A stretch of 64,000 bases of DNA, from assembly GCF_017094505.1 (NCBI RefSeq), contig NZ_CP064787.1, positions 1,240,001 through 1,304,000 on the forward strand, read 5' to 3'. The notes under the pieces were generated by a model that was not told where the DNA came from, did no database searches, and saw only the letters and a program-made list of their open reading frames with translations. Shown here in pieces: positions 1-64,000 of this stretch; position 1 is the stretch's first letter, and each line of letters starts with the position of its first letter. A program made the translations under genes and the position numbers. The stretch comes from Halapricum desulfuricans. Lineage in GTDB: Archaea > Halobacteriota > Halobacteria > Halobacteriales > Haloarculaceae.

Positions 1-198
1 GGGACGCGTTGGCGTGGCAGTACGAACCGTGGAGTGGAGACCGCGTCGATTGATATCGCGATCTCCGGTCCCTCGATCGAGTTCACATCTGGTGTTGTGC
101 TCTCTGTCCGTTGGATCCACATACACCCGAATGGCCCGTGCAATAGTCCCGAGATCGACTGCTCCGTGAACGGTTCGATGACAACCCCTCTCTCCCGA
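1..198. other. No gene recognised at the left edge
   Basis: This stretch lies downstream of the prenyl diphosphate synthase gene, which reads leftward and stops at 199. A short open frame exists on the + strand, but its composition is not like a haloarchaeal protein and it runs into the real gene on the other strand. I see no tRNA, repeat or clear promoter. The tail of a gene outside the window may begin nearby. Confidence 0.5.
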
Positions 199-1119
199 TC
201 AGTCCGCGACCCGTTCGACGTCGGCCTGCTCGGATAGCGCGTCGGCCTGCTCGCGAGGGAGCCGCTCGCGGAGGCGTTCGAGAAGCTTCCCGCCGTCGCC
301 GCGTTCGTTTTCGATTGCTTGCACCAGTGCGAGCGCGCGCTGCAGTCTGGTCTTGCGCCAGGACGCCTCCCGAGACTCGTAGGTCCGGACCGCTCGCAAG
401 AGGTCGATCTTCCGGAACTCCGGCCAGTAGGGGGCACAGAAGTACACGGCGGCTTCGTTACCGTTGGCGTGCCACGGCAGGAAGTTCGAGGTCCGCTCGT
501 CTCCGCCGGTCCGGATGATGAGATCGACGTCGCGAGTCGGCCCGTCGTACAGACGACGGTCGACCGTCTCGACGTCGACTGCGTCGGGATCGAGGTCGCC
601 GTCGCGTACGTCTCGGGCGATGCCCCGGGCCGCGTTGAGCAGCTCGGCACGGCCGCCGTACGCCAGCGCGACGTTGAGCTGGAACTGATCGTACGACCGC
701 GTGCGCCGGTCGGCGTAGGCGATCGCGTCCTGCACTCGCTCCGGCAGGCGCTCAGTCTCGCCGATCGCACGGATCCGAACGCCCGCCTCGTGGACGCGAT
801 CTGCGTCCGCGAACTCCCGGAGCTTCCGCTCGAGGAGATCGAACAGCGCCTCGCGCTCGTCGGCCGGTCGCTCGAAGTTCTCCGTCGAGAAGGCATACAG
901 CGTCAGCTCTTCGATCCCGAGTTGCTCACACCAGTCGAGGACCGCTTCAGTCGTCTCGGCCCCCTCTCTGTGACCGTCAGTGGCGTCCTCGCCCTGCTCG
1001 CGGGCGTACCGCCGATTGCCGTCCTGAATGACAGCGACGTGGTCCGGCGTTCCCGACACCTCCCACTCCAGAAGCGTCTCGTACAGCCGCGTCGCCGGTC
1101 CGCGGAGCAACGATCGCAC
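199..1119 (-). CDS. uppS: Z-isoprenyl (undecaprenyl-type) diphosphate synthase
   Basis: Cis-prenyltransferase that condenses isopentenyl diphosphate onto an allylic diphosphate to make the long polyprenyl (dolichol-type) lipid carriers used in S-layer protein glycosylation. Family motifs are present in order: HVAVIQDGNRRYA near the N-terminus (catalytic Asp), FSTENFERP, NVALAYGGR, then DLIIRTGGDERTSNFLPW near the C-terminus. The frame is open further upstream, to an ATG at 1314, but that extension is serine-rich and overlaps the divergent neighbour. A GTG start at 1119 gives a normal 306-residue protein. It is divergent from the DUF5778 gene. Family assignment is firm; chain-length specificity is not visible from sequence. 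Confidence 0.93.
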   Translation of the reverse strand: MRSLLRGPATRLYETLLEWEVSGTPDHVAVIQDGNRRYAREQGEDATDGHREGAETTEAVLDWCEQLGIEELTLYAFSTENFERPADEREALFDLLERKLREFADADRVHEAGVRIRAIGETERLPERVQDAIAYADRRTRSYDQFQLNVALAYGGRAELLNAARGIARDVRDGDLDPDAVDVETVDRRLYDGPTRDVDLIIRTGGDERTSNFLPWHANGNEAAVYFCAPYWPEFRKIDLLRAVRTYESREASWRKTRLQRALALVQAIENERGDGGKLLERLRERLPREQADALSEQADVERVAD

Positions 1120-1237
1120 ACGTGATTCATGTCGAGCGGACAGTATGAGTGTTGTGTTCTGCTGACGGTAGTCGGAACGGCGCGTTCTCGGGGCGGACAT
1201 CGTGAGGCGTATTAGGCCGGCCGCCGGAGACGCGATA

Positions 1238-1651
1238 ATGGCCGAAGAGATCATCGACGAGGAACTGTACGAACAGGCCGAGGAACTGCTCGAACCGGGC
1301 GAGATCGAGCTCAACGGGCTGATCGTTCATACCGATCTCGGTCGCGACAAGGAGGCGGAACTGAACCAGGCGACGATCGAGATCGGCGACATCATCGCCG
1401 AGTACGCCGCACCCGACGAGGAGACGTTCGTCTACTCGGGCACCGACGACCCGGAGTTCGGCCTCAACCAGCACCAGGGCCTGACGCTCGAAGACGAGGC
1501 GTTCGTCTGGGAATGCCAGCAACTCCTCCGCGAGGGAACGTTCCGGATCGTCTTCTACTACGAGGCCGACGCCGACCAGGAGGCGATCCTCGATGCGGTC
1601 TCGGCGGCCGGCTACACCGTCGTCGGCGTCGAAGGTCCGCACGCTACGTGA
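1238..1651 (+). CDS. DUF5778 family protein
   Basis: A 137-residue acidic protein of a haloarchaea-specific family of unknown function; I recognise it from the N-terminal MAEEIIDEELYEQAEELL and the C-terminal GYTVVGVEG segments. It has no signal peptide, membrane helix or metal-binding cysteine cluster. The start at 1238 removes a 12-residue upstream extension that is unlike the family. It is transcribed divergently from uppS and ends about 90 bases before the small ORF that precedes hemA. Function unknown. Confidence 0.85.
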   Translation: MAEEIIDEELYEQAEELLEPGEIELNGLIVHTDLGRDKEAELNQATIEIGDIIAEYAAPDEETFVYSGTDDPEFGLNQHQGLTLEDEAFVWECQQLLREGTFRIVFYYEADADQEAILDAVSAAGYTVVGVEGPHAT

Positions 1652-1715
1652 TGACAGAATCGATCGCCCGAGTGTGGATTTGACATGGTCACTGTACCCA
1701 TAGTCTTTGAACAGG

Positions 1716-1723
1716 TTTAGATA
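1716..1723 (+). promoter_or_regulatory. TATA-like box upstream of hemA
   Basis: TTTAGATA lies 20-27 bases before the ATG at 1743 and about 64-71 bases before the hemA GTG. If it works with normal archaeal spacing, transcription would begin close to 1743-1748, so the first codon on the message would belong to the short upstream ORF rather than hemA. Confidence 0.4.
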
Positions 1724-1742
1724 CCGCCGGATCCAATGTCCA

Positions 1743-1790
1743 ATGAGAGACGACAACGTGATCGTAGCGACCACAGGTGAGAGCGCGTGA
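1743..1790 (+). CDS. 15-codon upstream ORF overlapping the hemA start
   Basis: An ATG at 1743 opens a 15-residue ORF (MRDDNVIVATTGESA) whose TGA stop overlaps the GTG start of hemA in a GTGA tetranucleotide. The AGGTGAG Shine-Dalgarno-like sequence for hemA (1775-1781) lies inside it. It could be a leader peptide that couples hemA translation, the last remnant of an upstream gene, or a chance ORF. A second short frame from ATG 1736 stops at 1780. No protein family is recognisable. Confidence 0.3.
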   Translation: MRDDNVIVATTGESA

Positions 1791-3121
1791 CACGGGCAAC
1801 AGGCGTCATCACCGGTGTAAGCGTCTCCCACCGGCAGGCAGACGTTCGCGAGATCGAGTCGGCGGCGACGACAGACCAGCGCGCTGCGGTCGACCGTCTG
1901 CTCGAGGAGGGACCCGTCACGGAGGCGTTTGCGCTACAGACGTGCAACCGTGTTGAGGCCTACGTTGTGACTGACAGCGCCGACGCCGGCCGCGCCGTTC
2001 TGAAGGAGTACGCCGCCGAGATCCCCGACTCGATCACCGAGTGGCTCGACCACGAGGCGAGCCTCCGGCATCTGATGCGCGTAGCGGCGGGGCTGGAATC
2101 ACTCGTGATCGGCGAAGACCAGATCATCGGGCAGGTCAGAGACGCCTACGAGGACGCCCGAAGCGTCGGCGGTATCGGGCCGGTGCTGGAGTCTGCGATC
2201 ACCAAAGCGATCCACGTCGGCGAGCGCGCCCGTTCGGAGACGGCGATCAACGAGGGCGTCGTCTCGGTCGGTAGCGCCGCCGTCGAACTGGCCGCTGGCG
2301 AACACGACCTCGAAGGCGCGACTGCGACGGTCATCGGAGCCGGCGAGATGGCGACGCTCGCGGCGAAGGCCCTCGACGCCAGAACTGACGTCGGTCGACT
2401 GTTCGTGGTGAATCGGACAGTCGAACACGCCGAACGCGTCCTCGATAGCGTCTCGGTCGGCGGTGACTCGCTCCATATGGACGACCTCGAACAGGCGGTG
2501 ACGGCTGCAGACATCGTCATTTCAGCGACGGGAACGGCCGAACCCGTCGTCGATTCGGAACTGCTGGCCGGAACAGGCGAGACCGTCGTGCTCGATCTCG
2601 CACGTCCGCGAGACATCCCGGAACGGGTCAGTCAGTTGTCCGACGTGACGCGGTACGACCTGGACGCGCTGAAGTCCGTCACTGAGGAAACGCGCGCGCA
2701 GCGCCGCGACGCCGCACTCGAGGTCGAACAGCTGATCGAGGAGGCGTTCGGGGAACTGCTCACCCAGTACAAGCGCAAGCGGGCGGACGAAGTCATCTCC
2801 GCGATGTACGAGGGAGCGGAGCGCCACAAAGCCGCCGAGCTACAGAAGGCGTTTGCCAAACTCGACCTCGACGAGGGGGAACGCGAGGTCGTCGAGTCGA
2901 TGGCGGACGCGATCGTCAACAAGTTGCTCGCCCCGCCGACGAGCGGTCTCCGGGACGCGGCCGAAGACGACGACTGGTCGACGATCAATACCGCCCTGCG
3001 GCTGTTCGATCCCTCTCTGGACGGCGAAACGCCACCGATCGAGGAGTTCGTTGCGGACGCGCCCGGGTCAGAGACGGAGCGCGAACTCCCGCCGGCTGTG
3101 CAGGACCGACTCGACGACTGA
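1787..3121 (+). CDS. hemA: Glutamyl-tRNA reductase
   Basis: NADPH-dependent reduction of glutamyl-tRNA(Glu) to glutamate-1-semialdehyde, the first committed step of tetrapyrrole (heme, siroheme, cobalamin) synthesis by the C5 pathway. The next enzyme, HemL, is at 51338. The 444-residue protein carries the catalytic Cys in LQTCNRVEAY (near residue 50), the GLESLVIGEDQIIGQVRDAY signature, a Rossmann motif (VIGAGEMATLAAKAL) and a C-terminal dimerisation helix region. A GTG start at 1787 is supported by AGGTGAG just upstream. Related haloarchaea often have a precorrin-2 dehydrogenase gene directly upstream; none is present here. Confidence 0.96.
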   Translation: MTRATGVITGVSVSHRQADVREIESAATTDQRAAVDRLLEEGPVTEAFALQTCNRVEAYVVTDSADAGRAVLKEYAAEIPDSITEWLDHEASLRHLMRVAAGLESLVIGEDQIIGQVRDAYEDARSVGGIGPVLESAITKAIHVGERARSETAINEGVVSVGSAAVELAAGEHDLEGATATVIGAGEMATLAAKALDARTDVGRLFVVNRTVEHAERVLDSVSVGGDSLHMDDLEQAVTAADIVISATGTAEPVVDSELLAGTGETVVLDLARPRDIPERVSQLSDVTRYDLDALKSVTEETRAQRRDAALEVEQLIEEAFGELLTQYKRKRADEVISAMYEGAERHKAAELQKAFAKLDLDEGEREVVESMADAIVNKLLAPPTSGLRDAAEDDDWSTINTALRLFDPSLDGETPPIEEFVADAPGSETERELPPAVQDRLDD

Positions 3122-3249
3122 TCGGGGCCGTCATCCGTCTGTTCCGGCCGACCGCAGTGTGGTCGCACCGGCACAACGGTCACTGTGATGCGATGGGAAT
3201 ATTTGCCAAGGTCGCCACTGTTTTCCACCGATAGGGAGTTGCGGTATAC

Positions 3250-3987
3250 ATGACTCCAAAGACCTGTCTCGTGACGGGATCATCGAGCGGGATCGGGCGG
3301 GCGATCGCCGAGCGCTTCGGCGAGGAGGGACACAACGTCGCAGTGAATTACAGAAGCTCCAGAGAGGGTGCCGAACAGACGGCGGCCGCCGTCGAAGCTG
3401 CCGGTGGCTCGGCGTTGGTCGCTCAGGCCGACGTGACCGACATCGAGGCAGTCCAGCGGATGGGTGAGAAGGTCCACAGGGAGTTCGGATCGGTAGACGT
3501 GTTAGTGAACAACGCGGGGATCAATCAGGACGTCAAGTTCACCGAGATGACTCACGAGGAGTGGGATACCGTTCTGGACGTGCATCTCGACGGCGCGTTT
3601 CACGCCACCCAGACGTTTTACGACGACTTGGCCGCGTCCGAGGAGGGGCGGCTGATCAACATCTCTAGCATCATCGGCAAGGGCGGCAATTTCGGGCAGG
3701 CGAACTACGCGACGGCCAAGGCGGGGATGTTCGGGTTCACGCGGACGCTCGCACTCGAGCTCGCCCCCGAGGGTTCGACCGCGAACTGTGTCGCGCCCGG
3801 CTTCATCGCGACCAGAATGGTCGAGGACCTCCCCGAGCGTATCACAGACCAGATCCGGGAGGACACGCCGCTCGGCCGACTGGGTACGCCCGAAGAAATC
3901 GCAGAAATCGTCGCGTTTCTGGCGAGCGACCGATCGTCGTTCATCACCGGGGAGGTCATCGACGCTAACGGGGGCAAGGACCTGTAG
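3250..3987 (+). CDS. SDR family beta-ketoacyl/acetoacetyl-CoA reductase
   Basis: A 245-residue classical short-chain dehydrogenase/reductase. It shows the NADP-binding TGSSSGIGRAIA motif at the N-terminus, NNAG near residue 88, the catalytic Ser in ISSIIG, the YATAK Tyr/Lys pair, and a C-terminal SSFITGEVIDANGG segment typical of FabG/PhaB enzymes. The likely reaction is NADPH-dependent reduction of a 3-oxoacyl (for example acetoacetyl-CoA) substrate, as for PhaB in haloarchaeal polyhydroxyalkanoate synthesis. No phaC/phaE or beta-ketothiolase lies nearby, so the substrate is inferred. It has its own promoter region after hemA. Confidence 0.88.
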   Translation: MTPKTCLVTGSSSGIGRAIAERFGEEGHNVAVNYRSSREGAEQTAAAVEAAGGSALVAQADVTDIEAVQRMGEKVHREFGSVDVLVNNAGINQDVKFTEMTHEEWDTVLDVHLDGAFHATQTFYDDLAASEEGRLINISSIIGKGGNFGQANYATAKAGMFGFTRTLALELAPEGSTANCVAPGFIATRMVEDLPERITDQIREDTPLGRLGTPEEIAEIVAFLASDRSSFITGEVIDANGGKDL

Positions 3988-4013
3988 CTCCCGACGAGTG
4001 AGACTGGTCTCCG

Positions 4014-5111
4014 TCAGGTCGTAGGGTCCGGATGATCGCCGTCAGGCCCGTCAGCAGCCGGCTCGGACAGTTCCGTTGCCGCGCTGTCATCGGATGCTTC
4101 CGCCGGGTCGTCGTCTCCGGATTCGTCTCCCGGTTTCTCTTCGTCGAGTTCGTCTACAGCGGACCCTTCTACGGGTCCGTCGTCCTCGGCGACGGGTGCC
4201 GATTCAGCTTCCATCTCGGCGGCCATCTCGGCCATCGCCTCGGCGTCTTCGTCGGGGCCGTCCAGCACGTCCTCGGTATGCAACTCGATCTCCCCGCCGG
4301 CGCGGATCGTCCCGTCGACGGTCGCGTTCTCGTGAAGGCGGACGTTCTCGGCCGCGACGTCGCCCCAGATCTTGACGCCCGGCCCGATCGCCAGATCGCC
4401 GTTGCGTGTCGTGACGTTCCCCTTGATCTCCGATCCGCGACCGACGACGACGTCGTCTTTGCCCCGGAGGCTCCCGAAGAGGACGTTATCCCGGCCGACA
4501 GTCACCGACTCGGCCCGGACGTTGCCGTGGATCCGGCAGTCGTCACCGATCCGCGCGGGCGTCGAGACTCGCCAGGCGTCGTCGCCGACGGTCGCGCCTC
4601 GCGGGATGACGACCGGTTCTTCCTCGTGGTCGCCATCGAGCAACTCCGAGAGGGTGTCCTCGGCGGCCTCCTGTTCGCCGATCCGCAACAGCTGGCCGAG
4701 ATAGACGAACAGGAAGACGATCGTCGGCATGGGGTTGCGGATGACGATCCAGCCGTTGGCCTCGAACCCCTCCTCGATGTCGACGTCATCGCCGATGTCG
4801 ATGTCGCCCGCGACCTTCAACTGGCCGCCGACGTGGACGCGCTCGCCGAGATAGGCGTCCTCGCCGACGAGCACGTTGTCCGCGACGTCACACCACATGT
4901 CAAGCCGACAGTCGCCCTCGGCCTCGATGTGGCCACCGAAACGGACGCGCTCGCCCGCGATTACGTTCCGTCCGCGGACGCCGAACTCCACGGTCGACTG
5001 GCCGCCGACCAGTACGTCGCCGTCGGTGACGAGGTCGTGTTCCTCGACGGTCGTTCCGTCGGGGATCGCCAGTTTCTCGAGCGGGTCCGATCGAAACAGC
5101 ACACGTATCAT
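4014..5111 (-). CDS. Polymer-forming (bactofilin-like) beta-helix protein
   Basis: A 365-residue protein built largely of short hexapeptide-like beta turns rich in Gly, Asp and Val (for example VRFGGHIEAEGDCRL, IKGNVTTRNGDLAIGPGVKIWGDVAAENV), typical of bactofilin-type parallel beta-helix proteins. A single hydrophobic stretch (PMPTIVFLFVYLGQLL, about residue 125) could insert in the membrane. The last 80 or so residues are a highly acidic, disordered tail. The start at 5111 (MIRVLFRSDPLEKLAIPDG) is chosen because the longer upstream frame is not conserved in character. A scaffold role at the cell envelope is plausible but inferred. It converges with the SDR gene. Confidence 0.75.
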   Translation of the reverse strand: MIRVLFRSDPLEKLAIPDGTTVEEHDLVTDGDVLVGGQSTVEFGVRGRNVIAGERVRFGGHIEAEGDCRLDMWCDVADNVLVGEDAYLGERVHVGGQLKVAGDIDIGDDVDIEEGFEANGWIVIRNPMPTIVFLFVYLGQLLRIGEQEAAEDTLSELLDGDHEEEPVVIPRGATVGDDAWRVSTPARIGDDCRIHGNVRAESVTVGRDNVLFGSLRGKDDVVVGRGSEIKGNVTTRNGDLAIGPGVKIWGDVAAENVRLHENATVDGTIRAGGEIELHTEDVLDGPDEDAEAMAEMAAEMEAESAPVAEDDGPVEGSAVDELDEEKPGDESGDDDPAEASDDSAATELSEPAADGPDGDHPDPTT

Positions 5112-5223
5112 ACATCGATCGTCCGTATTAAAGCCATAGCACGCGTCTGCCGTGCGTCCGCTGTACGTCTGACGCGAGATCGGATCGCGCTCGTTTTGGG
5201 GGTCGGGACCCAACCCGGAAGCG

Positions 5224-5436
5224 ATGACAGTACTTTCCTTCGACGAACAGGGCGTGGACGTGATCTACGAGGGTCACGAGTTCCGCCTGGAGAAGTCACT
5301 CATCGAGGACGCCATCGAGAAGCCCTACCCGGACGTGACCGACCACGAAGTGCTCAAGATCGTCGAGGCGGATCCGCCGCTGTCGGGGGAACCACAGCGG
5401 ATCAGCGAGGTGCTCGAGTCATCGACTGACGAGTGA
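5224..5436 (+). CDS. DUF5800 family protein
   Basis: A 70-residue acidic haloarchaeal protein (MTVLSFDEQGVDVIYEG...) of the DUF5800 family; no function is known. It has no cysteines, signal peptide or transmembrane helix. It is divergent from the bactofilin-like gene and converges with the UPF0058 gene, so it is probably monocistronic. Confidence 0.85.
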   Translation: MTVLSFDEQGVDVIYEGHEFRLEKSLIEDAIEKPYPDVTDHEVLKIVEADPPLSGEPQRISEVLESSTDE

Positions 5437-5488
5437 TCCGGGCGTTGCGACTCGTCTTGGATCGAGCCGCGAACCCGCGACGAAGGAA

Positions 5489-5725
5489 TCAGTCTGCGCT
5501 GGCAGAAAGGGGCTCTTTGACTTCCGATTCCAGTTCGGACGTCAGTCCGTCGGCGAGAGCAAAGACGGCCGCCTTGTGGTCGGTTTTCGATTTGTGAATC
5601 GATGTCGGCCGAACGCCCTGATCGAGGTACTCGTCGTGTTCGACGGTGTTGCCAGTGTGCTCTTCGTAGTGTTCCTGTACCTGTGCGAGCAGGCCATGGA
5701 GGTGGATGAGTTCCTGCTTTTTCAT
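5489..5725 (-). CDS. UPF0058 family protein
   Basis: A 78-residue helical archaeal protein of the UPF0058 family, recognisable from MKKQELIHLHGLLAQVQEHYE at the N-terminus and the central RPTSIHKSKTDHKAAVFALADGL segment. The start at 5725 matches the family; an alternative ATG lies two codons upstream at 5731. Its function is not established. It is monocistronic and followed on the same strand, after about 190 bases, by the ABC exporter block. Confidence 0.9.
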   Translation of the reverse strand: MKKQELIHLHGLLAQVQEHYEEHTGNTVEHDEYLDQGVRPTSIHKSKTDHKAAVFALADGLTSELESEVKEPLSASAD

Positions 5726-5912
5726 AGTCACTCAACCCTACCAACTGGAGGGTTATAGAAGTATCCCGAGAATAGTTAACACGCGCCTCCCGTATTTCGG
5801 CGTTTTATCAGGTTCTATCACCCGATGTGAGAGTGGACGAAAAACTACCTCACAGACTCCGGTCCGAACGGGGAGACTGTGTCGACCGTCGACGATGTCC
5901 ACTACTTGCCGA

Positions 5913-6701
5913 TCAATCCGTTTGTGGCAGTGTCAGTGCCCCGGCTACCAGCGCGAGCGCGGCAAGTCCGGTCAGGATTGCGAGGTTCACGAGCGGGTCG
6001 TCTCGGCCGCAAGCAGCGAGTACGCCGCCGTCGGCCAGCGCCGGGGTATCGAACGTGGCCGCGCGCACGCCCCGGGAGAAGTACGTCAGCGGCGACAGTT
6101 CCAGCAGCGGTCGGAACCACTCCGGCAGCAGCGACGGCGGAACGAACGTCTCCGAGAGGAACAGAAGCGGGAGCGCGATCGCGTTGCTGGCGGCGATGAC
6201 GCCGTCCTGTGAGTCGGCGAGCGCGCCGAGTATCGCTCCGATCCCGCAGAACAGCGCCACACCGGCGACGACGAACGGAACCAAAAGCGGCGACAGGACG
6301 ACCTCGGCGCCCGTCACGGCGAGCAACAGACCGAGCAGTAGCAGCGCGGCCAGTCCGATGACCGCGACGTTGACGGCCGTCTGTGCGAGCAGCCACTCCC
6401 AGCGCCGCAGCGGCGTGGTCGCGAGCTTCTCGAAGCGGTTGCCCTCGCGGTGACGGGCGACCTCGCTGCCGACCCGTGACAGCGGCGTGAATAGCACGAC
6501 GACGGCGAGATATCCGGGCACGTAGTAGCCGGGCGGTTCGGTGAACAGCCCGCCGCCGGTCGGCTGGGTCTCGACCAGCGCTCCGAAGATGAGGACGATC
6601 AACAGCGGAAACAGGAACGTGAAGAACACGGCCGTCCGTCGCCGGAGAAACGACAGCGCCGCCGCTCGCGAGGCGGCGTGCACCCGTCCGAACCGGCTCA
6701 T
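5913..6701 (-). CDS. ABC-2 type transporter permease (oxidase-associated cluster)
   Basis: A 262-residue integral membrane protein with about six hydrophobic helices and an ABC-2 fold: a first helix near residues 20-42, a cytoplasmic loop with RHREGNRFEKLATTPLRRWEWLLAQ, and a late PLLFLSETFVPPSLLPEWFRPLLELSPLTYFSRGVRA segment typical of DrrB/NodJ/NosY-like permeases. The start at 6701 overlaps the stop of the ATPase gene (ATGA), so the two are translationally coupled. It is the last gene of a leftward operon that begins with the heme A/O synthase fusion, which suggests a role in oxidase assembly or heme/copper handling. The substrate is not visible. Confidence 0.85.
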   Translation of the reverse strand: MSRFGRVHAASRAAALSFLRRRTAVFFTFLFPLLIVLIFGALVETQPTGGGLFTEPPGYYVPGYLAVVVLFTPLSRVGSEVARHREGNRFEKLATTPLRRWEWLLAQTAVNVAVIGLAALLLLGLLLAVTGAEVVLSPLLVPFVVAGVALFCGIGAILGALADSQDGVIAASNAIALPLLFLSETFVPPSLLPEWFRPLLELSPLTYFSRGVRAATFDTPALADGGVLAACGRDDPLVNLAILTGLAALALVAGALTLPQTD

Positions 6702-7657
6702 GGCTGGCCCCCGTCTGCCGCGATTGGGCCCGCCGCGTCCAACTCGGCCGGATCGAGCGGATCGCCCCCGTAGCCGACCGCCGTGCCGGTCAGATCGAGA
6801 TAGACGTCCTCCATGTCCGGTTCGCGCCAGGTCAGCGATCCGGGCGTGATCCCGGCCGACGTCACCCGATCGACGACCGTCCCGATCTCCGTCGGCGCGA
6901 CGTCCATCACGACGAGTTGCCCGTCCCGCCTGGTTGTCTCGAACCCGATCGAGAGCGGCTCTGAAGGGTCGCCATCGACGTCGATCACGAGCCGGGTCCG
7001 CCCGCCGTATTCCTCGATCAGCGCCCGCGGGGAATCCAGCGCGAGCAGTTCGCCGTCCGCGAGCAGCCCAACCCGGTCGGCCAGCCGCTCGACCTCGGCC
7101 ATGTAGTGGGTCGTCAGCACGATCGTCGTCCCGCCGTCCGCGAGCCCCTCGAGCAGCCGCCATACTGCGCGACGGCCCGCCGGGTCGATTCCGGTCGTCG
7201 GCTCGTCGAGCACGAGCAGTTCGGGGTCGTTGACCAGCGCCGTCCCGACACAGACCCGGCGCTGCTGGCCCCCGGAGAGGTCCTCGTATGCGGTGTCAGT
7301 CGCGTCCTCGAGGCCGACGTCCGAGAGCACTGTTGCCGGCTCCCGCGCGTGGTCGTAGAGTCCGGCGTAGTACTCAAGCAGTTCTCGCGCGGTGAGTCGA
7401 GCGGGCGGATCGAACGACTGCGGGAGTAATCCGATGCGCGAGCGATCGACCGCTCGCGGCGACTCGCCGAACAGCTCGACCGTTCCCTCGGCGTCGGTCG
7501 TGCCCGTCAGCGCGCGGACGAGCGTGGTCTTGCCCGCGCCGTTCGGGCCGACCAGCCCCAGTACCTCGCCCTCGCCGACCGAGAGCGAGACGCCCGCGAG
7601 CGCGACCGTGTCGCCGTATGTCCGGGCGAGGTCGCGCGCGAGGAGTACGTCAGTCAT
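6698..7657 (-). CDS. ABC transporter ATP-binding protein (oxidase-associated cluster)
   Basis: A 319-residue ATPase with Walker A (GLVGPNGAGKTTLVRAL, near residue 40), the LSGGQQRRVCVGTALV signature, Walker B (LLVLDEPTTGID) and the switch His in VLTTHYMAEVERLAD. A C-terminal extension of about 100 residues matches DrrA/NosF-type exporters. The start at 7657 is chosen by the MTDVLLARDLARTYG onset. It is coupled to the permease downstream and lies about 50 bases behind the DUF7546-like gene. Inference: an exporter that supports cytochrome-oxidase biogenesis, from operon context only. Confidence 0.9.
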   Translation of the reverse strand: MTDVLLARDLARTYGDTVALAGVSLSVGEGEVLGLVGPNGAGKTTLVRALTGTTDAEGTVELFGESPRAVDRSRIGLLPQSFDPPARLTARELLEYYAGLYDHAREPATVLSDVGLEDATDTAYEDLSGGQQRRVCVGTALVNDPELLVLDEPTTGIDPAGRRAVWRLLEGLADGGTTIVLTTHYMAEVERLADRVGLLADGELLALDSPRALIEEYGGRTRLVIDVDGDPSEPLSIGFETTRRDGQLVVMDVAPTEIGTVVDRVTSAGITPGSLTWREPDMEDVYLDLTGTAVGYGGDPLDPAELDAAGPIAADGGQP

Positions 7658-7709
7658 ATCCCCCTCTCGGGGCACGCACGGGAAAGCCAGTTCGGTTCCG
7701 GCAGGGTCG

Positions 7710-8378
7710 TCACACTGTCGGCCGCCAGTACAGCAACCCGACAGTGACGACGAACACGGCGACCGAGAGGTCGTATCCGCCGGCGTAGACCGCGCTGGCG
7801 ATCGCCGCGCCGCCGCCGACCGTTCCCGTGACGAGGGCGGCGATGATCGGCCACGTACAGGAGATACACGAGAACAGTCCGAGCACGCCCGCGATGGCCG
7901 ACCCGGCGGCGTCGATGACCGTCGCGTAGACCAGATAGGCCAGCGCAAGGTAGCCGACCAGCTTGTAGGGGATCACGATCAGCTTCAGCGTCCCCCCGTC
8001 GTACAGCAGGGCCGGGCTGAACCCGGGCGGGGTCCCGAGCGCCACCTGCGGAGTGACGACGTGATGGGTGGCTGTGCCGAACAACCCGCCGACGTACGCC
8101 AACAGCAGGAAGTATCCGGCCGCGAGCGCGCCGGCGAGATACTGTCGGCGCGGCGGGGCCGGTGCGGGCGTCGTCCGCCAGAGCGCCCACAGCCCGACGT
8201 TGATCCAGACGAACGGATAGAGCACGTACCGCGCCCCGAGCAGCGAGTCGAACGTCGGCTGCGCCGTCACGAACCACAGCCACAGCACGAGCAACTCGGC
8301 GTTGACGACGAGAAACGCCCAGCGTGCGGTCTCGGGGGCCGGGCGAAAACGAGTCTTCCAGGCGGTCACGTTGTTCAT
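7710..8378 (-). CDS. DUF7546-like membrane protein with a CxxC-W-P motif
   Basis: A 222-residue membrane protein with about six hydrophobic helices, placed one base after the ctaA-ctaB fusion gene and before the ABC exporter. I assign it to the haloarchaeal DUF7546 group from context and length. A notable motif, LFSCISCTWPIIAALVTG, puts a CxxC pair followed by Trp-Pro at the start of a membrane helix, and a His pair lies in GTATHHVVTP. These could bind metal or heme, or form a redox disulfide. The position suggests a role in oxidase or heme maturation, but no biochemical function is known to me. Confidence 0.7.
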   Translation of the reverse strand: MNNVTAWKTRFRPAPETARWAFLVVNAELLVLWLWFVTAQPTFDSLLGARYVLYPFVWINVGLWALWRTTPAPAPPRRQYLAGALAAGYFLLLAYVGGLFGTATHHVVTPQVALGTPPGFSPALLYDGGTLKLIVIPYKLVGYLALAYLVYATVIDAAGSAIAGVLGLFSCISCTWPIIAALVTGTVGGGAAIASAVYAGGYDLSVAVFVVTVGLLYWRPTV

Positions 8379-8379
8379 C

Positions 8380-9759
8380 TCAGATCGCCAGGGCGTCGAT
8401 CACGACGGCCACGAGGAACGTCCCGAGATAGGCGTTCGAGGCGTGAAACGCACGAAACGCGGCCGATTCGGTTCGCTCGCGGTGCAGCCGGACGACCGTC
8501 CACAGGAAGACGGCACCCAGCACTACCGTCGTCGCGGCGACGAGCGCACCCAGATCGGCGACTGCGGTCACGACCGTCGCCGCCAGCAGCGTCGCCGCCA
8601 GATACCAGAGGATGTGCTTGCGCGTGGTCGCCTCCCCGCGGACGACGGGCATCATCGGGAAACCGCCCCGAGCGTAGTCGTCCTTGTACGCCAGCGCGAG
8701 GTTGTAGAAGTGTGCGGGCGTCCACAGGAAGATCAGCGTCGCCAGCGCCAGCCCGGCCGGTCCGATCGTCCCCGTGACGGCCGCCGACCCGATCAGCGCC
8801 GGGAGCGCACCGGCGAACCCGCCGATTACCGTGTTCTGGACGGTGTTAGGTTTCAAAACGAGCGTGTATATCACGCTGTAGAAGGCGATCGCGACCAGCC
8901 CCAGCACGGCCACGAGAACGTTGACCGTCAGGAAGACCGCAAGCGAGAGCGCGCCGAGCGCGAACCCGAACGCCAGCGCGTTCGTGACCGGGACCTGCTC
9001 GGTCGTCAACGGTCGGTCTGCGGTCCGGTTCATCCGCCGGTCCGCGTCGCGCTCGAGGACGTGATTGAAGGTTCCGCTAGAGCCGATCGCAAGCACCCCG
9101 CCGCCGATCGTCGCGAGGATCGTCTCGATCGGGATCGACCCGTCGGCGGCGAGCGCCATCCCGGCGGCGGCGACGAGACTGAGCAGCCACATCAGTCGCG
9201 GCTTGGTCAGACTGACGTACGCGCGAACCGTCTCTGCGAGGCCGCTCGGACCGGTAACGGTCACGTCTCCGACCGGTTCGGGCGTCGGTTCGGGGTCGGT
9301 CGTCACCGGCTGGTCGTCGTCGGCACCGGCCTCCAGGTGCCAGGCCAGCGCGGCGACGAGCGCGCCGAAGATCGACGCCGCGACTCCGAGGTGAACCGAG
9401 GGGATCTCGCCGGCCGCGCCGGTCGTCGCGACGGCCGCACCGACACCGATCTGGACCGGAAAGAGTGCGAGCGCGACTGCCAGCGCGTATTTCACCCGGC
9501 GTCGCCGTGCGACGCGCCAGCCGACGACGGCCGTCGCGACCACGAGCAGACCGACCAGCAGGGCGGTCACGCGATGCCCCCAGGCGATTATCAGCGCTGG
9601 CTCGGTCAGCGACGGCGGCTGTGAACAGACCGGCCAGCTCGAACAGGCGCTGGCCGCGTCCGCGATCGCAGCCGTCGCGCCGGCGACGATCAGCGCGTAG
9701 ACGCCGATCACCGCCCCGGCGAGCAACGCCGTGAACGTTCGTGTGTCTGTCTCGCGCAC
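8380..9759 (-). CDS. ctaB: Heme A synthase-like/heme O synthase (CtaA-CtaB) fusion
   Basis: A 459-residue fusion. Residues 1 to about 160 form a four-helix half resembling CtaA/COX15, with His in WGHRVTALLVG and VHLGVA and a Cys pair in CSSWPVCSQPP. The rest is a UbiA-type protoheme IX farnesyltransferase with SLTKPRLMWLLS, NHVLERDADRRMNRTADRPL (Asp-rich prenyl-Mg site) and YKDDYARGGFPMMPVVRG. It converts heme b to heme O and possibly onward to heme A for terminal oxidases. I choose GTG 9759 rather than ATG 9819 because a TATA-like ATTAAATAT (minus strand, about 9793-9801) would lie inside the longer version at leaderless spacing. It is divergent from coxB. Confidence 0.9.
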   Translation of the reverse strand: MRETDTRTFTALLAGAVIGVYALIVAGATAAIADAASACSSWPVCSQPPSLTEPALIIAWGHRVTALLVGLLVVATAVVGWRVARRRRVKYALAVALALFPVQIGVGAAVATTGAAGEIPSVHLGVAASIFGALVAALAWHLEAGADDDQPVTTDPEPTPEPVGDVTVTGPSGLAETVRAYVSLTKPRLMWLLSLVAAAGMALAADGSIPIETILATIGGGVLAIGSSGTFNHVLERDADRRMNRTADRPLTTEQVPVTNALAFGFALGALSLAVFLTVNVLVAVLGLVAIAFYSVIYTLVLKPNTVQNTVIGGFAGALPALIGSAAVTGTIGPAGLALATLIFLWTPAHFYNLALAYKDDYARGGFPMMPVVRGEATTRKHILWYLAATLLAATVVTAVADLGALVAATTVVLGAVFLWTVVRLHRERTESAAFRAFHASNAYLGTFLVAVVIDALAI

Positions 9760-9854
9760 AGGATCTGTCTCACCTACCCGGTCTAGCTCTGGATATTTAA
9801 TTCTCGCGTTACCCCTCATTTCGTGCAGGGTTTTGCATATAAACTGCCAAAATA

Positions 9855-9899
9855 GCAGGGGTAAGAGGTTAAGGACAAAACCGCAGGGGAAGCAGGTTA
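9855..9899 (+). promoter_or_regulatory. Direct repeats upstream of the coxB promoter
   Basis: Two 17-base copies, GCAGGGGTAAGAGGTTA (9855-9871) and GCAGGGGAAGCAGGTTA (9883-9899), match at 14 of 17 positions and are spaced 28 bases apart. The second runs into the TATA-like box. The placement just upstream of a leaderless promoter fits an activator or repressor site for coxB, and perhaps for the divergent ctaAB operon. Confidence 0.4.
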
Positions 9900-9905
9900 T
9901 TTATA
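9897..9905 (+). promoter_or_regulatory. coxB TATA box
   Basis: TTATTTATA is centred 28 bases before the coxB ATG at 9929, which is the standard haloarchaeal spacing for a leaderless message starting at the A of the ATG. This also decides the coxB start over an upstream in-frame ATG at 9731. Confidence 0.65.
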
Positions 9906-9928
9906 CCCGAGTTCCCAACACTGTGGCA

Positions 9929-10630
9929 ATGACGCGCAACCGTGCAGGGGTCGTCGCAGTGCTGTCGGGCGCGCTGGTCGCCGTCGGCAGCCGGCCCGCG
10001 CTCGCCCAGTCGACGGCGAGTTCCTCGACGGAAGAGGCGATCTGGGGGCTGAACTTCGAGTTGCTCGCGGTCGCGATTCCGATCACGATCCTCGTCGAGG
10101 CGATCCTCTTCTATACCGTCTGGCGGTTCCGGTCGAGCAACGTCGAGGAGGCAAAGCCGACCAAGGAGAACCGGCGGCTCGAGATCACCTGGACGGTCGC
10201 GACGGCGATCGTCCTGCTGTTCGTCGGTATCGGGGCCTACGGCGTCCTCGCCCAGGACGACGTCTCCGGGCAGGGCGAGGCGGACATGGAAGTACAGGTC
10301 TTCGCCGAGCGGTACGCCTGGAGTTACGAGTACCCCGAACAGAACGTCTCGAGTGGCGATCAGCTCGTCATTCCGGTCAACCAGACGGTGAAGCTGAACG
10401 TCACCTCAAAGGACTGGTTGCACGCCTTCCACGTGCCCGAACTCGGGCTGAAATCCGACGCGTTCCCCGCACAGTCGAACTACCTCGTCACGACGCCACA
10501 GGAGACCGGCACCTATCAGGTCTACTGCGCCGAGTACTGCGGGGCGGGCCACTCGCTGATGATGTCGGAAGTCAACGTGACGACCCAGGAGAAATACGAG
10601 TCCTGGCTGGCCTCCCAGCAGGACGAGTGA
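9929..10630 (+). CDS. coxB: Cytochrome c oxidase subunit II
   Basis: A 233-residue subunit II of a heme-copper oxidase. It has an N-terminal Sec signal or first helix (GVVAVLSGALVAVGSRPALAQ), two transmembrane segments (about residues 40-63 and 87-107) and a C-terminal cupredoxin domain carrying the CuA site: His in LHAFHVPELGLKSD, then CAEYCGAGHSLMM (CxxxCxxxHxxM). It accepts electrons from a soluble donor outside the membrane and passes them to subunit I. Subunit I is not in this window. The divergent ctaAB-ABC operon supplies the heme and assembly functions. Confidence 0.95.
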   Translation: MTRNRAGVVAVLSGALVAVGSRPALAQSTASSSTEEAIWGLNFELLAVAIPITILVEAILFYTVWRFRSSNVEEAKPTKENRRLEITWTVATAIVLLFVGIGAYGVLAQDDVSGQGEADMEVQVFAERYAWSYEYPEQNVSSGDQLVIPVNQTVKLNVTSKDWLHAFHVPELGLKSDAFPAQSNYLVTTPQETGTYQVYCAEYCGAGHSLMMSEVNVTTQEKYESWLASQQDE

Positions 10631-10727
10631 CGTGACCGGTTCCGGGCGCGCTCATACTGGTGGCGATACCGTTTCGACAGCACTCACCACCGTGCCGAGT
10701 ATCGTTCCGAACGGACAGCCGACAGCG

Positions 10728-11708
10728 TCACGACCACCGGTCGAGGCCGGTCTGGACTTGCGAGTCCGCAATCCGCTCGAACCCGCGCTCGACCTCGTCG
10801 GGAGCGACCTCCCAGGTCCCGGTGACGTACTCGCGGGCCGCGTCCACGTCCGGCGAAATGTCGAGGTCGAGGGCCGGCGTCTCGACGACCGGCGGGTCCC
10901 GGAAGAGCTGTCTGATCCGGTCGGCGTTCTCGATCCGGATCCCCTCGGCCTCGATGACGCCCCACAGGTCGCCGTGCTCTCTGATCGCTTTGACCGACGT
11001 TTTCGGCCCGTAGCCGGAAACGCCCTCGTTGAAGTCCGTCCCGCAGAGGATCGCGACGTCGATCAACTGCTCCCAGGTGATGTCGTGCGCGTCGAGCGTC
11101 GCGTCCAGATCCATCAGCTCGGGATCGCCCTTGCTGGTCAGTTGCCGGAGCGTCAGTGGTGCGCCAAAGAGCAGCGCGTCGTAGTCCTCGGTGCCGACGT
11201 AATCGACGTCGCCCCGGCGAGCCATCACCGCCGCCTGGGCTTCGCCCTCGGCCGGCGCGTCGACGATCGGTACGTCAAGCAGTTCGAGCAACTCGCGGGT
11301 CGTCTCGACGATCGTCTCGGTCAGTCGCTGGGTGCGGCTCTCCAGCCGTGCGACGGCGATCTCGTCGCCTTCCTCGCGGGCGGTTTCGAGGCGCTTCTGG
11401 GCGGCCTCGCGTTGCTCGCGTCGCTGCTGAACCTCGTCGTCTTTCAGGTCGGTGACCGCGCCGTCGAAGACGAACACCGGCGTCAGGTCGTGCTCGAAGA
11501 ACTTCGGCAGGCCCTGGACGACGCCGACGAGGTTGGCGACTTCCTCGCCGTCGCTGGTCGTGTAGACTTCCTCGCTGGTCCACTTGACGGTCGTCGTCAG
11601 ATACCGGTACAGCCAGTTGTGTGCGTCCACGGCGACGACTGACCCCTGCAGGTCGGCGAACGGAACGTCCTCGAGGACCGCCAGGTCGCGCAGCGCTGCG
11701 TTTCCCAT
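10728..11708 (-). CDS. fen: Flap endonuclease 1
   Basis: A 326-residue structure-specific nuclease that removes 5' flaps during Okazaki fragment processing and repair. It shows the N-terminal MGNAALRDL, metal-binding acidic motifs ([49 protein letters not shown]) and a helix-hairpin-helix region ([15 protein letters not shown]). The protein ends in QTGLDRWS, a PIP-box-like sequence for binding the PCNA clamp, with a polar last residue. It converges with coxB and is probably transcribed alone. Confidence 0.95.
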
Positions 11709-11769
11709 CGGTCTTCGCTTGGGTCGACAGGGGTTTGAATCCCCTGATAGTGACCGTACCCCGCGCCGA

Positions 11770-12294
11770 TCACGCCGAAAGCGGATCGACGACTGCCGGT
11801 ACTGTCTCGCGAGACTCGATGAATGCAGCGGCGTCAGGTTCGAGGTCGTCCTCGCGGAAGCTCTCTAGCCCCGCCCGGTAGGATTCGCCTCCATCCGGAG
11901 CGGGCCAGGCCAGGACGCGCTCGGCCAGCCCCGTCCGTTCGCCCGTGTAGCCGAACCCGGCCTTCGAGGCGGCCTCGTAGGCGAACGGGTTGTTCACGGC
12001 GATCGCGACCCTGTCGTAGCCCCGTTTTAACGCCCGCTCGCGAACCGTCCGGAGCAGCCGCGAGCCGATTCCTTCCCCCCGGCAGTCGCGCCGGACGGTC
12101 ACGTACCGGATCCGCAGCGTTGAGTCGTCGGTCCGGTCGGGGTCGAACGCCGCCGCGGCGACGACGTCATCGTCTTCGCGCACGACCGCCTTACCCGTCG
12201 AGGACATGACGAACTTGCCGGCGTAGCTAAACTGCTCGTAGTCGAGTCGCAGCGTCGGTCCATCGGCGGCCCAGCCGAGCAGTTCGAACTCCAT
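11770..12294 (-). CDS. GNAT family N-acetyltransferase
   Basis: A 174-residue acetyltransferase of the GCN5 superfamily. The acetyl-CoA binding motif [21 protein letters not shown] (about residues 69-89) and the following [26 protein letters not shown] segment (motif B) are clear. The substrate, whether protein, amine or antibiotic-like molecule, cannot be told. It lies 60 bases upstream of fen on the same strand, so it may share a transcript, and is divergent from the methyltransferase gene. Confidence 0.82.
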
Positions 12295-12369
12295 ACCGAT
12301 GCCAGACGCGCCGGCGGCAAAGACGTACTGCTCCGCGCTGCTTTTCTCGCTCGACCTGCTATACCGGCT

Positions 12370-12945
12370 ATGTCAACCGGCGACGTCGCTCTCTTCGACC
12401 GTTTCGCGCGCTACTACGATCTGTTCGTGCCCGGCGCGAAGGCGACCAATCTCTCTCGCGGACTTGAGGCGGCGACCCGACCGGTCGAACGACTGGTCGA
12501 CGTCGGCGGTGGGACCGGCCGGGCAGCGCGGGCGCTCGGCGTCGATCAGCGGGTCGTCCTCGACGCCTCACGGGGAATGCTCTCTCAGACGACGCTCCCG
12601 AGCGTTCAGGGCGACGCCGGCCGACTGCCGCTCGCGACCGACGCCGTCGACGCGATCACCGTCGTCGACGCGCTGCATCACATCCACGGCTGGGACGCCG
12701 TCTTCGAGGAGGCGTTTCGCGTGCTCGCTCCGGGCGGCGTGCTCGTGATCAGCGACTTCGACCCTGCGACCGTCCCCGGACGGCTGCTGGTGGCCGGTGA
12801 GCGACTTGTCGGATTCGAATCCTGTTTTGAGTCACCGGACCGACTCCGCGAGCGTCTCGAGGCGGTCGGTTTCGAGACCCGACTGATCGACGGCGGGTTC
12901 GGATACACGGTCGCCGCAGCCGTCCCGAAACGCGAAGGCACATAG
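12370..12945 (+). CDS. Class I SAM-dependent methyltransferase
   Basis: A 191-residue protein with a Rossmann-like methyltransferase fold: motif I LVDVGGGTGRAARAL (about residues 42-56), acidic motif II VVLDASRGML, motif post-I GDAGRLPLATDAVDAITVVDALHHI, and RVLAPGGVLVISDF. It resembles the UbiE/Methyltransf_11 group. The N-terminal FDRFARYYDLFVPGAK is typical of small-molecule methyltransferases. It is followed after 23 bases by DUF3054, which suggests an operon. Substrate unknown. Confidence 0.85.
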   Translation: MSTGDVALFDRFARYYDLFVPGAKATNLSRGLEAATRPVERLVDVGGGTGRAARALGVDQRVVLDASRGMLSQTTLPSVQGDAGRLPLATDAVDAITVVDALHHIHGWDAVFEEAFRVLAPGGVLVISDFDPATVPGRLLVAGERLVGFESCFESPDRLRERLEAVGFETRLIDGGFGYTVAAAVPKREGT

Positions 12946-12968
12946 GCCCGGCGTCCGAGTGGGCGGGT

Positions 12969-13388
12969 ATGCAGGTGGTCGATGCGATCGGTCGCCGGGT
13001 CGATCGGACGCGACTGTCCGCGCTGGTCGCTCTCGGTGACGTCGCCTTGCTCGCACTGTTCGTCGCTGTCGGCGAGGTCTCTCACGGTACCCCTCCCTGG
13101 GAGTTTCCGGTCCGGGCCGTCGAAGCGTTCGTCCCGTTTCTACTCGGGTGGGGGATCGCGGCGTTCGTCGGCGGGCTGTACACGAGCGACGCCTGGGAGT
13201 TCCCGCTCCGTGCCGTCTCCTGGACGACGCCCGGCTGGCTGACGGCCGTCCTGATCGCGATGGCGGTCCGGTCGCTGCCGTTCGTTCGCGGAGGCGTCCA
13301 GCTCTCCTTCGTCGCCGTTTCAGTGGCTGTCGGGCTCGTCTTGCTCGTTCCCTGGCGAACGACGGTCGCACTGCGATACGGCAAGTAG
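12969..13388 (+). CDS. DUF3054 domain membrane protein
   Basis: A 139-residue protein with four predicted membrane helices (about residues 22-42, 54-72, 86-104, 112-132). It matches DUF3054 in layout, including the paired loops that end in FVGGLYTSDAW and SWTTPGWL. The function is unknown. It follows the methyltransferase gene at short spacing and is probably co-transcribed. Confidence 0.82.
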   Translation: MQVVDAIGRRVDRTRLSALVALGDVALLALFVAVGEVSHGTPPWEFPVRAVEAFVPFLLGWGIAAFVGGLYTSDAWEFPLRAVSWTTPGWLTAVLIAMAVRSLPFVRGGVQLSFVAVSVAVGLVLLVPWRTTVALRYGK

Positions 13389-13441
13389 TATGCGAAAGTC
13401 GATGCCGCCGACGGACCGACGCTCGGCCGCGATGGAGGGCC

Positions 13442-13612
13442 CTACCGGTACTCTTCGATCGCCACGGCTACGGTCGACTGGATCCAGGCCTCGTGGTTCT
13501 CCCGATCGTAGATGACGAACTCGTCGTCATCGAGTGTCAACTCGGCGTATCGCTGTGGCTGGTTGTCGTCCGTCGCTGGCCCGGCCGTGTTGTCCGTGGC
13601 ATTGCCGCTCAT
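13442..13612 (-). CDS. Small haloarchaeal protein, DUF7331-like
   Basis: A 56-residue ORF (MSGNATDNTAGPATDDNQPQ then RYAELTLDDDEFVIYDRENH, ending AIEEYR). The conserved-looking core 'YAELTLDDDEFVIYDRENHEAW' fits the short DUF7331 haloarchaeal family. The ATG at 13612 has a TATA-like TTATAC on the minus strand near 13674. It contains no cysteines or membrane helix. It converges with the DUF3054 gene. The function is unknown. Confidence 0.7.
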   Translation of the reverse strand: MSGNATDNTAGPATDDNQPQRYAELTLDDDEFVIYDRENHEAWIQSTVAVAIEEYR

Positions 13613-13960
13613 TGTTCTCTATGGACGGAATTGCCGTCCCTCTGTCTCCACTTCTAACTGCGTTCCCGTTCAGTATAAGCCCTCTGCCCCAATTATCATT
13701 CGACAAAACGGGAGTTCGATCGCTCTCTGTCGATTTTCGCGATTGACTCCGTCTCGATCCGGACCGCTAAAACGACACTTCCACGTGTCGGTCTATCCCT
13801 CAGCTTCGTTATCGGATGCGATAATCTGGCGATTGGGCGTTTGTGTCGTCTTCGATCCGTCGCGTTCACCGGCGGCGCGGCGATCCGGACGGAGTCTCGT
13901 TGCTGGATCGCGGTCGCGTTCGCAGGGGATTTTATGCCCAGTCGTCCACAGAGGTACCGT
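13613..13960. other. Intergenic region without a recognised gene
   Basis: About 350 bases between the small DUF7331-like gene (leftward) and the membrane protein pair (rightward). A TATA-like TTATAC near 13674 (minus strand) may serve the small gene, and TTTTATG near 13930 lies about 30 bases before the ATG at 13961. Open frames in between have no convincing protein character. Confidence 0.5.
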
Positions 13961-14581
13961 ATGGAAGTCTCGGAGCTCGACGCGCTGCTCCACGACAGTC
14001 GCAACAACGCCCTCATCGGGTGGCTGTTGATCGCGCTGCTGGGCGGTACTGCAGTCGGGATCGTCGTCGCCACCGGGCTGCTGTGGTCGGTGTTCGCACT
14101 CGGCGTTGTCGTGCTGGCGCTGCTGCCGCCGCTGGCGTATCGCTCGCCGTACGTCATGCTTCCCTGGGAGGTCCTGCTGATGGCCGCGCTCCCGATCGTC
14201 GGGCTCGCGATCGGGTCGGAGCGACTCTCGGGGGAGTTCACGGTGTATTTCGCCATCGCAGCGGTCGCGCTGGTGATCGCCGTCGAGCTGCAGTCGTTCA
14301 CGTCTATCAGGTATCCGCCGTGGTTCGCGGTCGTGCTCGTGGTCGTCGCGACGCTCGCCTCGGCCGCGCTGTGGGCGCTGCTCCGGTGGGGGTTCGACGT
14401 GTACGTCGGAACAAACTACATCACCACCAACGACGAACTGATGTACGAGTGGCTCTACTCGGCCGCTGCGGGGCTGCTCGCGGGTGTGACGTTCACGCTG
14501 TATTTCCGACGACGACGGAAATCCGTCGACGCCATGCTCGAAGAGATCGACGAGCTTCAGAACGAGAGTGAGCGATCGTGA
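13961..14581 (+). CDS. Multi-pass membrane protein of unknown function
   Basis: A 206-residue protein with about six hydrophobic helices, a cytoplasmic N-terminal segment (MEVSELDALLHDSRNN) and a charged C-terminal tail (RRRRKSVDAMLEEIDELQNE) that may form a coiled coil. It has a conserved-looking loop GTNYITTNDELMYEWLYSAAAG. I choose ATG 13961 because of the TATA-like sequence about 30 bases upstream; an in-frame ATG at 13934 is possible. The stop overlaps the next start (GTGA), so the two membrane proteins are translationally coupled and may act together. Confidence 0.7.
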   Translation: MEVSELDALLHDSRNNALIGWLLIALLGGTAVGIVVATGLLWSVFALGVVVLALLPPLAYRSPYVMLPWEVLLMAALPIVGLAIGSERLSGEFTVYFAIAAVALVIAVELQSFTSIRYPPWFAVVLVVVATLASAALWALLRWGFDVYVGTNYITTNDELMYEWLYSAAAGLLAGVTFTLYFRRRRKSVDAMLEEIDELQNESERS

Positions 14582-15231
14582 ACGGCTCCAGAATTCGACT
14601 CTCTCAGCGTCGGCAAGCACAGGTGACCCGCTTCATGGAGCTGTCGCTGGTCGGACTGTTCTTCATCGGGCTCGAACGCGGCAGCGTCGGGATCATCATC
14701 AACACCGGCGTGGCGCTGCTCGTGACGCGCATCCCGTCGATCCTCGAGCGCGACTACCAGCTCGCGATGGATCCGAAGATCACGCTGTGGATCACCAGCG
14801 CCGCGTTCCTCCATGCGCTCGGTACGGTCGGTGTCCCGGGGCTGGGGTGGAAGCCCTACTCCGCGATCCCCTGGTGGGATCACGCGACGCACGCGCTGTC
14901 AGCGTCGGTCGTGGCCGCCGCCGGGTACGCGACGGTCCGGGCGATCGACGAACACTCCGAAAGGGTGCATCTCCCCTCGAAGTTCGTCGCCGCGATCATC
15001 CTGCTTTTCGTCCTCGCGTTCGGCGTCCTCTGGGAACTGCTGGAGTTCGCACTCGGCGTCGCGGCGGACCAACTGGGCACCTCGTCGGTGCTCACCCAGT
15101 ACGGCGTCTACGACACGCTGTGGGACCTCGTCTACAACTCCGCCGGCGCGGTTCTGGTCGCGCTGTGGGGCGGCCTCTATCTCTCTGATCTCTCCGACGC
15201 GATCGGCGAACGGTTCCTGTCGTCCGACTAG
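14578..15231 (+). CDS. DUF2238/YjdF-like membrane protein
   Basis: A 217-residue membrane protein with about six helices. It has the motifs WWDHATHALSASVVAAAGYA and LLFVLAFGVLWELLEFALG, followed by YDTLWDLVYNSAGAVLVAL. The Asp/His and Glu residues within membrane segments resemble DUF2238 (YjdF) proteins, whose role is unknown. The GTG start overlaps the previous stop, indicating coupled translation. It converges with pabA. Confidence 0.72.
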   Translation: MNGSRIRLSQRRQAQVTRFMELSLVGLFFIGLERGSVGIIINTGVALLVTRIPSILERDYQLAMDPKITLWITSAAFLHALGTVGVPGLGWKPYSAIPWWDHATHALSASVVAAAGYATVRAIDEHSERVHLPSKFVAAIILLFVLAFGVLWELLEFALGVAADQLGTSSVLTQYGVYDTLWDLVYNSAGAVLVALWGGLYLSDLSDAIGERFLSSD

Positions 15232-15262
15232 CGACTGTCGTTCCGACCGCGAAAACGGTCGC

Positions 15263-15955
15263 TCAGCAGTATTCCCGGAAGAACGACGCCAGCAACCGTT
15301 TCCCGTGCTCGGTCAGGACGCTCTCTGGATGGAACTGCACGCCGACGTGCGGCCGTGACTCGTGTCGAACCGCCATGACGAGCGACCGTTCGTCGTCGGT
15401 CCGGGCCGTCTCGATCAGCCCGTCGGGCAAGTCGGCCCGCTCGACTGCCAGCGAGTGATAGCGGCCGACCTCGAACGTCTCCGGCAGTCGCGCGAAGACC
15501 CCCGCCCCGTCGTGAGTGATCGTCGACGGCTTGCCGTGGACAACGTCCGGCGCGTAGCCGACCGACCCGCCGTTGGCCGCACACAGCGCCTGATGTCCCA
15601 GACACACCCCCAGCGTCGGGATCGACAACTGCTCGAAGATCGCCGTCGAGACGCCCGCCTCCGCCGGCGTCCCCGGTCCCGGTGAGACGACGATCGCGTC
15701 CGGATCGAGGTCGCGGATCCCCTCGACGTCGGTCTCGTCGTTGCGGCGGACGATCACCTCACCGTTCGCGTTGTCCGACGGCCCGCTTGCTCTCGAGGAC
15801 TCCCTGCGGTCGTCCTCGTCACTGCCTCGATCACTTGCTTCGAGGTCTTTCGCTTCGCTCAGTGTCTTGCCACTAACGATTTCTCCGACGTACTGCACAA
15901 GATTGTACGCGAACGAATCGTAGTTGTCGATCACCAGCACCGACAGCCCGCTCAT
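15263..15955 (-). CDS. pabA: Aminodeoxychorismate/anthranilate synthase glutaminase subunit
   Basis: A class I glutamine amidotransferase of 230 residues that supplies ammonia to the chorismate-binding partner encoded immediately upstream. The N-terminal [34 protein letters not shown], the nucleophile region [11 protein letters not shown] and the C-terminal [15 protein letters not shown] (catalytic His-Glu) are intact. Unusually, residues about 27-65 (15764-15874) form an extra hydrophilic, charged stretch between the first strand region and [11 protein letters not shown], absent from the trpG product in this window. The start overlaps the pabB stop (ATGA). No aminodeoxychorismate lyase gene follows. 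Confidence 0.88.
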
Positions 15956-17451
15956 TGCGATCGCTCTCCCCCGGACTCTCCACTATGCTCCCCGACGGCG
16001 AAGTCGGGGCCACTGTCCATAGCCGCGTCGACGGCGTTGATCAGCGCTCGCCCCTTGTCCAGCGTCTCCTGATACTCCCGCCGCGGGTCCGAGTCGTGGA
16101 CGATCCCCGCGCCGACCCGGAGGTGATACTCCCGTCCGTACCGGACTAGCGTCCGGATGACGATGTTCAGCGTCGCCCGGTCGTCGAACCCGAAGATCCC
16201 GATCGATCCCGTGTAGGGACCGCGGCGGGTCGACTCGACCTCGTCGATGATAGCCATCGTCCGGGGCTTGGGCGCGCCGGTTATCGTCCCGCCCGGGAAC
16301 ACCGCTTCGACGGCGTCCTCGAGTGTCTGTCCCTCGCGCAGGCGACCCTCGACGAGCGACACGAGGTGCATCACCTCGCTGTAGCGGTCGACACGGCGGT
16401 ACTCGCTCACCTCGACGGTCCCGTACTCGCTGACCGTCCCGAGGTCGTTGCGCTCGAGGTCGACGAGCATCGCGTGTTCGGCCCGCTCCTTCTCGTCGCC
16501 GGTCAGCTCGGCTTCCAGTCGCTCGTCCGCCGCCGGCGTCTCGCCGCGCGGTCGCGTCCCCGCGATCGGTTCGGTTTCGAGGCGCTGACCCGCTCGATCC
16601 AGGAGGAGTTCGGGACTGGCGCTCACCAGATCGACGCCCGGGAACTCCAGCAACGCCGAGTACGGGGCGGGGTTGACCGACCGCAACGCGTCGAAGACAG
16701 CGACCGGATGGGCCGCTGCCGGAGCCGCGAGGCGATGGGAGACGTTCGCCTGAAACGTATTCCCGTCACGGACGTGTTCTTTGACTCGTCGAACCCGCTC
16801 GGCGAAAGCCGTCTCCCCACACTCGCTCCGGAACGTCGCTCGCTCGCGCTCGACTGGCGGTGGCCCGACGGTCGGATCGCCGTCGACGGCCGCTCTTGCC
16901 AGCTCGAGGGCACGCTCGCGGCCGTGCTCGTAGGCGTCGGACGCGTCCTCGAAGGCATCCACGCGGGGACAGGCGGTCACGTGCACCGTCGTCGGCTGCT
17001 CGCGCGGTTCGTGCCAGGCGACCAGCCGGTCGTAGACGCCCAGTTGCATTCGCGGCAGGTCCCGATCGCGGGTGGCCGACGCCGGGAGCGACTCGACCTC
17101 CCGGGCGATATCGTAGGAGAGCCAGCCGATCGCACCACACGGATAGGGGATCTCACAGTCTCCCCGTAGCAGTGACTCCCCACCGACGACCGATTCGAGC
17201 GTCGCCAGCGTCTCCTCGCCGGGCCACGTCTCGACGAGTTCGACGGGATCGACGCCGAAATATCCCCATCCCGATCGACCGCCGCTGGTCTCCAGATAGA
17301 CGCTGCCGTCTCCGTCCCGTGCGCGTCGGTAGGCCTCGAACGGGTCGTCGACTTCGACCGTGGCCTCGACGGGGACGCGGCGGTCGCCGGAGGTCGCCGT
17401 CGCTGCCGTCAGAAAGGACTCCCGATCCGTCTCGACTCGCGGTTCGCCCAT
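15952..17451 (-). CDS. pabB: Aminodeoxychorismate synthase component I-like protein
   Basis: A 499-residue chorismate-utilising enzyme. The C-terminal chorismate-binding domain shows [52 protein letters not shown] and [18 protein letters not shown]. The pairing with pabA and the existence of a separate trpE in the trp operon support a p-aminobenzoate role. However, the motif reads PIAGT, the form of anthranilate synthases, rather than the PIKGT of E. coli PabB, so it could be a second anthranilate synthase. The start at 17451 ([14 protein letters not shown]) is preferred to a longer frame with low-complexity residues. Confidence 0.82.
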
Positions 17452-17518
17452 TGTCTGTCCGAAGCAGACGGGGCTGCTTGTAGGTTGCGAGGCCGGCAAC
17501 GCTGACGGAACGCAGAAT

Positions 17519-18175
17519 TCAGCGGTGTTTCGCGCGCTCGATCCAGGTCTGCAGGCGCTTCTCGGAGATCCCGGTCTCCTCGGCGAGCGCATCGGCGTCG
17601 CGAGCCGCCAGGTCCGCGACCGTCTCCACGCCGGCGTCAGCGAGCCGATCGGCGTAGGTCGATCCGATCCCCTTGATCACGTCGGTCGGTTCGTCCGTGC
17701 CGAGGTCCTCGCCCGCATCGGGTTCGTCGGATTCGGTCTCTCCGCTCGATTCTGCCGTTTCTGTCTTTTCGTCGGGTTCTGTCTCCCTGCTCGATTCTGC
17801 CTCACCGCGCTCTGCACCCGGTTTTTGATCGAGCTCCGTCTCGCCAGCCCGGTCGCCTGACTCTCCGTCTTCGTCAGGCTCTTGCTCACTCGGCCGTTCG
17901 TCGCTCTCCGATTCGCCCTTCTCGACTGCTTCGGTGTTTTCGGTCGTCGAGGAATCGGCTTCCTCGACAGCCTCGCCCGTCGTGTCAGTGCCCTTGACGG
18001 CGTCTTCGGACTCCGTCGAGGGTTCGCGTTCGACCGTGACTGTCGTCTCTTCGGACGGAGAATCAGTGGCCGGTTCGTCTCCCGTCCGGGGTGGTCGCCG
18101 TTCCGACTGCTGGCCTCGGGGCCCACCGAGCCCGAGTGCCGCCTTGATCCGATCGAATAGGTCCGACAATCCCAT
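17519..18175 (-). CDS. Helix-hairpin-helix protein with a long acidic linker
   Basis: A 218-residue protein in three parts: an amphipathic N-terminal helix ([18 protein letters not shown]), about 130 residues of Glu/Ser/Thr-rich disordered sequence, and a C-terminal helix-hairpin-helix fold ([51 protein letters not shown]) like the DUF4332/HhH_5 modules. The layout recalls FtsY-type proteins, where a short helix and an acidic region mediate membrane contact, but there is no GTPase domain. DNA or protein binding by the HhH is inferred. It lies between pabB and aroE on the same strand. Confidence 0.72.
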
Positions 18176-18200
18176 GTGCGCGTTTTCGACCCCGGATTAC

Positions 18201-18992
18201 TTAAAGCCGGGCGCGAAGCGCCGCGTTCATCGCCTCGACCGGCGCGTCCCGTCCGGTCCAGCGCTCGAAGGCCTCGACGCCCTGATACAGCAGCATCCAT
18301 GCGCCGTCGACGGTCGTCGCACCGGCGGCCGTCGCGTCGCCGAGCAGTCGCGTCTCGATCGGCGTGTACACCGCATCGAGGACGGCAAGCCCCTCGTGGA
18401 GCGCTTCGGCCGGGACCGGCGAGCGATCCTCCTCCATACCGACGCTCGTGGCGTTGACCAGCACGTCCGCCTCGGCGAGCAGCGCCGGGAGTTCGTCGAG
18501 ACCGTGACCGCTCGCCCCGGGGACAGCCTCGGCCAGTTCGTGTGCGCGTTCGACGGTCCGGTTCGCGATCCGGACGCTCGCTCCGGCGTCAGCCAGTCCG
18601 AACGCCACGGCACGACCCGCGCCGCCGGCCCCGACGACGACCGCCTCGCCGTCGAGAGCCACGCCGTGTGCTTCCAGCGCTCGCACCGCGCCCACGGCGT
18701 CGGTGTTGTATCCGACCGGCCCGGTATCGGTGAACGCGACGGTGTTGACCGCGCCGATCCGCGCCGCGAGGTCGTCCGGTTCGACGGCCTCCAGTACGTC
18801 CTGTTTGAACGGGATCGTCACGTTCAGTCCGGCGACACCCAGCGTCTCGGCGGCCTCGATCGCCGGGATCGCCGCCTCCGGCTCGAAGGTGACGTATCTG
18901 GCCTCGATCTCGAGCTCGTCGTAGGCCGCCTCGTGCATCGGCGGCGACAGCGAGTGCTCGACCGGGTTCCCGATCAATCCGTACACGTCCAT
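18201..18992 (-). CDS. aroE: Shikimate dehydrogenase
   Basis: A 263-residue enzyme that reduces 3-dehydroshikimate to shikimate with NADPH, supplying chorismate for the Trp and p-aminobenzoate routes encoded nearby. The substrate-binding N-terminus [22 protein letters not shown] and the catalytic Lys/Asn region [22 protein letters not shown] and the NADP-binding [19 protein letters not shown] followed by IANRTVERA are all present. The C-terminal [18 protein letters not shown] is standard. It may be co-transcribed with the HhH gene. Confidence 0.95.
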
Positions 18993-19044
18993 ACGCCAGC
19001 CTCGGGAGCGGTCGGGTTAATACTGCCGACCGCTCGCCCGGTCG

Positions 19045-19797
19045 TCACGCGAGGTCTCCGTGACGGATCGTGTCCTCGGCCGCCGCCAGCGCCGCGTCGG
19101 GATCGAACTCTTCGACGAGCGTCTCGAGCGTCGCGTCCGACTGTTCGGACAATGCATCGGCGTGGGCAGTGATATTCGGAACGGCCCGCAAGATGTTGTC
19201 GACGACCGGCACGGCGGCTGCCTGTGCGGACCGCGACAGGGGATTCAGGTCGATCACGATCTCTGTCTTGCCCATCGCACCGAGCGCTTCAGCCCGATCG
19301 CCGTCTTCCAGCGGGACGAGCACGACGTCGGCGCTCTCGATCCCGTCGGCGTCGACTTTCGCGCGCTCGTGGTCCAGTCCGGGGATCCGACCGTCGGCTT
19401 TCAGCCCCTTGACCTCGTCCGCGCCGTGCTCGCGCAGGTGGTCGGCGATGGCTTCCATCCGTTCTTCGGTCCGGTTGAAGAGGTTCACCTCGATGTCGGC
19501 ACCGGTCGCCTCGGCCAACTCGACGATCTCTCCGGGGACGAGCGCCGCGACGTTGCCGTTGACCGAGAGGACGGGGTGGTCGGCCAAAAGCAGGGATGCG
19601 GCGGCGACCCGTTCGGCCTCGTCGGCGCTCTCGCTCGTCCGTTCGCCGAGCAGGTAATCGAAGGCCTCTCCCCGCCCCTCGGCGATCAGTCCCTGTTTGC
19701 TCGTGATCCCCTTCTCGACCCCTTCCTCGATCCGGTGACGAGTGAGCAACGACTCGTAGCGCGGGTGACTCTCGGGGACGTCGAATTCGTCGGCCAT
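19045..19797 (-). CDS. 4-phosphopantoate--beta-alanine ligase
   Basis: A 250-residue archaeal phosphopantothenate synthetase that joins 4-phosphopantoate and beta-alanine using ATP, the archaeal route to coenzyme A. It matches the archaeal family over its length: HPRYESLLTRHRIEEGVEKGITSKQGLIAEGRGEAFDYLLGE at the N-terminus, ADHPVLSVNGNVAALVPGEIVELA, and IVIDLNPLSRSAQAAAVPVVDNILRAVPNI in the C-terminal half. The ATG at 19797 is used; a longer upstream frame is serine/arginine rich and not family-like. Confidence 0.92.
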   Translation of the reverse strand: MADEFDVPESHPRYESLLTRHRIEEGVEKGITSKQGLIAEGRGEAFDYLLGERTSESADEAERVAAASLLLADHPVLSVNGNVAALVPGEIVELAEATGADIEVNLFNRTEERMEAIADHLREHGADEVKGLKADGRIPGLDHERAKVDADGIESADVVLVPLEDGDRAEALGAMGKTEIVIDLNPLSRSAQAAAVPVVDNILRAVPNITAHADALSEQSDATLETLVEEFDPDAALAAAEDTIRHGDLA

Positions 19798-19972
19798 ACG
19801 TCTACTCGGGGAAGCGCGGGAAAAACCGCTTTCGTTCCCGTGGGACCTCGTCGAGATCCTACTCTCCGCCGACACAGACATTCTGGTCGTCAGAGACAGC
19901 AGCCATTCAAAGACCGGAGAGGCTGGTACAGGGTGAATTGACGGATTGAGAACGAAGACGGAGAATCGCGGA

Positions 19973-20047
19973 TGGGTTCGGGCGGATTTGAACCGCCGGC
20001 CTCCTCCATGTCAAGGAGGTGTCATAACCGGTCTAGACCACGAACCC
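19973..20047 (-). tRNA. tRNA-Val (GAC)
   Basis: A 75-base cloverleaf can be folded on the minus strand: acceptor GGGTTCG/CGAACCC plus discriminator A, anticodon stem CCTCC/GGAGG with loop TTGACAT (anticodon GAC), T arm GGCGG-TTCAAAT-CCGCC. CCA is not encoded. No intron is needed. It sits between the phosphopantoate ligase gene and the trp operon. Confidence 0.93.
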
Positions 20048-20206
20048 TCGCTGATCGAACGCATCTCCGGATTGCAGGCAGAGGTAATTGAAGGTTTCGA
20101 AACGGCGTCGCCTCCGGCGGTTGTCTACGTACCTCACGGATCTCCCCCAGCGAAGGTGACGATCGTACCCTCCCGACCGCACTACCCACCCACCGCTTCC
20201 CGATAC

Positions 20207-20265
20207 CCTTAAGTTGGTGAACGAATTTGTACACTACAACACGAATCAGTCCATTGGTGGCCACA
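20207..20265 (+). promoter_or_regulatory. trp operon upstream region with a TGTACA box
   Basis: Upstream of trpD there is a CTTAAG TATA-like element (about 20207-20212), then a TGTACA hexamer at 20228-20233 flanked by two ACGAAT direct repeats (20221 and 20241). TGTACA is the core of the TRP box bound by TrpY in methanogens; whether a related regulator acts here is inference. Confidence 0.3.
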
Positions 20266-21263
20266 ATGAAGGAACACATCGAGCGCGTCACAGACGGGGA
20301 GGACCTCACTGTCGAGGAGGCACGGGCGGCCGCACAGGCCGTTTTCGAGGACGCAACGGAAGCCCAGATCGGAGCACTGCTCTCGGCGTTGCGGTCGAAA
20401 GGAGAGACGGAGGCCGAGATCGCGGGCTTCGCGCAGGGGATGCGCGAGGCCGCGCGCACGATCGAACCCGACCGGTCGCCGCTGGTCGACACTTGCGGCA
20501 CCGGCGGGGACGATTACGACACGATCAACGTCTCGACGACGGCCGCCATCGTCGCGGCCGGCGCGGGCGTGCCGATCGCCAAGCACGGCAACTACTCCGT
20601 CTCGTCGTCGTCGGGCAGTTCCGACGTGCTCGAGGCGGTCGGCGTCACGCTAGAGAGCGATCCCGACTCGGTCCGCGAGCACGTCGAGTCGCTGGGGATC
20701 GGGTACATGCACGCCCCGGAGTTCCACCCCGCGATGAAGGCCGTCATCGGTCCGCGCAAGGAACTGGGCGTCGAGACGATCTTCAACGTGCTCGGACCGC
20801 TGACTAATCCCGCCGGTGCGGACGCGCAAGTGCTCGGCGTCTACGACGACGAACTGGTCCCGCTGATCGCCGACGCGCTCGCGCGTATGCCCGTCGAACG
20901 CGCGCTGGTCGTCCACGGATCCGGCATGGACGAGATCACCGTCCACGACGAGACGACTGTCGCCGAGGTCGAGGGCAGCGATGTCGAACAGTACACCATC
21001 GCGCCCGAGGACGTGGGGCTGGACCGCCACGACATCTCGGCCGTCGCCGGCGGGACGCCCGAGGAGAACGCCGCGGATCTGGAGGGGATCGTCGAGGGGT
21101 CGGTCAACAGCGCCAAGCAGGACATCGTGCTGGCCAACGCCGGGGCGGCCGCCTACGTCGCCGGACAGGCGACGTCGCCGGCGGACGGCGTCGAACTCGC
21201 CCGTCAGGCCATCGAGTCGGGCGCGGCAGCCGAGAAACTCGACGAACTCCGCGAGGCCAGCGC

Positions 21264-21267
<4 letters not shown>
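20266..21267 (+). CDS. trpD: Anthranilate phosphoribosyltransferase
   Basis: A 333-residue enzyme that transfers phosphoribose from PRPP to anthranilate, the second Trp-specific step. Motifs: DTCGTGGDDYDTINVSTTAA (PRPP loop), KHGNYSVSSSSGSSDVLEAVG, the VLGPLTNPAGA segment and the DEITVHDETTVAEV region. The ATG at 20266 is the first codon of the family-like N-terminus (MKEHIERVTDGEDLT). The stop overlaps the trpF ATG (ATGA). It is the first gene of the trpD-F-E-G operon. Confidence 0.96.
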
Positions 21268-21895
<628 letters not shown>

Positions 21896-21899
<4 letters not shown>

Positions 21900-23587
21900 C
21901 CGCGGACCGGAATCCGGACGGCGTCGCAACTGAGCGGGTCGACTTCGATCGCTCGCGCGAGGCGTTCGTGGATCTGGCCTCCGGCGGCCGGCCGGCCGTC
22001 GTCCGCCTCGAGGCCGACCTCGACGCAGACGTCGATCCGCTGTCGGCGTACGCCGCTCTGACCGGTCGGACGACCGACCGCGAAGTTGCCGATTACACCT
22101 TCTTGCTTGAAAGTGCCGGGAAGGTCGCCTCCAGCGATCCCGACGGCGCGTTCGCGCCGAGGCCCGACGACCGCCACGCCCGCTATTCGTTCGTCGGGTA
22201 CGACCCCGTCGGCGTCGTCACCGTCGACGCGGAAACGACGGTCGAGGTCTTCGACGACCGCTACGCCGACTTCCTCGCGCCCAACGGCGGGGACGTCCTC
22301 GACAGCCTGCGGGCGTGTCTGCCCGACGCCGAACTGCGCGGCTTCCCCGAGCACGAGCGACAGTTGCTCGAGGGCGGGCTCGTCGGCTTTCTGGCCTACG
22401 ACGCCGTCTACGACCTCTGGCTCGACGAGGTCGGGCTGGACCGGCCGGACTCGCGGTTCCCCGACGCCCAGTTCCTGCTCACGACGAAGACGCTCGTGTT
22501 CGATCACGCCGAGGACACCGTCTCGCTGGTCGCCACGCCGCTTTTCGGACCCGACCACGACGCCGGAACGCGCTACGACGAACTCCGGGCCGAAGCCGGT
22601 CGGATCGAGGGACTGCTCGCTGACGCTACTGCCGTCGAGTCGGGCGGCTTCGAGCGGCAGGCCGAGACGGCCGGTCCGGAAGACGACTACGAGGACGCTG
22701 TCCGACAGGCCAAAGAGTCGGTGCTCGACGGCGATATCTATCAGGGCGTCATCTCCCGCAAGCGCGAGCTGTACGGCGACATCGATCCGCTGGGGCTGTA
22801 CGAGGCGCTGCGTTCGATCAACCCCTCGCCGTACATGTACCTGCTCGATCACGACGACCTGTCTGTCGTCGGCGCCAGCCCGGAGACGCTCGTCTCGGTC
22901 GACGGCGACCGCGTGATGGTCAATCCCATCGCGGGGACGTGTCCGCGCGGGACGAGTCCGGTCGAGGACCGCCGGCTGGCCGGCGAGATGCTCGCAGACG
23001 AGAAGGAGCGAGCCGAGCACACGATGCTCGTCGACCTGGGGCGCAACGACGTCCGGCGAGTCGCCGAACCCGGCTCGGTCCGCGTCGAGGAGTTCATGAA
23101 CGTGCTCAAGTACAGCCACGTTCAGCACATCGAATCGACGGTCACGGGGGCGCTTGCCGACGACGCTGACTCCGGACGTGAATCGGCGGCTCGCGAGACC
23201 GACGGGTTCGATGCGTTCGACGCGGTGCGAGCGACGTTCCCGGCGGGGACGCTCTCGGGCGCGCCGAAGATCCGCGCCATGGAGATCATCGACGACCTGG
23301 AGCGCGAGCCGCGCGGGCTCTACGGCGGCGGCGTGGGGTATTTCTCCTGGGACGGCGACGCCGACTTCGCGATCGTGATCCGCTCGGCGACGATCGAGGC
23401 CGACCAGTCGCTGCCCGACTCCGCGACTCCGTCGGGAACGGCCGATCGAATCACCGTCCAGGCCGGCGCGGGGATCGTCGCGGACTCGGTGCCCGAACGC
23501 GAGTACGAGGAGACGGAGAACAAGATGCGGGGCGTGCTCGACGCCATCGAGGCGATCCGGGTCGAACCCGAGGAGGTCTCGCCGTGA
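21896..23587 (+). CDS. trpE: Anthranilate synthase component I
   Basis: A 563-residue chorismate-binding subunit that makes anthranilate from chorismate and ammonia, with ammonia from the TrpG partner encoded next. The C-terminal domain carries [64 protein letters not shown] and VQAGAGIVADSVPEREYEETENK. The N-terminal regulatory half has LLESAGKVASSDP, resembling the Trp-feedback LLES motif. Family context: bacterial and archaeal TrpE enzymes with this motif are usually inhibited by tryptophan. A hydrophilic insert (about residues 420-438) is present in the catalytic domain. Confidence 0.95.
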
Positions 23588-24225
23588 GCGCACAGCGAAC
23601 TGACGACCGCGTTTCCACAGAGACGCCCGAGGGCGAACAGCTGCGCGTGCTGTTCGTCGATAACTTCGACTCGTTCACCTACAACCTCGTCGAGTACACC
23701 AGCGAGCACGCCGAGACCGAGGTGCTCCGGAACACGGCCTCCCTCGAGGAGGTCCGCGCGGTCGATCCCGACGCGATCGTCGTCTCGCCCGGCCCGGGAC
23801 ACCCGAAAAACGACCGCGACGTGGGCGTGACGATGGACGTGCTGCGCGAACTCAGTCCCGAGGTACCGACGCTGGGCGTCTGTCTGGGGCTGGAGGCGGC
23901 CGTCTACGAGTACGGCGGCTCGGTCGGACGCGCGCCCGAGCCGATCCACGGCAAGGCGTTCCCGATCGACCACGACGGCGAGGGCGTGTTCGCGGGCCTC
24001 GAACAGGGGTTTCAGGGCGGGCGCTATCACTCGCTGATCGCCACCGACGTCCCCGACGCCTTCGAGGTGACCGCCACGACCGAAACCGACGACGGAACCG
24101 AACTCGTCATGGGAATCCGCCACCGTGAGTACCCCCTCGAGGCGGTCCAGTTCCACCCCGAGTCCGTCCTGACTGCCGTCGGTCACGACCTGATCCGCAA
24201 CTTCCTGGACGGCGTCGTCCGGTAG
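23584..24225 (+). CDS. trpG: Anthranilate synthase component II (glutaminase)
   Basis: A 213-residue class I amidotransferase. VLFVDNFDSFTYNLVEY, VVSPGPGHPKNDRD, the nucleophile Cys in LGVCLGLEAAVYEYGG and the C-terminal [10 protein letters not shown] (His, Glu) are intact. The residues after the Cys are LE instead of the more common HQ. The GTG start overlaps the trpE stop. Unlike the pabA product in this window, it has no internal hydrophilic insertion. Confidence 0.93.
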   Translation: MSAQRTDDRVSTETPEGEQLRVLFVDNFDSFTYNLVEYTSEHAETEVLRNTASLEEVRAVDPDAIVVSPGPGHPKNDRDVGVTMDVLRELSPEVPTLGVCLGLEAAVYEYGGSVGRAPEPIHGKAFPIDHDGEGVFAGLEQGFQGGRYHSLIATDVPDAFEVTATTETDDGTELVMGIRHREYPLEAVQFHPESVLTAVGHDLIRNFLDGVVR

Positions 24226-24228
24226 CCG

Positions 24229-24313
24229 TTACAACCTTTGGGTGTTGCCGGACAACGAGGCGCGCGACCGACTGGGCGACATCGCCGACTTCCCGGCCGA
24301 GCGCGAGTACTGA
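24229..24313 (+). pseudogene. Possible 3' remnant of a gene after trpG
   Basis: A frame reading YNLWVLPDNEARDRLGDIAD then FPAEREY and a TGA stop begins just after the trpG stop, with no start codon or promoter of its own. The sequence has protein-like character (for example WVLPDNEARDRL). It could be the C-terminus of a gene lost by deletion, or a chance frame. The family is not recognised. Confidence 0.3.
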
Positions 24314-24487
24314 TCAGCGATCCCCGTTGTCGGTCTCGAGCTCGAACATCGGCGGGAGGTCACTGGTGTTCGTCGGCTCGAACGTCCTGGGTGCCCCTTT
24401 CCAGGCGGGACGCTGTCGGGTTGTCAGCTCCGCGCTAGCTGTCGTGGGTGTGGTGCGATACTGGGTCGATTGCGGATTCGTACTCAT
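24314..24487 (-). CDS. Small hypothetical protein
   Basis: A 57-residue ORF (MSTNPQSTQYRTTPTTASAE at the N-terminus, DLPPMFELETDNGDR at the end) that looks haloarchaeal in composition and is preceded by an A/T-rich stretch about 110 bases upstream. It has no cysteine cluster, membrane helix or signal peptide. It lies between the trp operon and the M24 peptidase gene. I do not recognise a family; real but unassigned is the best call. Confidence 0.45.
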   Translation of the reverse strand: MSTNPQSTQYRTTPTTASAELTTRQRPAWKGAPRTFEPTNTSDLPPMFELETDNGDR

Positions 24488-24622
24488 TGTGACGTGGTGG
24501 AACGCGACGGTTCGAAAGCGATGCTGGCCGGTCAAACAGGGCGTGCACCACGTACGAGAAGCGACTGCATCGTAGAACCGACAACGAGAAACGGGGCCAT
24601 AAATATAACGGTTTTTAATTAA

Positions 24623-25792
24623 CTATTCGACGGCCAGCGACACCGGGTAGTCGGTCAGGTTCTCGTAGCCGTCGTCGGTGACGACGACCAGGTCCTCGAT
24701 CCGGACGCCGCCGACCGCCGGGTCGTAGAGACCGGGTTCGATCGTGATGACGTGACCGGGTTCGAGCTTGCCGCCGTCGGGGCCGACGGAGGGCAGTTCG
24801 TGGACGTCCAGCCCGACCCCGTGGCCCGTGCTGTGGATGAATCCGGTTTCCGTGCCGGGGTCGTCTCGCAACGTCGGCAGGCCGGCGTCCTCGTAGACGT
24901 CACAGGCGGCGTCGTGGACGTCCGCGCCCGTCGCGCCCGGCTCGACCGCCGCCAGCGCCTCGCGGTAGGCCCGCTCGGTCAGGTCGTACCACTCCCGGAC
25001 CCGTTCGTCGGGGTCGCCCACGCAGAACGTCCGGGTCATGTCGCCGTGGTACTTCGTGGTCTTGTCCCGGGGAAAGATGTCGATAATGATCGGTTCGTGC
25101 GGTCGGAGCGGCCCGCTACCCCGGTCGTGCGGATCGGCCGCGTCGGCCCCGCAGGCGACGATCGTCTCGTCGAGCGCACAGCCGCGGCGCAGCAGCGTCA
25201 CCTCGATCTCCTCTTTGAGTCGCTCGCTGGTCAGGACCTCGCCGTCGACGAGCAGTCGATCGCCGTCGATCGCTGCCCGCCCGAGGAGGTCCTCGGCGGC
25301 CGCCATCGCGGCCTCGTTGGCGCGCTGTGCCGCCCGGACGTGGTCGATCTCCTCGTCGGTCTTGCTGGCGCGGACGGCGGTGACCGTCTGCTCGGCGTCG
25401 GCGACGACCTCGACTCCCTGCTCGCGGAGGCCGTCGGCCGTCTGGAGGGGAAAGCGCGGCGGGACGGCGACGGCCTCGACGTCGTAGGCGTCGAGGAACG
25501 CGGCGCGCGTCCGGTGAGCCGCTTCCCGGCGGTCGTAGGCCTCGAGGCGGTCGTCGTAGCCGTAGTCGGTGAAGCGCTCGACGCTTTCGGCGCGGCTCTC
25601 GCGTTTCGCGCGGCCGAACTCCAGACTCCGGACGAAAAGCAGGTGCGTCGAACCGTCGTACAACGTGAGAAACGGGTCGGGCGCGTCGAAGCCCGAGAGG
25701 TAGTACTGGTCGGCGTCGGTCGAGTCCGCGTCGATGAGGTAGCCGTCGGCGTCGAGGTCGTCGAGTCGCGCGTCCAGTTTCGAGAGGTCCAT
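24623..25792 (-). CDS. M24 family metallopeptidase (Xaa-Pro peptidase-like)
   Basis: A 389-residue protein with a creatinase/prolidase N-terminal domain (residues 1-130) and a pita-bread catalytic domain with the five metal ligands: Asp in IIIDIFPRD, Asp in YHGDMTRTF, His in GFIHSTGHGVGLDVHE, Glu in ITIEPGLYDP and Glu in GVRIEDLVVV. It should cleave N-terminal residues next to proline or a related dipeptide bond in the cytoplasm. It is followed by a T-rich run (on the minus strand) that could end transcription. Confidence 0.92.
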   Translation of the reverse strand: MDLSKLDARLDDLDADGYLIDADSTDADQYYLSGFDAPDPFLTLYDGSTHLLFVRSLEFGRAKRESRAESVERFTDYGYDDRLEAYDRREAAHRTRAAFLDAYDVEAVAVPPRFPLQTADGLREQGVEVVADAEQTVTAVRASKTDEEIDHVRAAQRANEAAMAAAEDLLGRAAIDGDRLLVDGEVLTSERLKEEIEVTLLRRGCALDETIVACGADAADPHDRGSGPLRPHEPIIIDIFPRDKTTKYHGDMTRTFCVGDPDERVREWYDLTERAYREALAAVEPGATGADVHDAACDVYEDAGLPTLRDDPGTETGFIHSTGHGVGLDVHELPSVGPDGGKLEPGHVITIEPGLYDPAVGGVRIEDLVVVTDDGYENLTDYPVSLAVE

Positions 25793-25853
25793 GCGGTCGA
25801 ATGCGGCCGGCGCGAGTAAAGGCGTGTCGGGAAGAGCGATCCGGCACGGCGGG

Positions 25854-26459
25854 CTACTCGGCGAGCAGTCGCGCCTCGACGTAGGCGTCGAGTTCAGCTC
25901 GGACGGCCGCGACCGGCGGGTCGTCGCTGGTCGCCCGCTCGGTCATGATACCGCCGGCAATCGTGTGGATCGTCGCGGCCACCTGCTCGGGGTCGACCTC
26001 CCGGAAGACCCCTTCCTCGATGCCGTCGGCGATGATCTCGGCGAGCACTCCCCGGAAGAAGCGATCGCTTCTCGTGAAGTGCTCGCGGTAGCGCTCGTCG
26101 TGGGCGGCCTGCGCGCGGAGTTCGACCAGCGCGCGGACGAATCCCCGGTCTCGCTCGGCGAGGTCGGGCGCGGCGATCGCGTCGAGCCACCGATCGAGCC
26201 GTTTGCGGGCGTCGCCGGACGCCTCGCGGCCCATCTCGGTCTCGTGGTCATCGATCATCCGGGAGAGGAAGTCCACGAGCAGGTCGTCTTTCCCGTCGTA
26301 GTGGTGATACAGCAGCGACTTGCTCTTGGGGAAGAACTCGTCGATCCGGTCGATCGTCAGCCCGGCGTAACCGTACTCGACGAGCGCGTCGAACGTCGCC
26401 CGCATGATCGCAGTCCGGGTGTCCTCGGCGTCTTCGGGGAACGGGTTTCCGGCCGACAT
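25854..26459 (-). CDS. TetR/AcrR family transcriptional regulator
   Basis: A 201-residue regulator with an N-terminal TetR helix-turn-helix (RTAIMRATFDALVEYGYAGLTIDRIDEFFPKSKSLLYHHYDGKDDLLVDFLSRM) and a C-terminal ligand-binding domain. It lies 12 bases after the NmrA-like gene on the same strand, and their shared promoter is divergent from a DrrAB-type exporter. The 20-base palindrome at 27397-27416 between the two promoters is its probable operator. Inference: it represses both operons until an effector, probably a lipophilic toxic compound, is bound. Confidence 0.88.
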   Translation of the reverse strand: MSAGNPFPEDAEDTRTAIMRATFDALVEYGYAGLTIDRIDEFFPKSKSLLYHHYDGKDDLLVDFLSRMIDDHETEMGREASGDARKRLDRWLDAIAAPDLAERDRGFVRALVELRAQAAHDERYREHFTRSDRFFRGVLAEIIADGIEEGVFREVDPEQVAATIHTIAGGIMTERATSDDPPVAAVRAELDAYVEARLLAE

Positions 26460-26471
26460 GGTTGTCTGTTC

Positions 26472-27362
26472 TCACTCACTCCCGTGAAGGTTGTTAGCTT
26501 TCGGATCCGGCGTGGCACGTTCGAACGCGTCCGCGTTTCCCGCGGTCCATTCGTCGAGCGACAGCGGCGATCGATCGAGTACCCGCTCGGCGTCGTCGCT
26601 GACCCGCCCGGCAAGGCCGAGACGCGCGGTCGTATACAGGAGAGCCATCGTCACCAGAAACGGCCAGTCGCGACCGATCCGACGCGAGTGGCGGGCGAAC
26701 TGAACCAGCGACGGCTCCCCGTAGGTGACGGGCCGGTCGAGAGCCGCCGAGAGCGACCGGGCCACTTCGTGATAGGTCAGCGCATCGGGGCCAGTCACGT
26801 CGTAAGCGCGACGCGCGTGTCCGGACTCGGTCAGGGCCGCGGTCGCGACGGCGGCGACGTCCTCGGCGGCGACGAAACTTGTCTCGCCGTCGCCGGCCGG
26901 AACGACGATTTCGCCCCGCTCGACGATCTCCCGGCGGTGGACCTCAAGTAGGTTCTCCATGAAAAACGACGCCCGCAGGAACGTCCAGGTCACGTCGCTG
27001 TCCCGGAGGTGCGTCTCGATCTTTCGGTGGGGCAACAGCGGGTTCTTCTCCGCGCCGAGCACCGACAGCAGGACGATACGGTCGACGCCGACCCGCACGG
27101 CAGCGTCTATCGCCGGCAGTATCGAGTCGCCGACCCGGGCGATCGCGGGCGGCCTGACGAGAAACATCGAATCGACGCCCTCGAAGGCCGTCCCCCACGT
27201 CTCGGGTTTCTCGAAATCGAACACGACCGTCTCGATGCCGTCCGGGAACTGTCTGTCTGGGTCGCGCGTCGCCGCCCTGACAGCCACGTCGCGATCGGCG
27301 AGCCGATCGACGACTCGCGAGCCGACCGTGCCCGTCGCTCCCGTGACCAGTACCGTCTCCAT
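26472..27362 (-). CDS. NmrA/NAD(P)H-binding family protein
   Basis: A 296-residue atypical SDR with the N-terminal TVLVTGATGTVGSRVVDRLADRDV dinucleotide-binding motif and the FEGVDSMFLVRPPA and RHSRRIGRDWPF segments of the NmrA-like/YtfG group. It may act as a quinone reductase-like or redox-sensing protein. The ATG at 27362 has TTATG-like promoter sequence about 26 bases upstream and the TetR operator just beyond it. The downstream TetR gene follows by 12 bases, so they form an operon. Confidence 0.82.
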   Translation of the reverse strand: METVLVTGATGTVGSRVVDRLADRDVAVRAATRDPDRQFPDGIETVVFDFEKPETWGTAFEGVDSMFLVRPPAIARVGDSILPAIDAAVRVGVDRIVLLSVLGAEKNPLLPHRKIETHLRDSDVTWTFLRASFFMENLLEVHRREIVERGEIVVPAGDGETSFVAAEDVAAVATAALTESGHARRAYDVTGPDALTYHEVARSLSAALDRPVTYGEPSLVQFARHSRRIGRDWPFLVTMALLYTTARLGLAGRVSDDAERVLDRSPLSLDEWTAGNADAFERATPDPKANNLHGSE

Positions 27363-27396
27363 GGCCGGACCGAGGCGTGCCGAGCACATAACGGTG

Positions 27397-27416
27397 TTGA
27401 ATGAACGTTCAATCAA
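27397..27416. promoter_or_regulatory. Palindromic TetR-type operator
   Basis: TTGAATGAACGTTCAATCAA has a perfect 10-base core (TGAACGTTCA, 27402-27411) with matching outer TTGA/TCAA arms; only the A at 27401 and A at 27412 break symmetry. It lies between two divergent TATA-like elements, TTATG on the minus strand near 27386-27391 and CTTATCC on the plus strand near 27421-27427, so one bound dimer would cover both promoters. Confidence 0.7.
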
Positions 27417-27451
27417 TGGCCTTATCCGGATGGCAATCATGTCTTCGGGAC

Positions 27452-28492
27452 ATGAGCCACGAGACGGATCGCGCGATCGAGATGGACGGGGTCGAAGTCG
27501 TCTACGGCGACGGGACGAGAGCGGTCGACGGCGTCTCGCTGTCGGTCCCTCGCGGGGAGTTTTTCGGGTTTCTGGGACCCAACGGGGCCGGGAAGACGAC
27601 GACGATCAAGACGATGGCAACGCTGTTGCGGCCGACGTCGGGATCGATCCGGGTCAACGGGTTCGACGTCGAGACCGATCCACAGCAGGTCCGGGAGACG
27701 ATCGGGTACATGGCCCAGGAGACGAGCGTCATCACCGAGATGACGGCCCGCGAGAACCTGCGGTTCGCCTGCGACGCCTACGGCGTGCCCAGCGGCGAGC
27801 GCGGGGACCGGATCGAAGAGTTGCTCGAGCTGGTCGATCTGGCCGGCGTCGCGGACAAGCGAGCCGAGGGGTTCTCCGGCGGGATGAAGAAACGGCTCGA
27901 CGCCGCGATGGCGCTGGTCCACCGCCCGCCGCTGGTCTTTCTGGACGAGCCGACGACCGGGCTGGACCCCAAAGCGCGCAACCGGCTGTGGGAGTACTTC
28001 GAGGCGATCAACGATCGAGGGACGACGATCTTCCTGACCACGCAGTACCTCGAAGAGGCCGATCGGCTCTGTGACCGACTCTCGGTCATTCTGGACGGCG
28101 AGATCGTCGCAGGGGGGTCGCCCGCGGATCTCAAGCGCGAGGTCGGCGGCGAGGTCCTCGATGTCGAACTTGACGACGATTCCGACGCGCGCGAACGCGC
28201 CGCCGACCTCGTCCGCGAAGACGGGCTGTTCCCGGACGATCCGGCCGTCGAGCGCACCGACGACGGAATCTCGGTCACCTCGCGGGCGGCCCGCCAGCAC
28301 GGTCCCGACCTGCTGGTCGCGCTCCGGGACGCGGGGATCACTGTCACCGGGTTCAACGTCCGCTCGCCCACGCTCGATGACGTGTTCCTCGCGATCACCG
28401 GCGAGCACGTCGAGGACGAGTCGTCGGACGCCCAGCCCAGCGAGGAGACACCGCGAGAAGCGACCGCGGCGACGGACGGGGGGAGCCGATGA
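27452..28492 (+). CDS. Daunorubicin-resistance type ABC transporter ATP-binding protein
   Basis: A 346-residue DrrA-like ATPase: Walker A FLGPNGAGKTTTIKTMATLL, Q-loop YMAQETSV, signature FSGGMKKRLDAAMALVH, Walker B LVFLDEPTTGLDP and switch TTQYLEEADRLCDRL. The C-terminal region carries the DrrA-type domain (about residues 230-330). It is preceded by a CTTATCC promoter at leaderless distance and the TetR operator. The stop overlaps the permease start (ATGA). It probably exports a hydrophobic drug or lipid-like compound. Confidence 0.93.
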   Translation: MSHETDRAIEMDGVEVVYGDGTRAVDGVSLSVPRGEFFGFLGPNGAGKTTTIKTMATLLRPTSGSIRVNGFDVETDPQQVRETIGYMAQETSVITEMTARENLRFACDAYGVPSGERGDRIEELLELVDLAGVADKRAEGFSGGMKKRLDAAMALVHRPPLVFLDEPTTGLDPKARNRLWEYFEAINDRGTTIFLTTQYLEEADRLCDRLSVILDGEIVAGGSPADLKREVGGEVLDVELDDDSDARERAADLVREDGLFPDDPAVERTDDGISVTSRAARQHGPDLLVALRDAGITVTGFNVRSPTLDDVFLAITGEHVEDESSDAQPSEETPREATAATDGGSR

Positions 28493-29346
28493 GTACCGAG
28501 ACGAGCGACACCGAGGTCGCTCGAGCCTCGAACACGTTCCTCAGTGACGTCTGGACGAACTTCATGCGGTGGAACATCAACGCCGTTCGCAATCCCTTCG
28601 TCGTGGTCTCCTCGCTGTTGCAGCCGATCATCTTCCTGTTTCTGTTCACGCAGGTGTTCGGCAACGTCGCTGGCGAGGCCCTGTCGGGCCCGATCAGCTA
28701 CGAGACCTACCTCGTGCCGGCGATCGTCGTCCAGATCGCGCTGATCGTCGCCTCCTCGTCCGGGATCGGGCTGGTCGACGACATCGAGAGCGGCGTCTTC
28801 CAGAAGACGCTGGTCACGCCGATGAGCCGGACCGCGGTCTTCGTGGGCAAGACCCTCTCGGAGCTGATCCGGATCGTCGTCCAGGTCGTGATCGTGCTCG
28901 GGCTGGGCGTGCTCCTCGGCGCGGAGATCACGTCCGGACTGGGCGGCGCGCTGGCGATCGTCGGCGTCGCGGTCCTGTTCTCGCTGTGGTTTCTGGCGTT
29001 TTCGAACGTCGTCGCGCTGCTCACCCGCGATCAGGAGTCGACGATCATCGCCGCGAACATGATCCAGTTGCCGCTGCTTTTCGTCTCCAGTGCCTTCCTG
29101 CCGGTGGACTCGATGCCCGAGTGGGTGCAGGTCGTCGCGACCTACAACCCGATCACGTACGGCGTCGACGCCGCGCGTGCGATCATGCTTGACGCCGACG
29201 TCATGACTGTCTGGAATGTCACCGCCTTCGATGGGATCTGGAACACGCTCGTTCCCGCTCTCGGCGTGCTGCTCGTGCTCGATCTGGTCTTCGGCGCCGC
29301 AGCCGTGTACACGATCACTCGCGCGACGAGCGCGGACGTGAAGTAG
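28489..29346 (+). CDS. ABC transporter permease (DrrB-like)
   Basis: A 285-residue ABC-2 permease with about six helices. It has an N-terminal cytoplasmic stretch (TNFMRWNINAVRNPFVVVSSLLQPIIFLFLFTQVFG), the SGVFQKTLVTPMSRTAVFVGK loop and the late PLLFVSSAFLPVDSMPEWVQVVATYNPITYGVDAAR motif shared with DrrB. It is translationally coupled to the ATPase. Together with the TetR/NmrA genes it makes a regulated efflux unit. Confidence 0.9.
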   Translation: MSTETSDTEVARASNTFLSDVWTNFMRWNINAVRNPFVVVSSLLQPIIFLFLFTQVFGNVAGEALSGPISYETYLVPAIVVQIALIVASSSGIGLVDDIESGVFQKTLVTPMSRTAVFVGKTLSELIRIVVQVVIVLGLGVLLGAEITSGLGGALAIVGVAVLFSLWFLAFSNVVALLTRDQESTIIAANMIQLPLLFVSSAFLPVDSMPEWVQVVATYNPITYGVDAARAIMLDADVMTVWNVTAFDGIWNTLVPALGVLLVLDLVFGAAAVYTITRATSADVK

Positions 29347-29781
29347 CTACTCTGTCTCGCGGCTCGTGTATTGCCGGAGCGGAACGAACTCGAGCCGACG
29401 ACTCAACAGATACCACGGCAACACGAGCGCCGCGCCGAACACGTCGGCGTAGGCGTCGAGCACCGAAAAGTGCCGATCCGGCGTCAGCGACTGGCCGAGC
29501 TCGATGCCGATGCCGTACAGCACCGTCGCGGCGACGACCAGAGCGGCCAGCCGGCCGGCGCGTCGCTCCCAGTCGGCGGTCGCGTATGCCAGCGCATACG
29601 CGAGCGCGCCGTACGCGAGGAAGTGGCGCCACTTGTCCAGCGGGACGATCGCGAGTCGTGCCCGGTCGAGCGCCGTCTCGGGCGGGATCGCGAGAATCGA
29701 CCCGTAGAAGACGACCCCGGCCACGACGAGGACGGCCGCCCACCGGATCGGTGTCGGCAACAGCGGAACGCGAACTGACAT
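29347..29781 (-). CDS. VanZ family membrane protein
   Basis: A 144-residue membrane protein with four helices, an early DKWRHFLAYGALAYALAYA segment and TVLYGIGIELGQSLTPDRHFSVLDAYADVFGAALVL, which match the VanZ family signatures (acidic and His residues in loops). Its role in archaea is not known. The start at 29781 (MSVRVPLLPTPIRW) is taken over an upstream in-frame ATG at 29808. It converges with the DrrB-like permease and is divergent from the mutase gene. Confidence 0.85.
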   Translation of the reverse strand: MSVRVPLLPTPIRWAAVLVVAGVVFYGSILAIPPETALDRARLAIVPLDKWRHFLAYGALAYALAYATADWERRAGRLAALVVAATVLYGIGIELGQSLTPDRHFSVLDAYADVFGAALVLPWYLLSRRLEFVPLRQYTSRETE

Positions 29782-29900
29782 GTCCGTTCGAGGACGGCCC
29801 GACGACAAATGTCGTCCGATTCCCGGCGGCGGGGTGGGTCCCGTCCCGGGCTCGAACCGTCAAGGGTAGCTTTTTCTCGCTGGCTCGCCGCGCCTCTGGT

Positions 29901-31235
29901 ATGTTCGGAACGAGTGGCGTCCGTGGGCCCGTCGGCGAGACAATCACCGCGGAGCTGGCGCTGTCGGTCGGTCGGGCTCTGGCACTGGACTGCGAGCGAG
30001 TCGTCGTCGGGCGCGACCCGCGCGAGAGCGGGGAACTGCTGACCGATGCGCTCGCTGCGGGGCTTCGAGAGTCGGGGACAGACGTGATCGACCTCGGCGT
30101 GGCCGCGACGCCGACGATCGCCCGCGCGGTCGCATGGCTGGACGCCGACGCCGGCGTCGCAATTACCGCCAGCCACAACCCCGCCACCGACAACGGAATC
30201 AAGCTCTGGCAGCCCTCGGGCCAGGCGTTCGACGACGCCATGCAGGCGACGATCGCCGACCGCGTCGAGGCCGGCGAGACGGACCTGCGCCCGTGGGACG
30301 ACCTCGGGACGATCGAGACGGCCGACCTGCGACGGCGACACGTCGACGCGATCACCGACGCCGTCGAGATCGACGATCCGCCGTCGGTCGTGGTGGACCT
30401 GGGCAACGGGGCCGGCGCGGTCAGCGTCGAGGCGCTACAGGCGCTTGGCTGTGACGTCCAGACGCTCAACGCCCGGCCCGACGGCTCGTTCCCGGGCCGC
30501 CCGAGCGAGCCGACCGCCGAGAACTGCGACGCCCTGACTCGACTCCTCGAGGCGAGCGACGCCGACCTCGGGATCGCACACGACGGCGACGCCGACCGGA
30601 TGCGGGCGGTGACCGGCGACGGCGAGTTCGTTTCCGGCGACGTGCTCTTGGCGCTGCTCGCCCGCGAGGCGGCGGAGCCGGGACAGCGCGTCGCCGTCCC
30701 CGTCGACACGAGCATGGCCGTCGACGACCACCTGGCCGAGATCGACGTCTCGGTCACGCGAACGCGAGTCGGCGACGTCTACGTCGCCGAACGGGTCACC
30801 GAACCCGGGGTGGCCTTCGGCGGCGAACCGTCGGGCGCGTGGATCTGGCCGGAGGCGACGCTGTGTCCCGACGGGCCGCTGGCGGCCGCGAAACTCGCCG
30901 CGCTGGCCGCCGAGCGCCCGCTCGAGGCGCGCGTCGCTGACGTCGATACCTACCCGATCAGACGCGAGAGCATCGAGGTCGCACAGAAGCGCGCAGTGAT
31001 GGATCGCGTCGAAGCGACCGTCACGGAATCATACGACGACGTGACGACGCTCGACGGCGTTCGGGTCTCGTTCGACGACGGGTGGTTTCTGATCAGGGCC
31101 AGCGGCACGCAGCCGCTCGTCCGGGTGACCGCGGAGGCCCGTGACGTCGAGCAGGCCCGGGCGTATCTCTCGAGTGCGACCTCGCTGGTCGGGAATGCCG
31201 GCGACGAGACGACAGGCGAAAAGAGCCGCAGGTGA
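29901..31235 (+). CDS. glmM: Phosphoglucosamine/phosphohexomutase
   Basis: A 444-residue alpha-D-phosphohexomutase. The N-terminal MFGTSGVRGPVGE, active-site serine loop AITASHNPATDNGIK, metal loop IAHDGDADRMRAV, sugar loop FGGEPSGAWIWPEA and phosphate loop IRASGTQPLVRVTAEA are all present. It interconverts hexose-6-phosphate and hexose-1-phosphate, most likely glucosamine or mannose derivatives for nucleotide-sugar synthesis. The symbol is by family resemblance; specificity cannot be read from the sequence. It has its own promoter and is divergent from the VanZ gene. Confidence 0.88.
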   Translation: MFGTSGVRGPVGETITAELALSVGRALALDCERVVVGRDPRESGELLTDALAAGLRESGTDVIDLGVAATPTIARAVAWLDADAGVAITASHNPATDNGIKLWQPSGQAFDDAMQATIADRVEAGETDLRPWDDLGTIETADLRRRHVDAITDAVEIDDPPSVVVDLGNGAGAVSVEALQALGCDVQTLNARPDGSFPGRPSEPTAENCDALTRLLEASDADLGIAHDGDADRMRAVTGDGEFVSGDVLLALLAREAAEPGQRVAVPVDTSMAVDDHLAEIDVSVTRTRVGDVYVAERVTEPGVAFGGEPSGAWIWPEATLCPDGPLAAAKLAALAAERPLEARVADVDTYPIRRESIEVAQKRAVMDRVEATVTESYDDVTTLDGVRVSFDDGWFLIRASGTQPLVRVTAEARDVEQARAYLSSATSLVGNAGDETTGEKSRR

Positions 31236-31246
31236 TCAGTGAGCGG

Positions 31247-31405
31247 TTATCCACGACGTGTCGAGCGTGCTTCGCGAACGTCCGCACCGTCACGGATCTT
31301 GTCCTCACATTGCGGGCACACTCTCGGATTTTCTACCCCGTTCGGCGTGAAAACACGCGCGTAGGCTGCCGTTACAAATGAGCCACAGTTCTGGCATTCC
31401 GGCAT
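31247..31405 (-). CDS. Small zinc-finger protein, DUF7563-like
   Basis: A 52-residue ORF with two CxxC pairs (ECQNCGS near residues 4-7 and RVCPQCEDKI near residues 30-33), a rubredoxin/zinc-ribbon arrangement. The pattern MPECQNCGSFVTAAYARVF matches the short haloarchaeal DUF7563 proteins. It converges with the mutase gene. The Zn ribbon suggests nucleic-acid or protein contact; the function is unknown. Confidence 0.75.
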   Translation of the reverse strand: MPECQNCGSFVTAAYARVFTPNGVENPRVCPQCEDKIRDGADVREARSTRRG

Positions 31406-31502
31406 ACACCCTCTTGTTGGACTCGTCCACCTTAATTATTGGTGATGTGCCACCGCAAGGCACGGATTGCCGGTTTGCGTTCTATTTCCGGTGCGGTTCG
31501 TG

Positions 31503-32081
31503 TCAGAATGACGTATAAACAGTGCCGTCCTCTGTGAGGTCGATCGTGCCGTCGAACAGGTCGCGGTAGCCTTTGAGTACCTCGTCGTCGTGGACGCCCC
31601 CGGCGAGGTGAAACAGTCCCACGGCGTCGTATTCGACGAGCAGGGCGAGCAGTTCCCCGACGGCCTCGCGGGCGCTGTCCTCGTCGGCGTAGTAGGCCAT
31701 CTCGGTGACCGAATCGACCGAGATTCGGCGCTTGCCTTCGGTCTCTTCGAGGAACTTGCGGGTCTTTTCGACGACCTCCTCGAGGTTGTCCGGCGCGGTG
31801 ACGTATCTGATATGGTCGGTCTTGCGACGGGTGTAGCCTCGCTCTACCGACAGCGTGTCGAGAATCGTCGCCTTCGATTCGTCCACGGCGTAGTGTTCGA
31901 GTTTCTGCTCGACTTCCCGGGCGCTCGTCCGCGTCGAGACGATCAGCATGTGATCGGTGTCGGTACCGAGAAACTCCGTGTCGATCCGGTCGGTCTCGCC
32001 GGTGCTCGGGTGGACAAGCAGGATGCCGGTCCCGCCCGGGACCGTTTCCGGCGCGTTCTCGATCGCCAGCGTGTACTCCAT
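31503..32081 (-). CDS. KaiC-like (DUF7090/HTR-like) haloarchaeal protein
   Basis: A 192-residue protein that resembles the RecA/KaiC-derived haloarchaeal families often labelled HTR-like or DUF7090: a strand-loop segment GGTGILLVHPSTGETDRI takes the Walker A position but lacks GKT/S, and HMLIVSTRTSAREVEQKLEHYAV and a later RRISVDSVTEMAYYADEDSAREAVGELLALLVEYDAVGLF follow KaiC topology. It is unlikely to hydrolyse ATP. The ATG at 32081 is used. It probably has a signalling or regulatory role, inferred only from related families. Confidence 0.6.
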   Translation of the reverse strand: MEYTLAIENAPETVPGGTGILLVHPSTGETDRIDTEFLGTDTDHMLIVSTRTSAREVEQKLEHYAVDESKATILDTLSVERGYTRRKTDHIRYVTAPDNLEEVVEKTRKFLEETEGKRRISVDSVTEMAYYADEDSAREAVGELLALLVEYDAVGLFHLAGGVHDDEVLKGYRDLFDGTIDLTEDGTVYTSF

Positions 32082-32139
32082 GTGGCTGTGAAAGTGGTGC
32101 AAGCAGTCTTAATGCTGTCGGGAACGATCGAACGCGGAA

Positions 32140-33102
32140 CTAGTCGGTCGGCTCTTCGCCGCGTTCGCGGATGAGATCGCGCAGTTCGTCAGCGTCCTCG
32201 ATCTCTTCCATCTCCGCTTCCTCGATCAGGGCCGTCCCGTCGACTGACTCGCGGGTCGCGCGCTCGACGACGTAGACCGAGGTCGTCCGGGTCACTTTCC
32301 CGACAGAAGACATGATCCGGGCGCGCTTTTCGGCGGTCTCGGTGAACTCCGAGTGGCCGGTCAGCATCTGGCGGCGACGGTGTTCGTCCTCGCTGATCGT
32401 CTTGAACGGCGCGCGCTCGGTGGGGTGGACGTCGAACCCGACGCGCGTGAGCACGGTCACGATCGGTTCGTCCGCGGGGTCGACGTCCGGGTCCTCCGGC
32501 GTCGGCTCGTCGTCGCGGATCTCGTCGGCGCCGTCGAGCACCTCGACCGGCGAGGTCAGCGGCGCGTCGAACAACTCCTCGAGCTTGGCGGCGACGTCGA
32601 CGCTGGCGTCCATGCCGTCCTCGTATTTCGAGACGGTCCGCCGCGAGACCCCGAGTTCCGTGGCGAGTTTGCCGAGGCTCCACTCGCGGTCCTGACGGGC
32701 GTCCTCGAGAATATCGCTGTCGATGTTGACGTACAGCCCGCCGGGAGCGGCGTAGATCAGCGGCGGCACGTCCTCGACGAACAGGTCCATCGCGGTGTCC
32801 GGCGAGAGGACAGGCACGCCGTGTCGGAAGTAAACCACACCGGGCTTGAGGTCTTCGTCGCGGGTTCGCAACCCGATGACGAGCGGCGTCGCCCCGAGGT
32901 ATTCCCCGAGCCGACGCATCTCCGCGCCGGTCCGACCGTCGAAGGCGTCGATGTTCCCAAGAATCTTCACCAGCACGGTGTCCCGCCCGCGCCGGGCCGC
33001 GACGTCGAAACTCTTCGGACGGATCGCACACCGGTCGCTGACGAGGAACCCCGCGTCCTCTAACATCGCGATTACGTTCTCGACCAGTGCGGATCTGGAC
33101 AT
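32140..33102 (-). CDS. HTH-type transcriptional regulator (PRK04140 family)
   Basis: A 320-residue archaeal regulator. An N-terminal nuclease-like domain (residues 1-120; [26 protein letters not shown]) precedes a Cro/C1-type HTH ([38 protein letters not shown], about residues 140-178) and a C-terminal domain with [27 protein letters not shown]. It belongs to the putative HTH-type transcriptional regulatory protein family common in archaea. A TATATA-like promoter lies about 37 bases upstream on the minus strand. Target genes unknown. Confidence 0.88.
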
Positions 33103-33376
33103 CGTGTTCTCGACCTAGACGTAAGTAGTTCACCGCATATATGGTTTGCGGCGGGCGTACAAGCGGCGTATTGCGGTTTTGGTCACGCCAGGCCCCGTGA
33201 TTGATATAGAAGTGCTCCTCGATCGAAACACGGCCGAACGGGGTCGCAAAGTCACAGCTGGTGACTGCCCGCTCTCGGTGAATCGGGAGTCCCACTGGCG
33301 GCTATACGTTCGGAAAGATATTCGCCACGCCGCCATGACGAATTATTTCGAAATGGTATAGCCGCCGGTGTCACGA

Positions 33377-33829
33377 TCACTGGCGATCGATGACGAGCAA
33401 CACGCCCAGACCGAGCAGGAGTACGGTGTAGGCGACCGCGGCGGCGAGTGCGTCGCCGGTCGTCGGGTACTCGCCGGCCCGGAAGACGATCGCCTTCCGG
33501 ACCATCGCGATCACGCCGGTGTAGATGACCAGCCGGACGATTTCGGCCGTGTCGCTCTTTCTCGTGTACGCGATCACCGTCTGGTAGACTTCGACGATAA
33601 TGAGCAACAGCAACCCTGTATCGATGAAACTGATGACGACGCGCGGATCGGTAATCGACCCCGACAGGACGGATTCGCCGATCTGGAGGATGAGATCGCC
33701 GACCCCGATGGCGAACAGGCCGGCGAACACGGCCGCAGCGACCAGTTCGACGTACGTGACGAACTGTTCGGTGACGCGGGCGACGGGGTTGTCAGAACCG
33801 ATTTCTTCTGGGTCGTCCGCGTCTGCCAT
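33377..33829 (-). CDS. PsiE-like membrane protein
   Basis: A 150-residue protein with four hydrophobic helices. The layout, including VELVAAAVFAGLFAIGVGDLIL, FIDTGLLLLIIVEVYQTVIAYTRK, VRLVIYTGVIAMVRKAIVFR and a final AVAYTVLLLGLGVLLVIDRQ, matches the phosphate-starvation-inducible PsiE family. The start at 33829 (MADADDPEEIGSDNP) is used; the frame continues far upstream over the tiaS gene as a shadow. The function is unclear and no phosphate genes are nearby. It is divergent from tiaS. Confidence 0.8.
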   Translation of the reverse strand: MADADDPEEIGSDNPVARVTEQFVTYVELVAAAVFAGLFAIGVGDLILQIGESVLSGSITDPRVVISFIDTGLLLLIIVEVYQTVIAYTRKSDTAEIVRLVIYTGVIAMVRKAIVFRAGEYPTTGDALAAAVAYTVLLLGLGVLLVIDRQ

Positions 33830-33934
33830 GTACACGCTCGGATTAGGAACGGTCCTGTAAATAACTGGGGACGACACGAGAGCGGCTGGTGGCACAACGA
33901 TCAGTATTAGTAGCACAATCGAGTACGGCCGACC

Positions 33935-35197
33935 GTGACTGTCGTCGGCCTGGACGATACCGACTCTCGAACGCGAGGGATGTGTACGACGTACGTCGCC
34001 GCTCGACTCGCCGAGCGACTGCGATCGGGCGGCGACGCCGTCGAGCAGACGGTACTCGTTCGACTGAACCCCGCGATCGAGCACAAGACGCGGGGCAACG
34101 CCGCGCTGGCGGTCCACACCGACGCCGACCCGGATCGCGCCCTCGAAGCCGTCAACGCGGAGATTGGGCTGGCCGAGACCGAGGATCCCCGGACCAATCC
34201 GGGCGTCGTCGTCGGGACTGATCCGGAAAGCGTCCCTGAAGGCGTGGCCGAGTTCGCCCGCGCGGCGATCCGGACGCGTCACGACATCTCGGACGCCCGG
34301 GAACTGATCGAGCGTCACGACTTCGCCACGCTGTCGCGCGGGAACGGTCGCGGGCTGATCGGCGCGCTGGCGGCGGTCGGGGCCTGGCGCGCGTTCGAGG
34401 AGTGGACCTACGAGTCGATCAGCTACCGCGAGCGCGACCGGTGGGGGACCGAACGCGAGGTCGACCGCGAGTCGGTGTTCACAGCCGCCGACGACGCCTA
34501 TCCCGACGCCTGGGACACCGTCGATCGAGTCGAGGAGCAGGCAGTCTGTGTCCCGCACACGCCGTGTCCGATCCTCTACGGGATCCGGGGCGATGATCCG
34601 GAGGCCGTCGAGTCGGTGGCTGACCGCATCGAGAGCGAACCGGTCGCACGCCGCCAGCTGTTCGTCACCAACCAGGGGACCGATGCTCACCTCGCGCCGG
34701 CGACGATCGGGGAGGCCGTCGACGGGCGCGCCTACTGTATCGACGGGACGGTCATCGACGGACCGGAGACCCGTCCCGGCGGGCACGTGTTCCTGACGAT
34801 CGGCGACGGCGAGAGGCAGCTTGAGTGTGCCGCCTTCGAGCCGACCAAACGCTTCCGTGACCGAGTGCGCGCGCTCAGAGCCGGCGACGAACTGACAGTC
34901 TGTGGCGAACTCAGCGACGGGACGCTCAAGCTCGAGAAGTTCGCGGTCCGTGATCTCCGTGAGACCGAACTGACGACGCCGGACTGTCCCGAGTGTGGTC
35001 GGTCGATGGAGAGCGCCGGTCGGGGGCAGGGGTATCGATGCCGGGACTGCGGGACGAGCGCCGACGGGAAGGTCCAGCGGCCGATCGACCGCGATATCGA
35101 AGTCGGGTGGTACGAGGTCCCGCCGGTCGCGAGACGACACATCGCGAAACCGCTGGTCCGAGGCGGATTCGACGGACCCGTCCATCCTGAGCGGTGA
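33935..35197 (+). CDS. tiaS: tRNA(Ile2) 2-agmatinylcytidine synthetase
   Basis: A 420-residue archaeal enzyme that modifies C34 of tRNA-Ile(CAU) with agmatine so that it reads AUA codons. N-terminal VVGLDDTDSRTRGMCTTYVAARLAERLR (ATP/DTD motif), RGNGRGLIGALAAVGAW, and a C-terminal OB-fold plus zinc ribbon CPECGRSMESAGRGQGYRCRDCG are present. The GTG at 33935 gives a normal length. The last 10 codons (FDGPVHPER and the stop) are part of a 57-base repeat found again at 35378. Confidence 0.93.
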   Translation: MTVVGLDDTDSRTRGMCTTYVAARLAERLRSGGDAVEQTVLVRLNPAIEHKTRGNAALAVHTDADPDRALEAVNAEIGLAETEDPRTNPGVVVGTDPESVPEGVAEFARAAIRTRHDISDARELIERHDFATLSRGNGRGLIGALAAVGAWRAFEEWTYESISYRERDRWGTEREVDRESVFTAADDAYPDAWDTVDRVEEQAVCVPHTPCPILYGIRGDDPEAVESVADRIESEPVARRQLFVTNQGTDAHLAPATIGEAVDGRAYCIDGTVIDGPETRPGGHVFLTIGDGERQLECAAFEPTKRFRDRVRALRAGDELTVCGELSDGTLKLEKFAVRDLRETELTTPDCPECGRSMESAGRGQGYRCRDCGTSADGKVQRPIDRDIEVGWYEVPPVARRHIAKPLVRGGFDGPVHPER

Positions 35198-35224
35198 GCA
35201 TACGCGCCGACGGCGCGTTTCACT
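35168..35224. repeat. 57-bp direct repeat, copy A (end of tiaS)
   Basis: A 57-base segment starting with the last codons of tiaS and running 27 bases past its stop recurs at 35378-35434 with a single mismatch (position 35188 vs 35398). The copies are 210 bases apart. Confidence 0.9.
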
Positions 35225-35377
35225 CGACCGAGCGGAGCGCGGTCGCCTCGCGACCGCGGAAAGCCGAGCGGCGAAGCCGCGAGGCAGTGAGGTCGAGGTC
35301 GTTTTTCCCCACGTTTTTACGAGGAGTGGTGCCCGCAGGGCCGAAGGCCCGAGGACACCCGACGAAGTAAAAAGTGG
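35225..35377. other. GC-rich palindromic spacer between the tiaS repeats
   Basis: About 150 bases containing short inverted repeats (GGTCGC-CTCG-GCGACC; GGGCC-GAAG-GGCCC) and TTTTT runs at about 35301 and 35313 that might act as terminators. No open frame of protein character is present. It could be a small non-autonomous element, but no terminal inverted repeats plus short target duplication were found. Confidence 0.4.
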
Positions 35378-35434
35378 TTCGACGGACCCGTCCATCCAGA
35401 GCGGTGAGCATACGCGCCGACGGCGCGTTTCACT
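35378..35434. repeat. 57-bp direct repeat, copy B
   Basis: This copy encodes the same FDGPVHPER-stop ending as tiaS but is not attached to a gene. Between the copies (35225-35377) lies GC-rich palindromic DNA (for example CGGTCGCCTCGCGACCG) and two T runs, with no recognisable protein. The most likely origin is a duplication of the tiaS 3' end with the DNA after it. Confidence 0.85.
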
Positions 35435-35543
35435 GCTGGCGACTGGTGGGAACCGGCAAGTCGTCTTCCGGTCCGCAGATCGCCCCGGACACACCGTCCG
35501 CCGCGACCCACCGATCTATTTGTGCCGAGTCCGAACGACGGGT

Positions 35544-36029
35544 ATGGCAACGTACAAGCGGTCGGTTCGCGTCGAGGCCCCGTTCGAAGACGTCTGGGCG
35601 TTTCACGCGACCGGTGACGGACTGGTCGCGCTCACGCCGGAGTGGATGCACCTGCAGATCGAGTCCGAGCGCGGACCCGACGGCGAACCCGACCCGGATG
35701 TCCTCGAGACGGGCTCGACGGTCGTTTCGACGATCCGGCCGTTCGGCGTCGGACCGCGCCAGCGGTGGGTCTCCGAAATCGTCGCCCGCGAGCACGAGGA
35801 CGACTACGCGATGTTCCGCGACGAGATGGCCGAGGGACCGTTCCCGCGATGGGTCCACACCCATTCGTTCTATCGGGACGACGGGGCGACGGTCGTCCGT
35901 GATTTCGTCGAGTACGACCTGCCCGGCGGTCCGGCCGGACGCGTCGCGAACCCGCTGGCGTGGATCGGTCTCGAACCGATGTTCCGGTATCGCCACCGGA
36001 AGACGAAAGAATTGCTCGAAGGGCCATAA
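35544..36029 (+). CDS. SRPBCC family protein
   Basis: A 161-residue START/Bet v1-type fold protein (MATYKRSVRVEAPFEDVWAFHATGDGL..., GVGPRQRWVSEIVAREHEDDYAMFRDEM, HSFYRDDGATVVRDFVEYDLPGG). Such proteins bind lipids or polyketides or act as cyclase-like enzymes; the ligand is unknown. The ATG at 35544 is the first in a good family-like position. It is followed at 36 bases by the EamA transporter, perhaps in the same transcript. Confidence 0.82.
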   Translation: MATYKRSVRVEAPFEDVWAFHATGDGLVALTPEWMHLQIESERGPDGEPDPDVLETGSTVVSTIRPFGVGPRQRWVSEIVAREHEDDYAMFRDEMAEGPFPRWVHTHSFYRDDGATVVRDFVEYDLPGGPAGRVANPLAWIGLEPMFRYRHRKTKELLEGP

Positions 36030-36065
36030 CGAAACGGTGAACCACCCGGCGACCGAGACCCGACT

Positions 36066-36965
36066 GTGGACAGTGATGCTCCGCCCGTGCCGCCGCTGGC
36101 CGCGCTCGCCGTCGCCGTCGTCGCGGTCAGTACCAGCGCTATCCTGATCCGCTGGAGTCGCGCGCCCTCCTCGGTCGCGGCCTTTTATCGCGTGTTGTTC
36201 ACGACGGTGCTGCTTGCGCCCCTCGCGGTCGTTCGCTACCGCCAGCAGTTCGCGCGCCTCTCGACGCGCGACTGGCTGGTCGCCGTCGCCTCCGGGATAG
36301 CGCTCGCCGCACACTTCGCCGCCTGGTTCGAAAGTCTCGAGTGGACCAGCGTTGCCGCCTCGGTCACGCTCGTCCAGACCCAGCCGGTGTTCGTCGCGGT
36401 CGGTGCCGTCTGGCTACTTGAGGAGCGCCTGAACCGGTCGATGGTCCTCGGAATCGCCGTCGCCCTGATCGGGAGCGTCCTCCTGTCGGTCGGCGACTTC
36501 CTGTCGGGAGGTGCGTTCGCCGGCGCGAACCCGCTCTATGGCGACGTACTTGCACTGTTTGGGGCGTTCGCTGCTGCGGGGTACGTCCTCGCCGGACGGT
36601 CGCTCCGCCAGCGGTTGCCGCTGATCCCGTACGTGATCGTCGTCTACGCCGTCAGCGCCGCGGGACTGCTCGTCTGGACCGTCGGGCAGGGCGCGTCGCT
36701 CGGCCCGTATCCGTCCCGGGAATGGCTGCTCTTTCTCGGGATGGCGGTCGGCCCGGGAATCTTCGGGCACACAGTCGTCAACTGGGCGCTCGCGCACGTT
36801 GAATCGAGTGTCGTCAGCGTGACGCTGGTCGGCGAACCCGTCGGGAGCACGCTCCTGGCGCTGGTGTTGCTCGGCGAGGTCCCGGCCGCGATGACGGCCA
36901 TCGGCGGCGTCGTCGTGCTCGCCGGGATCGTCCTGACGGCGCGGTCGCGACCGAGTCCGGGCTAG
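36066..36965 (+). CDS. EamA/DMT family transporter
   Basis: A 299-residue membrane protein of about ten helices built of two EamA repeats (first SAILIRWSRAPSSVAAFYRVLFTTVLLAPLAVVRYRQ ... VAASVTLVQTQPVFVAVGAVWLLEERLNRSMVLGIAVALIGSVLL; second ending VVSVTLVGEPVGSTLLALVLLGEVPAAMTAIGGVVVLAGIVLT). It probably moves small metabolites or amino acids out of or into the cell; the substrate is not evident. GTG start at 36066. It follows the SRPBCC gene by 36 bases. Confidence 0.88.
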   Translation: MDSDAPPVPPLAALAVAVVAVSTSAILIRWSRAPSSVAAFYRVLFTTVLLAPLAVVRYRQQFARLSTRDWLVAVASGIALAAHFAAWFESLEWTSVAASVTLVQTQPVFVAVGAVWLLEERLNRSMVLGIAVALIGSVLLSVGDFLSGGAFAGANPLYGDVLALFGAFAAAGYVLAGRSLRQRLPLIPYVIVVYAVSAAGLLVWTVGQGASLGPYPSREWLLFLGMAVGPGIFGHTVVNWALAHVESSVVSVTLVGEPVGSTLLALVLLGEVPAAMTAIGGVVVLAGIVLTARSRPSPG

Positions 36966-37020
36966 TTCTGGTCGCCGGACGGAACCGCAAACCATCTCCG
37001 ACCGCAGCGCCGACAGGTGA

Positions 37021-37713
37021 ATGATGACGGAGTACGACGCCGTCCTGCTGGATCTGGACGGAACTCTCTGTGAATATATCCGCGGGACCGAACAGCTCCT
37101 GCCGGCCGCCTTCGAACGCGTCGGCGTCGAGCCGATGTTTGCCCCCGAGGCGTACGTCGAGCGCGTCGACAGCTACGCCGACCGCGCCGACTCGATGCTG
37201 GAACGTCGTCGGCTGTGTTTCGCCGATCTGGCCGCGGAGAACGGCTACGATCGCGCGCTCGGTCGTGAGGTCGCCGACGCGTACGCGGCCGAGCGCGACC
37301 ACAGCAACGTCCGGTTTCTGGACGGCGCGGTCGAAGCCGTCGAACAGCTTGCCGAGCGCTATCCGCTCGCGATGGTGACCAACGGCGGCCCGGACATGCA
37401 GGACCCGAAACTCGAGACGCTCGGCCTCGAACGGTATCTCGATTCCCTCGTCTACGCCGGCTACGAGGTCCCCGCCAAGCCCGATCCGGAGCCGTTCGAG
37501 CGCGCGCTCGATGCGCTCGGTGTGTCCGCCGACCGCGCGGTCTACGTCGGCAACAACTACGAGACAGACGTGCTCGGGGCGGCGTCAGCGGATCTCTCGT
37601 CGATACTACTCGGAGAGCCGCCCGCCGACGGACCGGTCGAACCGATGTCGACCGTCTCGACGCCCGGGGAGATACCGCGGGCGCTCAAAGGGTCGTTGTC
37701 GGACCGACGATAA
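37021..37713 (+). CDS. HAD family hydrolase
   Basis: A 230-residue haloacid dehalogenase superfamily phosphatase. Motif I YDAVLLDLDGTLCEY gives the nucleophile and acid Asp pair, motif II is in LAMVTNGGPDMQ, motif III Lys in VPAKPDPEPFERALDAL, and motif IV in VYVGNNYETDVLGA. The cap domain sits between motifs I and II (residues about 20-100). Either ATG 37021 or 37024 may start translation; the AGGTGA directly before is too close to act as a normal ribosome-binding site. Substrate unknown. It converges with the SBP gene across a tandem repeat array. Confidence 0.88.
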   Translation: MMTEYDAVLLDLDGTLCEYIRGTEQLLPAAFERVGVEPMFAPEAYVERVDSYADRADSMLERRRLCFADLAAENGYDRALGREVADAYAAERDHSNVRFLDGAVEAVEQLAERYPLAMVTNGGPDMQDPKLETLGLERYLDSLVYAGYEVPAKPDPEPFERALDALGVSADRAVYVGNNYETDVLGAASADLSSILLGEPPADGPVEPMSTVSTPGEIPRALKGSLSDRR

Positions 37714-37763
37714 CGCCGTCGTCGCTGTTATTTGACCGCGACGATTGCACATCGGAGGACTCA

Positions 37764-37945
37764 CGAGGACGCCGGACGATTCACACGGCTCAACTTCCGA
37801 GCCCTCGCTCGTTCCACTCGCGAGGACGCCGGACGATTCACACGGCTCAACTTCCGAGCCCTCGCTCGTTCCACTCGCGAGGACGCCGGAAGATTCACAC
37901 GGCTCAACTTCCGAGCCCTCGCTCGTTCCACTCGCGAGGACGCCG
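37764..37945. repeat. 57-bp tandem repeat array (three units plus part of a fourth)
   Basis: Units begin at 37764, 37821 and 37878 with CGAGGACGCCGG and are nearly identical; a fourth begins at 37935 and breaks off after about 11 bases. Each unit contains an inverted repeat GGCTC-AACTTCC-GAGCC. The array lies between the 3' ends of two converging genes. Units are a multiple of three bases and read on the minus strand as a 19-residue open peptide, but no start or gene is evident. There are no spacers, so this is not CRISPR. Confidence 0.9.
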
Positions 37946-37985
37946 CCGTGCAATCGATGTGGAACAGTCCGTATCAGTGGCGGTA

Positions 37986-39485
37986 TCACCCATTTTCGAT
38001 CTCCAACAACCGTTCTTCGAGGTCTGACATGGCTCTCTCGGGGGACTTCTCGTTTCGATAGGCGGCGTGGACCTCTTCGGCGATGATCGGGCTCTGGTCG
38101 GACCAGATGGCCGTCACCGGGCGCGCGACCGTGTTCTCGGCTGCGACGGCCAGCGTGTCGAGGTGGTTCCCGATCGCGCCGACGTTGTCGGGGTTCGCCT
38201 GCTCCGTGACGGCCGGGTCCGGCGGCAGGTTGCCGACCTCCTCTAGAATCGTGTGCATCACGTCCTCGTTGGCGAATGCCTCCAGCACCTGGACGGCGTC
38301 GTCCTTCCGATCGCTGTGAGGATTGATCGTGAGGTGCCAGCCGCCGAGTGCGTGGCTCGACCCGCCGGTTCCCTCGTAGTTGCCCTGGCCCTCCTCGACG
38401 GCGTAGGGCAACGGCATCGTCCCGTACATCTCCGGGGTGACTTGGGAGTCATCGTAACCGACCGTCGCCTCGATCGCGTACGGCCAGTTGCGCATGAAGA
38501 CCGCGTCCCCACTCGCGAACGGCCCACGCGCGTCTTCTTCGACGAACTCGAAGATGTCCTCGGTCGTGACCTGCTGGTACCCGTCAAGTGCGTTCTCGGC
38601 GTCGGGCCCCTCGGCGAACGACCGCATCATTTTGATCGTGCTGTGGACCGGCTCTTCGTTGACGGTGACCGGTCGGTCGCCGACCGGGCCGGAAAGGTTG
38701 TCGTGGTCGCCGAAGTACGCGCCGCCCCAGGAGGTTATCGTCTCGTTGAACGTACAGCAGGACAGCCCGATGTATTCGTCCGCCTGGGTCGTGAACCCGT
38801 ACTCGACGCCGCTCTGCTCCCAGACATCGGCGGCGATCTCCGAGAAGCGCTGCCAGGTCATCGCCTCCGTCGCCCAGTTCTCGCCCTCGGGATCGTAGCC
38901 CGCCTCCTCGACGAGGTCCTTCCGGTAGTGCATCACCGGGTAGTCCGTGAACAGCGGAAGGCCGTAGAGGTCGCCCGTTTCGGGGTCGCTCGCCGTCTGG
39001 ACCGCCGAGTCCAGGTAGTCGTTCCGGACGTAATCCAGCGTGTCCTGAGACAGCTCCTCGCTCAGGTTGACCAGCTGGTCGCGGAGAATGAACGGGATCG
39101 TCCATCCCGAGTCCATCATGAAAATGTCCGGATCGGCCCGACCGGCGTCCAGCGCCGATATATAAGTACTCTTTCTTAGGCCGGTGAAACCCATTGTCTC
39201 GAACTCGATGTCGATGTCCTCGCTGAGACCGGCGTCGTATAGCGCGTTGGCGATTGCTTTTTCAGCGTCCTTGAATTCTTGATCGGCTATGATCCGCACG
39301 GCCGCACTTTCCGGGGTCCTGTCGTCTTCCGTCGCTGTCGGCGTCGACGTCGTCTCTTCTGTCGTCGTTTCAGTTTGCCGACGGTCACCAGCTGGCTTGT
39401 CTTCCCCGTCGTCGAGCAGCGTCGACGAACACCCGGCCACGAGTGAAGCTGACCCGACCCCGAGCAGGAAGCGCCGTCGTTCCAT
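37986..39485 (-). CDS. Sugar ABC transporter substrate-binding lipoprotein
   Basis: A 499-residue extracellular binding protein of the family-1 (COG1653) type. It has an N-terminal twin-arginine lipobox signal (MERRRFLLGVGSASLVAGCSS, Cys19), a Ser/Thr/Glu-rich tether (residues 22-62), then the binding fold with IIADQEFKDAEKAIANALYDAGL, GLPLFTDYPVMHYRKDLVEEAGYDPEGENW, VEYGFTTQADEY and GGSSHALGGWHLTINPHSDRKDDAVQVLEAF. A sugar or glycerol-phosphate ligand is likely. No permease or ATPase genes lie next to it, so it is an orphan here. Confidence 0.88.
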   Translation of the reverse strand: MERRRFLLGVGSASLVAGCSSTLLDDGEDKPAGDRRQTETTTEETTSTPTATEDDRTPESAAVRIIADQEFKDAEKAIANALYDAGLSEDIDIEFETMGFTGLRKSTYISALDAGRADPDIFMMDSGWTIPFILRDQLVNLSEELSQDTLDYVRNDYLDSAVQTASDPETGDLYGLPLFTDYPVMHYRKDLVEEAGYDPEGENWATEAMTWQRFSEIAADVWEQSGVEYGFTTQADEYIGLSCCTFNETITSWGGAYFGDHDNLSGPVGDRPVTVNEEPVHSTIKMMRSFAEGPDAENALDGYQQVTTEDIFEFVEEDARGPFASGDAVFMRNWPYAIEATVGYDDSQVTPEMYGTMPLPYAVEEGQGNYEGTGGSSHALGGWHLTINPHSDRKDDAVQVLEAFANEDVMHTILEEVGNLPPDPAVTEQANPDNVGAIGNHLDTLAVAAENTVARPVTAIWSDQSPIIAEEVHAAYRNEKSPERAMSDLEERLLEIENG

Positions 39486-39652
39486 ACACTGATATGCTTA
39501 GCCATCAGACAAATTTTTTGCGCTCAAATCGAGTGCTGTTGTGCCTGCGCTCACGTTCGCCGCAACCTCGGAACCGGTCGGCGTGACTTGCCGATCGTCA
39601 CAGCACTCACGAGCACTGTTTGTCCGGTGAAACTGGTAATCCGGCCGGTGGT

Positions 39653-41899
<2,247 letters not shown>

Positions 41900-42037
41900 A
41901 GACCATGGCTGTCAGCCGCGAGTAAAAACCTAGTCCCGAGCAGCGCCAGTCGGGCGAGACTGGTCGACGGGGACATCGTATCCCGCAAAGACCGCACTAG
42001 TGAAAAAAGGCATATTGTCGGCCGTCAAATTGCCAGT

Positions 42038-43051
42038 ATGGACGCAATTGTCCTTGCCGGTGGGTTCGCAACCAGACTCTGGCCGATCACGCGCAACCGC
42101 CCGAAGATGTTCCTCCCGATCGGGGAGACGACAGTCATCGACCGGATATTCCGGGAACTCGAAGAAGACGACCGTATCGACGATGTCTACGTCTCGACCA
42201 ACGAGGAGTTCGAAGACGTCTTCGCCGAGCACCTCGAGGAGTCGCCCTTCGAGAAACCGCAGCTGTCGGTCGAGGAGGCCCGCGAAGAGGACGAGAAGTT
42301 CGGCGTCATCGGCGCGCTCGGCGAACTGGTCGAGCGGGAGGGCATCGACAGCGACACGCTGGTGATCGCCGGAGACAACCTCATCAGCTTCTCGCTGTCG
42401 GAGTTCATCGATTCCTTCCAGAACAACGGCGCGACGACGATCGCCGCCTACGACGTCGGGAACCTCGAACGAGCGACTCAGTACGGCGTGATCGACGTCG
42501 AGGACGGTCGCGTCGTCTCCTTCGAGGAGAAGCCCGACGACCCGCCGAGCACGCTCGTCTCGATCGCCTGCTACGCGTTTCCCGCCAAGACGCTCGGGCT
42601 GTTCGAGACGTACCTCTCGGGGGAGAACAACCCCGACGAACCCGGCTGGTTCATCCAGTGGCTGCTCGAGCGCAGCCCCGTCTACGCCTACTCCTTCGAG
42701 GGCGCGTGGTTCGATATCGGGACGCCGGACGCGTATCTCGACACCGTCGAGTGGTACCTCGACGGCGGGACGCTCGTCCACCCCGACGCCACCGTCGAGA
42801 ACTCCGACCTGGGACAGAACGTCCACGTCATGGAAGGTGCGGAGGTGATCGACTCCTCGCTAGAGCGGGCCGTCGTCTTCCCGAACGCGCGGGTCAAGGA
42901 CTGTCGGATCTACTCCTCGATCGTCGACGAGAACACCGAACTCGAGGAAGTCAATCTCTCTGAGGCACAGATCGGCGCACACACCTCGCTCGCACAGCAG
43001 CAGTCGCCGCCGGCCGAGTGGATCTGGGAGCAGAACCGCGACTCGGAGTGA
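42038..43051 (+). CDS. NDP-sugar (glucose-1-phosphate) nucleotidyltransferase
   Basis: A 337-residue sugar-1-phosphate nucleotidyltransferase: N-terminal MDAIVLAGGFATRLWPITRNRPKMFLPIG (Rossmann signature and Lys), GDNLISFSLSEF (metal site), ATQYGVIDVEDGRVVSFEEKPDDPPS and a C-terminal left-handed beta-helix (VHPDATVENSDLGQNVHVMEGAEVIDSSLERAVVFPNARV). It makes activated sugar from NTP and a sugar-1-phosphate. A glycosyltransferase follows two genes downstream on the opposite strand, so the product could serve glycosylation or glycogen synthesis. Specificity is not established. Confidence 0.9.
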   Translation: MDAIVLAGGFATRLWPITRNRPKMFLPIGETTVIDRIFRELEEDDRIDDVYVSTNEEFEDVFAEHLEESPFEKPQLSVEEAREEDEKFGVIGALGELVEREGIDSDTLVIAGDNLISFSLSEFIDSFQNNGATTIAAYDVGNLERATQYGVIDVEDGRVVSFEEKPDDPPSTLVSIACYAFPAKTLGLFETYLSGENNPDEPGWFIQWLLERSPVYAYSFEGAWFDIGTPDAYLDTVEWYLDGGTLVHPDATVENSDLGQNVHVMEGAEVIDSSLERAVVFPNARVKDCRIYSSIVDENTELEEVNLSEAQIGAHTSLAQQQSPPAEWIWEQNRDSE

Positions 43052-43057
43052 TAACCG

Positions 43058-43492
43058 ATGGATGATACAAGCGACGACAACATGGCTTTCGACGTCGAGG
43101 TCAGAGACGACCGGACCATCCTGACGATCGAAGGGGTGCGCGACGCCGCCGTCATCGTCCGGTCTCCCGATGGCGAGCGGATCTATCTCCCGCCCGAGGA
43201 CTTCGACGCCGAGCCGACGGTGACCGGTCCCTACAGCACGAGCCCCTACAGCACGGCCGGCGAGTCGACGATCCCGACGACCACGCGAGCCGATCAGACA
43301 GCCTCCAGCACGGGCGACACAAGCAGAGACGACACGGGCGGTCCGGAGACGGCGGACAACGTCCCGTCGCCATATAGCAAGACCACCGACGACGCGCCCG
43401 CAGACGATCCGGAGTACGGCCGAACCCGCATCCCACAGGGTATCCGGATCGTCCACCCCGACCCGGTGACGGACGTTCGCGTCGTCCGGTGA
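43058..43492 (+). CDS. Haloarchaeal protein of unknown function (DUF7510-like)
   Basis: A 144-residue acidic protein six bases after the nucleotidyltransferase gene, probably in the same operon. An N-terminal beta-rich core (MAFDVEVRDDRTILTIEGVRDAAVIVRSPDGERIYLPPEDF, residues 9-49) is followed by a low-complexity Ser/Thr/Tyr-rich linker with repeated PYST motifs and a short C-terminal RTRIPQGIRIVHPDPVTDVRVVR. I place it tentatively in DUF7510; function is not known. ATG 43058 or 43082 may be the start. Confidence 0.5.
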   Translation: MDDTSDDNMAFDVEVRDDRTILTIEGVRDAAVIVRSPDGERIYLPPEDFDAEPTVTGPYSTSPYSTAGESTIPTTTRADQTASSTGDTSRDDTGGPETADNVPSPYSKTTDDAPADDPEYGRTRIPQGIRIVHPDPVTDVRVVR

Positions 43493-43526
43493 GACTCCGG
43501 GTCACCCTGTTTGACTGTCGGGTTCG

Positions 43527-44582
43527 CTATAATTCTTCGAGAATTTCCAGGTAGAACGCCTCGTGGTCGTCGGCGACGTCCTCCCAGGTGCGCTTCTCGT
43601 AGTCGACTGGGGCGTCCATCGCGAGCCCGCGCTGGATGCCGCTCGCGACCGCTCGCGAATCGGGCGTCACCTGCACGAGCACGTCGTCGGGCAGAATCTC
43701 GGCCGCGCCGCAGTCGGTCGTGACGACGCGCGTCCCGACCGACAGCGCCTCGACGATCGTGATCCCGAACGGCTCCGCCCGCGACGGCGAGACGAACAGG
43801 TCGGCGCTGGCGTAGTAGTCGGCCAGCTCCTCCTCGGGGACGTACCCGACGAACTCGACCTGCTCGTCGATCTCCAGCGCCTCCGCGAAGCGCTTCAGCT
43901 GGTCAGTCAGGTGTCCGGTCCCGCCGACCACGAGCGTGATGTCGTCGCGGCTGAGTCGCTCGACCGCCGCGAGCAGGTACGACAGTCCCTTCTGGTGGGT
44001 GTGGCGGCCGACGAAAAACAGCATCTCGCCGTCGATGTCCAGCTCCGCCTTGACGTCCCGGCCGGTCGGCGTCACAGACGGGAAGCCGTTGTGGATGACG
44101 CGCGCGTCGCCGCCGTGGTGGTCGGCGATCCGCTCGCGGGTGACGTTGCTCACCGTGAGCAGGTAGTCGGCCTCGTCGACGATCCGCTGTTCGGCGTCGA
44201 GTTCCTGGCGCGGCGGATCGAGGTTGCGCTCGACCGACAGCGAGTGAAACGTCGTTATCCAGGGAATGTCGTGGGCTTTTCTGGCCGCGGCCCCGGGTCG
44301 ATAGCCGAACCAGTCGTTGGTGTGAACGGCATCGGCCTCATCGGCCAGCCGGACGAACTCGTCTTCCATCCGGTTGACCCGCGTGATGAGATCGCCCGTC
44401 CCCGTCTCGATGCCGTGTATGTTCTCGCGGTCGCCGGGGTCGAACTCCGCGGGCAGTGCCAGTTGCATGTCGATGGTGTCGCGGCGCTCGAACACCTCGA
44501 ACAGTTCGGCGATCGCCGTGTCCAGTCCGCCGGTGATCTTCGGCGGGAATCCCCAGCCGAGGTGCAGGACAGTCGGTGCCAT
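43527..44582 (-). CDS. Glycosyltransferase family 4/5 protein (glycogen synthase-like)
   Basis: A 351-residue GT-B fold transferase. The N-terminal GWGFPPKITGGLDTAIAELFE, VHTNDWFGYRPGAAARKAHDIPWITTFHSL, and C-terminal FFVGRHTHQKGLSYLLAAVERLSRDDITLVVGGTG followed by ADLFVSPSRAEPFGITIVEALSVGTRVVTTDCGAAEIL (donor-binding Glu motif) are clear. The K-G-G-L onset resembles starch/glycogen synthases. Opposite-strand neighbours are a sugar nucleotidyltransferase and a DUF protein. A strong nested palindrome at 44601-44635 lies just upstream of its start. Confidence 0.87.
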   Translation of the reverse strand: MAPTVLHLGWGFPPKITGGLDTAIAELFEVFERRDTIDMQLALPAEFDPGDRENIHGIETGTGDLITRVNRMEDEFVRLADEADAVHTNDWFGYRPGAAARKAHDIPWITTFHSLSVERNLDPPRQELDAEQRIVDEADYLLTVSNVTRERIADHHGGDARVIHNGFPSVTPTGRDVKAELDIDGEMLFFVGRHTHQKGLSYLLAAVERLSRDDITLVVGGTGHLTDQLKRFAEALEIDEQVEFVGYVPEEELADYYASADLFVSPSRAEPFGITIVEALSVGTRVVTTDCGAAEILPDDVLVQVTPDSRAVASGIQRGLAMDAPVDYEKRTWEDVADDHEAFYLEILEEL

Positions 44583-44600
44583 ATCGCTGTCACCGCCTCA

Positions 44601-44635
44601 CCACGGTAAATGTGATGCACATGTGACTACCGTGG
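44601..44635. promoter_or_regulatory. Nested inverted repeat in front of the glycosyltransferase gene
   Basis: Outer arms CCACGGTA (44601-44608) and TACCGTGG (44628-44635) are perfect complements; inside them ATGTG (44610-44614) and CACAT (44618-44622) form a second, perfect pair. A TATA-like CTTAACC on the minus strand near 44650 would place transcription start within the palindrome, so a repressor site is plausible. Confidence 0.5.
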
Positions 44636-44715
44636 ACGGGGGAGTGGTTAAGACTAGCGGCGAGCGCAACGATCGCCCGAAAAAACAACGCGGCGACGTG
44701 TGTATCGGTCAGCGG

Positions 44716-45777
44716 CTACTCCTCGAGCAGGACGTCGACGTCGGCGTGGTCTTCGAGCAGCTGGCCCATCCGTTCGACGGTCTCGGGATCGCGGGTGGGG
44801 CCGCTCTGCAGGACGTCCTCCGCGCGGTCGATCGCCATCCGGGTGTCGGACTGCAACAGCAGTACCGGGACACCGCGTTTCTCGGCCTCGCCGAGGACCG
44901 CGCCCGTCGGTCGGAAGCCGCCACCGAGGATGATGCATTTGATACCGGACGCCTGAAGCGCCGCGGTGACGATCTCCGAACGGTCGCCGCCGGTTATCAT
45001 CGCGGCGTTCTGCGTGCGGCGGAACTGGGTGAGCGCGCCCTCCGCGGACATCGCCCCCACGGTGATCCGCTCGATGAACACGTCCGTCGAGACGTCGGTC
45101 GTCAGCACTTCGGCACCGAGGCGATCTGCGAGTTCACCGACGGTCATGCCCGCCAGTTCCTGCACGCGGGGAATGACGCCCAGTACGTTGATCCCGCGGT
45201 TCTCCAGGAACGGCGCGACGTCGGTCGTCAGCTGGTCAAGTTGGCTGTCCGGGACGGCGTTGAACAGCACGCCGGCGAAGTTGTCCCCGATCTGCTCGGC
45301 GGCCGCGATGATCTCGTCGACGTCGCCGGCCTCGTCGTATCGGGACAGCAGTACGACCTTTGCGCCGATCATCTCGGCGATTTCGGGATCGGTGAGGTCG
45401 ACGATCCCGCCGGTCGAGAGCCGGTCGGTCCCCTCGACGACCATCAGATCGCGTTCGTCGGCCTGCTTCTCGTAGTTCTCGAGAATCCGCTCGCGGAGTT
45501 CGTCGGGCCGTTCGCGCCCGCGAATCGCCTCTTCGATGAACGTCGGCGTGTAGACGATGGGTTCGAGCTCGTGCATCTCGGCGTCGAGCTCCAGCAACTC
45601 CCGCGCGAGCATCGGGTCCTCGTCGCGGGTCTTGCCGGTCGCGCTCTGCAGGCGCGTGCCCTTGGGCTTCATGTAACCGACGCTGTGACCCGCTGCCTTG
45701 GCCAACTGGGCGATCCCGAGACTGACAGCCGTCTTGCCGGTCGCCGCTTCCGTGGAGGTGACAACTACTGGGTCCAT
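44716..45777 (-). CDS. DRTGG-domain (phosphotransacetylase-like) regulatory protein
   Basis: A 353-residue protein with an N-terminal BioD-like P-loop domain (VVVTSTEAATGKTAVSLGIAQLAKAAGHSVGYMKPKGT, residues 3-40), a central DRTGG domain (about 205-320) and no phosphotransacetylase active site. It lies immediately downstream of the ADP-forming acetate-CoA ligase gene on the same strand, as is usual for this group, which suggests a regulatory or accessory role in acetyl-CoA metabolism. This role is inferred from gene neighbourhood. Confidence 0.82.
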   Translation of the reverse strand: MDPVVVTSTEAATGKTAVSLGIAQLAKAAGHSVGYMKPKGTRLQSATGKTRDEDPMLARELLELDAEMHELEPIVYTPTFIEEAIRGRERPDELRERILENYEKQADERDLMVVEGTDRLSTGGIVDLTDPEIAEMIGAKVVLLSRYDEAGDVDEIIAAAEQIGDNFAGVLFNAVPDSQLDQLTTDVAPFLENRGINVLGVIPRVQELAGMTVGELADRLGAEVLTTDVSTDVFIERITVGAMSAEGALTQFRRTQNAAMITGGDRSEIVTAALQASGIKCIILGGGFRPTGAVLGEAEKRGVPVLLLQSDTRMAIDRAEDVLQSGPTRDPETVERMGQLLEDHADVDVLLEE

Positions 45778-45829
45778 ACTATAACCCGTGTGTGTGAATC
45801 GTTATAATTCTTCGTCTACCTGTAACTCA

Positions 45830-47923
45830 TCATAGCTCTTCGTGGTCGATCGTCGCGCGAATGTCGACGGCCTCGACGCCGTCGGGAGTTGCGACCAGCG
45901 GGTTGATGTCCAGCTCCAGTATCTGTGGGAAGTCTGTCACAAGCTGCGAGATTCGCTGAATCGTCTCGATGACACTGGCCTCGTCGACAGGGTCGCGGCC
46001 GCGGGCACCGCGGAGCAGCGGTGCGGAGTCGATCTCGTCGATCATCTCGCTGGCCTCGCCCTCGCTGACAGGTGCGACGCGGAAGGTCGCGTCCTCGAGC
46101 ACCTCGACGAAGATTCCACCGAGGCCGAACATCACGAGCGGCCCGAACTGCGGGTCGCGGTTCATGCCGACGATCGTCTCCGTGCCGGCGTCGAGATCGG
46201 CCATCTCCTGGACCTGCACGCCGAGGATGTTGGCGTCGGGCTGGTAGTTGCGCGCCCGGCTGATGATGTCGTCGTACGTGGAGGCGACCTCTTCGATCGG
46301 GACGTTGACCTCGACGCCGCCGATGTCGGACTTGTGGAGGATGTCCGGACTGACGATCTTCATCACGACGTTGCCCTCGATCTCCTCGGCTGCGTCGACG
46401 GCGGCCTGCTTGTCCGAGACGATCGCGCCGTCGGGCGTGGGAATCCCGTAGGCGTCCAGCAGGTCCATCGCCTCGATGCCGAGTTTGTTGGTCTCGCGCT
46501 CTTTGGTCCGTTCGAGGATCTCGCGGGCGCGCTCGCGGTCGACATCGAAGTCCGTCGCCACGTCGTAGTCGGTCGTCTTGATCTCGCTGTACTCCCGCAG
46601 TGCGTCGAGGCTCTTGACGCCGCGGGCGGGATCGAAGTACGTCGGGACGCCGACCTCGTCGATGATGTCCTTGGCGTTGCGCGCGGTCTCGCCGCCCATC
46701 AGGCTGGCGGCGATCGGCGTGCCGTACTCCTGCTGTTTCGTGGCGATGACCTCCGCGAGGTCGCGGAAGTCGATCGTCTGTGGCGAGGCGACGACGATCG
46801 CCGAGCCGACGTTTGGGTCCTCGAGCACGATATCAAGCGCCTGCTCGTATCGCTCGGCCGGCGCGTCACCGAGCACGTCGACCGGGTTGAAGATGTTGGC
46901 CTCCTCGGGCATCGACTCCTCGAGCGCCTCGAGCGTTTCGTCGGCGAACGACGCCATCTGCAGCCCCGAGTCGCCGACCGCGTCGGTCGACATCACGCCC
47001 GGGCCGCCGGCGTTGGTCACGATGGCGATCTCGTCGTTGTCTGGCAGGGGCTGGCCCTCCAGGATCGAGGCGTAGTCGAACAGTTCCTGGACGCTCTCGG
47101 CCCGGATCACGCCGGCTTGCTTGAGGCCCGCCTCGTAGGCGCGTTCGCTACCCGCGATTGCGCCAGTGTGTGAGGAGGCGGCCGACGCGCCGGCCTCGGT
47201 GCGGCCGGACTTGACGACGACGATCGGCGTGTCCTTGGTTACCTCGCGGGCGGAGTCGATGAACTCCCGACCGTTCTCGATGTCTTCCAGATAGCCGAGG
47301 ATCACGTCGGTGCTTGGGTCGTCGCCCCAGTGTTCGATGAAGTCGACCTCGTCGAGGACGGCCTTGTTACCCAGCGAAACGACGTCGTTGAACCCGATGT
47401 TGTGGTCGCTCGACCAGTCGAGAACGGCAGAGATAAACGCGCCCGACTGGCTCATGAAAGAGATCGAGCCCTCGAGCGCGGACTTGGTCGTGAACGTGGC
47501 GTTCATCCCGATCGACGTCGAGATGACACCGAGACAGTTCGGACCGACGAGATTGATCCCGTACTCCTCGGCGATTTCGCGCATCTCCTGTTCGCGGGCC
47601 GCACCTTCGCTCCCTGACTCGCCGAACCCGGCGGTGATCACGGCGACGTCTCTGACGCCGGCCTCGCCCGCCTCCTCAAGCACCGCGTTGACGATCTGTG
47701 GCGGGACGACGACCACGGCGAAATCGACGCCGTCGACGTCGGTGATACTCTCGTACGCTTCGAGCCCGAACACCTCGTCTGCGTTCGGGTTGATCGGTAC
47801 GACGTCTCCTTCGTACCCATCTAGCAAGTTCTCCATGACGGAGCGCCCGACGGCCCCTTCGGTCTCCGTCGCACCGATCACAGCCACACGTTCCGGTGAG
47901 AACAGCGTTTCTAGGTTGCCCAT
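45830..47923 (-). CDS. Acetate--CoA ligase (ADP-forming), fused alpha-beta
   Basis: A 697-residue archaeal ACD. The alpha part (residues 1 to about 450) has the CoA-binding Rossmann domain (RVAVIGATETEGAVGRSVMENLLDGYEGDVVPINPNADEVFGLEAYES) and a later GGETARNAKDIIDEVGVPTYFDPARGVKSLDALREY; the beta part (about 460-697) carries an ATP-grasp domain (DLLDAYGIPTPDGAIVSDKQAAVDAAEEIEGNVVMKIVSPDILHKSDIGGVEV). It converts acetyl-CoA, ADP and phosphate to acetate, CoA and ATP in the energy-conserving step of acetate formation. It has its own upstream region shared with dacZ. Confidence 0.95.
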   Translation of the reverse strand: MGNLETLFSPERVAVIGATETEGAVGRSVMENLLDGYEGDVVPINPNADEVFGLEAYESITDVDGVDFAVVVVPPQIVNAVLEEAGEAGVRDVAVITAGFGESGSEGAAREQEMREIAEEYGINLVGPNCLGVISTSIGMNATFTTKSALEGSISFMSQSGAFISAVLDWSSDHNIGFNDVVSLGNKAVLDEVDFIEHWGDDPSTDVILGYLEDIENGREFIDSAREVTKDTPIVVVKSGRTEAGASAASSHTGAIAGSERAYEAGLKQAGVIRAESVQELFDYASILEGQPLPDNDEIAIVTNAGGPGVMSTDAVGDSGLQMASFADETLEALEESMPEEANIFNPVDVLGDAPAERYEQALDIVLEDPNVGSAIVVASPQTIDFRDLAEVIATKQQEYGTPIAASLMGGETARNAKDIIDEVGVPTYFDPARGVKSLDALREYSEIKTTDYDVATDFDVDRERAREILERTKERETNKLGIEAMDLLDAYGIPTPDGAIVSDKQAAVDAAEEIEGNVVMKIVSPDILHKSDIGGVEVNVPIEEVASTYDDIISRARNYQPDANILGVQVQEMADLDAGTETIVGMNRDPQFGPLVMFGLGGIFVEVLEDATFRVAPVSEGEASEMIDEIDSAPLLRGARGRDPVDEASVIETIQRISQLVTDFPQILELDINPLVATPDGVEAVDIRATIDHEEL

Positions 47924-48229
47924 CGTATCATCGAAAGTTGGAGGGGCCCCCGGAAATACTTACCTCATTGGCGCTCCGAATGACAACCAACCGCAAACAC
48001 GTGTCAACGATACAATCACGCCTCTATCCCCTGATTTGGGCGGTTTAATCGGAATATCTGGTAGTGTACCACACACTAACTTTTGCGATTCTGATATTTT
48101 ATCAGTACCATGTGACACCTATACAATCGGGGGTCCGTCACTGCCGGTCGACAGGTTTCCCCTCAGTACAGGGAACAAACGTCGGACGACGCCGCAATCC
48201 TTTTTTCCCTCGGCTGAGTTGGTACGATA
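47924..48229. other. Divergent promoter region of acd and dacZ
   Basis: About 300 bases between the leftward ligase gene and the rightward dacZ gene. It is more A/T rich than the surrounding genes and contains two perfect inverted repeats (48062-48078 and 48091-48105). No coding potential was seen. A DNA-binding regulator may act here. Confidence 0.5.
48062..48105. promoter_or_regulatory. Two inverted repeats upstream of dacZ
   Basis: TAGTGT-ACCAC-ACACTA (48062-48078) and CTGATA-TTT-TATCAG (48091-48105) are both perfect. They lie 125-168 bases before the dacZ ATG and 139-182 bases before the acd start. Either could be a binding site for a dimeric regulator; no haloarchaeal consensus I know matches them exactly. 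Confidence 0.35.
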
Positions 48230-49039
48230 ATGACTGCTGTCGGAAACTTCCTCAAGGAGTTTACGGACGATGTCGAGGGAGTCTGTCTGTTCTCGCCGAG
48301 TTCGTCGGTGTACGGTGCCTTCGCCGAGGCTGACCTGCCGGTCGTGGTAATTGGGACCGAGAACGCGGTCGACGCCGAGGCGTTCGTCGAGTTGCCACTG
48401 CAGTTCCGTGACCCGACAGAACGGATCCGGTTCGGGGTCGAGGGGGCGCTCGGACAGGACGCCATCGAGGAAGACATGACGCTTTTGTGCATCCTCGGAA
48501 GCTTCGGCGACGACGCGGACACCGTGATGCGCGTCCGCGCAGGCGCGTTCGCCGACTCGGGCGTCTACGACCTGTTCGTGAATTCACGGGCCGACCCCTC
48601 AGTCGTGCGCGACGTGCTCGAAGTCGCGGTCGAGCTCGGCAAGAAAGGCCAAAAGGGCAAGCCCGTCGGCGCGCTGTTCGTGGTCGGCGACGCCGGGAAG
48701 GTAATGAACAAGTCCCGCCCGCTCAGTTACAACCCCTTCGAGAAGTCCCACGTCCACGTCGGCGACCCGATCGTCAACGTCATGCTCAAGGAGTTCTCCC
48801 GGCTTGACGGCGCTTTTGTCATCTCCGATTCGGGCAAGATCGTCTCGGCGTACCGCTATCTCGAACCGTCGGCCGAGGGGGTCGACATCCCGAAGGGGCT
48901 TGGCGCGAGACACATGGCTGCCGGTGCGGTTACCCGTGACACGAACGCCATTGCGATCGTCCTCAGCGAGAGCGACGGACTCGTCCGGGCGTTCAAGGGC
49001 GGTGAGCTGATCCTGGAGCTCGATCCGGAGGACTACTGA
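48230..49039 (+). CDS. dacZ: Diadenylate cyclase (DacZ)
   Basis: A 269-residue archaeal diadenylate cyclase that makes cyclic di-AMP from two ATP. The catalytic motifs are DGAFVISDSG (about residues 193-202) and GARHMAAGA (Arg227-His228), equivalent to the DGA and RHR motifs of the DAC domain; a Met follows His in the place of Arg. The N-terminal half (VGNFLKEFTDDVEGVCLFSPSS) is the archaeal-specific domain. The stop overlaps the next gene start (TGATG), so DacZ and the MscS-type channel are coupled. Inference: c-di-AMP may control osmotic responses, as described for other DacZ systems. Confidence 0.93.
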   Translation: MTAVGNFLKEFTDDVEGVCLFSPSSSVYGAFAEADLPVVVIGTENAVDAEAFVELPLQFRDPTERIRFGVEGALGQDAIEEDMTLLCILGSFGDDADTVMRVRAGAFADSGVYDLFVNSRADPSVVRDVLEVAVELGKKGQKGKPVGALFVVGDAGKVMNKSRPLSYNPFEKSHVHVGDPIVNVMLKEFSRLDGAFVISDSGKIVSAYRYLEPSAEGVDIPKGLGARHMAAGAVTRDTNAIAIVLSESDGLVRAFKGGELILELDPEDY

Positions 49040-49836
49040 TGGTACTCGAGCAGCTCGATCTCCCGGCGCTGGTCAGAGCGCTGTTCTCCGAGCGTGGCGC
49101 GGTCGCGGCAGCCGTGCTAGTACTCATCATCGGCGCGATTGTCGGCTATCTCGTCTGGCGCGGGACGCGGAACTTCCTCTGTCGGCAGGGCGTCGACGAC
49201 GCCGTCGAGGGGACGCTGTTCGAGCGGACAGCGAACAACGTCGGCCTCTCGACAGTCGGGGTCCTCTCGCTTCTGGCGGCAATCGCCGTCTATCTCCTGA
49301 GCGTACTCCTCGCCTTGCACGTGGCGCGGCTAATCGATACCGAGTTCTTCTGGATCAGGTTCACGACGTTGCTCCCGCGGTTGTTCGTCGCCGCACTGGC
49401 GGTCATCCTCGGGCTCGTCGTCGGTGACAAGGCCAAACTCGTCGTCAGCGACCGGCTCAAGAGCGTCAAACTCCCGGAAGTTTCGATCATTCCCGAACTC
49501 GTCAAGTACAGCATCTTTTACATTGCTGCGCTCATCGCGCTCGGACAGCTGGGCGTGACGACGGCCGCGCTGCTCGTGTTGCTTGCAGTCTACGCGTTCG
49601 GTCTGGTCTTTCTCGGCGGACTGGCGTTCAAGGACCTGCTCGCGGCCGGTGCCGCCGGTGTCTACCTGTTGCTCTCCCAGCCGTACGGGATCGGCGACGA
49701 GGTCGAGATTGACGGGACGCGCGGCATCGTTCAGGAAATCAACGTCTTCGTCACGCACATCGAAAGCGACGAAGTCGAGTACATCATCCCGAACCAGCGA
49801 GTGTTCAAACGCGGCATCGTCCGTATCCGCCAGTGA
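49039..49836 (+). CDS. MscS family mechanosensitive channel-like protein
   Basis: A 265-residue membrane protein with four or five N-terminal helices and a C-terminal MscS core: VVSDRLKSVKLPEVSIIPELVKYSIFYIAALIALGQLGVTTAALLVLLAVYAFGLVFLGGLAFKDLLAAGAAGVYLLLSQPYGIGDEVEIDGTRGIVQEINVFVTHIESDEVEYIIPNQRVFKRGIVRI. The PYGIGDEVEIDGTRGIVQEI pattern is the MscS beta domain. The ATG overlaps the dacZ stop. Inference: a pressure-release channel whose activity or expression is linked to c-di-AMP. Confidence 0.88.
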   Translation: MVLEQLDLPALVRALFSERGAVAAAVLVLIIGAIVGYLVWRGTRNFLCRQGVDDAVEGTLFERTANNVGLSTVGVLSLLAAIAVYLLSVLLALHVARLIDTEFFWIRFTTLLPRLFVAALAVILGLVVGDKAKLVVSDRLKSVKLPEVSIIPELVKYSIFYIAALIALGQLGVTTAALLVLLAVYAFGLVFLGGLAFKDLLAAGAAGVYLLLSQPYGIGDEVEIDGTRGIVQEINVFVTHIESDEVEYIIPNQRVFKRGIVRIRQ

Positions 49837-49875
49837 CCGCACGGAAAAAACGAGTCGTTTCCCCACCGACGTCGA

Positions 49876-50874
49876 TCAGCGCTTGAGCGCCGGCGTGTCG
49901 GCCTCGGCACCGAGCAGTTCCTTGAGTTCGTCGTCGACGGTCGCAACGGTGATCGAAGCGCCCATCATGTCCAGCGAGGTCATGTAGTCGCCGACCATCG
50001 CGTCCCAGACTTCCAGATCGTGGTCGTCCATCAGCTCCTGAACCTTGCGGTTGAGGACGAACAGTTCCATCAGCGGCGTCCCGCCCATGCCGTTGACGAT
50101 CGTGACCACTTCGTCGCCCGCGTCGGGGTCGAGGTCTTCAACCACCTCGCCGGTCAACTCCTCGGCAATCTCGTCGGCGGGCATGATATCGACCCGCTCG
50201 GTCCCGGGCTCGCCGTGGATGCCGATCCCGAGTTCGATCTCGTCCTCGCCGAGATCGAAAGTCGGCTCGCCCTTCTCCGGGGTGACACAGGAGGTCAGGG
50301 CCGTCCCCATCGTGCGGACGTTGTCGATCATCTTCTCGGCGAGTCGCGCTACCTCCTCGAGGTCGTCACCGCGATCGGCGGCCGCGCCTGCGACCTTGTG
50401 GACGAGGATCGTCCCGGCGACGCCCCGACGTCCGGAGGTGTACAGCGAGTCCTCGACGGCGACGTCGTCGTTGACGACGACCTGTTCGATCTGATCGACG
50501 CCTTCCATCTCGGCCATCTCGGCGGCCGTCTCGAAGTTCATCACGTCGCCCTCGTAGTTTTTCACCACACAGAGGACGCCTTCGCCCGAATCGGTCGCCT
50601 GGATCATCTCGCTCAACTCGTCGGCCGTCGGCGAGGTGAACACCTCGCCCGCGGCCGCGCCGTCGAGCATCCCGTCGCCGATGTAGCCCGCATGTGTCGG
50701 CTCGTGGCCCGATCCGCCGCCGCTGACGACCGCGACCTTCCCGTCTACCGGCGCATCCTCCCGTACCATCACGTTCGTTTCATCGAGCCGGCGCAGTCGG
50801 TCGGGATAGCCCGCCTCCATCCCGTCGAGCATCTCGTCTACCACGTCTTCCGGATCGTTGATCAGCTTCTTCAT
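49876..50874 (-). CDS. dhaK: Dihydroxyacetone kinase subunit DhaK
   Basis: A 332-residue DhaK. It shows the nucleotide/substrate-fold GGGSGHEPTHAGYIGDGMLDGAAAGEVFTSPT and the covalent-substrate His in ELGIGIHGEPGTERV. It binds dihydroxyacetone and passes phosphate from the DhaL-DhaM phosphorelay to it. In most haloarchaea dhaL and dhaM follow; here the next gene on this strand is absent, because the mscS gene converges only 40 bases away. So the partner genes must be elsewhere, or the system is incomplete. Confidence 0.9.
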   Translation of the reverse strand: MKKLINDPEDVVDEMLDGMEAGYPDRLRRLDETNVMVREDAPVDGKVAVVSGGGSGHEPTHAGYIGDGMLDGAAAGEVFTSPTADELSEMIQATDSGEGVLCVVKNYEGDVMNFETAAEMAEMEGVDQIEQVVVNDDVAVEDSLYTSGRRGVAGTILVHKVAGAAADRGDDLEEVARLAEKMIDNVRTMGTALTSCVTPEKGEPTFDLGEDEIELGIGIHGEPGTERVDIMPADEIAEELTGEVVEDLDPDAGDEVVTIVNGMGGTPLMELFVLNRKVQELMDDHDLEVWDAMVGDYMTSLDMMGASITVATVDDELKELLGAEADTPALKR

Positions 50875-50880
50875 GGTTCA

Positions 50881-50968
50881 TTGTGAATGTCAACGCGTAC
50901 CGTCAAATAGTTTTCTTTACTATCGGTGTCGATACCGCTCGTAAATTTCACCAGACGACTTCGGCGGT
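50881..50968. other. dhaK promoter region
   Basis: On the minus strand an A/T-rich stretch (AAACTATTTG near 50905-50915) precedes the dhaK ATG at 50874 by about 35 bases and could be its TATA element. The 60-base tandem array starts immediately beyond. Confidence 0.4.
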
Positions 50969-51306
50969 TCACATACGAATGCGCTCGCAGGCCGGCCGTC
51001 GTCAGCACATGACTCTCGGCTGGACTGTTCGCAGATGGAACTGCTCGCGAGTCGGCCGTCGTCAGCACATGACTCCTGGCTGGACAACTCGCGCATGAAC
51101 GCGCTCACGAGTCGGCCGTCGTCAGCACATGACTCCTGGCTGGACAACTCGCGCATGAACGCGCTCACGAGTCGGCCGTCGTCAGCACACGACTCTCGGC
51201 TGGACTGTTCGCACACGAGCGTGCTCACGAGTCGGCCGTCGTCAGCACACGACTCCCGGCTGGTACGACTCGCGCATGCACGCGCTCGCGGGCCGGCCGT
51301 CGTCAG
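50969..51306. repeat. 60-bp tandem repeat array between dhaK and hemL
   Basis: A half unit (50969-51000) is followed by five full units starting at 51001, 51061, 51121, 51181 and 51241 (the last is 61 bases). Each contains the core GTCGGCCGTCGTCAGCAC and GACTC/GAGTC inverted-repeat ends; the units at 51061 and 51121 are identical. The unit length of 60 keeps the frame open upstream of hemL, so a long false N-terminus can be read through it. No spacers occur, so this is not CRISPR. Confidence 0.92.
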
Positions 51307-51337
51307 CTTCTTTCCACTCTGGTTCGAAACCCACGCC

Positions 51338-52672
51338 ATGAACCACGACGAGTCCCGTGATCTGTACGACCGTGCGCTGTCGGTCATGCCCGGCGGGGTC
51401 AACTCCTCGGTCCGGGCGATCCGCCCGTATCCGTTCTTCGTCCGGAAGGGCGACGGCGGCCACGTGATCGACGCCGACGGCAACCGCTACATCGACTTCG
51501 TGATGGGCTACGGCCCCCTCCTGCTGGGCCACGACCTGCCCGACTCCGTCCGGGCCGCAGTCCAGCGACGCGCCAGCGAAGGACCGATGTACGGCGCGCC
51601 CACCGAAGTCGAGGTCGAACTCGCTGAGTTCGTCACCCGACACGTCCCCGGCGTCGAGATGGTCCGGTTCGTCAACAGCGGCACCGAAGCGACCGTCTCC
51701 GCCGTCCGTCTCGCCCGCGGCTACACCGGCCGTGACAAAATCGTCATCATGGAGGGGAGCTACCACGGCGCGCAGGAATCGACGCTGGTCGAGGGCGAAC
51801 GCGAGCACACCGCCCCCTCCAGCCCGGGTATCCCCGAGAGCTTCGCCGAACACACGCTCACTGTTCCGTTCAACGACGAAACCGCCGCCCGAGAGGTCTT
51901 CGAGGAACACGGCGACGACATCGCTGCGGTGCTCACCGAACCGGTCCTGGGCAATCACGGCATCGTCCATCCCGTCGAGGGGTACCACGAGACGCTCCGG
52001 GACCTGACCGACCAGCACGGCGCACTCCTGATCTTCGACGAAGTCATCACGGGCTTTCGCGTCGGCGGCCTGCAGTGCGCCCAGGGGAAGTTCGGGATCG
52101 ACCCCGATCTCACGACGTTCGGTAAGATCGTCGGCGGCGGCTTCCCGGTCGGCGCGATCGGCGGGAAAAGCGAAATCATCGAGCATTTCACGCCCGCCGG
52201 CGATGTCTTCCAGTCGGGCACTTTCTCCGGTCACCCCGTGACGATGGCCGCCGGTCTCGAGACGCTGCGGTATGCCGCCGAAAACGACGTCTACGACCAC
52301 GTCAACGCTCTGGGCGAGCGATTGCGCTCCGGGATCGCCGACATCCTCGAGGATCAAGCCCCCGCCTACACTGTCGTCGGGACCGACTCGATGTTCAAGG
52401 TGATCTTCACCCGCGACGGCGAGTTCGGCGAGGGTCACTGCGAGAGCGGGTGTACCCAGGACCCGACCTGCCCGCGCTACGAGTTCTGCCCGAAAAACGG
52501 CGCGGACGTCGACCGCGCCGAGACCGAACGCTGGGAGCGCCTCTTCTGGCCCGCGATGAAAGAGGAGGGGATCTTCCTCACCCCCAATCAGTTCGAATCG
52601 CAGTTCGTCTCTGCCGCCCACACCGACGAAGACGTCGAGCAGGCGCTCGAGGCCTACAAGCGCGTGCTGTGA
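51338..52672 (+). CDS. hemL: Glutamate-1-semialdehyde 2,1-aminomutase
   Basis: A 444-residue PLP enzyme that makes 5-aminolevulinate, the step after HemA. Features: [43 protein letters not shown] (N-terminal signature), [39 protein letters not shown], the PLP Lys in [18 protein letters not shown] and [17 protein letters not shown]. The ATG at 51338 is chosen by the family N-terminus ([15 protein letters not shown]); upstream in-frame codons come from the 60-base repeat. It carries an insert with five Cys ([22 protein letters not shown]) near residue 370. Confidence 0.94.
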
Positions 52673-52909
52673 TCACTCGAAGAGATACGCGTCGAGTTCC
52701 CCGATCCCGACTCCCCCCGCGACGGCGAGCAGCACGACGCCGACCGCGAGCAGCCCGATCGCAACGGCCAGATTGGCTTCGGCCATGATCGTCGCGACGC
52801 CTGCGACGACGGACAGAAACGCCGTCGCAACGACGATCGCGAAAACGATCGATCGCTCGCGGCTGTACTCGTCGGACTCGAACAGTTGTGCGTCGCTGAA
52901 TTCCGCCAT
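52673..52909 (-). CDS. Small two-helix membrane protein
   Basis: A 78-residue protein with a hydrophilic N-terminus (MAEFSDAQLFESDEYSRERS) and two membrane helices (about residues 20-43 and 47-67). It converges tail to tail with hemL and lies upstream of the hydrogenase operon in map order but on the same strand as it. The protein is haloarchaeal in character; I do not know its family. Confidence 0.6.
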   Translation of the reverse strand: MAEFSDAQLFESDEYSRERSIVFAIVVATAFLSVVAGVATIMAEANLAVAIGLLAVGVVLLAVAGGVGIGELDAYLFE

Positions 52910-53005
52910 GTTCGTCGGTATACGATCACGTATAATAATACTGGGGGATCGTCACCGGACGGCAAGAAGAACGCAGACCGTCGCTCCTGTTCTCGCCCAC
53001 CTCGA

Positions 53006-53170
53006 TTACCGTTCGCCGCCGGCCTCATCTCCGAACGTCCAGGGGTCGTTCGAGAGCAGGCGTTCGGGTCTGAGCAATCCACGGACGTGATGGCCTTCCG
53101 ACTCGTGGGCTTCGATCTCCTCACGATCGATCTCGGTCTCGCAGTCAGTGCAGTACCAGCGGGTGTTCAC
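53006..53170 (-). CDS. Small CxxC protein in the hydrogenase operon
   Basis: A 54-residue ORF starting with GTG that overlaps the stop of the hydrogenase maturation protease gene (GTGA), so it is the fifth, translationally coupled gene of the operon. The N-terminus NTRWYCTDCETEIDREEIEA has one CxxC pair (Cys7, Cys10); a His-rich stretch (HESEGHHVRG, residues 22-30) could complete a metal site. The C-terminal part has LLRPERLLSNDPWTFGDEA. I do not recognise a family. Nickel or zinc handling during hydrogenase assembly is an inference from position and residues. Confidence 0.7.
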   Translation of the reverse strand: MNTRWYCTDCETEIDREEIEAHESEGHHVRGLLRPERLLSNDPWTFGDEAGGER

Positions 53171-53649
53171 CGTTCGACCTCCGTTCGGATACGCGCCGCG
53201 ATCGTTTCGCGGACGATCTCGATCACGTCGGGAACGCGCTCGGCCACGACGTCGCTCAACTCCGTTCCCGGCCCGGTGTCGGCCGGCTGGACGCCGATCA
53301 CGAGCAACTCCTCCGGCAGGTCGTATGGGTCCTCTCCCGCCTGTAACGCCTCCGAGAAGGAGAAGTCGTGCATCAGAACCTCGGGCGGTGAGCCGTCAAA
53401 CGACCCCTCGTTATACCGGTATCGGTGGATCGTTCCGGGCTCCGCGCCCTCGACCGCGACCGCGTCGACGATGACCGCGTAGTCGGCCCCGCTCATCGCC
53501 TCCAGCGCGAAAAACGCCGTCGTGCCGGCGTGAGTCGCCACGACGCCGTCCTCGTCACGAAACGCCTCGACGACGCGCTCGCCGACGCCGTCGTCCCCCA
53601 TGATCGGGTTTCCGACGCCGACGACGGCGACGTGTGACCTCTCACTCAT
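53167..53649 (-). CDS. hyaD: Hydrogenase maturation protease (HyaD/HycI-type)
   Basis: A 160-residue endopeptidase that trims the C-terminal tail of the large subunit after nickel insertion. VAVVGVGNPIMGDDGVGERVVEAF (the conserved GNPxMxDDGxG motif with the Ni-sensing Asp), VIVDAVAVEGAEPGTIHRY (second conserved Asp) and MHDFSFSEAL (His) are present. The start at 53649 (MSERSHVAVVGV) overlaps the cytochrome gene by 8 bases. It is coupled to the downstream CxxC gene. Confidence 0.92.
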   Translation of the reverse strand: MSERSHVAVVGVGNPIMGDDGVGERVVEAFRDEDGVVATHAGTTAFFALEAMSGADYAVIVDAVAVEGAEPGTIHRYRYNEGSFDGSPPEVLMHDFSFSEALQAGEDPYDLPEELLVIGVQPADTGPGTELSDVVAERVPDVIEIVRETIAARIRTEVER

Positions 53650-54601
53650 CGGTTCGCTCACCACCGCGTGCCGCGTCGTCGCTCGTTTCGTCCTCTTCCG
53701 CGCTCCGGGACTGTCCCCCGTCGGCGGCTGCCGGCGTCGGTCCGTTCTCTGAGAACGGCTCCTCGCCGCCCGTCTCTTCGCGGCCGCCGCGGACGATATA
53801 GGCGCTCACGTCACCGAACACCATCGATCTGAGCACGTCCCAGTTGCTCGGCAGGACCGCGAAGTAAATGTGAAACATGACCATCACTGCGGTGACGAAC
53901 GCCAGAAGCAGGTGGATCTGCTTGAGCGTCTCCAGCGCCAGCCAGCCTGACATGAACCCGAGCGCGTCGATCCACCAGGTCGACTCGGTCGCCATCTCCC
54001 GATACATGCCGAAGCCAGTCAGCGCGAGGATGCCGATGAAGATGGCGATCCACCAGAAGAACGTCTTCTGCATCGGATGGTGGGCGATCCAGTCGCCCTC
54101 TTCCTCGTCGTAGGCGCGCCGCGCGTCGTGGTAGTAGGGGAGGTACTTCCGCAGGCCGACGAACGCCTCGGCGATGGCGGTTCCGACCTGAATGTCAGCC
54201 AGTTCGAGCAACTGGTGGTGCTTGTCGACAAAGACGTAGTAGTAGGGAAAGACCACAAACGTGATCGCGACGATCAGGATGCCCGTCCACATGTGGATCC
54301 CGAAGGCGACGTAGTAGCCCCCCCAGATCCCGGATTCGAGCAGGACGTAGTTACCCGTCCAGATGGCGAAGCCGGTCCACAGAAGCAAGAAGAACAGTAT
54401 CGCCTGCACCCAGTGGCTGATCCGGTTGCCCAGCGAGTGCCGTTCGACCGAGCGCCGTTCGGCCGTCTCCAGCTGTGCGACTCTGTCGTCGGTCTCCTTG
54501 AGATCCGCACGGGCTAGCCGGACGAGTCGCTGTACGCGCCGGAGTACACCCGTCTCGTCGCTGGCGGGCGACTCGTTCGCGTCGTCAGCCGTTCCCGGCA
54601 T
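53642..54601 (-). CDS. hyaC: Cytochrome b subunit of the NiFe hydrogenase
   Basis: A 319-residue membrane cytochrome b with five or so helices; His residues for heme ligation appear in RISHWVQAILFFLLLWTGFAI, FGIHMWTGILIVAITF, IHLLLAFVTAVMVMFHIYFAVLP and VDKHHQLLELAD. N- and C-terminal extensions are acidic and disordered. It links the extracellular small/large subunit pair to the membrane quinone pool. The start at 54601 overlaps the large-subunit gene by 17 bases. Confidence 0.9.
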   Translation of the reverse strand: MPGTADDANESPASDETGVLRRVQRLVRLARADLKETDDRVAQLETAERRSVERHSLGNRISHWVQAILFFLLLWTGFAIWTGNYVLLESGIWGGYYVAFGIHMWTGILIVAITFVVFPYYYVFVDKHHQLLELADIQVGTAIAEAFVGLRKYLPYYHDARRAYDEEEGDWIAHHPMQKTFFWWIAIFIGILALTGFGMYREMATESTWWIDALGFMSGWLALETLKQIHLLLAFVTAVMVMFHIYFAVLPSNWDVLRSMVFGDVSAYIVRGGREETGGEEPFSENGPTPAAADGGQSRSAEEDETSDDAARGGERTDE

Positions 54602-56120
54602 CGGTCATCCCTCCCGGCGACGCCGGCTTGAGTTCGGTTTCGTACGATCCTTCCGGGCTATCGACGTGGACCGAACAGGCCAGGCACGGATCGAACGAAC
54701 GGACCGTCCGCATCACGTTGATCGGGTCCTCGATGTCCGCGACCTCGTCGCCGACGATGGCCCCTTCGATGATCGAGGGGTTGCCCTCGCCGTCTCGCGG
54801 CCCGATGTTCCACAGCGTCGGCGTGATGATCTGGTAGCGTTCGATCTCCCCGTTTCTGACGTCGACATAGTGAGAGAGCGTCCCCCTAGACGGCTCCCAG
54901 AGGCCGACCCCCTTGCCGGTGTAATCGTCGGGAAAGTCGGCCATCAGGGGCTCGTTCGGGTCGAACGCGTCCAGCAGATCCAGCACCCGATCGCGGACGA
55001 TCAGCACCTCCTGTGCACGGGCGATGAGGCGATTGAGCGTGTTGCTCTCGTCGGACCCTCCGCCCAGGTTCGCCCGGAGGTCGAACGGATCGTACCCCGA
55101 AATCGTGAGTCTGGCCAGCGGCCCGACCTCCATCGTCTGGCCGTCGAATCTGGGTGCTTTCCCCCAGGAGTAGGCCCCCTCTTTGTTGGGGTCCGGATCC
55201 GGCGGTTTCGCCTCGGTCGGCGCCCCGCCCGAGTCGTCCGTGTAGTAGGAGTACTCCGTGTGTTCGGAGATGGCCTCGACGATCTCGTCTTTCGTCATCC
55301 GTTCGGTTGATCCGTCCCGATAGACGCCGCGCTTGAAGATCCGTTCGTCGGACTCGGGCTCCCTGAACAGCCCGTTGCTGTAGTAGCGGTTCGGTCCCGA
55401 ACCGAGGTCGGCGGCCCCCTCTCTGGCGGCGGCCACGAGAATCGAAACGACGTCGTGGAGCCCTTCCCCCAGTTCGGGATCGAACTCCCCGTTCTGGACG
55501 TTTTCGAGGACGTCCGGAACCGCATCCGTCGGTCCGAGCCAGTTGCTGACCTCCCTGAGACGGGATTTGACGGTCTGTACCGTCGAGACGTCCGGATTCG
55601 TCGCGACCCCGCCGGGGACGAACGCGAGCGGGTGAGGAGCGCGCCCGCCGAACTCCGCCAGCGCCTGCATGAGTTTTCGCTGGTTTTCCAGCGCTCCCTG
55701 ATACCCCTCGCCCTCGAGCGGGTCGAGCCGCTCGAAGCCCGTGTCAGCGACCGCGTCGCTGTAGTCTGGACCGACCAGCGCGAACAGGTGGATCGCGTGG
55801 TTCCACAGGAAGAAGATGCCCTCGACCGCGTCTCTGAGGATCTTGGCGTGCTCCGGGATCCCGTCGAAGGCACCGGCGTTGATCGCCGCGTCTTCGGTCG
55901 CCCGCGAGGAACCGATCCGGTGACAGATGAAACAGACGCCACAGACTTTCCCCGTGAGCTGTGCCGCGTCCCGGGGCGATCTGCCGACGGTGATGATCTC
56001 GGCCCCACGGAACATCTTCATCGTGCTTCTGGCCTCCGTGATCTGACCGTCCTCTACCTCCAGCTCCATTCCGTGGTGACCTTCGATGCGTGTCGTCGGG
56101 TCGATTTTCACTTCTACCAT
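54585..56120 (-). CDS. hyaB: NiFe hydrogenase large subunit
   Basis: A 511-residue catalytic subunit. Nickel ligands are the N-terminal CxxC at Cys60/Cys63 in TGKVCGVCFICH (usually RVCGVCP..H, so Lys for Arg and Phe for Pro here) and the C-terminal DPCLACSVH (Cys479, Cys482). After His485 a 26-residue tail follows, to be removed by the maturation protease. Other family segments (KIDPTTRIEGHHGMELEVEDG, HAIHLFALVGPDYSD) are normal. The arrangement small-large-cytochrome-protease is that of a membrane-bound H2-uptake (group 1) enzyme. Confidence 0.93.
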   Translation of the reverse strand: MVEVKIDPTTRIEGHHGMELEVEDGQITEARSTMKMFRGAEIITVGRSPRDAAQLTGKVCGVCFICHRIGSSRATEDAAINAGAFDGIPEHAKILRDAVEGIFFLWNHAIHLFALVGPDYSDAVADTGFERLDPLEGEGYQGALENQRKLMQALAEFGGRAPHPLAFVPGGVATNPDVSTVQTVKSRLREVSNWLGPTDAVPDVLENVQNGEFDPELGEGLHDVVSILVAAAREGAADLGSGPNRYYSNGLFREPESDERIFKRGVYRDGSTERMTKDEIVEAISEHTEYSYYTDDSGGAPTEAKPPDPDPNKEGAYSWGKAPRFDGQTMEVGPLARLTISGYDPFDLRANLGGGSDESNTLNRLIARAQEVLIVRDRVLDLLDAFDPNEPLMADFPDDYTGKGVGLWEPSRGTLSHYVDVRNGEIERYQIITPTLWNIGPRDGEGNPSIIEGAIVGDEVADIEDPINVMRTVRSFDPCLACSVHVDSPEGSYETELKPASPGGMTDAGNG

Positions 56121-56126
56121 TGTCGA

Positions 56127-57326
56127 TCACTCCGGTTTGTCGGCTCCCGTTTCGGTGTCTGACTGCTGGTCGGCGTCCGACGCCGTGCGTTCCTCGACGG
56201 CACTCTCGGATTGATTTCCGTCGCTGTCCCGCTCGGACGTCCCGTATCCCATCGCCTTCCGGGCAGCGTGCGCGCCGATCCCGACGACGCCGGCACCGAC
56301 TACAGCCAACCCGGCCGTCTCCACGTCGACGCCGAAGATGTTCTGCTGTTCGACCTCCTTGTCCAGCGGCTGGAAGCGGTCCCAGAACCCGGGTTCCATA
56401 CAGCCGATACACGGCGCGCCCACGTTGAGACAGACGCTCGTCCCGTCGTTCCACAGCCGGGTCTGGTCGTCGCAGTTCGTGTAGGGTCCGGCACACCCCA
56501 CCTTGTACAGACACCCTTCCTCGCCGGGCCTGTCCGCGAACTCGCCGCGATCGAAGTAGCCGCGCCACTTGCAGTTGTCGTGGACGAGCGGTTCGTAGAA
56601 CGGCTTTGGTCGCTGATACCGGTCGAGATCTGGCTTGTGACCGTTGAGGACGGTCGCGATCGTCAAGAGGATGTAATCGGGATGCGGGGGACAGCCCCCG
56701 AGGTTGATGACCGGAAGGCCCGACCCGGCGGTGAAATCCGGCCCGAGCACCCCGTTTTTCTCGCGTTGCTCGAACTGAAGTCCCCTGGCTCCAGTGACGT
56801 TTTCGCCGACGTCGTGGAGCCCCCTCTTGTTCTCGGCCGCCGGCCAGCCGCCGAAAGCCGCGCAGTTGCCCACGCCGATAACGTACTCGGCCTCGGGGGC
56901 CAGCTCCTTGATCCAGTCGACGAGCGGCTTGCTCGTCCCGTCCGGGCGCTCGCCAAGCGTCGCGGCGGACGGAATCTGAGTCGGTACCGACCCCTCGAGA
57001 ACGAGTACGTCCGGCGACTTGCTCATCGATTCGATGGCCGCCTCCCCCTGCTCTGCCATGAGTGTCGGGTGGAAGGTCAACTCCATCCGGAACTCACTCA
57101 GGGTCTCTTCCAGGGTCGGATACTGTCCCTGAAGAAGCGATATCGTACACCCCGAACAGCTCTGACCCTGCAACCAGGCGACCTCGATCGGCCCGTCTGT
57201 CGCCTGCTGCAGCGCCTGCGCAATCTCGCCCGTGTGGCGGGATACGACCGCCCCGGCCGACATCGTCCCGGCGAGTTTCAGGAAGTTTCGCCTGGTCTGG
57301 CCGTTGTCGCCAGTTCGTATGGCCAT
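56127..57326 (-). CDS. hyaA: NiFe hydrogenase small subunit
   Basis: A 399-residue iron-sulfur subunit exported by the Tat route. It has the twin-arginine motif TRRNFLKLAG (Arg12-Arg13) in its leader, the proximal cluster Cys in QGQSCSGCTIS, GVGNCAAFGGW and LGGCPPHPDY, and further Cys (HDNCKWRG, GCLYKVGCAGPYTNC, CLNVGAPCIGCMEPGFWD) for the medial and distal clusters. A C-terminal helix (TAGLAVVGAGVVGIGAHAARK) anchors it to the membrane, and the end is an acidic tail. The ATG at 57326 has TATTTTTAA on the minus strand about 30 bases upstream. Confidence 0.94.
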   Translation of the reverse strand: MAIRTGDNGQTRRNFLKLAGTMSAGAVVSRHTGEIAQALQQATDGPIEVAWLQGQSCSGCTISLLQGQYPTLEETLSEFRMELTFHPTLMAEQGEAAIESMSKSPDVLVLEGSVPTQIPSAATLGERPDGTSKPLVDWIKELAPEAEYVIGVGNCAAFGGWPAAENKRGLHDVGENVTGARGLQFEQREKNGVLGPDFTAGSGLPVINLGGCPPHPDYILLTIATVLNGHKPDLDRYQRPKPFYEPLVHDNCKWRGYFDRGEFADRPGEEGCLYKVGCAGPYTNCDDQTRLWNDGTSVCLNVGAPCIGCMEPGFWDRFQPLDKEVEQQNIFGVDVETAGLAVVGAGVVGIGAHAARKAMGYGTSERDSDGNQSESAVEERTASDADQQSDTETGADKPE

Positions 57327-57351
57327 ACTGGGAAGAGGAGCATAAACAACA

Positions 57352-57360
57352 TTAAAAATA
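57352..57360 (-). promoter_or_regulatory. Hydrogenase operon TATA box
   Basis: TATTTTTAA on the minus strand lies about 26-34 bases before the hyaA ATG (57326), the spacing of a leaderless promoter for the whole five-gene operon. The region just upstream is A/T rich (CTATATC). Confidence 0.5.
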
Positions 57361-57464
57361 GATATAGATTCTTGCGCTCTGAGAAGACTACTCGGTGGTG
57401 TGTCGAGGACTGTGAAAGCGTATCGGTGGAGTCCAGTGATTTCGCCGGGAGAGTCACGTACCAC

Positions 57465-57869
57465 GTTCGGTCGGGACTTCCCGACCGGCTACGACACTCT
57501 CGAGGAGGGGCCGTCGACGGGCGCGATCAGGTCTGGTCCGGACCTCTGCAGATCGAATCCGTCGAGGGACCGTCGGGAGAAAGACATTCATATCCGCGAG
57601 TATCCCGTCCGAAAGACGACATACGATAGTACTACTGACGGGAAGATACCGAAGCAGCACCCCGATTGGCGGCGACAGAGTGCCAAAGAGACGAGTGGCG
57701 CGGCCCACACTCCCGAAAGCTGCCCGTACTAACTCCTCTATCTTTCGATATTTTCTCTACGAGTCGCTTACCGTGAGTACGCACCTGATTCGGTGTAAAA
57801 CTCTATCTAAAGCGTCTCTACCCTTTACATACGCAGGAATAGTGGGGTTCTGACGAGGGTGAGTAAATA
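57465..57869. other. Intergenic region between the hydrogenase operon and the repeat protein
   Basis: About 400 bases with promoters at both edges. A 110-codon frame on the + strand (57400-57732) and an 84-codon frame on the - strand exist, but both have arginine/serine-rich, low-complexity composition and neither resembles a protein. I see no RNA gene. The final 130 bases are A/T rich and lead into the GTG start of the repeat protein. Confidence 0.5.
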
Positions 57870-60323
57870 GTGATAGCAGACAGAGTAAAACGCACATCAA
57901 CAGTCGTGATCTTCCTTGCGATCGGAGTAGCGACACTGACGGGCACTGCACTCGCGGCGGACGTCGCCGGCGAGCAGCATGCAGCCCAGACAGCATTGAG
58001 TCAGACGAACGACTCGTTCAACGTTTCGAATTTGAGCGTCGAGGACGGTGAGAGCGTCACTGTCACCGCCGACATCACCAACCCCGGAGCGGAGCCAGCG
58101 ATCCAGCCAGTCGAACTCCGCGTCGATGGCGAACTAATCGAGTACCGGCCCTGGGCACTCAACCCGGGAGAGACAGAACAGATCAGGTTCGACGTCGAGT
58201 CCGATCAGGTGAGCGAGGATAGCATTATCAGCGTGCAGACGCGCACGCACGGCGAAGTAGCGATCTTCGGCGAGGCGATATCGCCCGAGGCTTCGATCAC
58301 CTTCGAGGATCAGACCAGCGACGGCACCAGCGTCACGATCGCGGACATCTCCAACGACGAGACGCCCTATTACGGGGCCGTCTGGACAGTGAACAACGAG
58401 ACCGGTGAACCAGAGACACTGCTCGGTGCTGCTCAGGTTACTGAAAACGAAACGAGTAATCTCACAGTCGATTTCGAGGAACCGATCGAAGAGAACCAGA
58501 CGCTAGTCGCCGCCGTCCACCCTGACGAGGACGGTGACGCAGAGACTATCGACCCGGTTGCAGACGAAATTCTCGCCAGTGACACCGCCAATGTGACTGT
58601 CGAAGCAGTCGAGCAGCCGCCCGAGGCCTCGGTTACCTTCGAGGATCAGACCAGTGATGGCACAACCGTCACGATCGCGGACATCTCCAACGACGAGACG
58701 CCCTATTACGGGGCTGTCTGGACGGTGAACAACGAGACCGGCGAGCCCGAGACGCTGCTCGGTGCCGCGCAGGTCAGCGACAACGAAACGAGTAACCTCA
58801 CCGTCTCCTTCGAGGAACCGATCGAGGAGAACCAGACGCTCGTGGCTGCCGTCCACCCTGACGAGGACGGCAACGCCAGCACGGTCGACCCGATTACCGA
58901 CGAGATCCTCGCCAGCGACACGGCCAACGTGACTGTCGAGATGGTCGAGCAGCCGCCCGAAGCCTCGATCACCTTCGAGGATCAGACCAGTGATGGCACA
59001 ACCGTCACGATCGCAAATATTTCGAACGACGAGACGCCCTATTACGGGGCCGTCTGGACAGTGAACAACGAGACCGGTGAACCCGAGACGCTGCTCGGTG
59101 CTGCTCAGGTTACTGAAAACGAAACGAGCGACCTCACTGTCTCCTTCGAGGAACCGATCGAAGAGAACCAGACGCTGATCGCCGCGGTCCACCCTGACGA
59201 GGACGGCAACGCCAGCACGGTCGACCCGATCACCGACGAGATCCTCGCCAGCGACACCGCCAACGTGACTGTCGAAGCGATCGAACAGCCACCCGAAGCA
59301 TCGGTGACCTTCGAGGATCAGACCAGTGATGGCACCAGCGTCACGATTGCGAACGCCTCGAACGACGAGGTGCCCTACTATGGGGCTATCTGGACGGTGA
59401 ACAACGAGACCGGCGAGCCCGAGACGCTGCTCGGTGCCGCTCAGGTGACTGAAAACGAAACGAGCGACCTCACTGTCTCCTTCGAGGAACCGATCGAGGA
59501 GAACCAGACGCTGATCGCCGCGGTTCACCCTGACGAGGACGGCGACGCAGAGACGATAGATCCGGTCGCCGACGAGATCCTCGCCAGCGACACCGCTAAC
59601 GTGACCGTCGAGATGGTCGAGCAGCCGCCCGAGGCCTCGGTTACCTTCGAGGATCAGACCAGTGATGGCACCAGCGTCACGATCGCGGACATCTCCAACG
59701 ACGAGACGCCCTATTACGGGGCTGTCTGGACGGTGAACAACGAGACCGGCGAGCCAGAGACACTGCTCGGTGCTGCACAGGTCAGCGACAACGAAACGAG
59801 CGACCTCACCGTCTCCTTCGAGGAACCGATCGAAGAGAACCAGACACTCGTGGCTGCCGTCCATCCTGATGAGGACGGCAACGCTAGCACAGTCGACCCG
59901 ATCACCGAGGCGATCCTCGCCAGCGACACAGCGAATGTGACTGTCGAAGCAGTCGAACAGCCGCCCGAAGCGTCGGTGACCTTCGAAGACCAGACCAGTG
60001 ACGGATCGACCGTCGCTGTTGCGAACGCGCTCTACGAACAACCGCCGTTCTACGTCGCCGTATACGACACTAACGCCTCCGGCGATATGGCGATGATCGG
60101 CCTGCGGCAAGTCGTCGAACCCGAATCGAGCGAGCTGGCGGTGACGCTCGACGAACCGCTCGACGAAACCGAGGCGCTCGTCGTCGGGCTTCACCCCGAC
60201 GCCGACGGTGAGGCCGGGACGACCGACCCGGTGACAGACAGCTACCTTGCGATCGATATGGCTGACGTGGCTGTCGACCTCGACGGCGCGAACGCGACGA
60301 GCGCTATCGAAGCCGTCCTGTAA
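57870..60323 (+). CDS. Secreted protein with six DUF7282-type repeats
   Basis: An 817-residue protein with a Sec signal (VIFLAIGVATLTGTALAADV, cleavage after ALA near residue 29), an N-terminal CARDB-like beta domain (about 45-140; VEDGESVTVTADITNPGAEPA) and six tandem DUF7282-type repeats of 112 residues (cores EASxTFEDQTSDGTxVTIA ... LVAAVHPDEDG ...). The repeats are almost identical and rich in N-E-T and N-x-S/T sequons, likely glycosylated. No C-terminal anchor motif is visible. GTG start at 57870; a GAGGGTGAG sequence lies just upstream. A cell-surface or extracellular adhesive role is inferred. Confidence 0.85.
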   Translation: MIADRVKRTSTVVIFLAIGVATLTGTALAADVAGEQHAAQTALSQTNDSFNVSNLSVEDGESVTVTADITNPGAEPAIQPVELRVDGELIEYRPWALNPGETEQIRFDVESDQVSEDSIISVQTRTHGEVAIFGEAISPEASITFEDQTSDGTSVTIADISNDETPYYGAVWTVNNETGEPETLLGAAQVTENETSNLTVDFEEPIEENQTLVAAVHPDEDGDAETIDPVADEILASDTANVTVEAVEQPPEASVTFEDQTSDGTTVTIADISNDETPYYGAVWTVNNETGEPETLLGAAQVSDNETSNLTVSFEEPIEENQTLVAAVHPDEDGNASTVDPITDEILASDTANVTVEMVEQPPEASITFEDQTSDGTTVTIANISNDETPYYGAVWTVNNETGEPETLLGAAQVTENETSDLTVSFEEPIEENQTLIAAVHPDEDGNASTVDPITDEILASDTANVTVEAIEQPPEASVTFEDQTSDGTSVTIANASNDEVPYYGAIWTVNNETGEPETLLGAAQVTENETSDLTVSFEEPIEENQTLIAAVHPDEDGDAETIDPVADEILASDTANVTVEMVEQPPEASVTFEDQTSDGTSVTIADISNDETPYYGAVWTVNNETGEPETLLGAAQVSDNETSDLTVSFEEPIEENQTLVAAVHPDEDGNASTVDPITEAILASDTANVTVEAVEQPPEASVTFEDQTSDGSTVAVANALYEQPPFYVAVYDTNASGDMAMIGLRQVVEPESSELAVTLDEPLDETEALVVGLHPDADGEAGTTDPVTDSYLAIDMADVAVDLDGANATSAIEAVL
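58301..60180 (+). repeat. Six 336-bp in-frame repeats
   Basis: The marker CTTCGAGGAT/AGAC recurs at 58301, 58637, 58973, 59309, 59645 and 59981, a perfect 336-base period (112 codons). The first five are very alike; the sixth diverges after about 40 bases. The homogeneity suggests recent duplication or gene conversion. This region is prone to copy-number change and to assembly collapse. Confidence 0.92.
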
Positions 60324-60358
60324 CGACCGACGTCACCTCTCGATCACGCCGTTTTTCT

Positions 60359-61045
60359 TCACGTCCAGGATTCGCCGCTCGCCAGATCGGTCTCCCCGTC
60401 TAGTTTCGAGGACGGGCAGATGTCTTCGAGCATGCACCCCTCACAGTCGGGATTCCGTGCCGTACAGACCGCCCGGCCGTGGTCGATGAACAGGTGGGTG
60501 AACGCCTGCCACTCCTCCCGGGGGACGAGCGACGTGAGGTCGTCCTCGATCGCCTCCGGTCGCTTCTGTTCGGTGAGTCCGAGCCGCCGCGTGAGCCGCT
60601 GGACGTGCGTGTCGACGACGATCCCCTCGACGACGTCGTGGCCGTGCTGGAGGACGACGTTGGCGGTCTTGCGCCCGACGCCCGGCAGGTCGGTCAGCTC
60701 GCCCATCGTATCCGGGACTTCCCCGTCGTGTTCGTCGACGAGCTTTCGGCCGATCCCCTTGAGATACCCGCCCTTGTTGTTGTGGAACGTGACCCCGTAG
60801 ATGTCCTCGGCGAGTTGCTCCTCGCTGGCTTCAGCGTAGTCCTCGGCGGTCTCGTATTTCCCGAACAGTTCCTCGGTGACTTCGTTGACGCGCTCGTCGG
60901 TACACTGGGCCGAGAGCACGACCGCGACGAGCAGTTCGAGGCGGTCCGAGAAATTCAGCGAGATCGTCGAATCGGGGTACTCCTCGTGGAGTCGGTCGAT
61001 GACCTCGGCGGCCTGTGCCTCGCGAGAGTCGAGCGGATCGCCCAT
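60359..61045 (-). CDS. nth: Endonuclease III
   Basis: A 228-residue DNA glycosylase/AP lyase for oxidised pyrimidines. The helix-hairpin-helix (LTDLPGVGRKTANVVL) with catalytic Lys in GVGRKTA, catalytic Asp in VDTHVQRLTRRLGL and the iron-sulfur cluster Cys (VCTARNPDCEGCMLEDIC, spacing C-x6-C-x2-C-x5-C) are all present. The ATG at 61045 (MGDPLDSREAQ) is the family start; a longer upstream frame is arginine-rich noise. It is followed on the same strand by nothing within the window that looks coupled. Confidence 0.95.
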   Translation of the reverse strand: MGDPLDSREAQAAEVIDRLHEEYPDSTISLNFSDRLELLVAVVLSAQCTDERVNEVTEELFGKYETAEDYAEASEEQLAEDIYGVTFHNNKGGYLKGIGRKLVDEHDGEVPDTMGELTDLPGVGRKTANVVLQHGHDVVEGIVVDTHVQRLTRRLGLTEQKRPEAIEDDLTSLVPREEWQAFTHLFIDHGRAVCTARNPDCEGCMLEDICPSSKLDGETDLASGESWT

Positions 61046-61098
61046 GACCGACCCTCGGGCCGGCGGGGCTTGAGCGGTTCGGAACCGGTTCGCCGCCC

Positions 61099-62622
61099 TC
61101 ACTCGATCGTTGCACCGGGAGCGTTTTTCTTGACGCTCTCGATGGCGTCGTGGACCTTGTTCCGCTCCGCGTAGCCCTCGCCGCTGTCCGCGATGACGTT
61201 GCCGTTGCGGTGGCGCAGTCGCCAGCGCCACTCCTCATCCTGGTCCTCGAAGACCTCGAACGCCGCGAGTCCGACGTCGAGTGCGTCCGCATCGGGCGCG
61301 AGCCGCTGAATCCGCTCGACAGCCGCTTCAGCGTCTGCCCGGGAGCTGTATCCCTCGCCGCTCGTGGCGACAATTTCGCCGTTTCCGCCCCGCCATCGCC
61401 AGCGGGTTTCACCGCGGTTGTCCTCGTAGATCTCGAAGCGGTCGTCCGAGAGGTCGTCCCGGATCGAATCGATCGCGCGCTTCGCGTCGCGCCGTCGGGT
61501 GTACCCCTCGCTGGCCGCCCCGAGCACGTTCCCGTTGCGATGGAGCAGTCGGAACCGCCACTCGCCGGCGTTGTCACGGTAGATCTCGAACGACGCCGGA
61601 TCGAACTGCAGGTAGCTGGCCGGGCCGGCGTTCCGTTTGACGCTGTCGAGCCCCTGTCGCGCCTTCTGCTTGCTGGCGTAACCCTCGCCGCTGTCCGCGA
61701 TGACGTTGCCGTTGTCGTGGACCAGCCGCCAGCGCCACTGCCCACCGCGGTCCTCGTACAACTCAAACGTCGCTCGACTCTCGTCGGTCATGTCTGGAAT
61801 GAGTGGTGCCGCTTCGAGTGCGTCTTCGGGCTCTTCGTCTGGCTCGGGTGTGATTTCGAGTAGCGTCGCGCCGAGGGCGTTGCGTCTGACGCTCGCCATC
61901 CCCTTTTTGGCGTTGTGCTTTCGCGTGTACCCTTCACCGCTGTCGGCGATGACGTTGCCGTTTCGGTGTCGCAGCCGCCAGCGCCACTGCCCGCTCCGGT
62001 CCTCGTACAACTCGAACTGCGCCTGACTGGCCTGCAGCGAATCGACCAATGCCTCGCGTTCGTCGAGTTCGGAAGTCAACTCCGACTGGACGGTCTCGCG
62101 TTCCTCTCTGGTCGCTTCCAGCTCGGCTTCGAGTTCTGCGGCATGCTGTTCGCTGACTCCGAGCGCCTCACGGGTTGCCCCACCGATGACCGAACCGGCG
62201 ACGCCGGCCAGCGCGATGATCGCCAGTCCAGCGGCGTACAGGAAGATCACTGGCTGATTGCCAGTGAGCGTCGACCACTCGGCCGGGAAGACGACGGCGA
62301 ACCAGACGACGGCCGCGAAACAGATCGCCTGCCCGAGATACGCCGCGTAGGTGGCCCACGACTGCAACGGCAACCGGATGATCGGCCCCGCGACCAGCAT
62401 CGCCAGCCCGATCGACAGCAGCATCACGCTCCCTTCCCGGAGCGTGAACCCGTCGGCCCCGCTGGCCGACTCACTGAGGAAAAACAATACGAGTCCCGCG
62501 ATTCCGAGGAGCAACCCGACCAGAAATACCCAGTAGCCGCGAACCTCGTCGTCGGTGTCGGGCTCGCCGATCCGGTTCCGGTAGAAGCTGTACAACGGTC
62601 CTTGCGTGGTCGTCGTTCCCAT
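61099..62622 (-). CDS. Membrane protein with five DUF1508-like repeats
   Basis: A 507-residue protein. Residues 28-150 hold about four membrane helices; residues about 150-195 form a predicted coiled coil (EQHAAELEAELEATREERETV). Residues about 197-507 carry five copies of a DUF1508/YegP-like unit of 50-60 residues (FELYEDRSGQWRWRLRHRNGNVIADSGEGY in the best copies), the same module that occurs alone in the 60-residue HVO_2922-type proteins. The architecture looks unusual. Function unknown; a membrane-tethered scaffold or sensor is a guess. Confidence 0.8.
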   Translation of the reverse strand: MGTTTTQGPLYSFYRNRIGEPDTDDEVRGYWVFLVGLLLGIAGLVLFFLSESASGADGFTLREGSVMLLSIGLAMLVAGPIIRLPLQSWATYAAYLGQAICFAAVVWFAVVFPAEWSTLTGNQPVIFLYAAGLAIIALAGVAGSVIGGATREALGVSEQHAAELEAELEATREERETVQSELTSELDEREALVDSLQASQAQFELYEDRSGQWRWRLRHRNGNVIADSGEGYTRKHNAKKGMASVRRNALGATLLEITPEPDEEPEDALEAAPLIPDMTDESRATFELYEDRGGQWRWRLVHDNGNVIADSGEGYASKQKARQGLDSVKRNAGPASYLQFDPASFEIYRDNAGEWRFRLLHRNGNVLGAASEGYTRRRDAKRAIDSIRDDLSDDRFEIYEDNRGETRWRWRGGNGEIVATSGEGYSSRADAEAAVERIQRLAPDADALDVGLAAFEVFEDQDEEWRWRLRHRNGNVIADSGEGYAERNKVHDAIESVKKNAPGATIE

Positions 62623-62677
62623 AGCGTCTGAAACATCTCAGCCAAACCTAATAAAAGATCCTGAAATTTAGGCCGGA

Positions 62678-63133
62678 TCACAGTTCGTCGAGCGTGACGG
62701 CCTCGTGCGCTGCGTTTCGAAGCGCGTCCGAGCGGCCGTACGCGCCCGGTGCGATCGCGACCGTCCGGAGTCCCTCGCGGGCGGCGAGTTCCAGCACCGG
62801 TTTGAAGTCGGTGTCCCGAGAGGCGATCGCCAGCACGTCGGCGTCGCCGCTCGCGGCGAGGGCGGCCGCGTCGACGGCGAGTTTGACGTCGACGTCGCCG
62901 CTGGTCGTGACGACCTCGAACCCGCGGGCCTCGGCCGCCTGAATCAGCCCGGGGGTCGCGTGCTCGTCAAGATACAGCCGCGTCGTCACGAGCCGGCCGC
63001 GTTGGCTTGCGACGGCGCGGAGTTCGTCCAGATCGACGTCGAACTCGTCACGGAAGACGTTCGGTCCGTCGACGAGCAGTGCGACGCGCGATTCGCTCGT
63101 AGCGGAGCCGAACAGTCGGCCGAGCAGTCCCAT
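62678..63133 (-). CDS. NYN domain (LabA-like) putative ribonuclease
   Basis: A 151-residue protein with a NYN/PIN-fold core: VALLVDGPNVFRDEFDVDLDELRAVASQRGRLVTTRLYLDEHATPG (first Asp), FEVVTTSGDVDVKLAVDAAALAASGDADVLAIASRDTDFKPVL (Asp pair) and TVAIAPGAYGRSDALRNAAHEAVTLDEL. Such proteins are putative RNA nucleases. The start at 63133 (MGLLGRLFGSATSES) gives a family-sized protein. It is transcribed away from the tRNA-Glu gene. Confidence 0.88.
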   Translation of the reverse strand: MGLLGRLFGSATSESRVALLVDGPNVFRDEFDVDLDELRAVASQRGRLVTTRLYLDEHATPGLIQAAEARGFEVVTTSGDVDVKLAVDAAALAASGDADVLAIASRDTDFKPVLELAAREGLRTVAIAPGAYGRSDALRNAAHEAVTLDEL

Positions 63134-63251
63134 ACCCGTCGGTATTTCCCAGCAGATATGGATGTTGCGACAGCGGCCGGTAGTAATCGCGTCGTCGCGG
63201 CCCGTCTGCGGGATAGTGTAGCACGGCCCGTGCTCGCTCCGATTGGTGTAA

Positions 63252-63259
63252 TTTATAAA
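63252..63259 (+). promoter_or_regulatory. TATA box of tRNA-Glu
   Basis: TTTATAAA is centred about 33 bases before the first base of the tRNA-Glu gene, the normal archaeal spacing for tRNA promoters. Confidence 0.7.
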
Positions 63260-63288
63260 CCCGCAAGCCATCGTTCCCGATGTCGAAC

Positions 63289-63363
<75 letters not shown>

Positions 63364-63463
63364 TGGCTTTTCGAGCGAACGAAATGAACGAGAAACAGCC
63401 ACGCGCAGGGACAGAATTTGAACCACGGCAGACGCGCGTAACGCCGTGAGCACGTCTGGCATC

Positions 63464-63484
63464 GGGTTCAAATCCCTGACCGAG
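63464..63484 (+). repeat. Duplicate of the tRNA-Glu 3' end
   Basis: GGGTTCAAATCCCTGACCGAG is identical to bases 63341-63361 of the tRNA-Glu gene and is followed by TAT in place of CAT. Repeats of a tRNA 3' end are the usual form of attachment sites of integrases that target tRNA genes. Only 123 bases lie between the copies, with no integrase, so this would be a scar of a lost element, or a chance partial tRNA copy. Confidence 0.55.
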
Positions 63485-63563
63485 TATTCTGTAGCCCGCA
63501 AGCTCGCGAGCGACTGCTGTTCATCGCTCGAACGTTCCGAACGACGTGAGCGAGAAGCGCGAC

Positions 63564-64000
63564 CTATCGCACGGCCCGCGTCGCGGCGTCCATGATCTCG
63601 ATCGCTTCCTTGATCTGTTCGATACCGGTCGCGTACGAGATGCGGGCGTACCCGTCGCCGTGCTGGCCGAAGGCGTCGCCGGGCACGACCACGACCCCGC
63701 GGGCGAGCACTTCCTCGACCCAGCCGTCGGGGACTCTCGGCATCGCGTAGAACGCGCCTTTCGGGGTCGGATACGTCAGTCCCATGTCGTCAAGCCCATC
63801 GAGCAGGACGTCTCGCCGTCGCTGGAAGGCAGAGACCATCTCCTCGACGGCGTCTTGCGGTCCCGAAAGGGCGGCTTCCGCGGCGTACTGGGCGGGCGCG
63901 CTGGCACAGGCCTGAACGTACTGGTGGACGCGCAACATCCGCTCGATCCGGTCGGTCGGCCCGGTCACCCAGCCGAGTCGCCACCCGGTCATCGAGTAGG
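63564..64000 (-). CDS. PLP-dependent aminotransferase (partial, N-terminus beyond the window)
   Basis: The last 145 codons of an aspartate-type fold I aminotransferase. The frame enters from the right edge with YSMTGWRLGWVTGP, just after the expected PLP Lys segment, and has PTPKGAFYAMPRVPDGWVEEVLARGVVVVPGDAFGQHGDGYARISYATGIEQIKEAIEIM, including the substrate-carboxylate Arg in ARISYAT. The start and the PLP Lys are outside the window. Class I/II aminotransferases of this form convert amino acids to 2-oxo acids; the substrate is not determined. Confidence 0.9.
   Translation of the reverse strand, partial: YSMTGWRLGWVTGPTDRIERMLRVHQYVQACASAPAQYAAEAALSGPQDAVEEMVSAFQRRRDVLLDGLDDMGLTYPTPKGAFYAMPRVPDGWVEEVLARGVVVVPGDAFGQHGDGYARISYATGIEQIKEAIEIMDAATRAVR

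Follow-up and report, generated by a model that had tools for sequence, protein, structure and literature searches.

A small C2H2-type candidate partner of the maturation protease HyaD in haloarchaeal NiFe hydrogenase operons

We describe a 54-residue protein encoded directly downstream of the NiFe hydrogenase maturation protease gene hyaD in a 64,000-nucleotide stretch of Halapricum desulfuricans DNA (contig NZ_CP064787.1, positions 1,240,001 to 1,304,000; hereafter the window). With a probability that we put at roughly 0.55, this finger protein is a single-domain C2H2-type protein and a dedicated partner of HyaD, which would bind zinc, contact the protease and serve as an adaptor in the maturation of the hydrogenase large subunit. 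Such an adaptor of the processing step fits the observations best because the protein is always encoded with HyaD, is once fused to it, and is usually encoded just before HypC.

The finger gene and its neighbors

The finger gene (53006..53170, reverse strand) is a complete open reading frame with a GTG start. This start codon (53170-53168) overlaps the TGA stop codon of hyaD (53169-53167) by four bases, forming a GTGA junction (53167..53170) that likely couples the translation of the two genes. An earlier note, made from the letters of the window, had reported this overlap as well as a complete 54-residue frame with one CxxC, and both were seen again in the sequence. The genes preceding it lie on the same strand and encode HyaD (165 residues, 53167..53664; Pfam HycI, 3.4e-16; TIGR00072, 1.5e-31, above cut-off), the hydrogenase cytochrome b subunit (319 residues, 53642..54601; Pfam Ni_hydr_CYTB, 1.8e-15), the NiFe hydrogenase large subunit (511 residues, 54585..56120; Pfam NiFeSe_Hases, 5.7e-80), and the small subunit (56127..57464; Pfam NiFe_hyd_SSU_C, 4.8e-29; TIGR00391, above cut-off). 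In the large subunit, the motif DPCLACSVH precedes a C-terminal extension, which is what a substrate of HyaD should have, and the small subunit carries a twin-arginine signal (RRNFLKLAG) with a weak match to the Pfam TAT_signal model.

Judged from its sequence, the finger gene is a real gene and not a chance open reading frame, since it has 28 orthologues and a dN/dS well below 1. Pairwise dN/dS values within Halapricum (about 0.09-0.26) are comparable to those of HyaD and indicate purifying selection, and the substitutions fall mainly in third codon positions. In the orthologues the start lies at the corresponding residue and is usually ATG, which confirms the GTG start. The small membrane protein gene that the earlier note had placed behind the finger gene is indeed present (52673-52909); it occupies this place only in the window and in one close relative, and therefore lies outside the conserved unit.

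Two repeats were also observed in the window. A tandem array of a 60-base unit (5.2 copies, 50993-51307) lies directly before a glutamate-1-semialdehyde aminotransferase-like gene that starts near 51340, and an 817-residue protein is encoded at 57870-60323, divergent from the hydrogenase operon, by a gene that contains five 336-base repeats (86% matches).

Distribution and operon layout

A set of 145 relatives yielded 14 strong matches (E below 1e-11), all adjoining hyaD. When 391 genomes of the class Halobacteria were searched with a profile of the finger protein, 25 matches were strong (E below 1e-16). A PF00374 hydrogenase is encoded in 35 of these 391 genomes, and all 25 matches were found among those 35 (hypergeometric 1e-31, a value that overstates the case because the genomes are related and thus not independent). 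The earlier note had suggested looking for the same gene after hyaD in other haloarchaeal hydrogenase operons, and it was found there, directly downstream of hyaD in every one of the 25 strong matches. Its description as a gene of a NiFe hydrogenase operon is likewise borne out: it is conserved in haloarchaeal operons of this kind and always adjoins hyaD.

Outside the class, a phylum sample of 393 genomes gave no comparable match to the profile, and no match was found in viral contigs and phages. Among plasmids, the gene was detected only in Natrarchaeobaculum sulfurireducens, where it lies between the protease and HypC genes of pAArc1-02 and is annotated as a hypothetical protein. An exact short-pattern scan of genome contigs with the single protein had Halapricum hydrolyticum as its sole match. 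Weak WYCxDC matches in other haloarchaea (L015-L026) were set aside, as they have neither a hydrogenase nearby nor the RP[DE]RLL tail. These small WYCxDC...H-x4-H proteins form two groups with another tail (L015-L017, L019, L020, L022, and L024 versus L018, L021, L023, L025, and L026), and judged by the motif they are possibly distant relatives of the finger protein. The motif is absent from two further candidates (L027 and L028), which were rejected as chance matches.

Hydrogenases without a finger gene are of several kinds. Seven genomes encode a distant type with a large subunit of 650-720 residues, and the large subunit of another (G094) is 33% identical. Two genomes (G039 and G082) have operons of the same enzyme type in which hyaD is present, the finger gene is absent, and no hyp genes occur within the stretch; the finger gene is therefore not indispensable for every such enzyme. 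Finally, in three other Halapricum genomes (L055, L056, and L057) there is a second hyaA-hyaB pair that has no hyaD of its own and may depend on the HyaD of the first operon. The genome of the window has no such second pair.

Operons with the finger gene follow one of two layouts, hyaA-hyaB-cytochrome b-hyaD-finger or hyaA-hyaB-hyaD-finger. Among the 28 orthologous loci, the four-base overlap with hyaD is found in 17. The next gene is hypC in 24/28 loci; it starts at the stop codon of the finger gene or at most 4 bases away in 23 of them, mostly as TGATG, and slightly overlaps the finger gene in the 24th (G004). In the loci checked, hypC is followed by hypD, E, A, B, and F, completing the set. 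In Halapricum, by contrast, the hyp genes are placed elsewhere; in the genome of the window, hypC-D-E-A-B are located ~85 kb away and the finger gene is still found at hyaD, which points to a bond with hyaD rather than with hypC. At one locus (L122, genome G405), hyaD and the finger gene are separated by 121 bases, as opposed to a four-base overlap in the near relative G366, possibly owing to a frameshift or truncation at the end of hyaD. The cytochrome b of the window was unmatched in the operon stretches fetched for the fusion clade described below and for G004 (L066, L067, L068, L119, L121, L124, and L127), and the electron acceptor may differ in these operons.

Predicted fold and fusion to HyaD

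In addition to M1, twelve residues are invariant in the 28 sequences (C7, C10, I14, H22, E23, H27, V29, P35, R37, L38, L39, and P43), while W5 (at least 90%), Y6, D9, G31, and D42 are nearly invariant and position 19 is I, V, or L. The protein of the window has a single CxxC (C7 and C10) and histidines at positions 22, 27, and 28. The H27-H28 pair that had been singled out in the earlier note does not hold as a feature, since H22 and H27 are invariant and position 28 is H, D, R, S, or T among orthologues. Across the 28 sequences, C7, C10, H22, and H27 and the spacing of the hydrophobic core agree with the classical C2H2 pattern, and they fit a C2H2 zinc finger site of the structural type. A single-sequence model predicts strands at residues 4-7 and 12-14, a helix at 16-24, and a strand at 29-32, and is confident over residues 1-30 (pLDDT about 91 over residues 11-30). 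The finger protein resembles classical C2H2 fingers in its pattern, W-x-C-x2-C-x3-I-x4-[ILV]-x2-H-x4-H, and in the strand-strand-helix arrangement predicted by the model. It differs from them in having one residue fewer from C10 to H22 (11 versus 12), in standing alone, in its acidity, in its conserved tail, and in matching no family above cut-off.

This tail, V-x-G-x3-P-x-R-L-L-x2-D-P, lies behind the finger; its conserved positions are invariant except for G31 and D42, and it is modeled with low confidence (pLDDT about 50). The predicted charge of the helix is mostly -3 to -6 and that of the whole protein -5 to -15, the finger being acidic and the tail near neutral. Haloarchaeal proteins are mostly acidic. 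In agreement with the earlier note, which had recognized no family, nothing exceeded a family cut-off in Pfam and NCBIfam scans; the best matches, a KIN17 finger (8.2) and a deacylase model (0.014), were at chance level and were rejected. A profile search of the PDB returned just short local CxxC matches, and by fold the model came nearest to PDB structures of B-box and ZZ domains, with a best E of 0.39, which is not significant.

In six genomes (G022, G072, G351, G411, G346, and G218), hyaD and the finger gene form one in-frame open reading frame that includes the Pfam HycI protease domain. These genomes form one clade in a maximum-likelihood tree of the large subunit (support 100/99), so the fusion was counted as one event and one independent observation. 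The reading phase is kept across a linker that has 20% identity and whose length differs by whole codons. No in-frame stop codon intervenes; translation of hyaD would therefore run into the finger, barring frameshifting. At the level of sequence comparison, the fusion is a Rosetta-stone link of the finger protein to the protease. The internal start codon of the finger is retained in all six fusions (five ATG and one GTG), although the 12 residues ahead of it are only 20% identical, and a stretch resembling GGAGGTGA precedes it in four of the six. Because the start codon is retained throughout, it is plausible that the fusion clade also makes a free finger protein.

Possible roles of the finger protein

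The earlier note had proposed a metal-handling or assembly factor. A role in assembly is likely given the fusion to HyaD, whereas metal handling found no support, because the conserved Cys/His residues are just four and together form one structural-type C2H2 site, no surplus histidine is conserved (H28 included), and the dedicated nickel proteins HypA and HypB come from separate genes of the same operons or genomes. A metallochaperone, whose Cys and His residues would bind nickel or zinc for delivery to HypA/HypB or the large subunit, is thus quite unlikely, even though such ligands are present and the gene is placed among maturation genes; HyaD, moreover, acts after nickel insertion. With HypA and HypB supplied by their own genes, a metal carrier is less likely than a structural finger serving HyaD as an adaptor. 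The finger protein is like HypA, a nickel metallochaperone with a zinc site, in being a small protein with a presumed zinc site encoded in hydrogenase operons; it matched no HypA model in Pfam or NCBIfam, and HypA has a gene of its own. In bacterial operons, small accessory genes such as those for the HupI/HoxR rubredoxins and HupJ/HybE occupy a similar place behind hyaD/hupD. The rubredoxins have two CxxC pairs, in contrast to the one CxxC and two histidines found here. An export chaperone, a proofreading factor that would keep the twin-arginine substrate back as long as the large subunit is unprocessed, as a functional counterpart of HyaE/HybE, would be consistent with the twin-arginine signal of the small subunit and with the annotated or checked neighborhoods, where hyaD, the finger gene, and the hyp genes are the only accessory genes recognized; a factor linked to HyaD would also couple processing to export. 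We consider it improbable, as the fusion partner is HyaD and not the small subunit, and the Pfam and NCBIfam scans revealed no sequence relation to the HyaE/HybE families.

It is similarly doubtful that the protein regulates its own operon, through transcription or mRNA, in the way that Brz controls bop in Halobacterium salinarum. Nucleic acid binding is common among single zinc fingers, but this gene sits within the operon, after hyaD, and in one clade forms a fusion with the protease gene, and the finger is strongly acidic, though so are most haloarchaeal proteins. The gene for Brz, a small zinc-finger protein of haloarchaea, lies next to its target, and the Cys/His residues of Brz are required (PMC2253796). 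Like Brz and the other CPxCG-related proteins (PMC2253796, PMC11241148), the finger protein is very small, has one presumed zinc site, and is encoded beside the genes that it probably serves. The definition of that family asks for a CPxCG-like pattern and for a further Cys/His pair separated by 2-3 residues (PMC2253796). The finger protein falls outside this definition, with H-x4-H in 28/28 sequences, C-x-D-C in nearly all, and a following G in few orthologues, and it also differs in the linkage and fusion of its gene to a protease gene. All three alternatives are weakened by the fusion to HyaD or by the existence of dedicated genes for those tasks.

In the favored reading, an adaptor serving HyaD, C7, C10, H22, and H27 would coordinate a single structural zinc ion and maintain the small strand-strand-helix fold, and the conserved tail would provide a binding surface. 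The protein might then dock on HyaD, or on HyaD together with the nickel-loaded large subunit as it leaves the HypC/HypD machinery. Proteases of the HyaD type (HybD/HycI-type) cut off the C-terminal extension once nickel has been inserted into the large subunit, and docking could help to unite protease and C-terminus before export, in an order of events that we infer. We suggest more tentatively that the finger protein may represent a new family of NiFe hydrogenase maturation accessories, confined to haloarchaea among the genomes sampled and forming part of the processing protease, with one gene of the fusion clade giving rise to both a HyaD-finger fusion and a free finger.

The maturation of NiFe hydrogenases is thought to be well mapped, with HypA-F and one protease per enzyme. 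In the open-licence literature, no hydrogenase protease with a zinc finger was found, and an earlier mention elsewhere is possible. The passages on the hydrogenases of these operons in two papers do not mention the finger gene (PMC6176080, PMC5437934); the operon description in the former names hydABC, hydD, and hypA-F. If the finger protein is a further factor, its gene accompanying that of the protease in nearly all cases and being joined to it in one clade, processing in haloarchaea would involve a hitherto unknown partner. Its conserved residues provide a short, testable list, and the gene would need to be included when making these salt-tolerant hydrogenases in a laboratory host.
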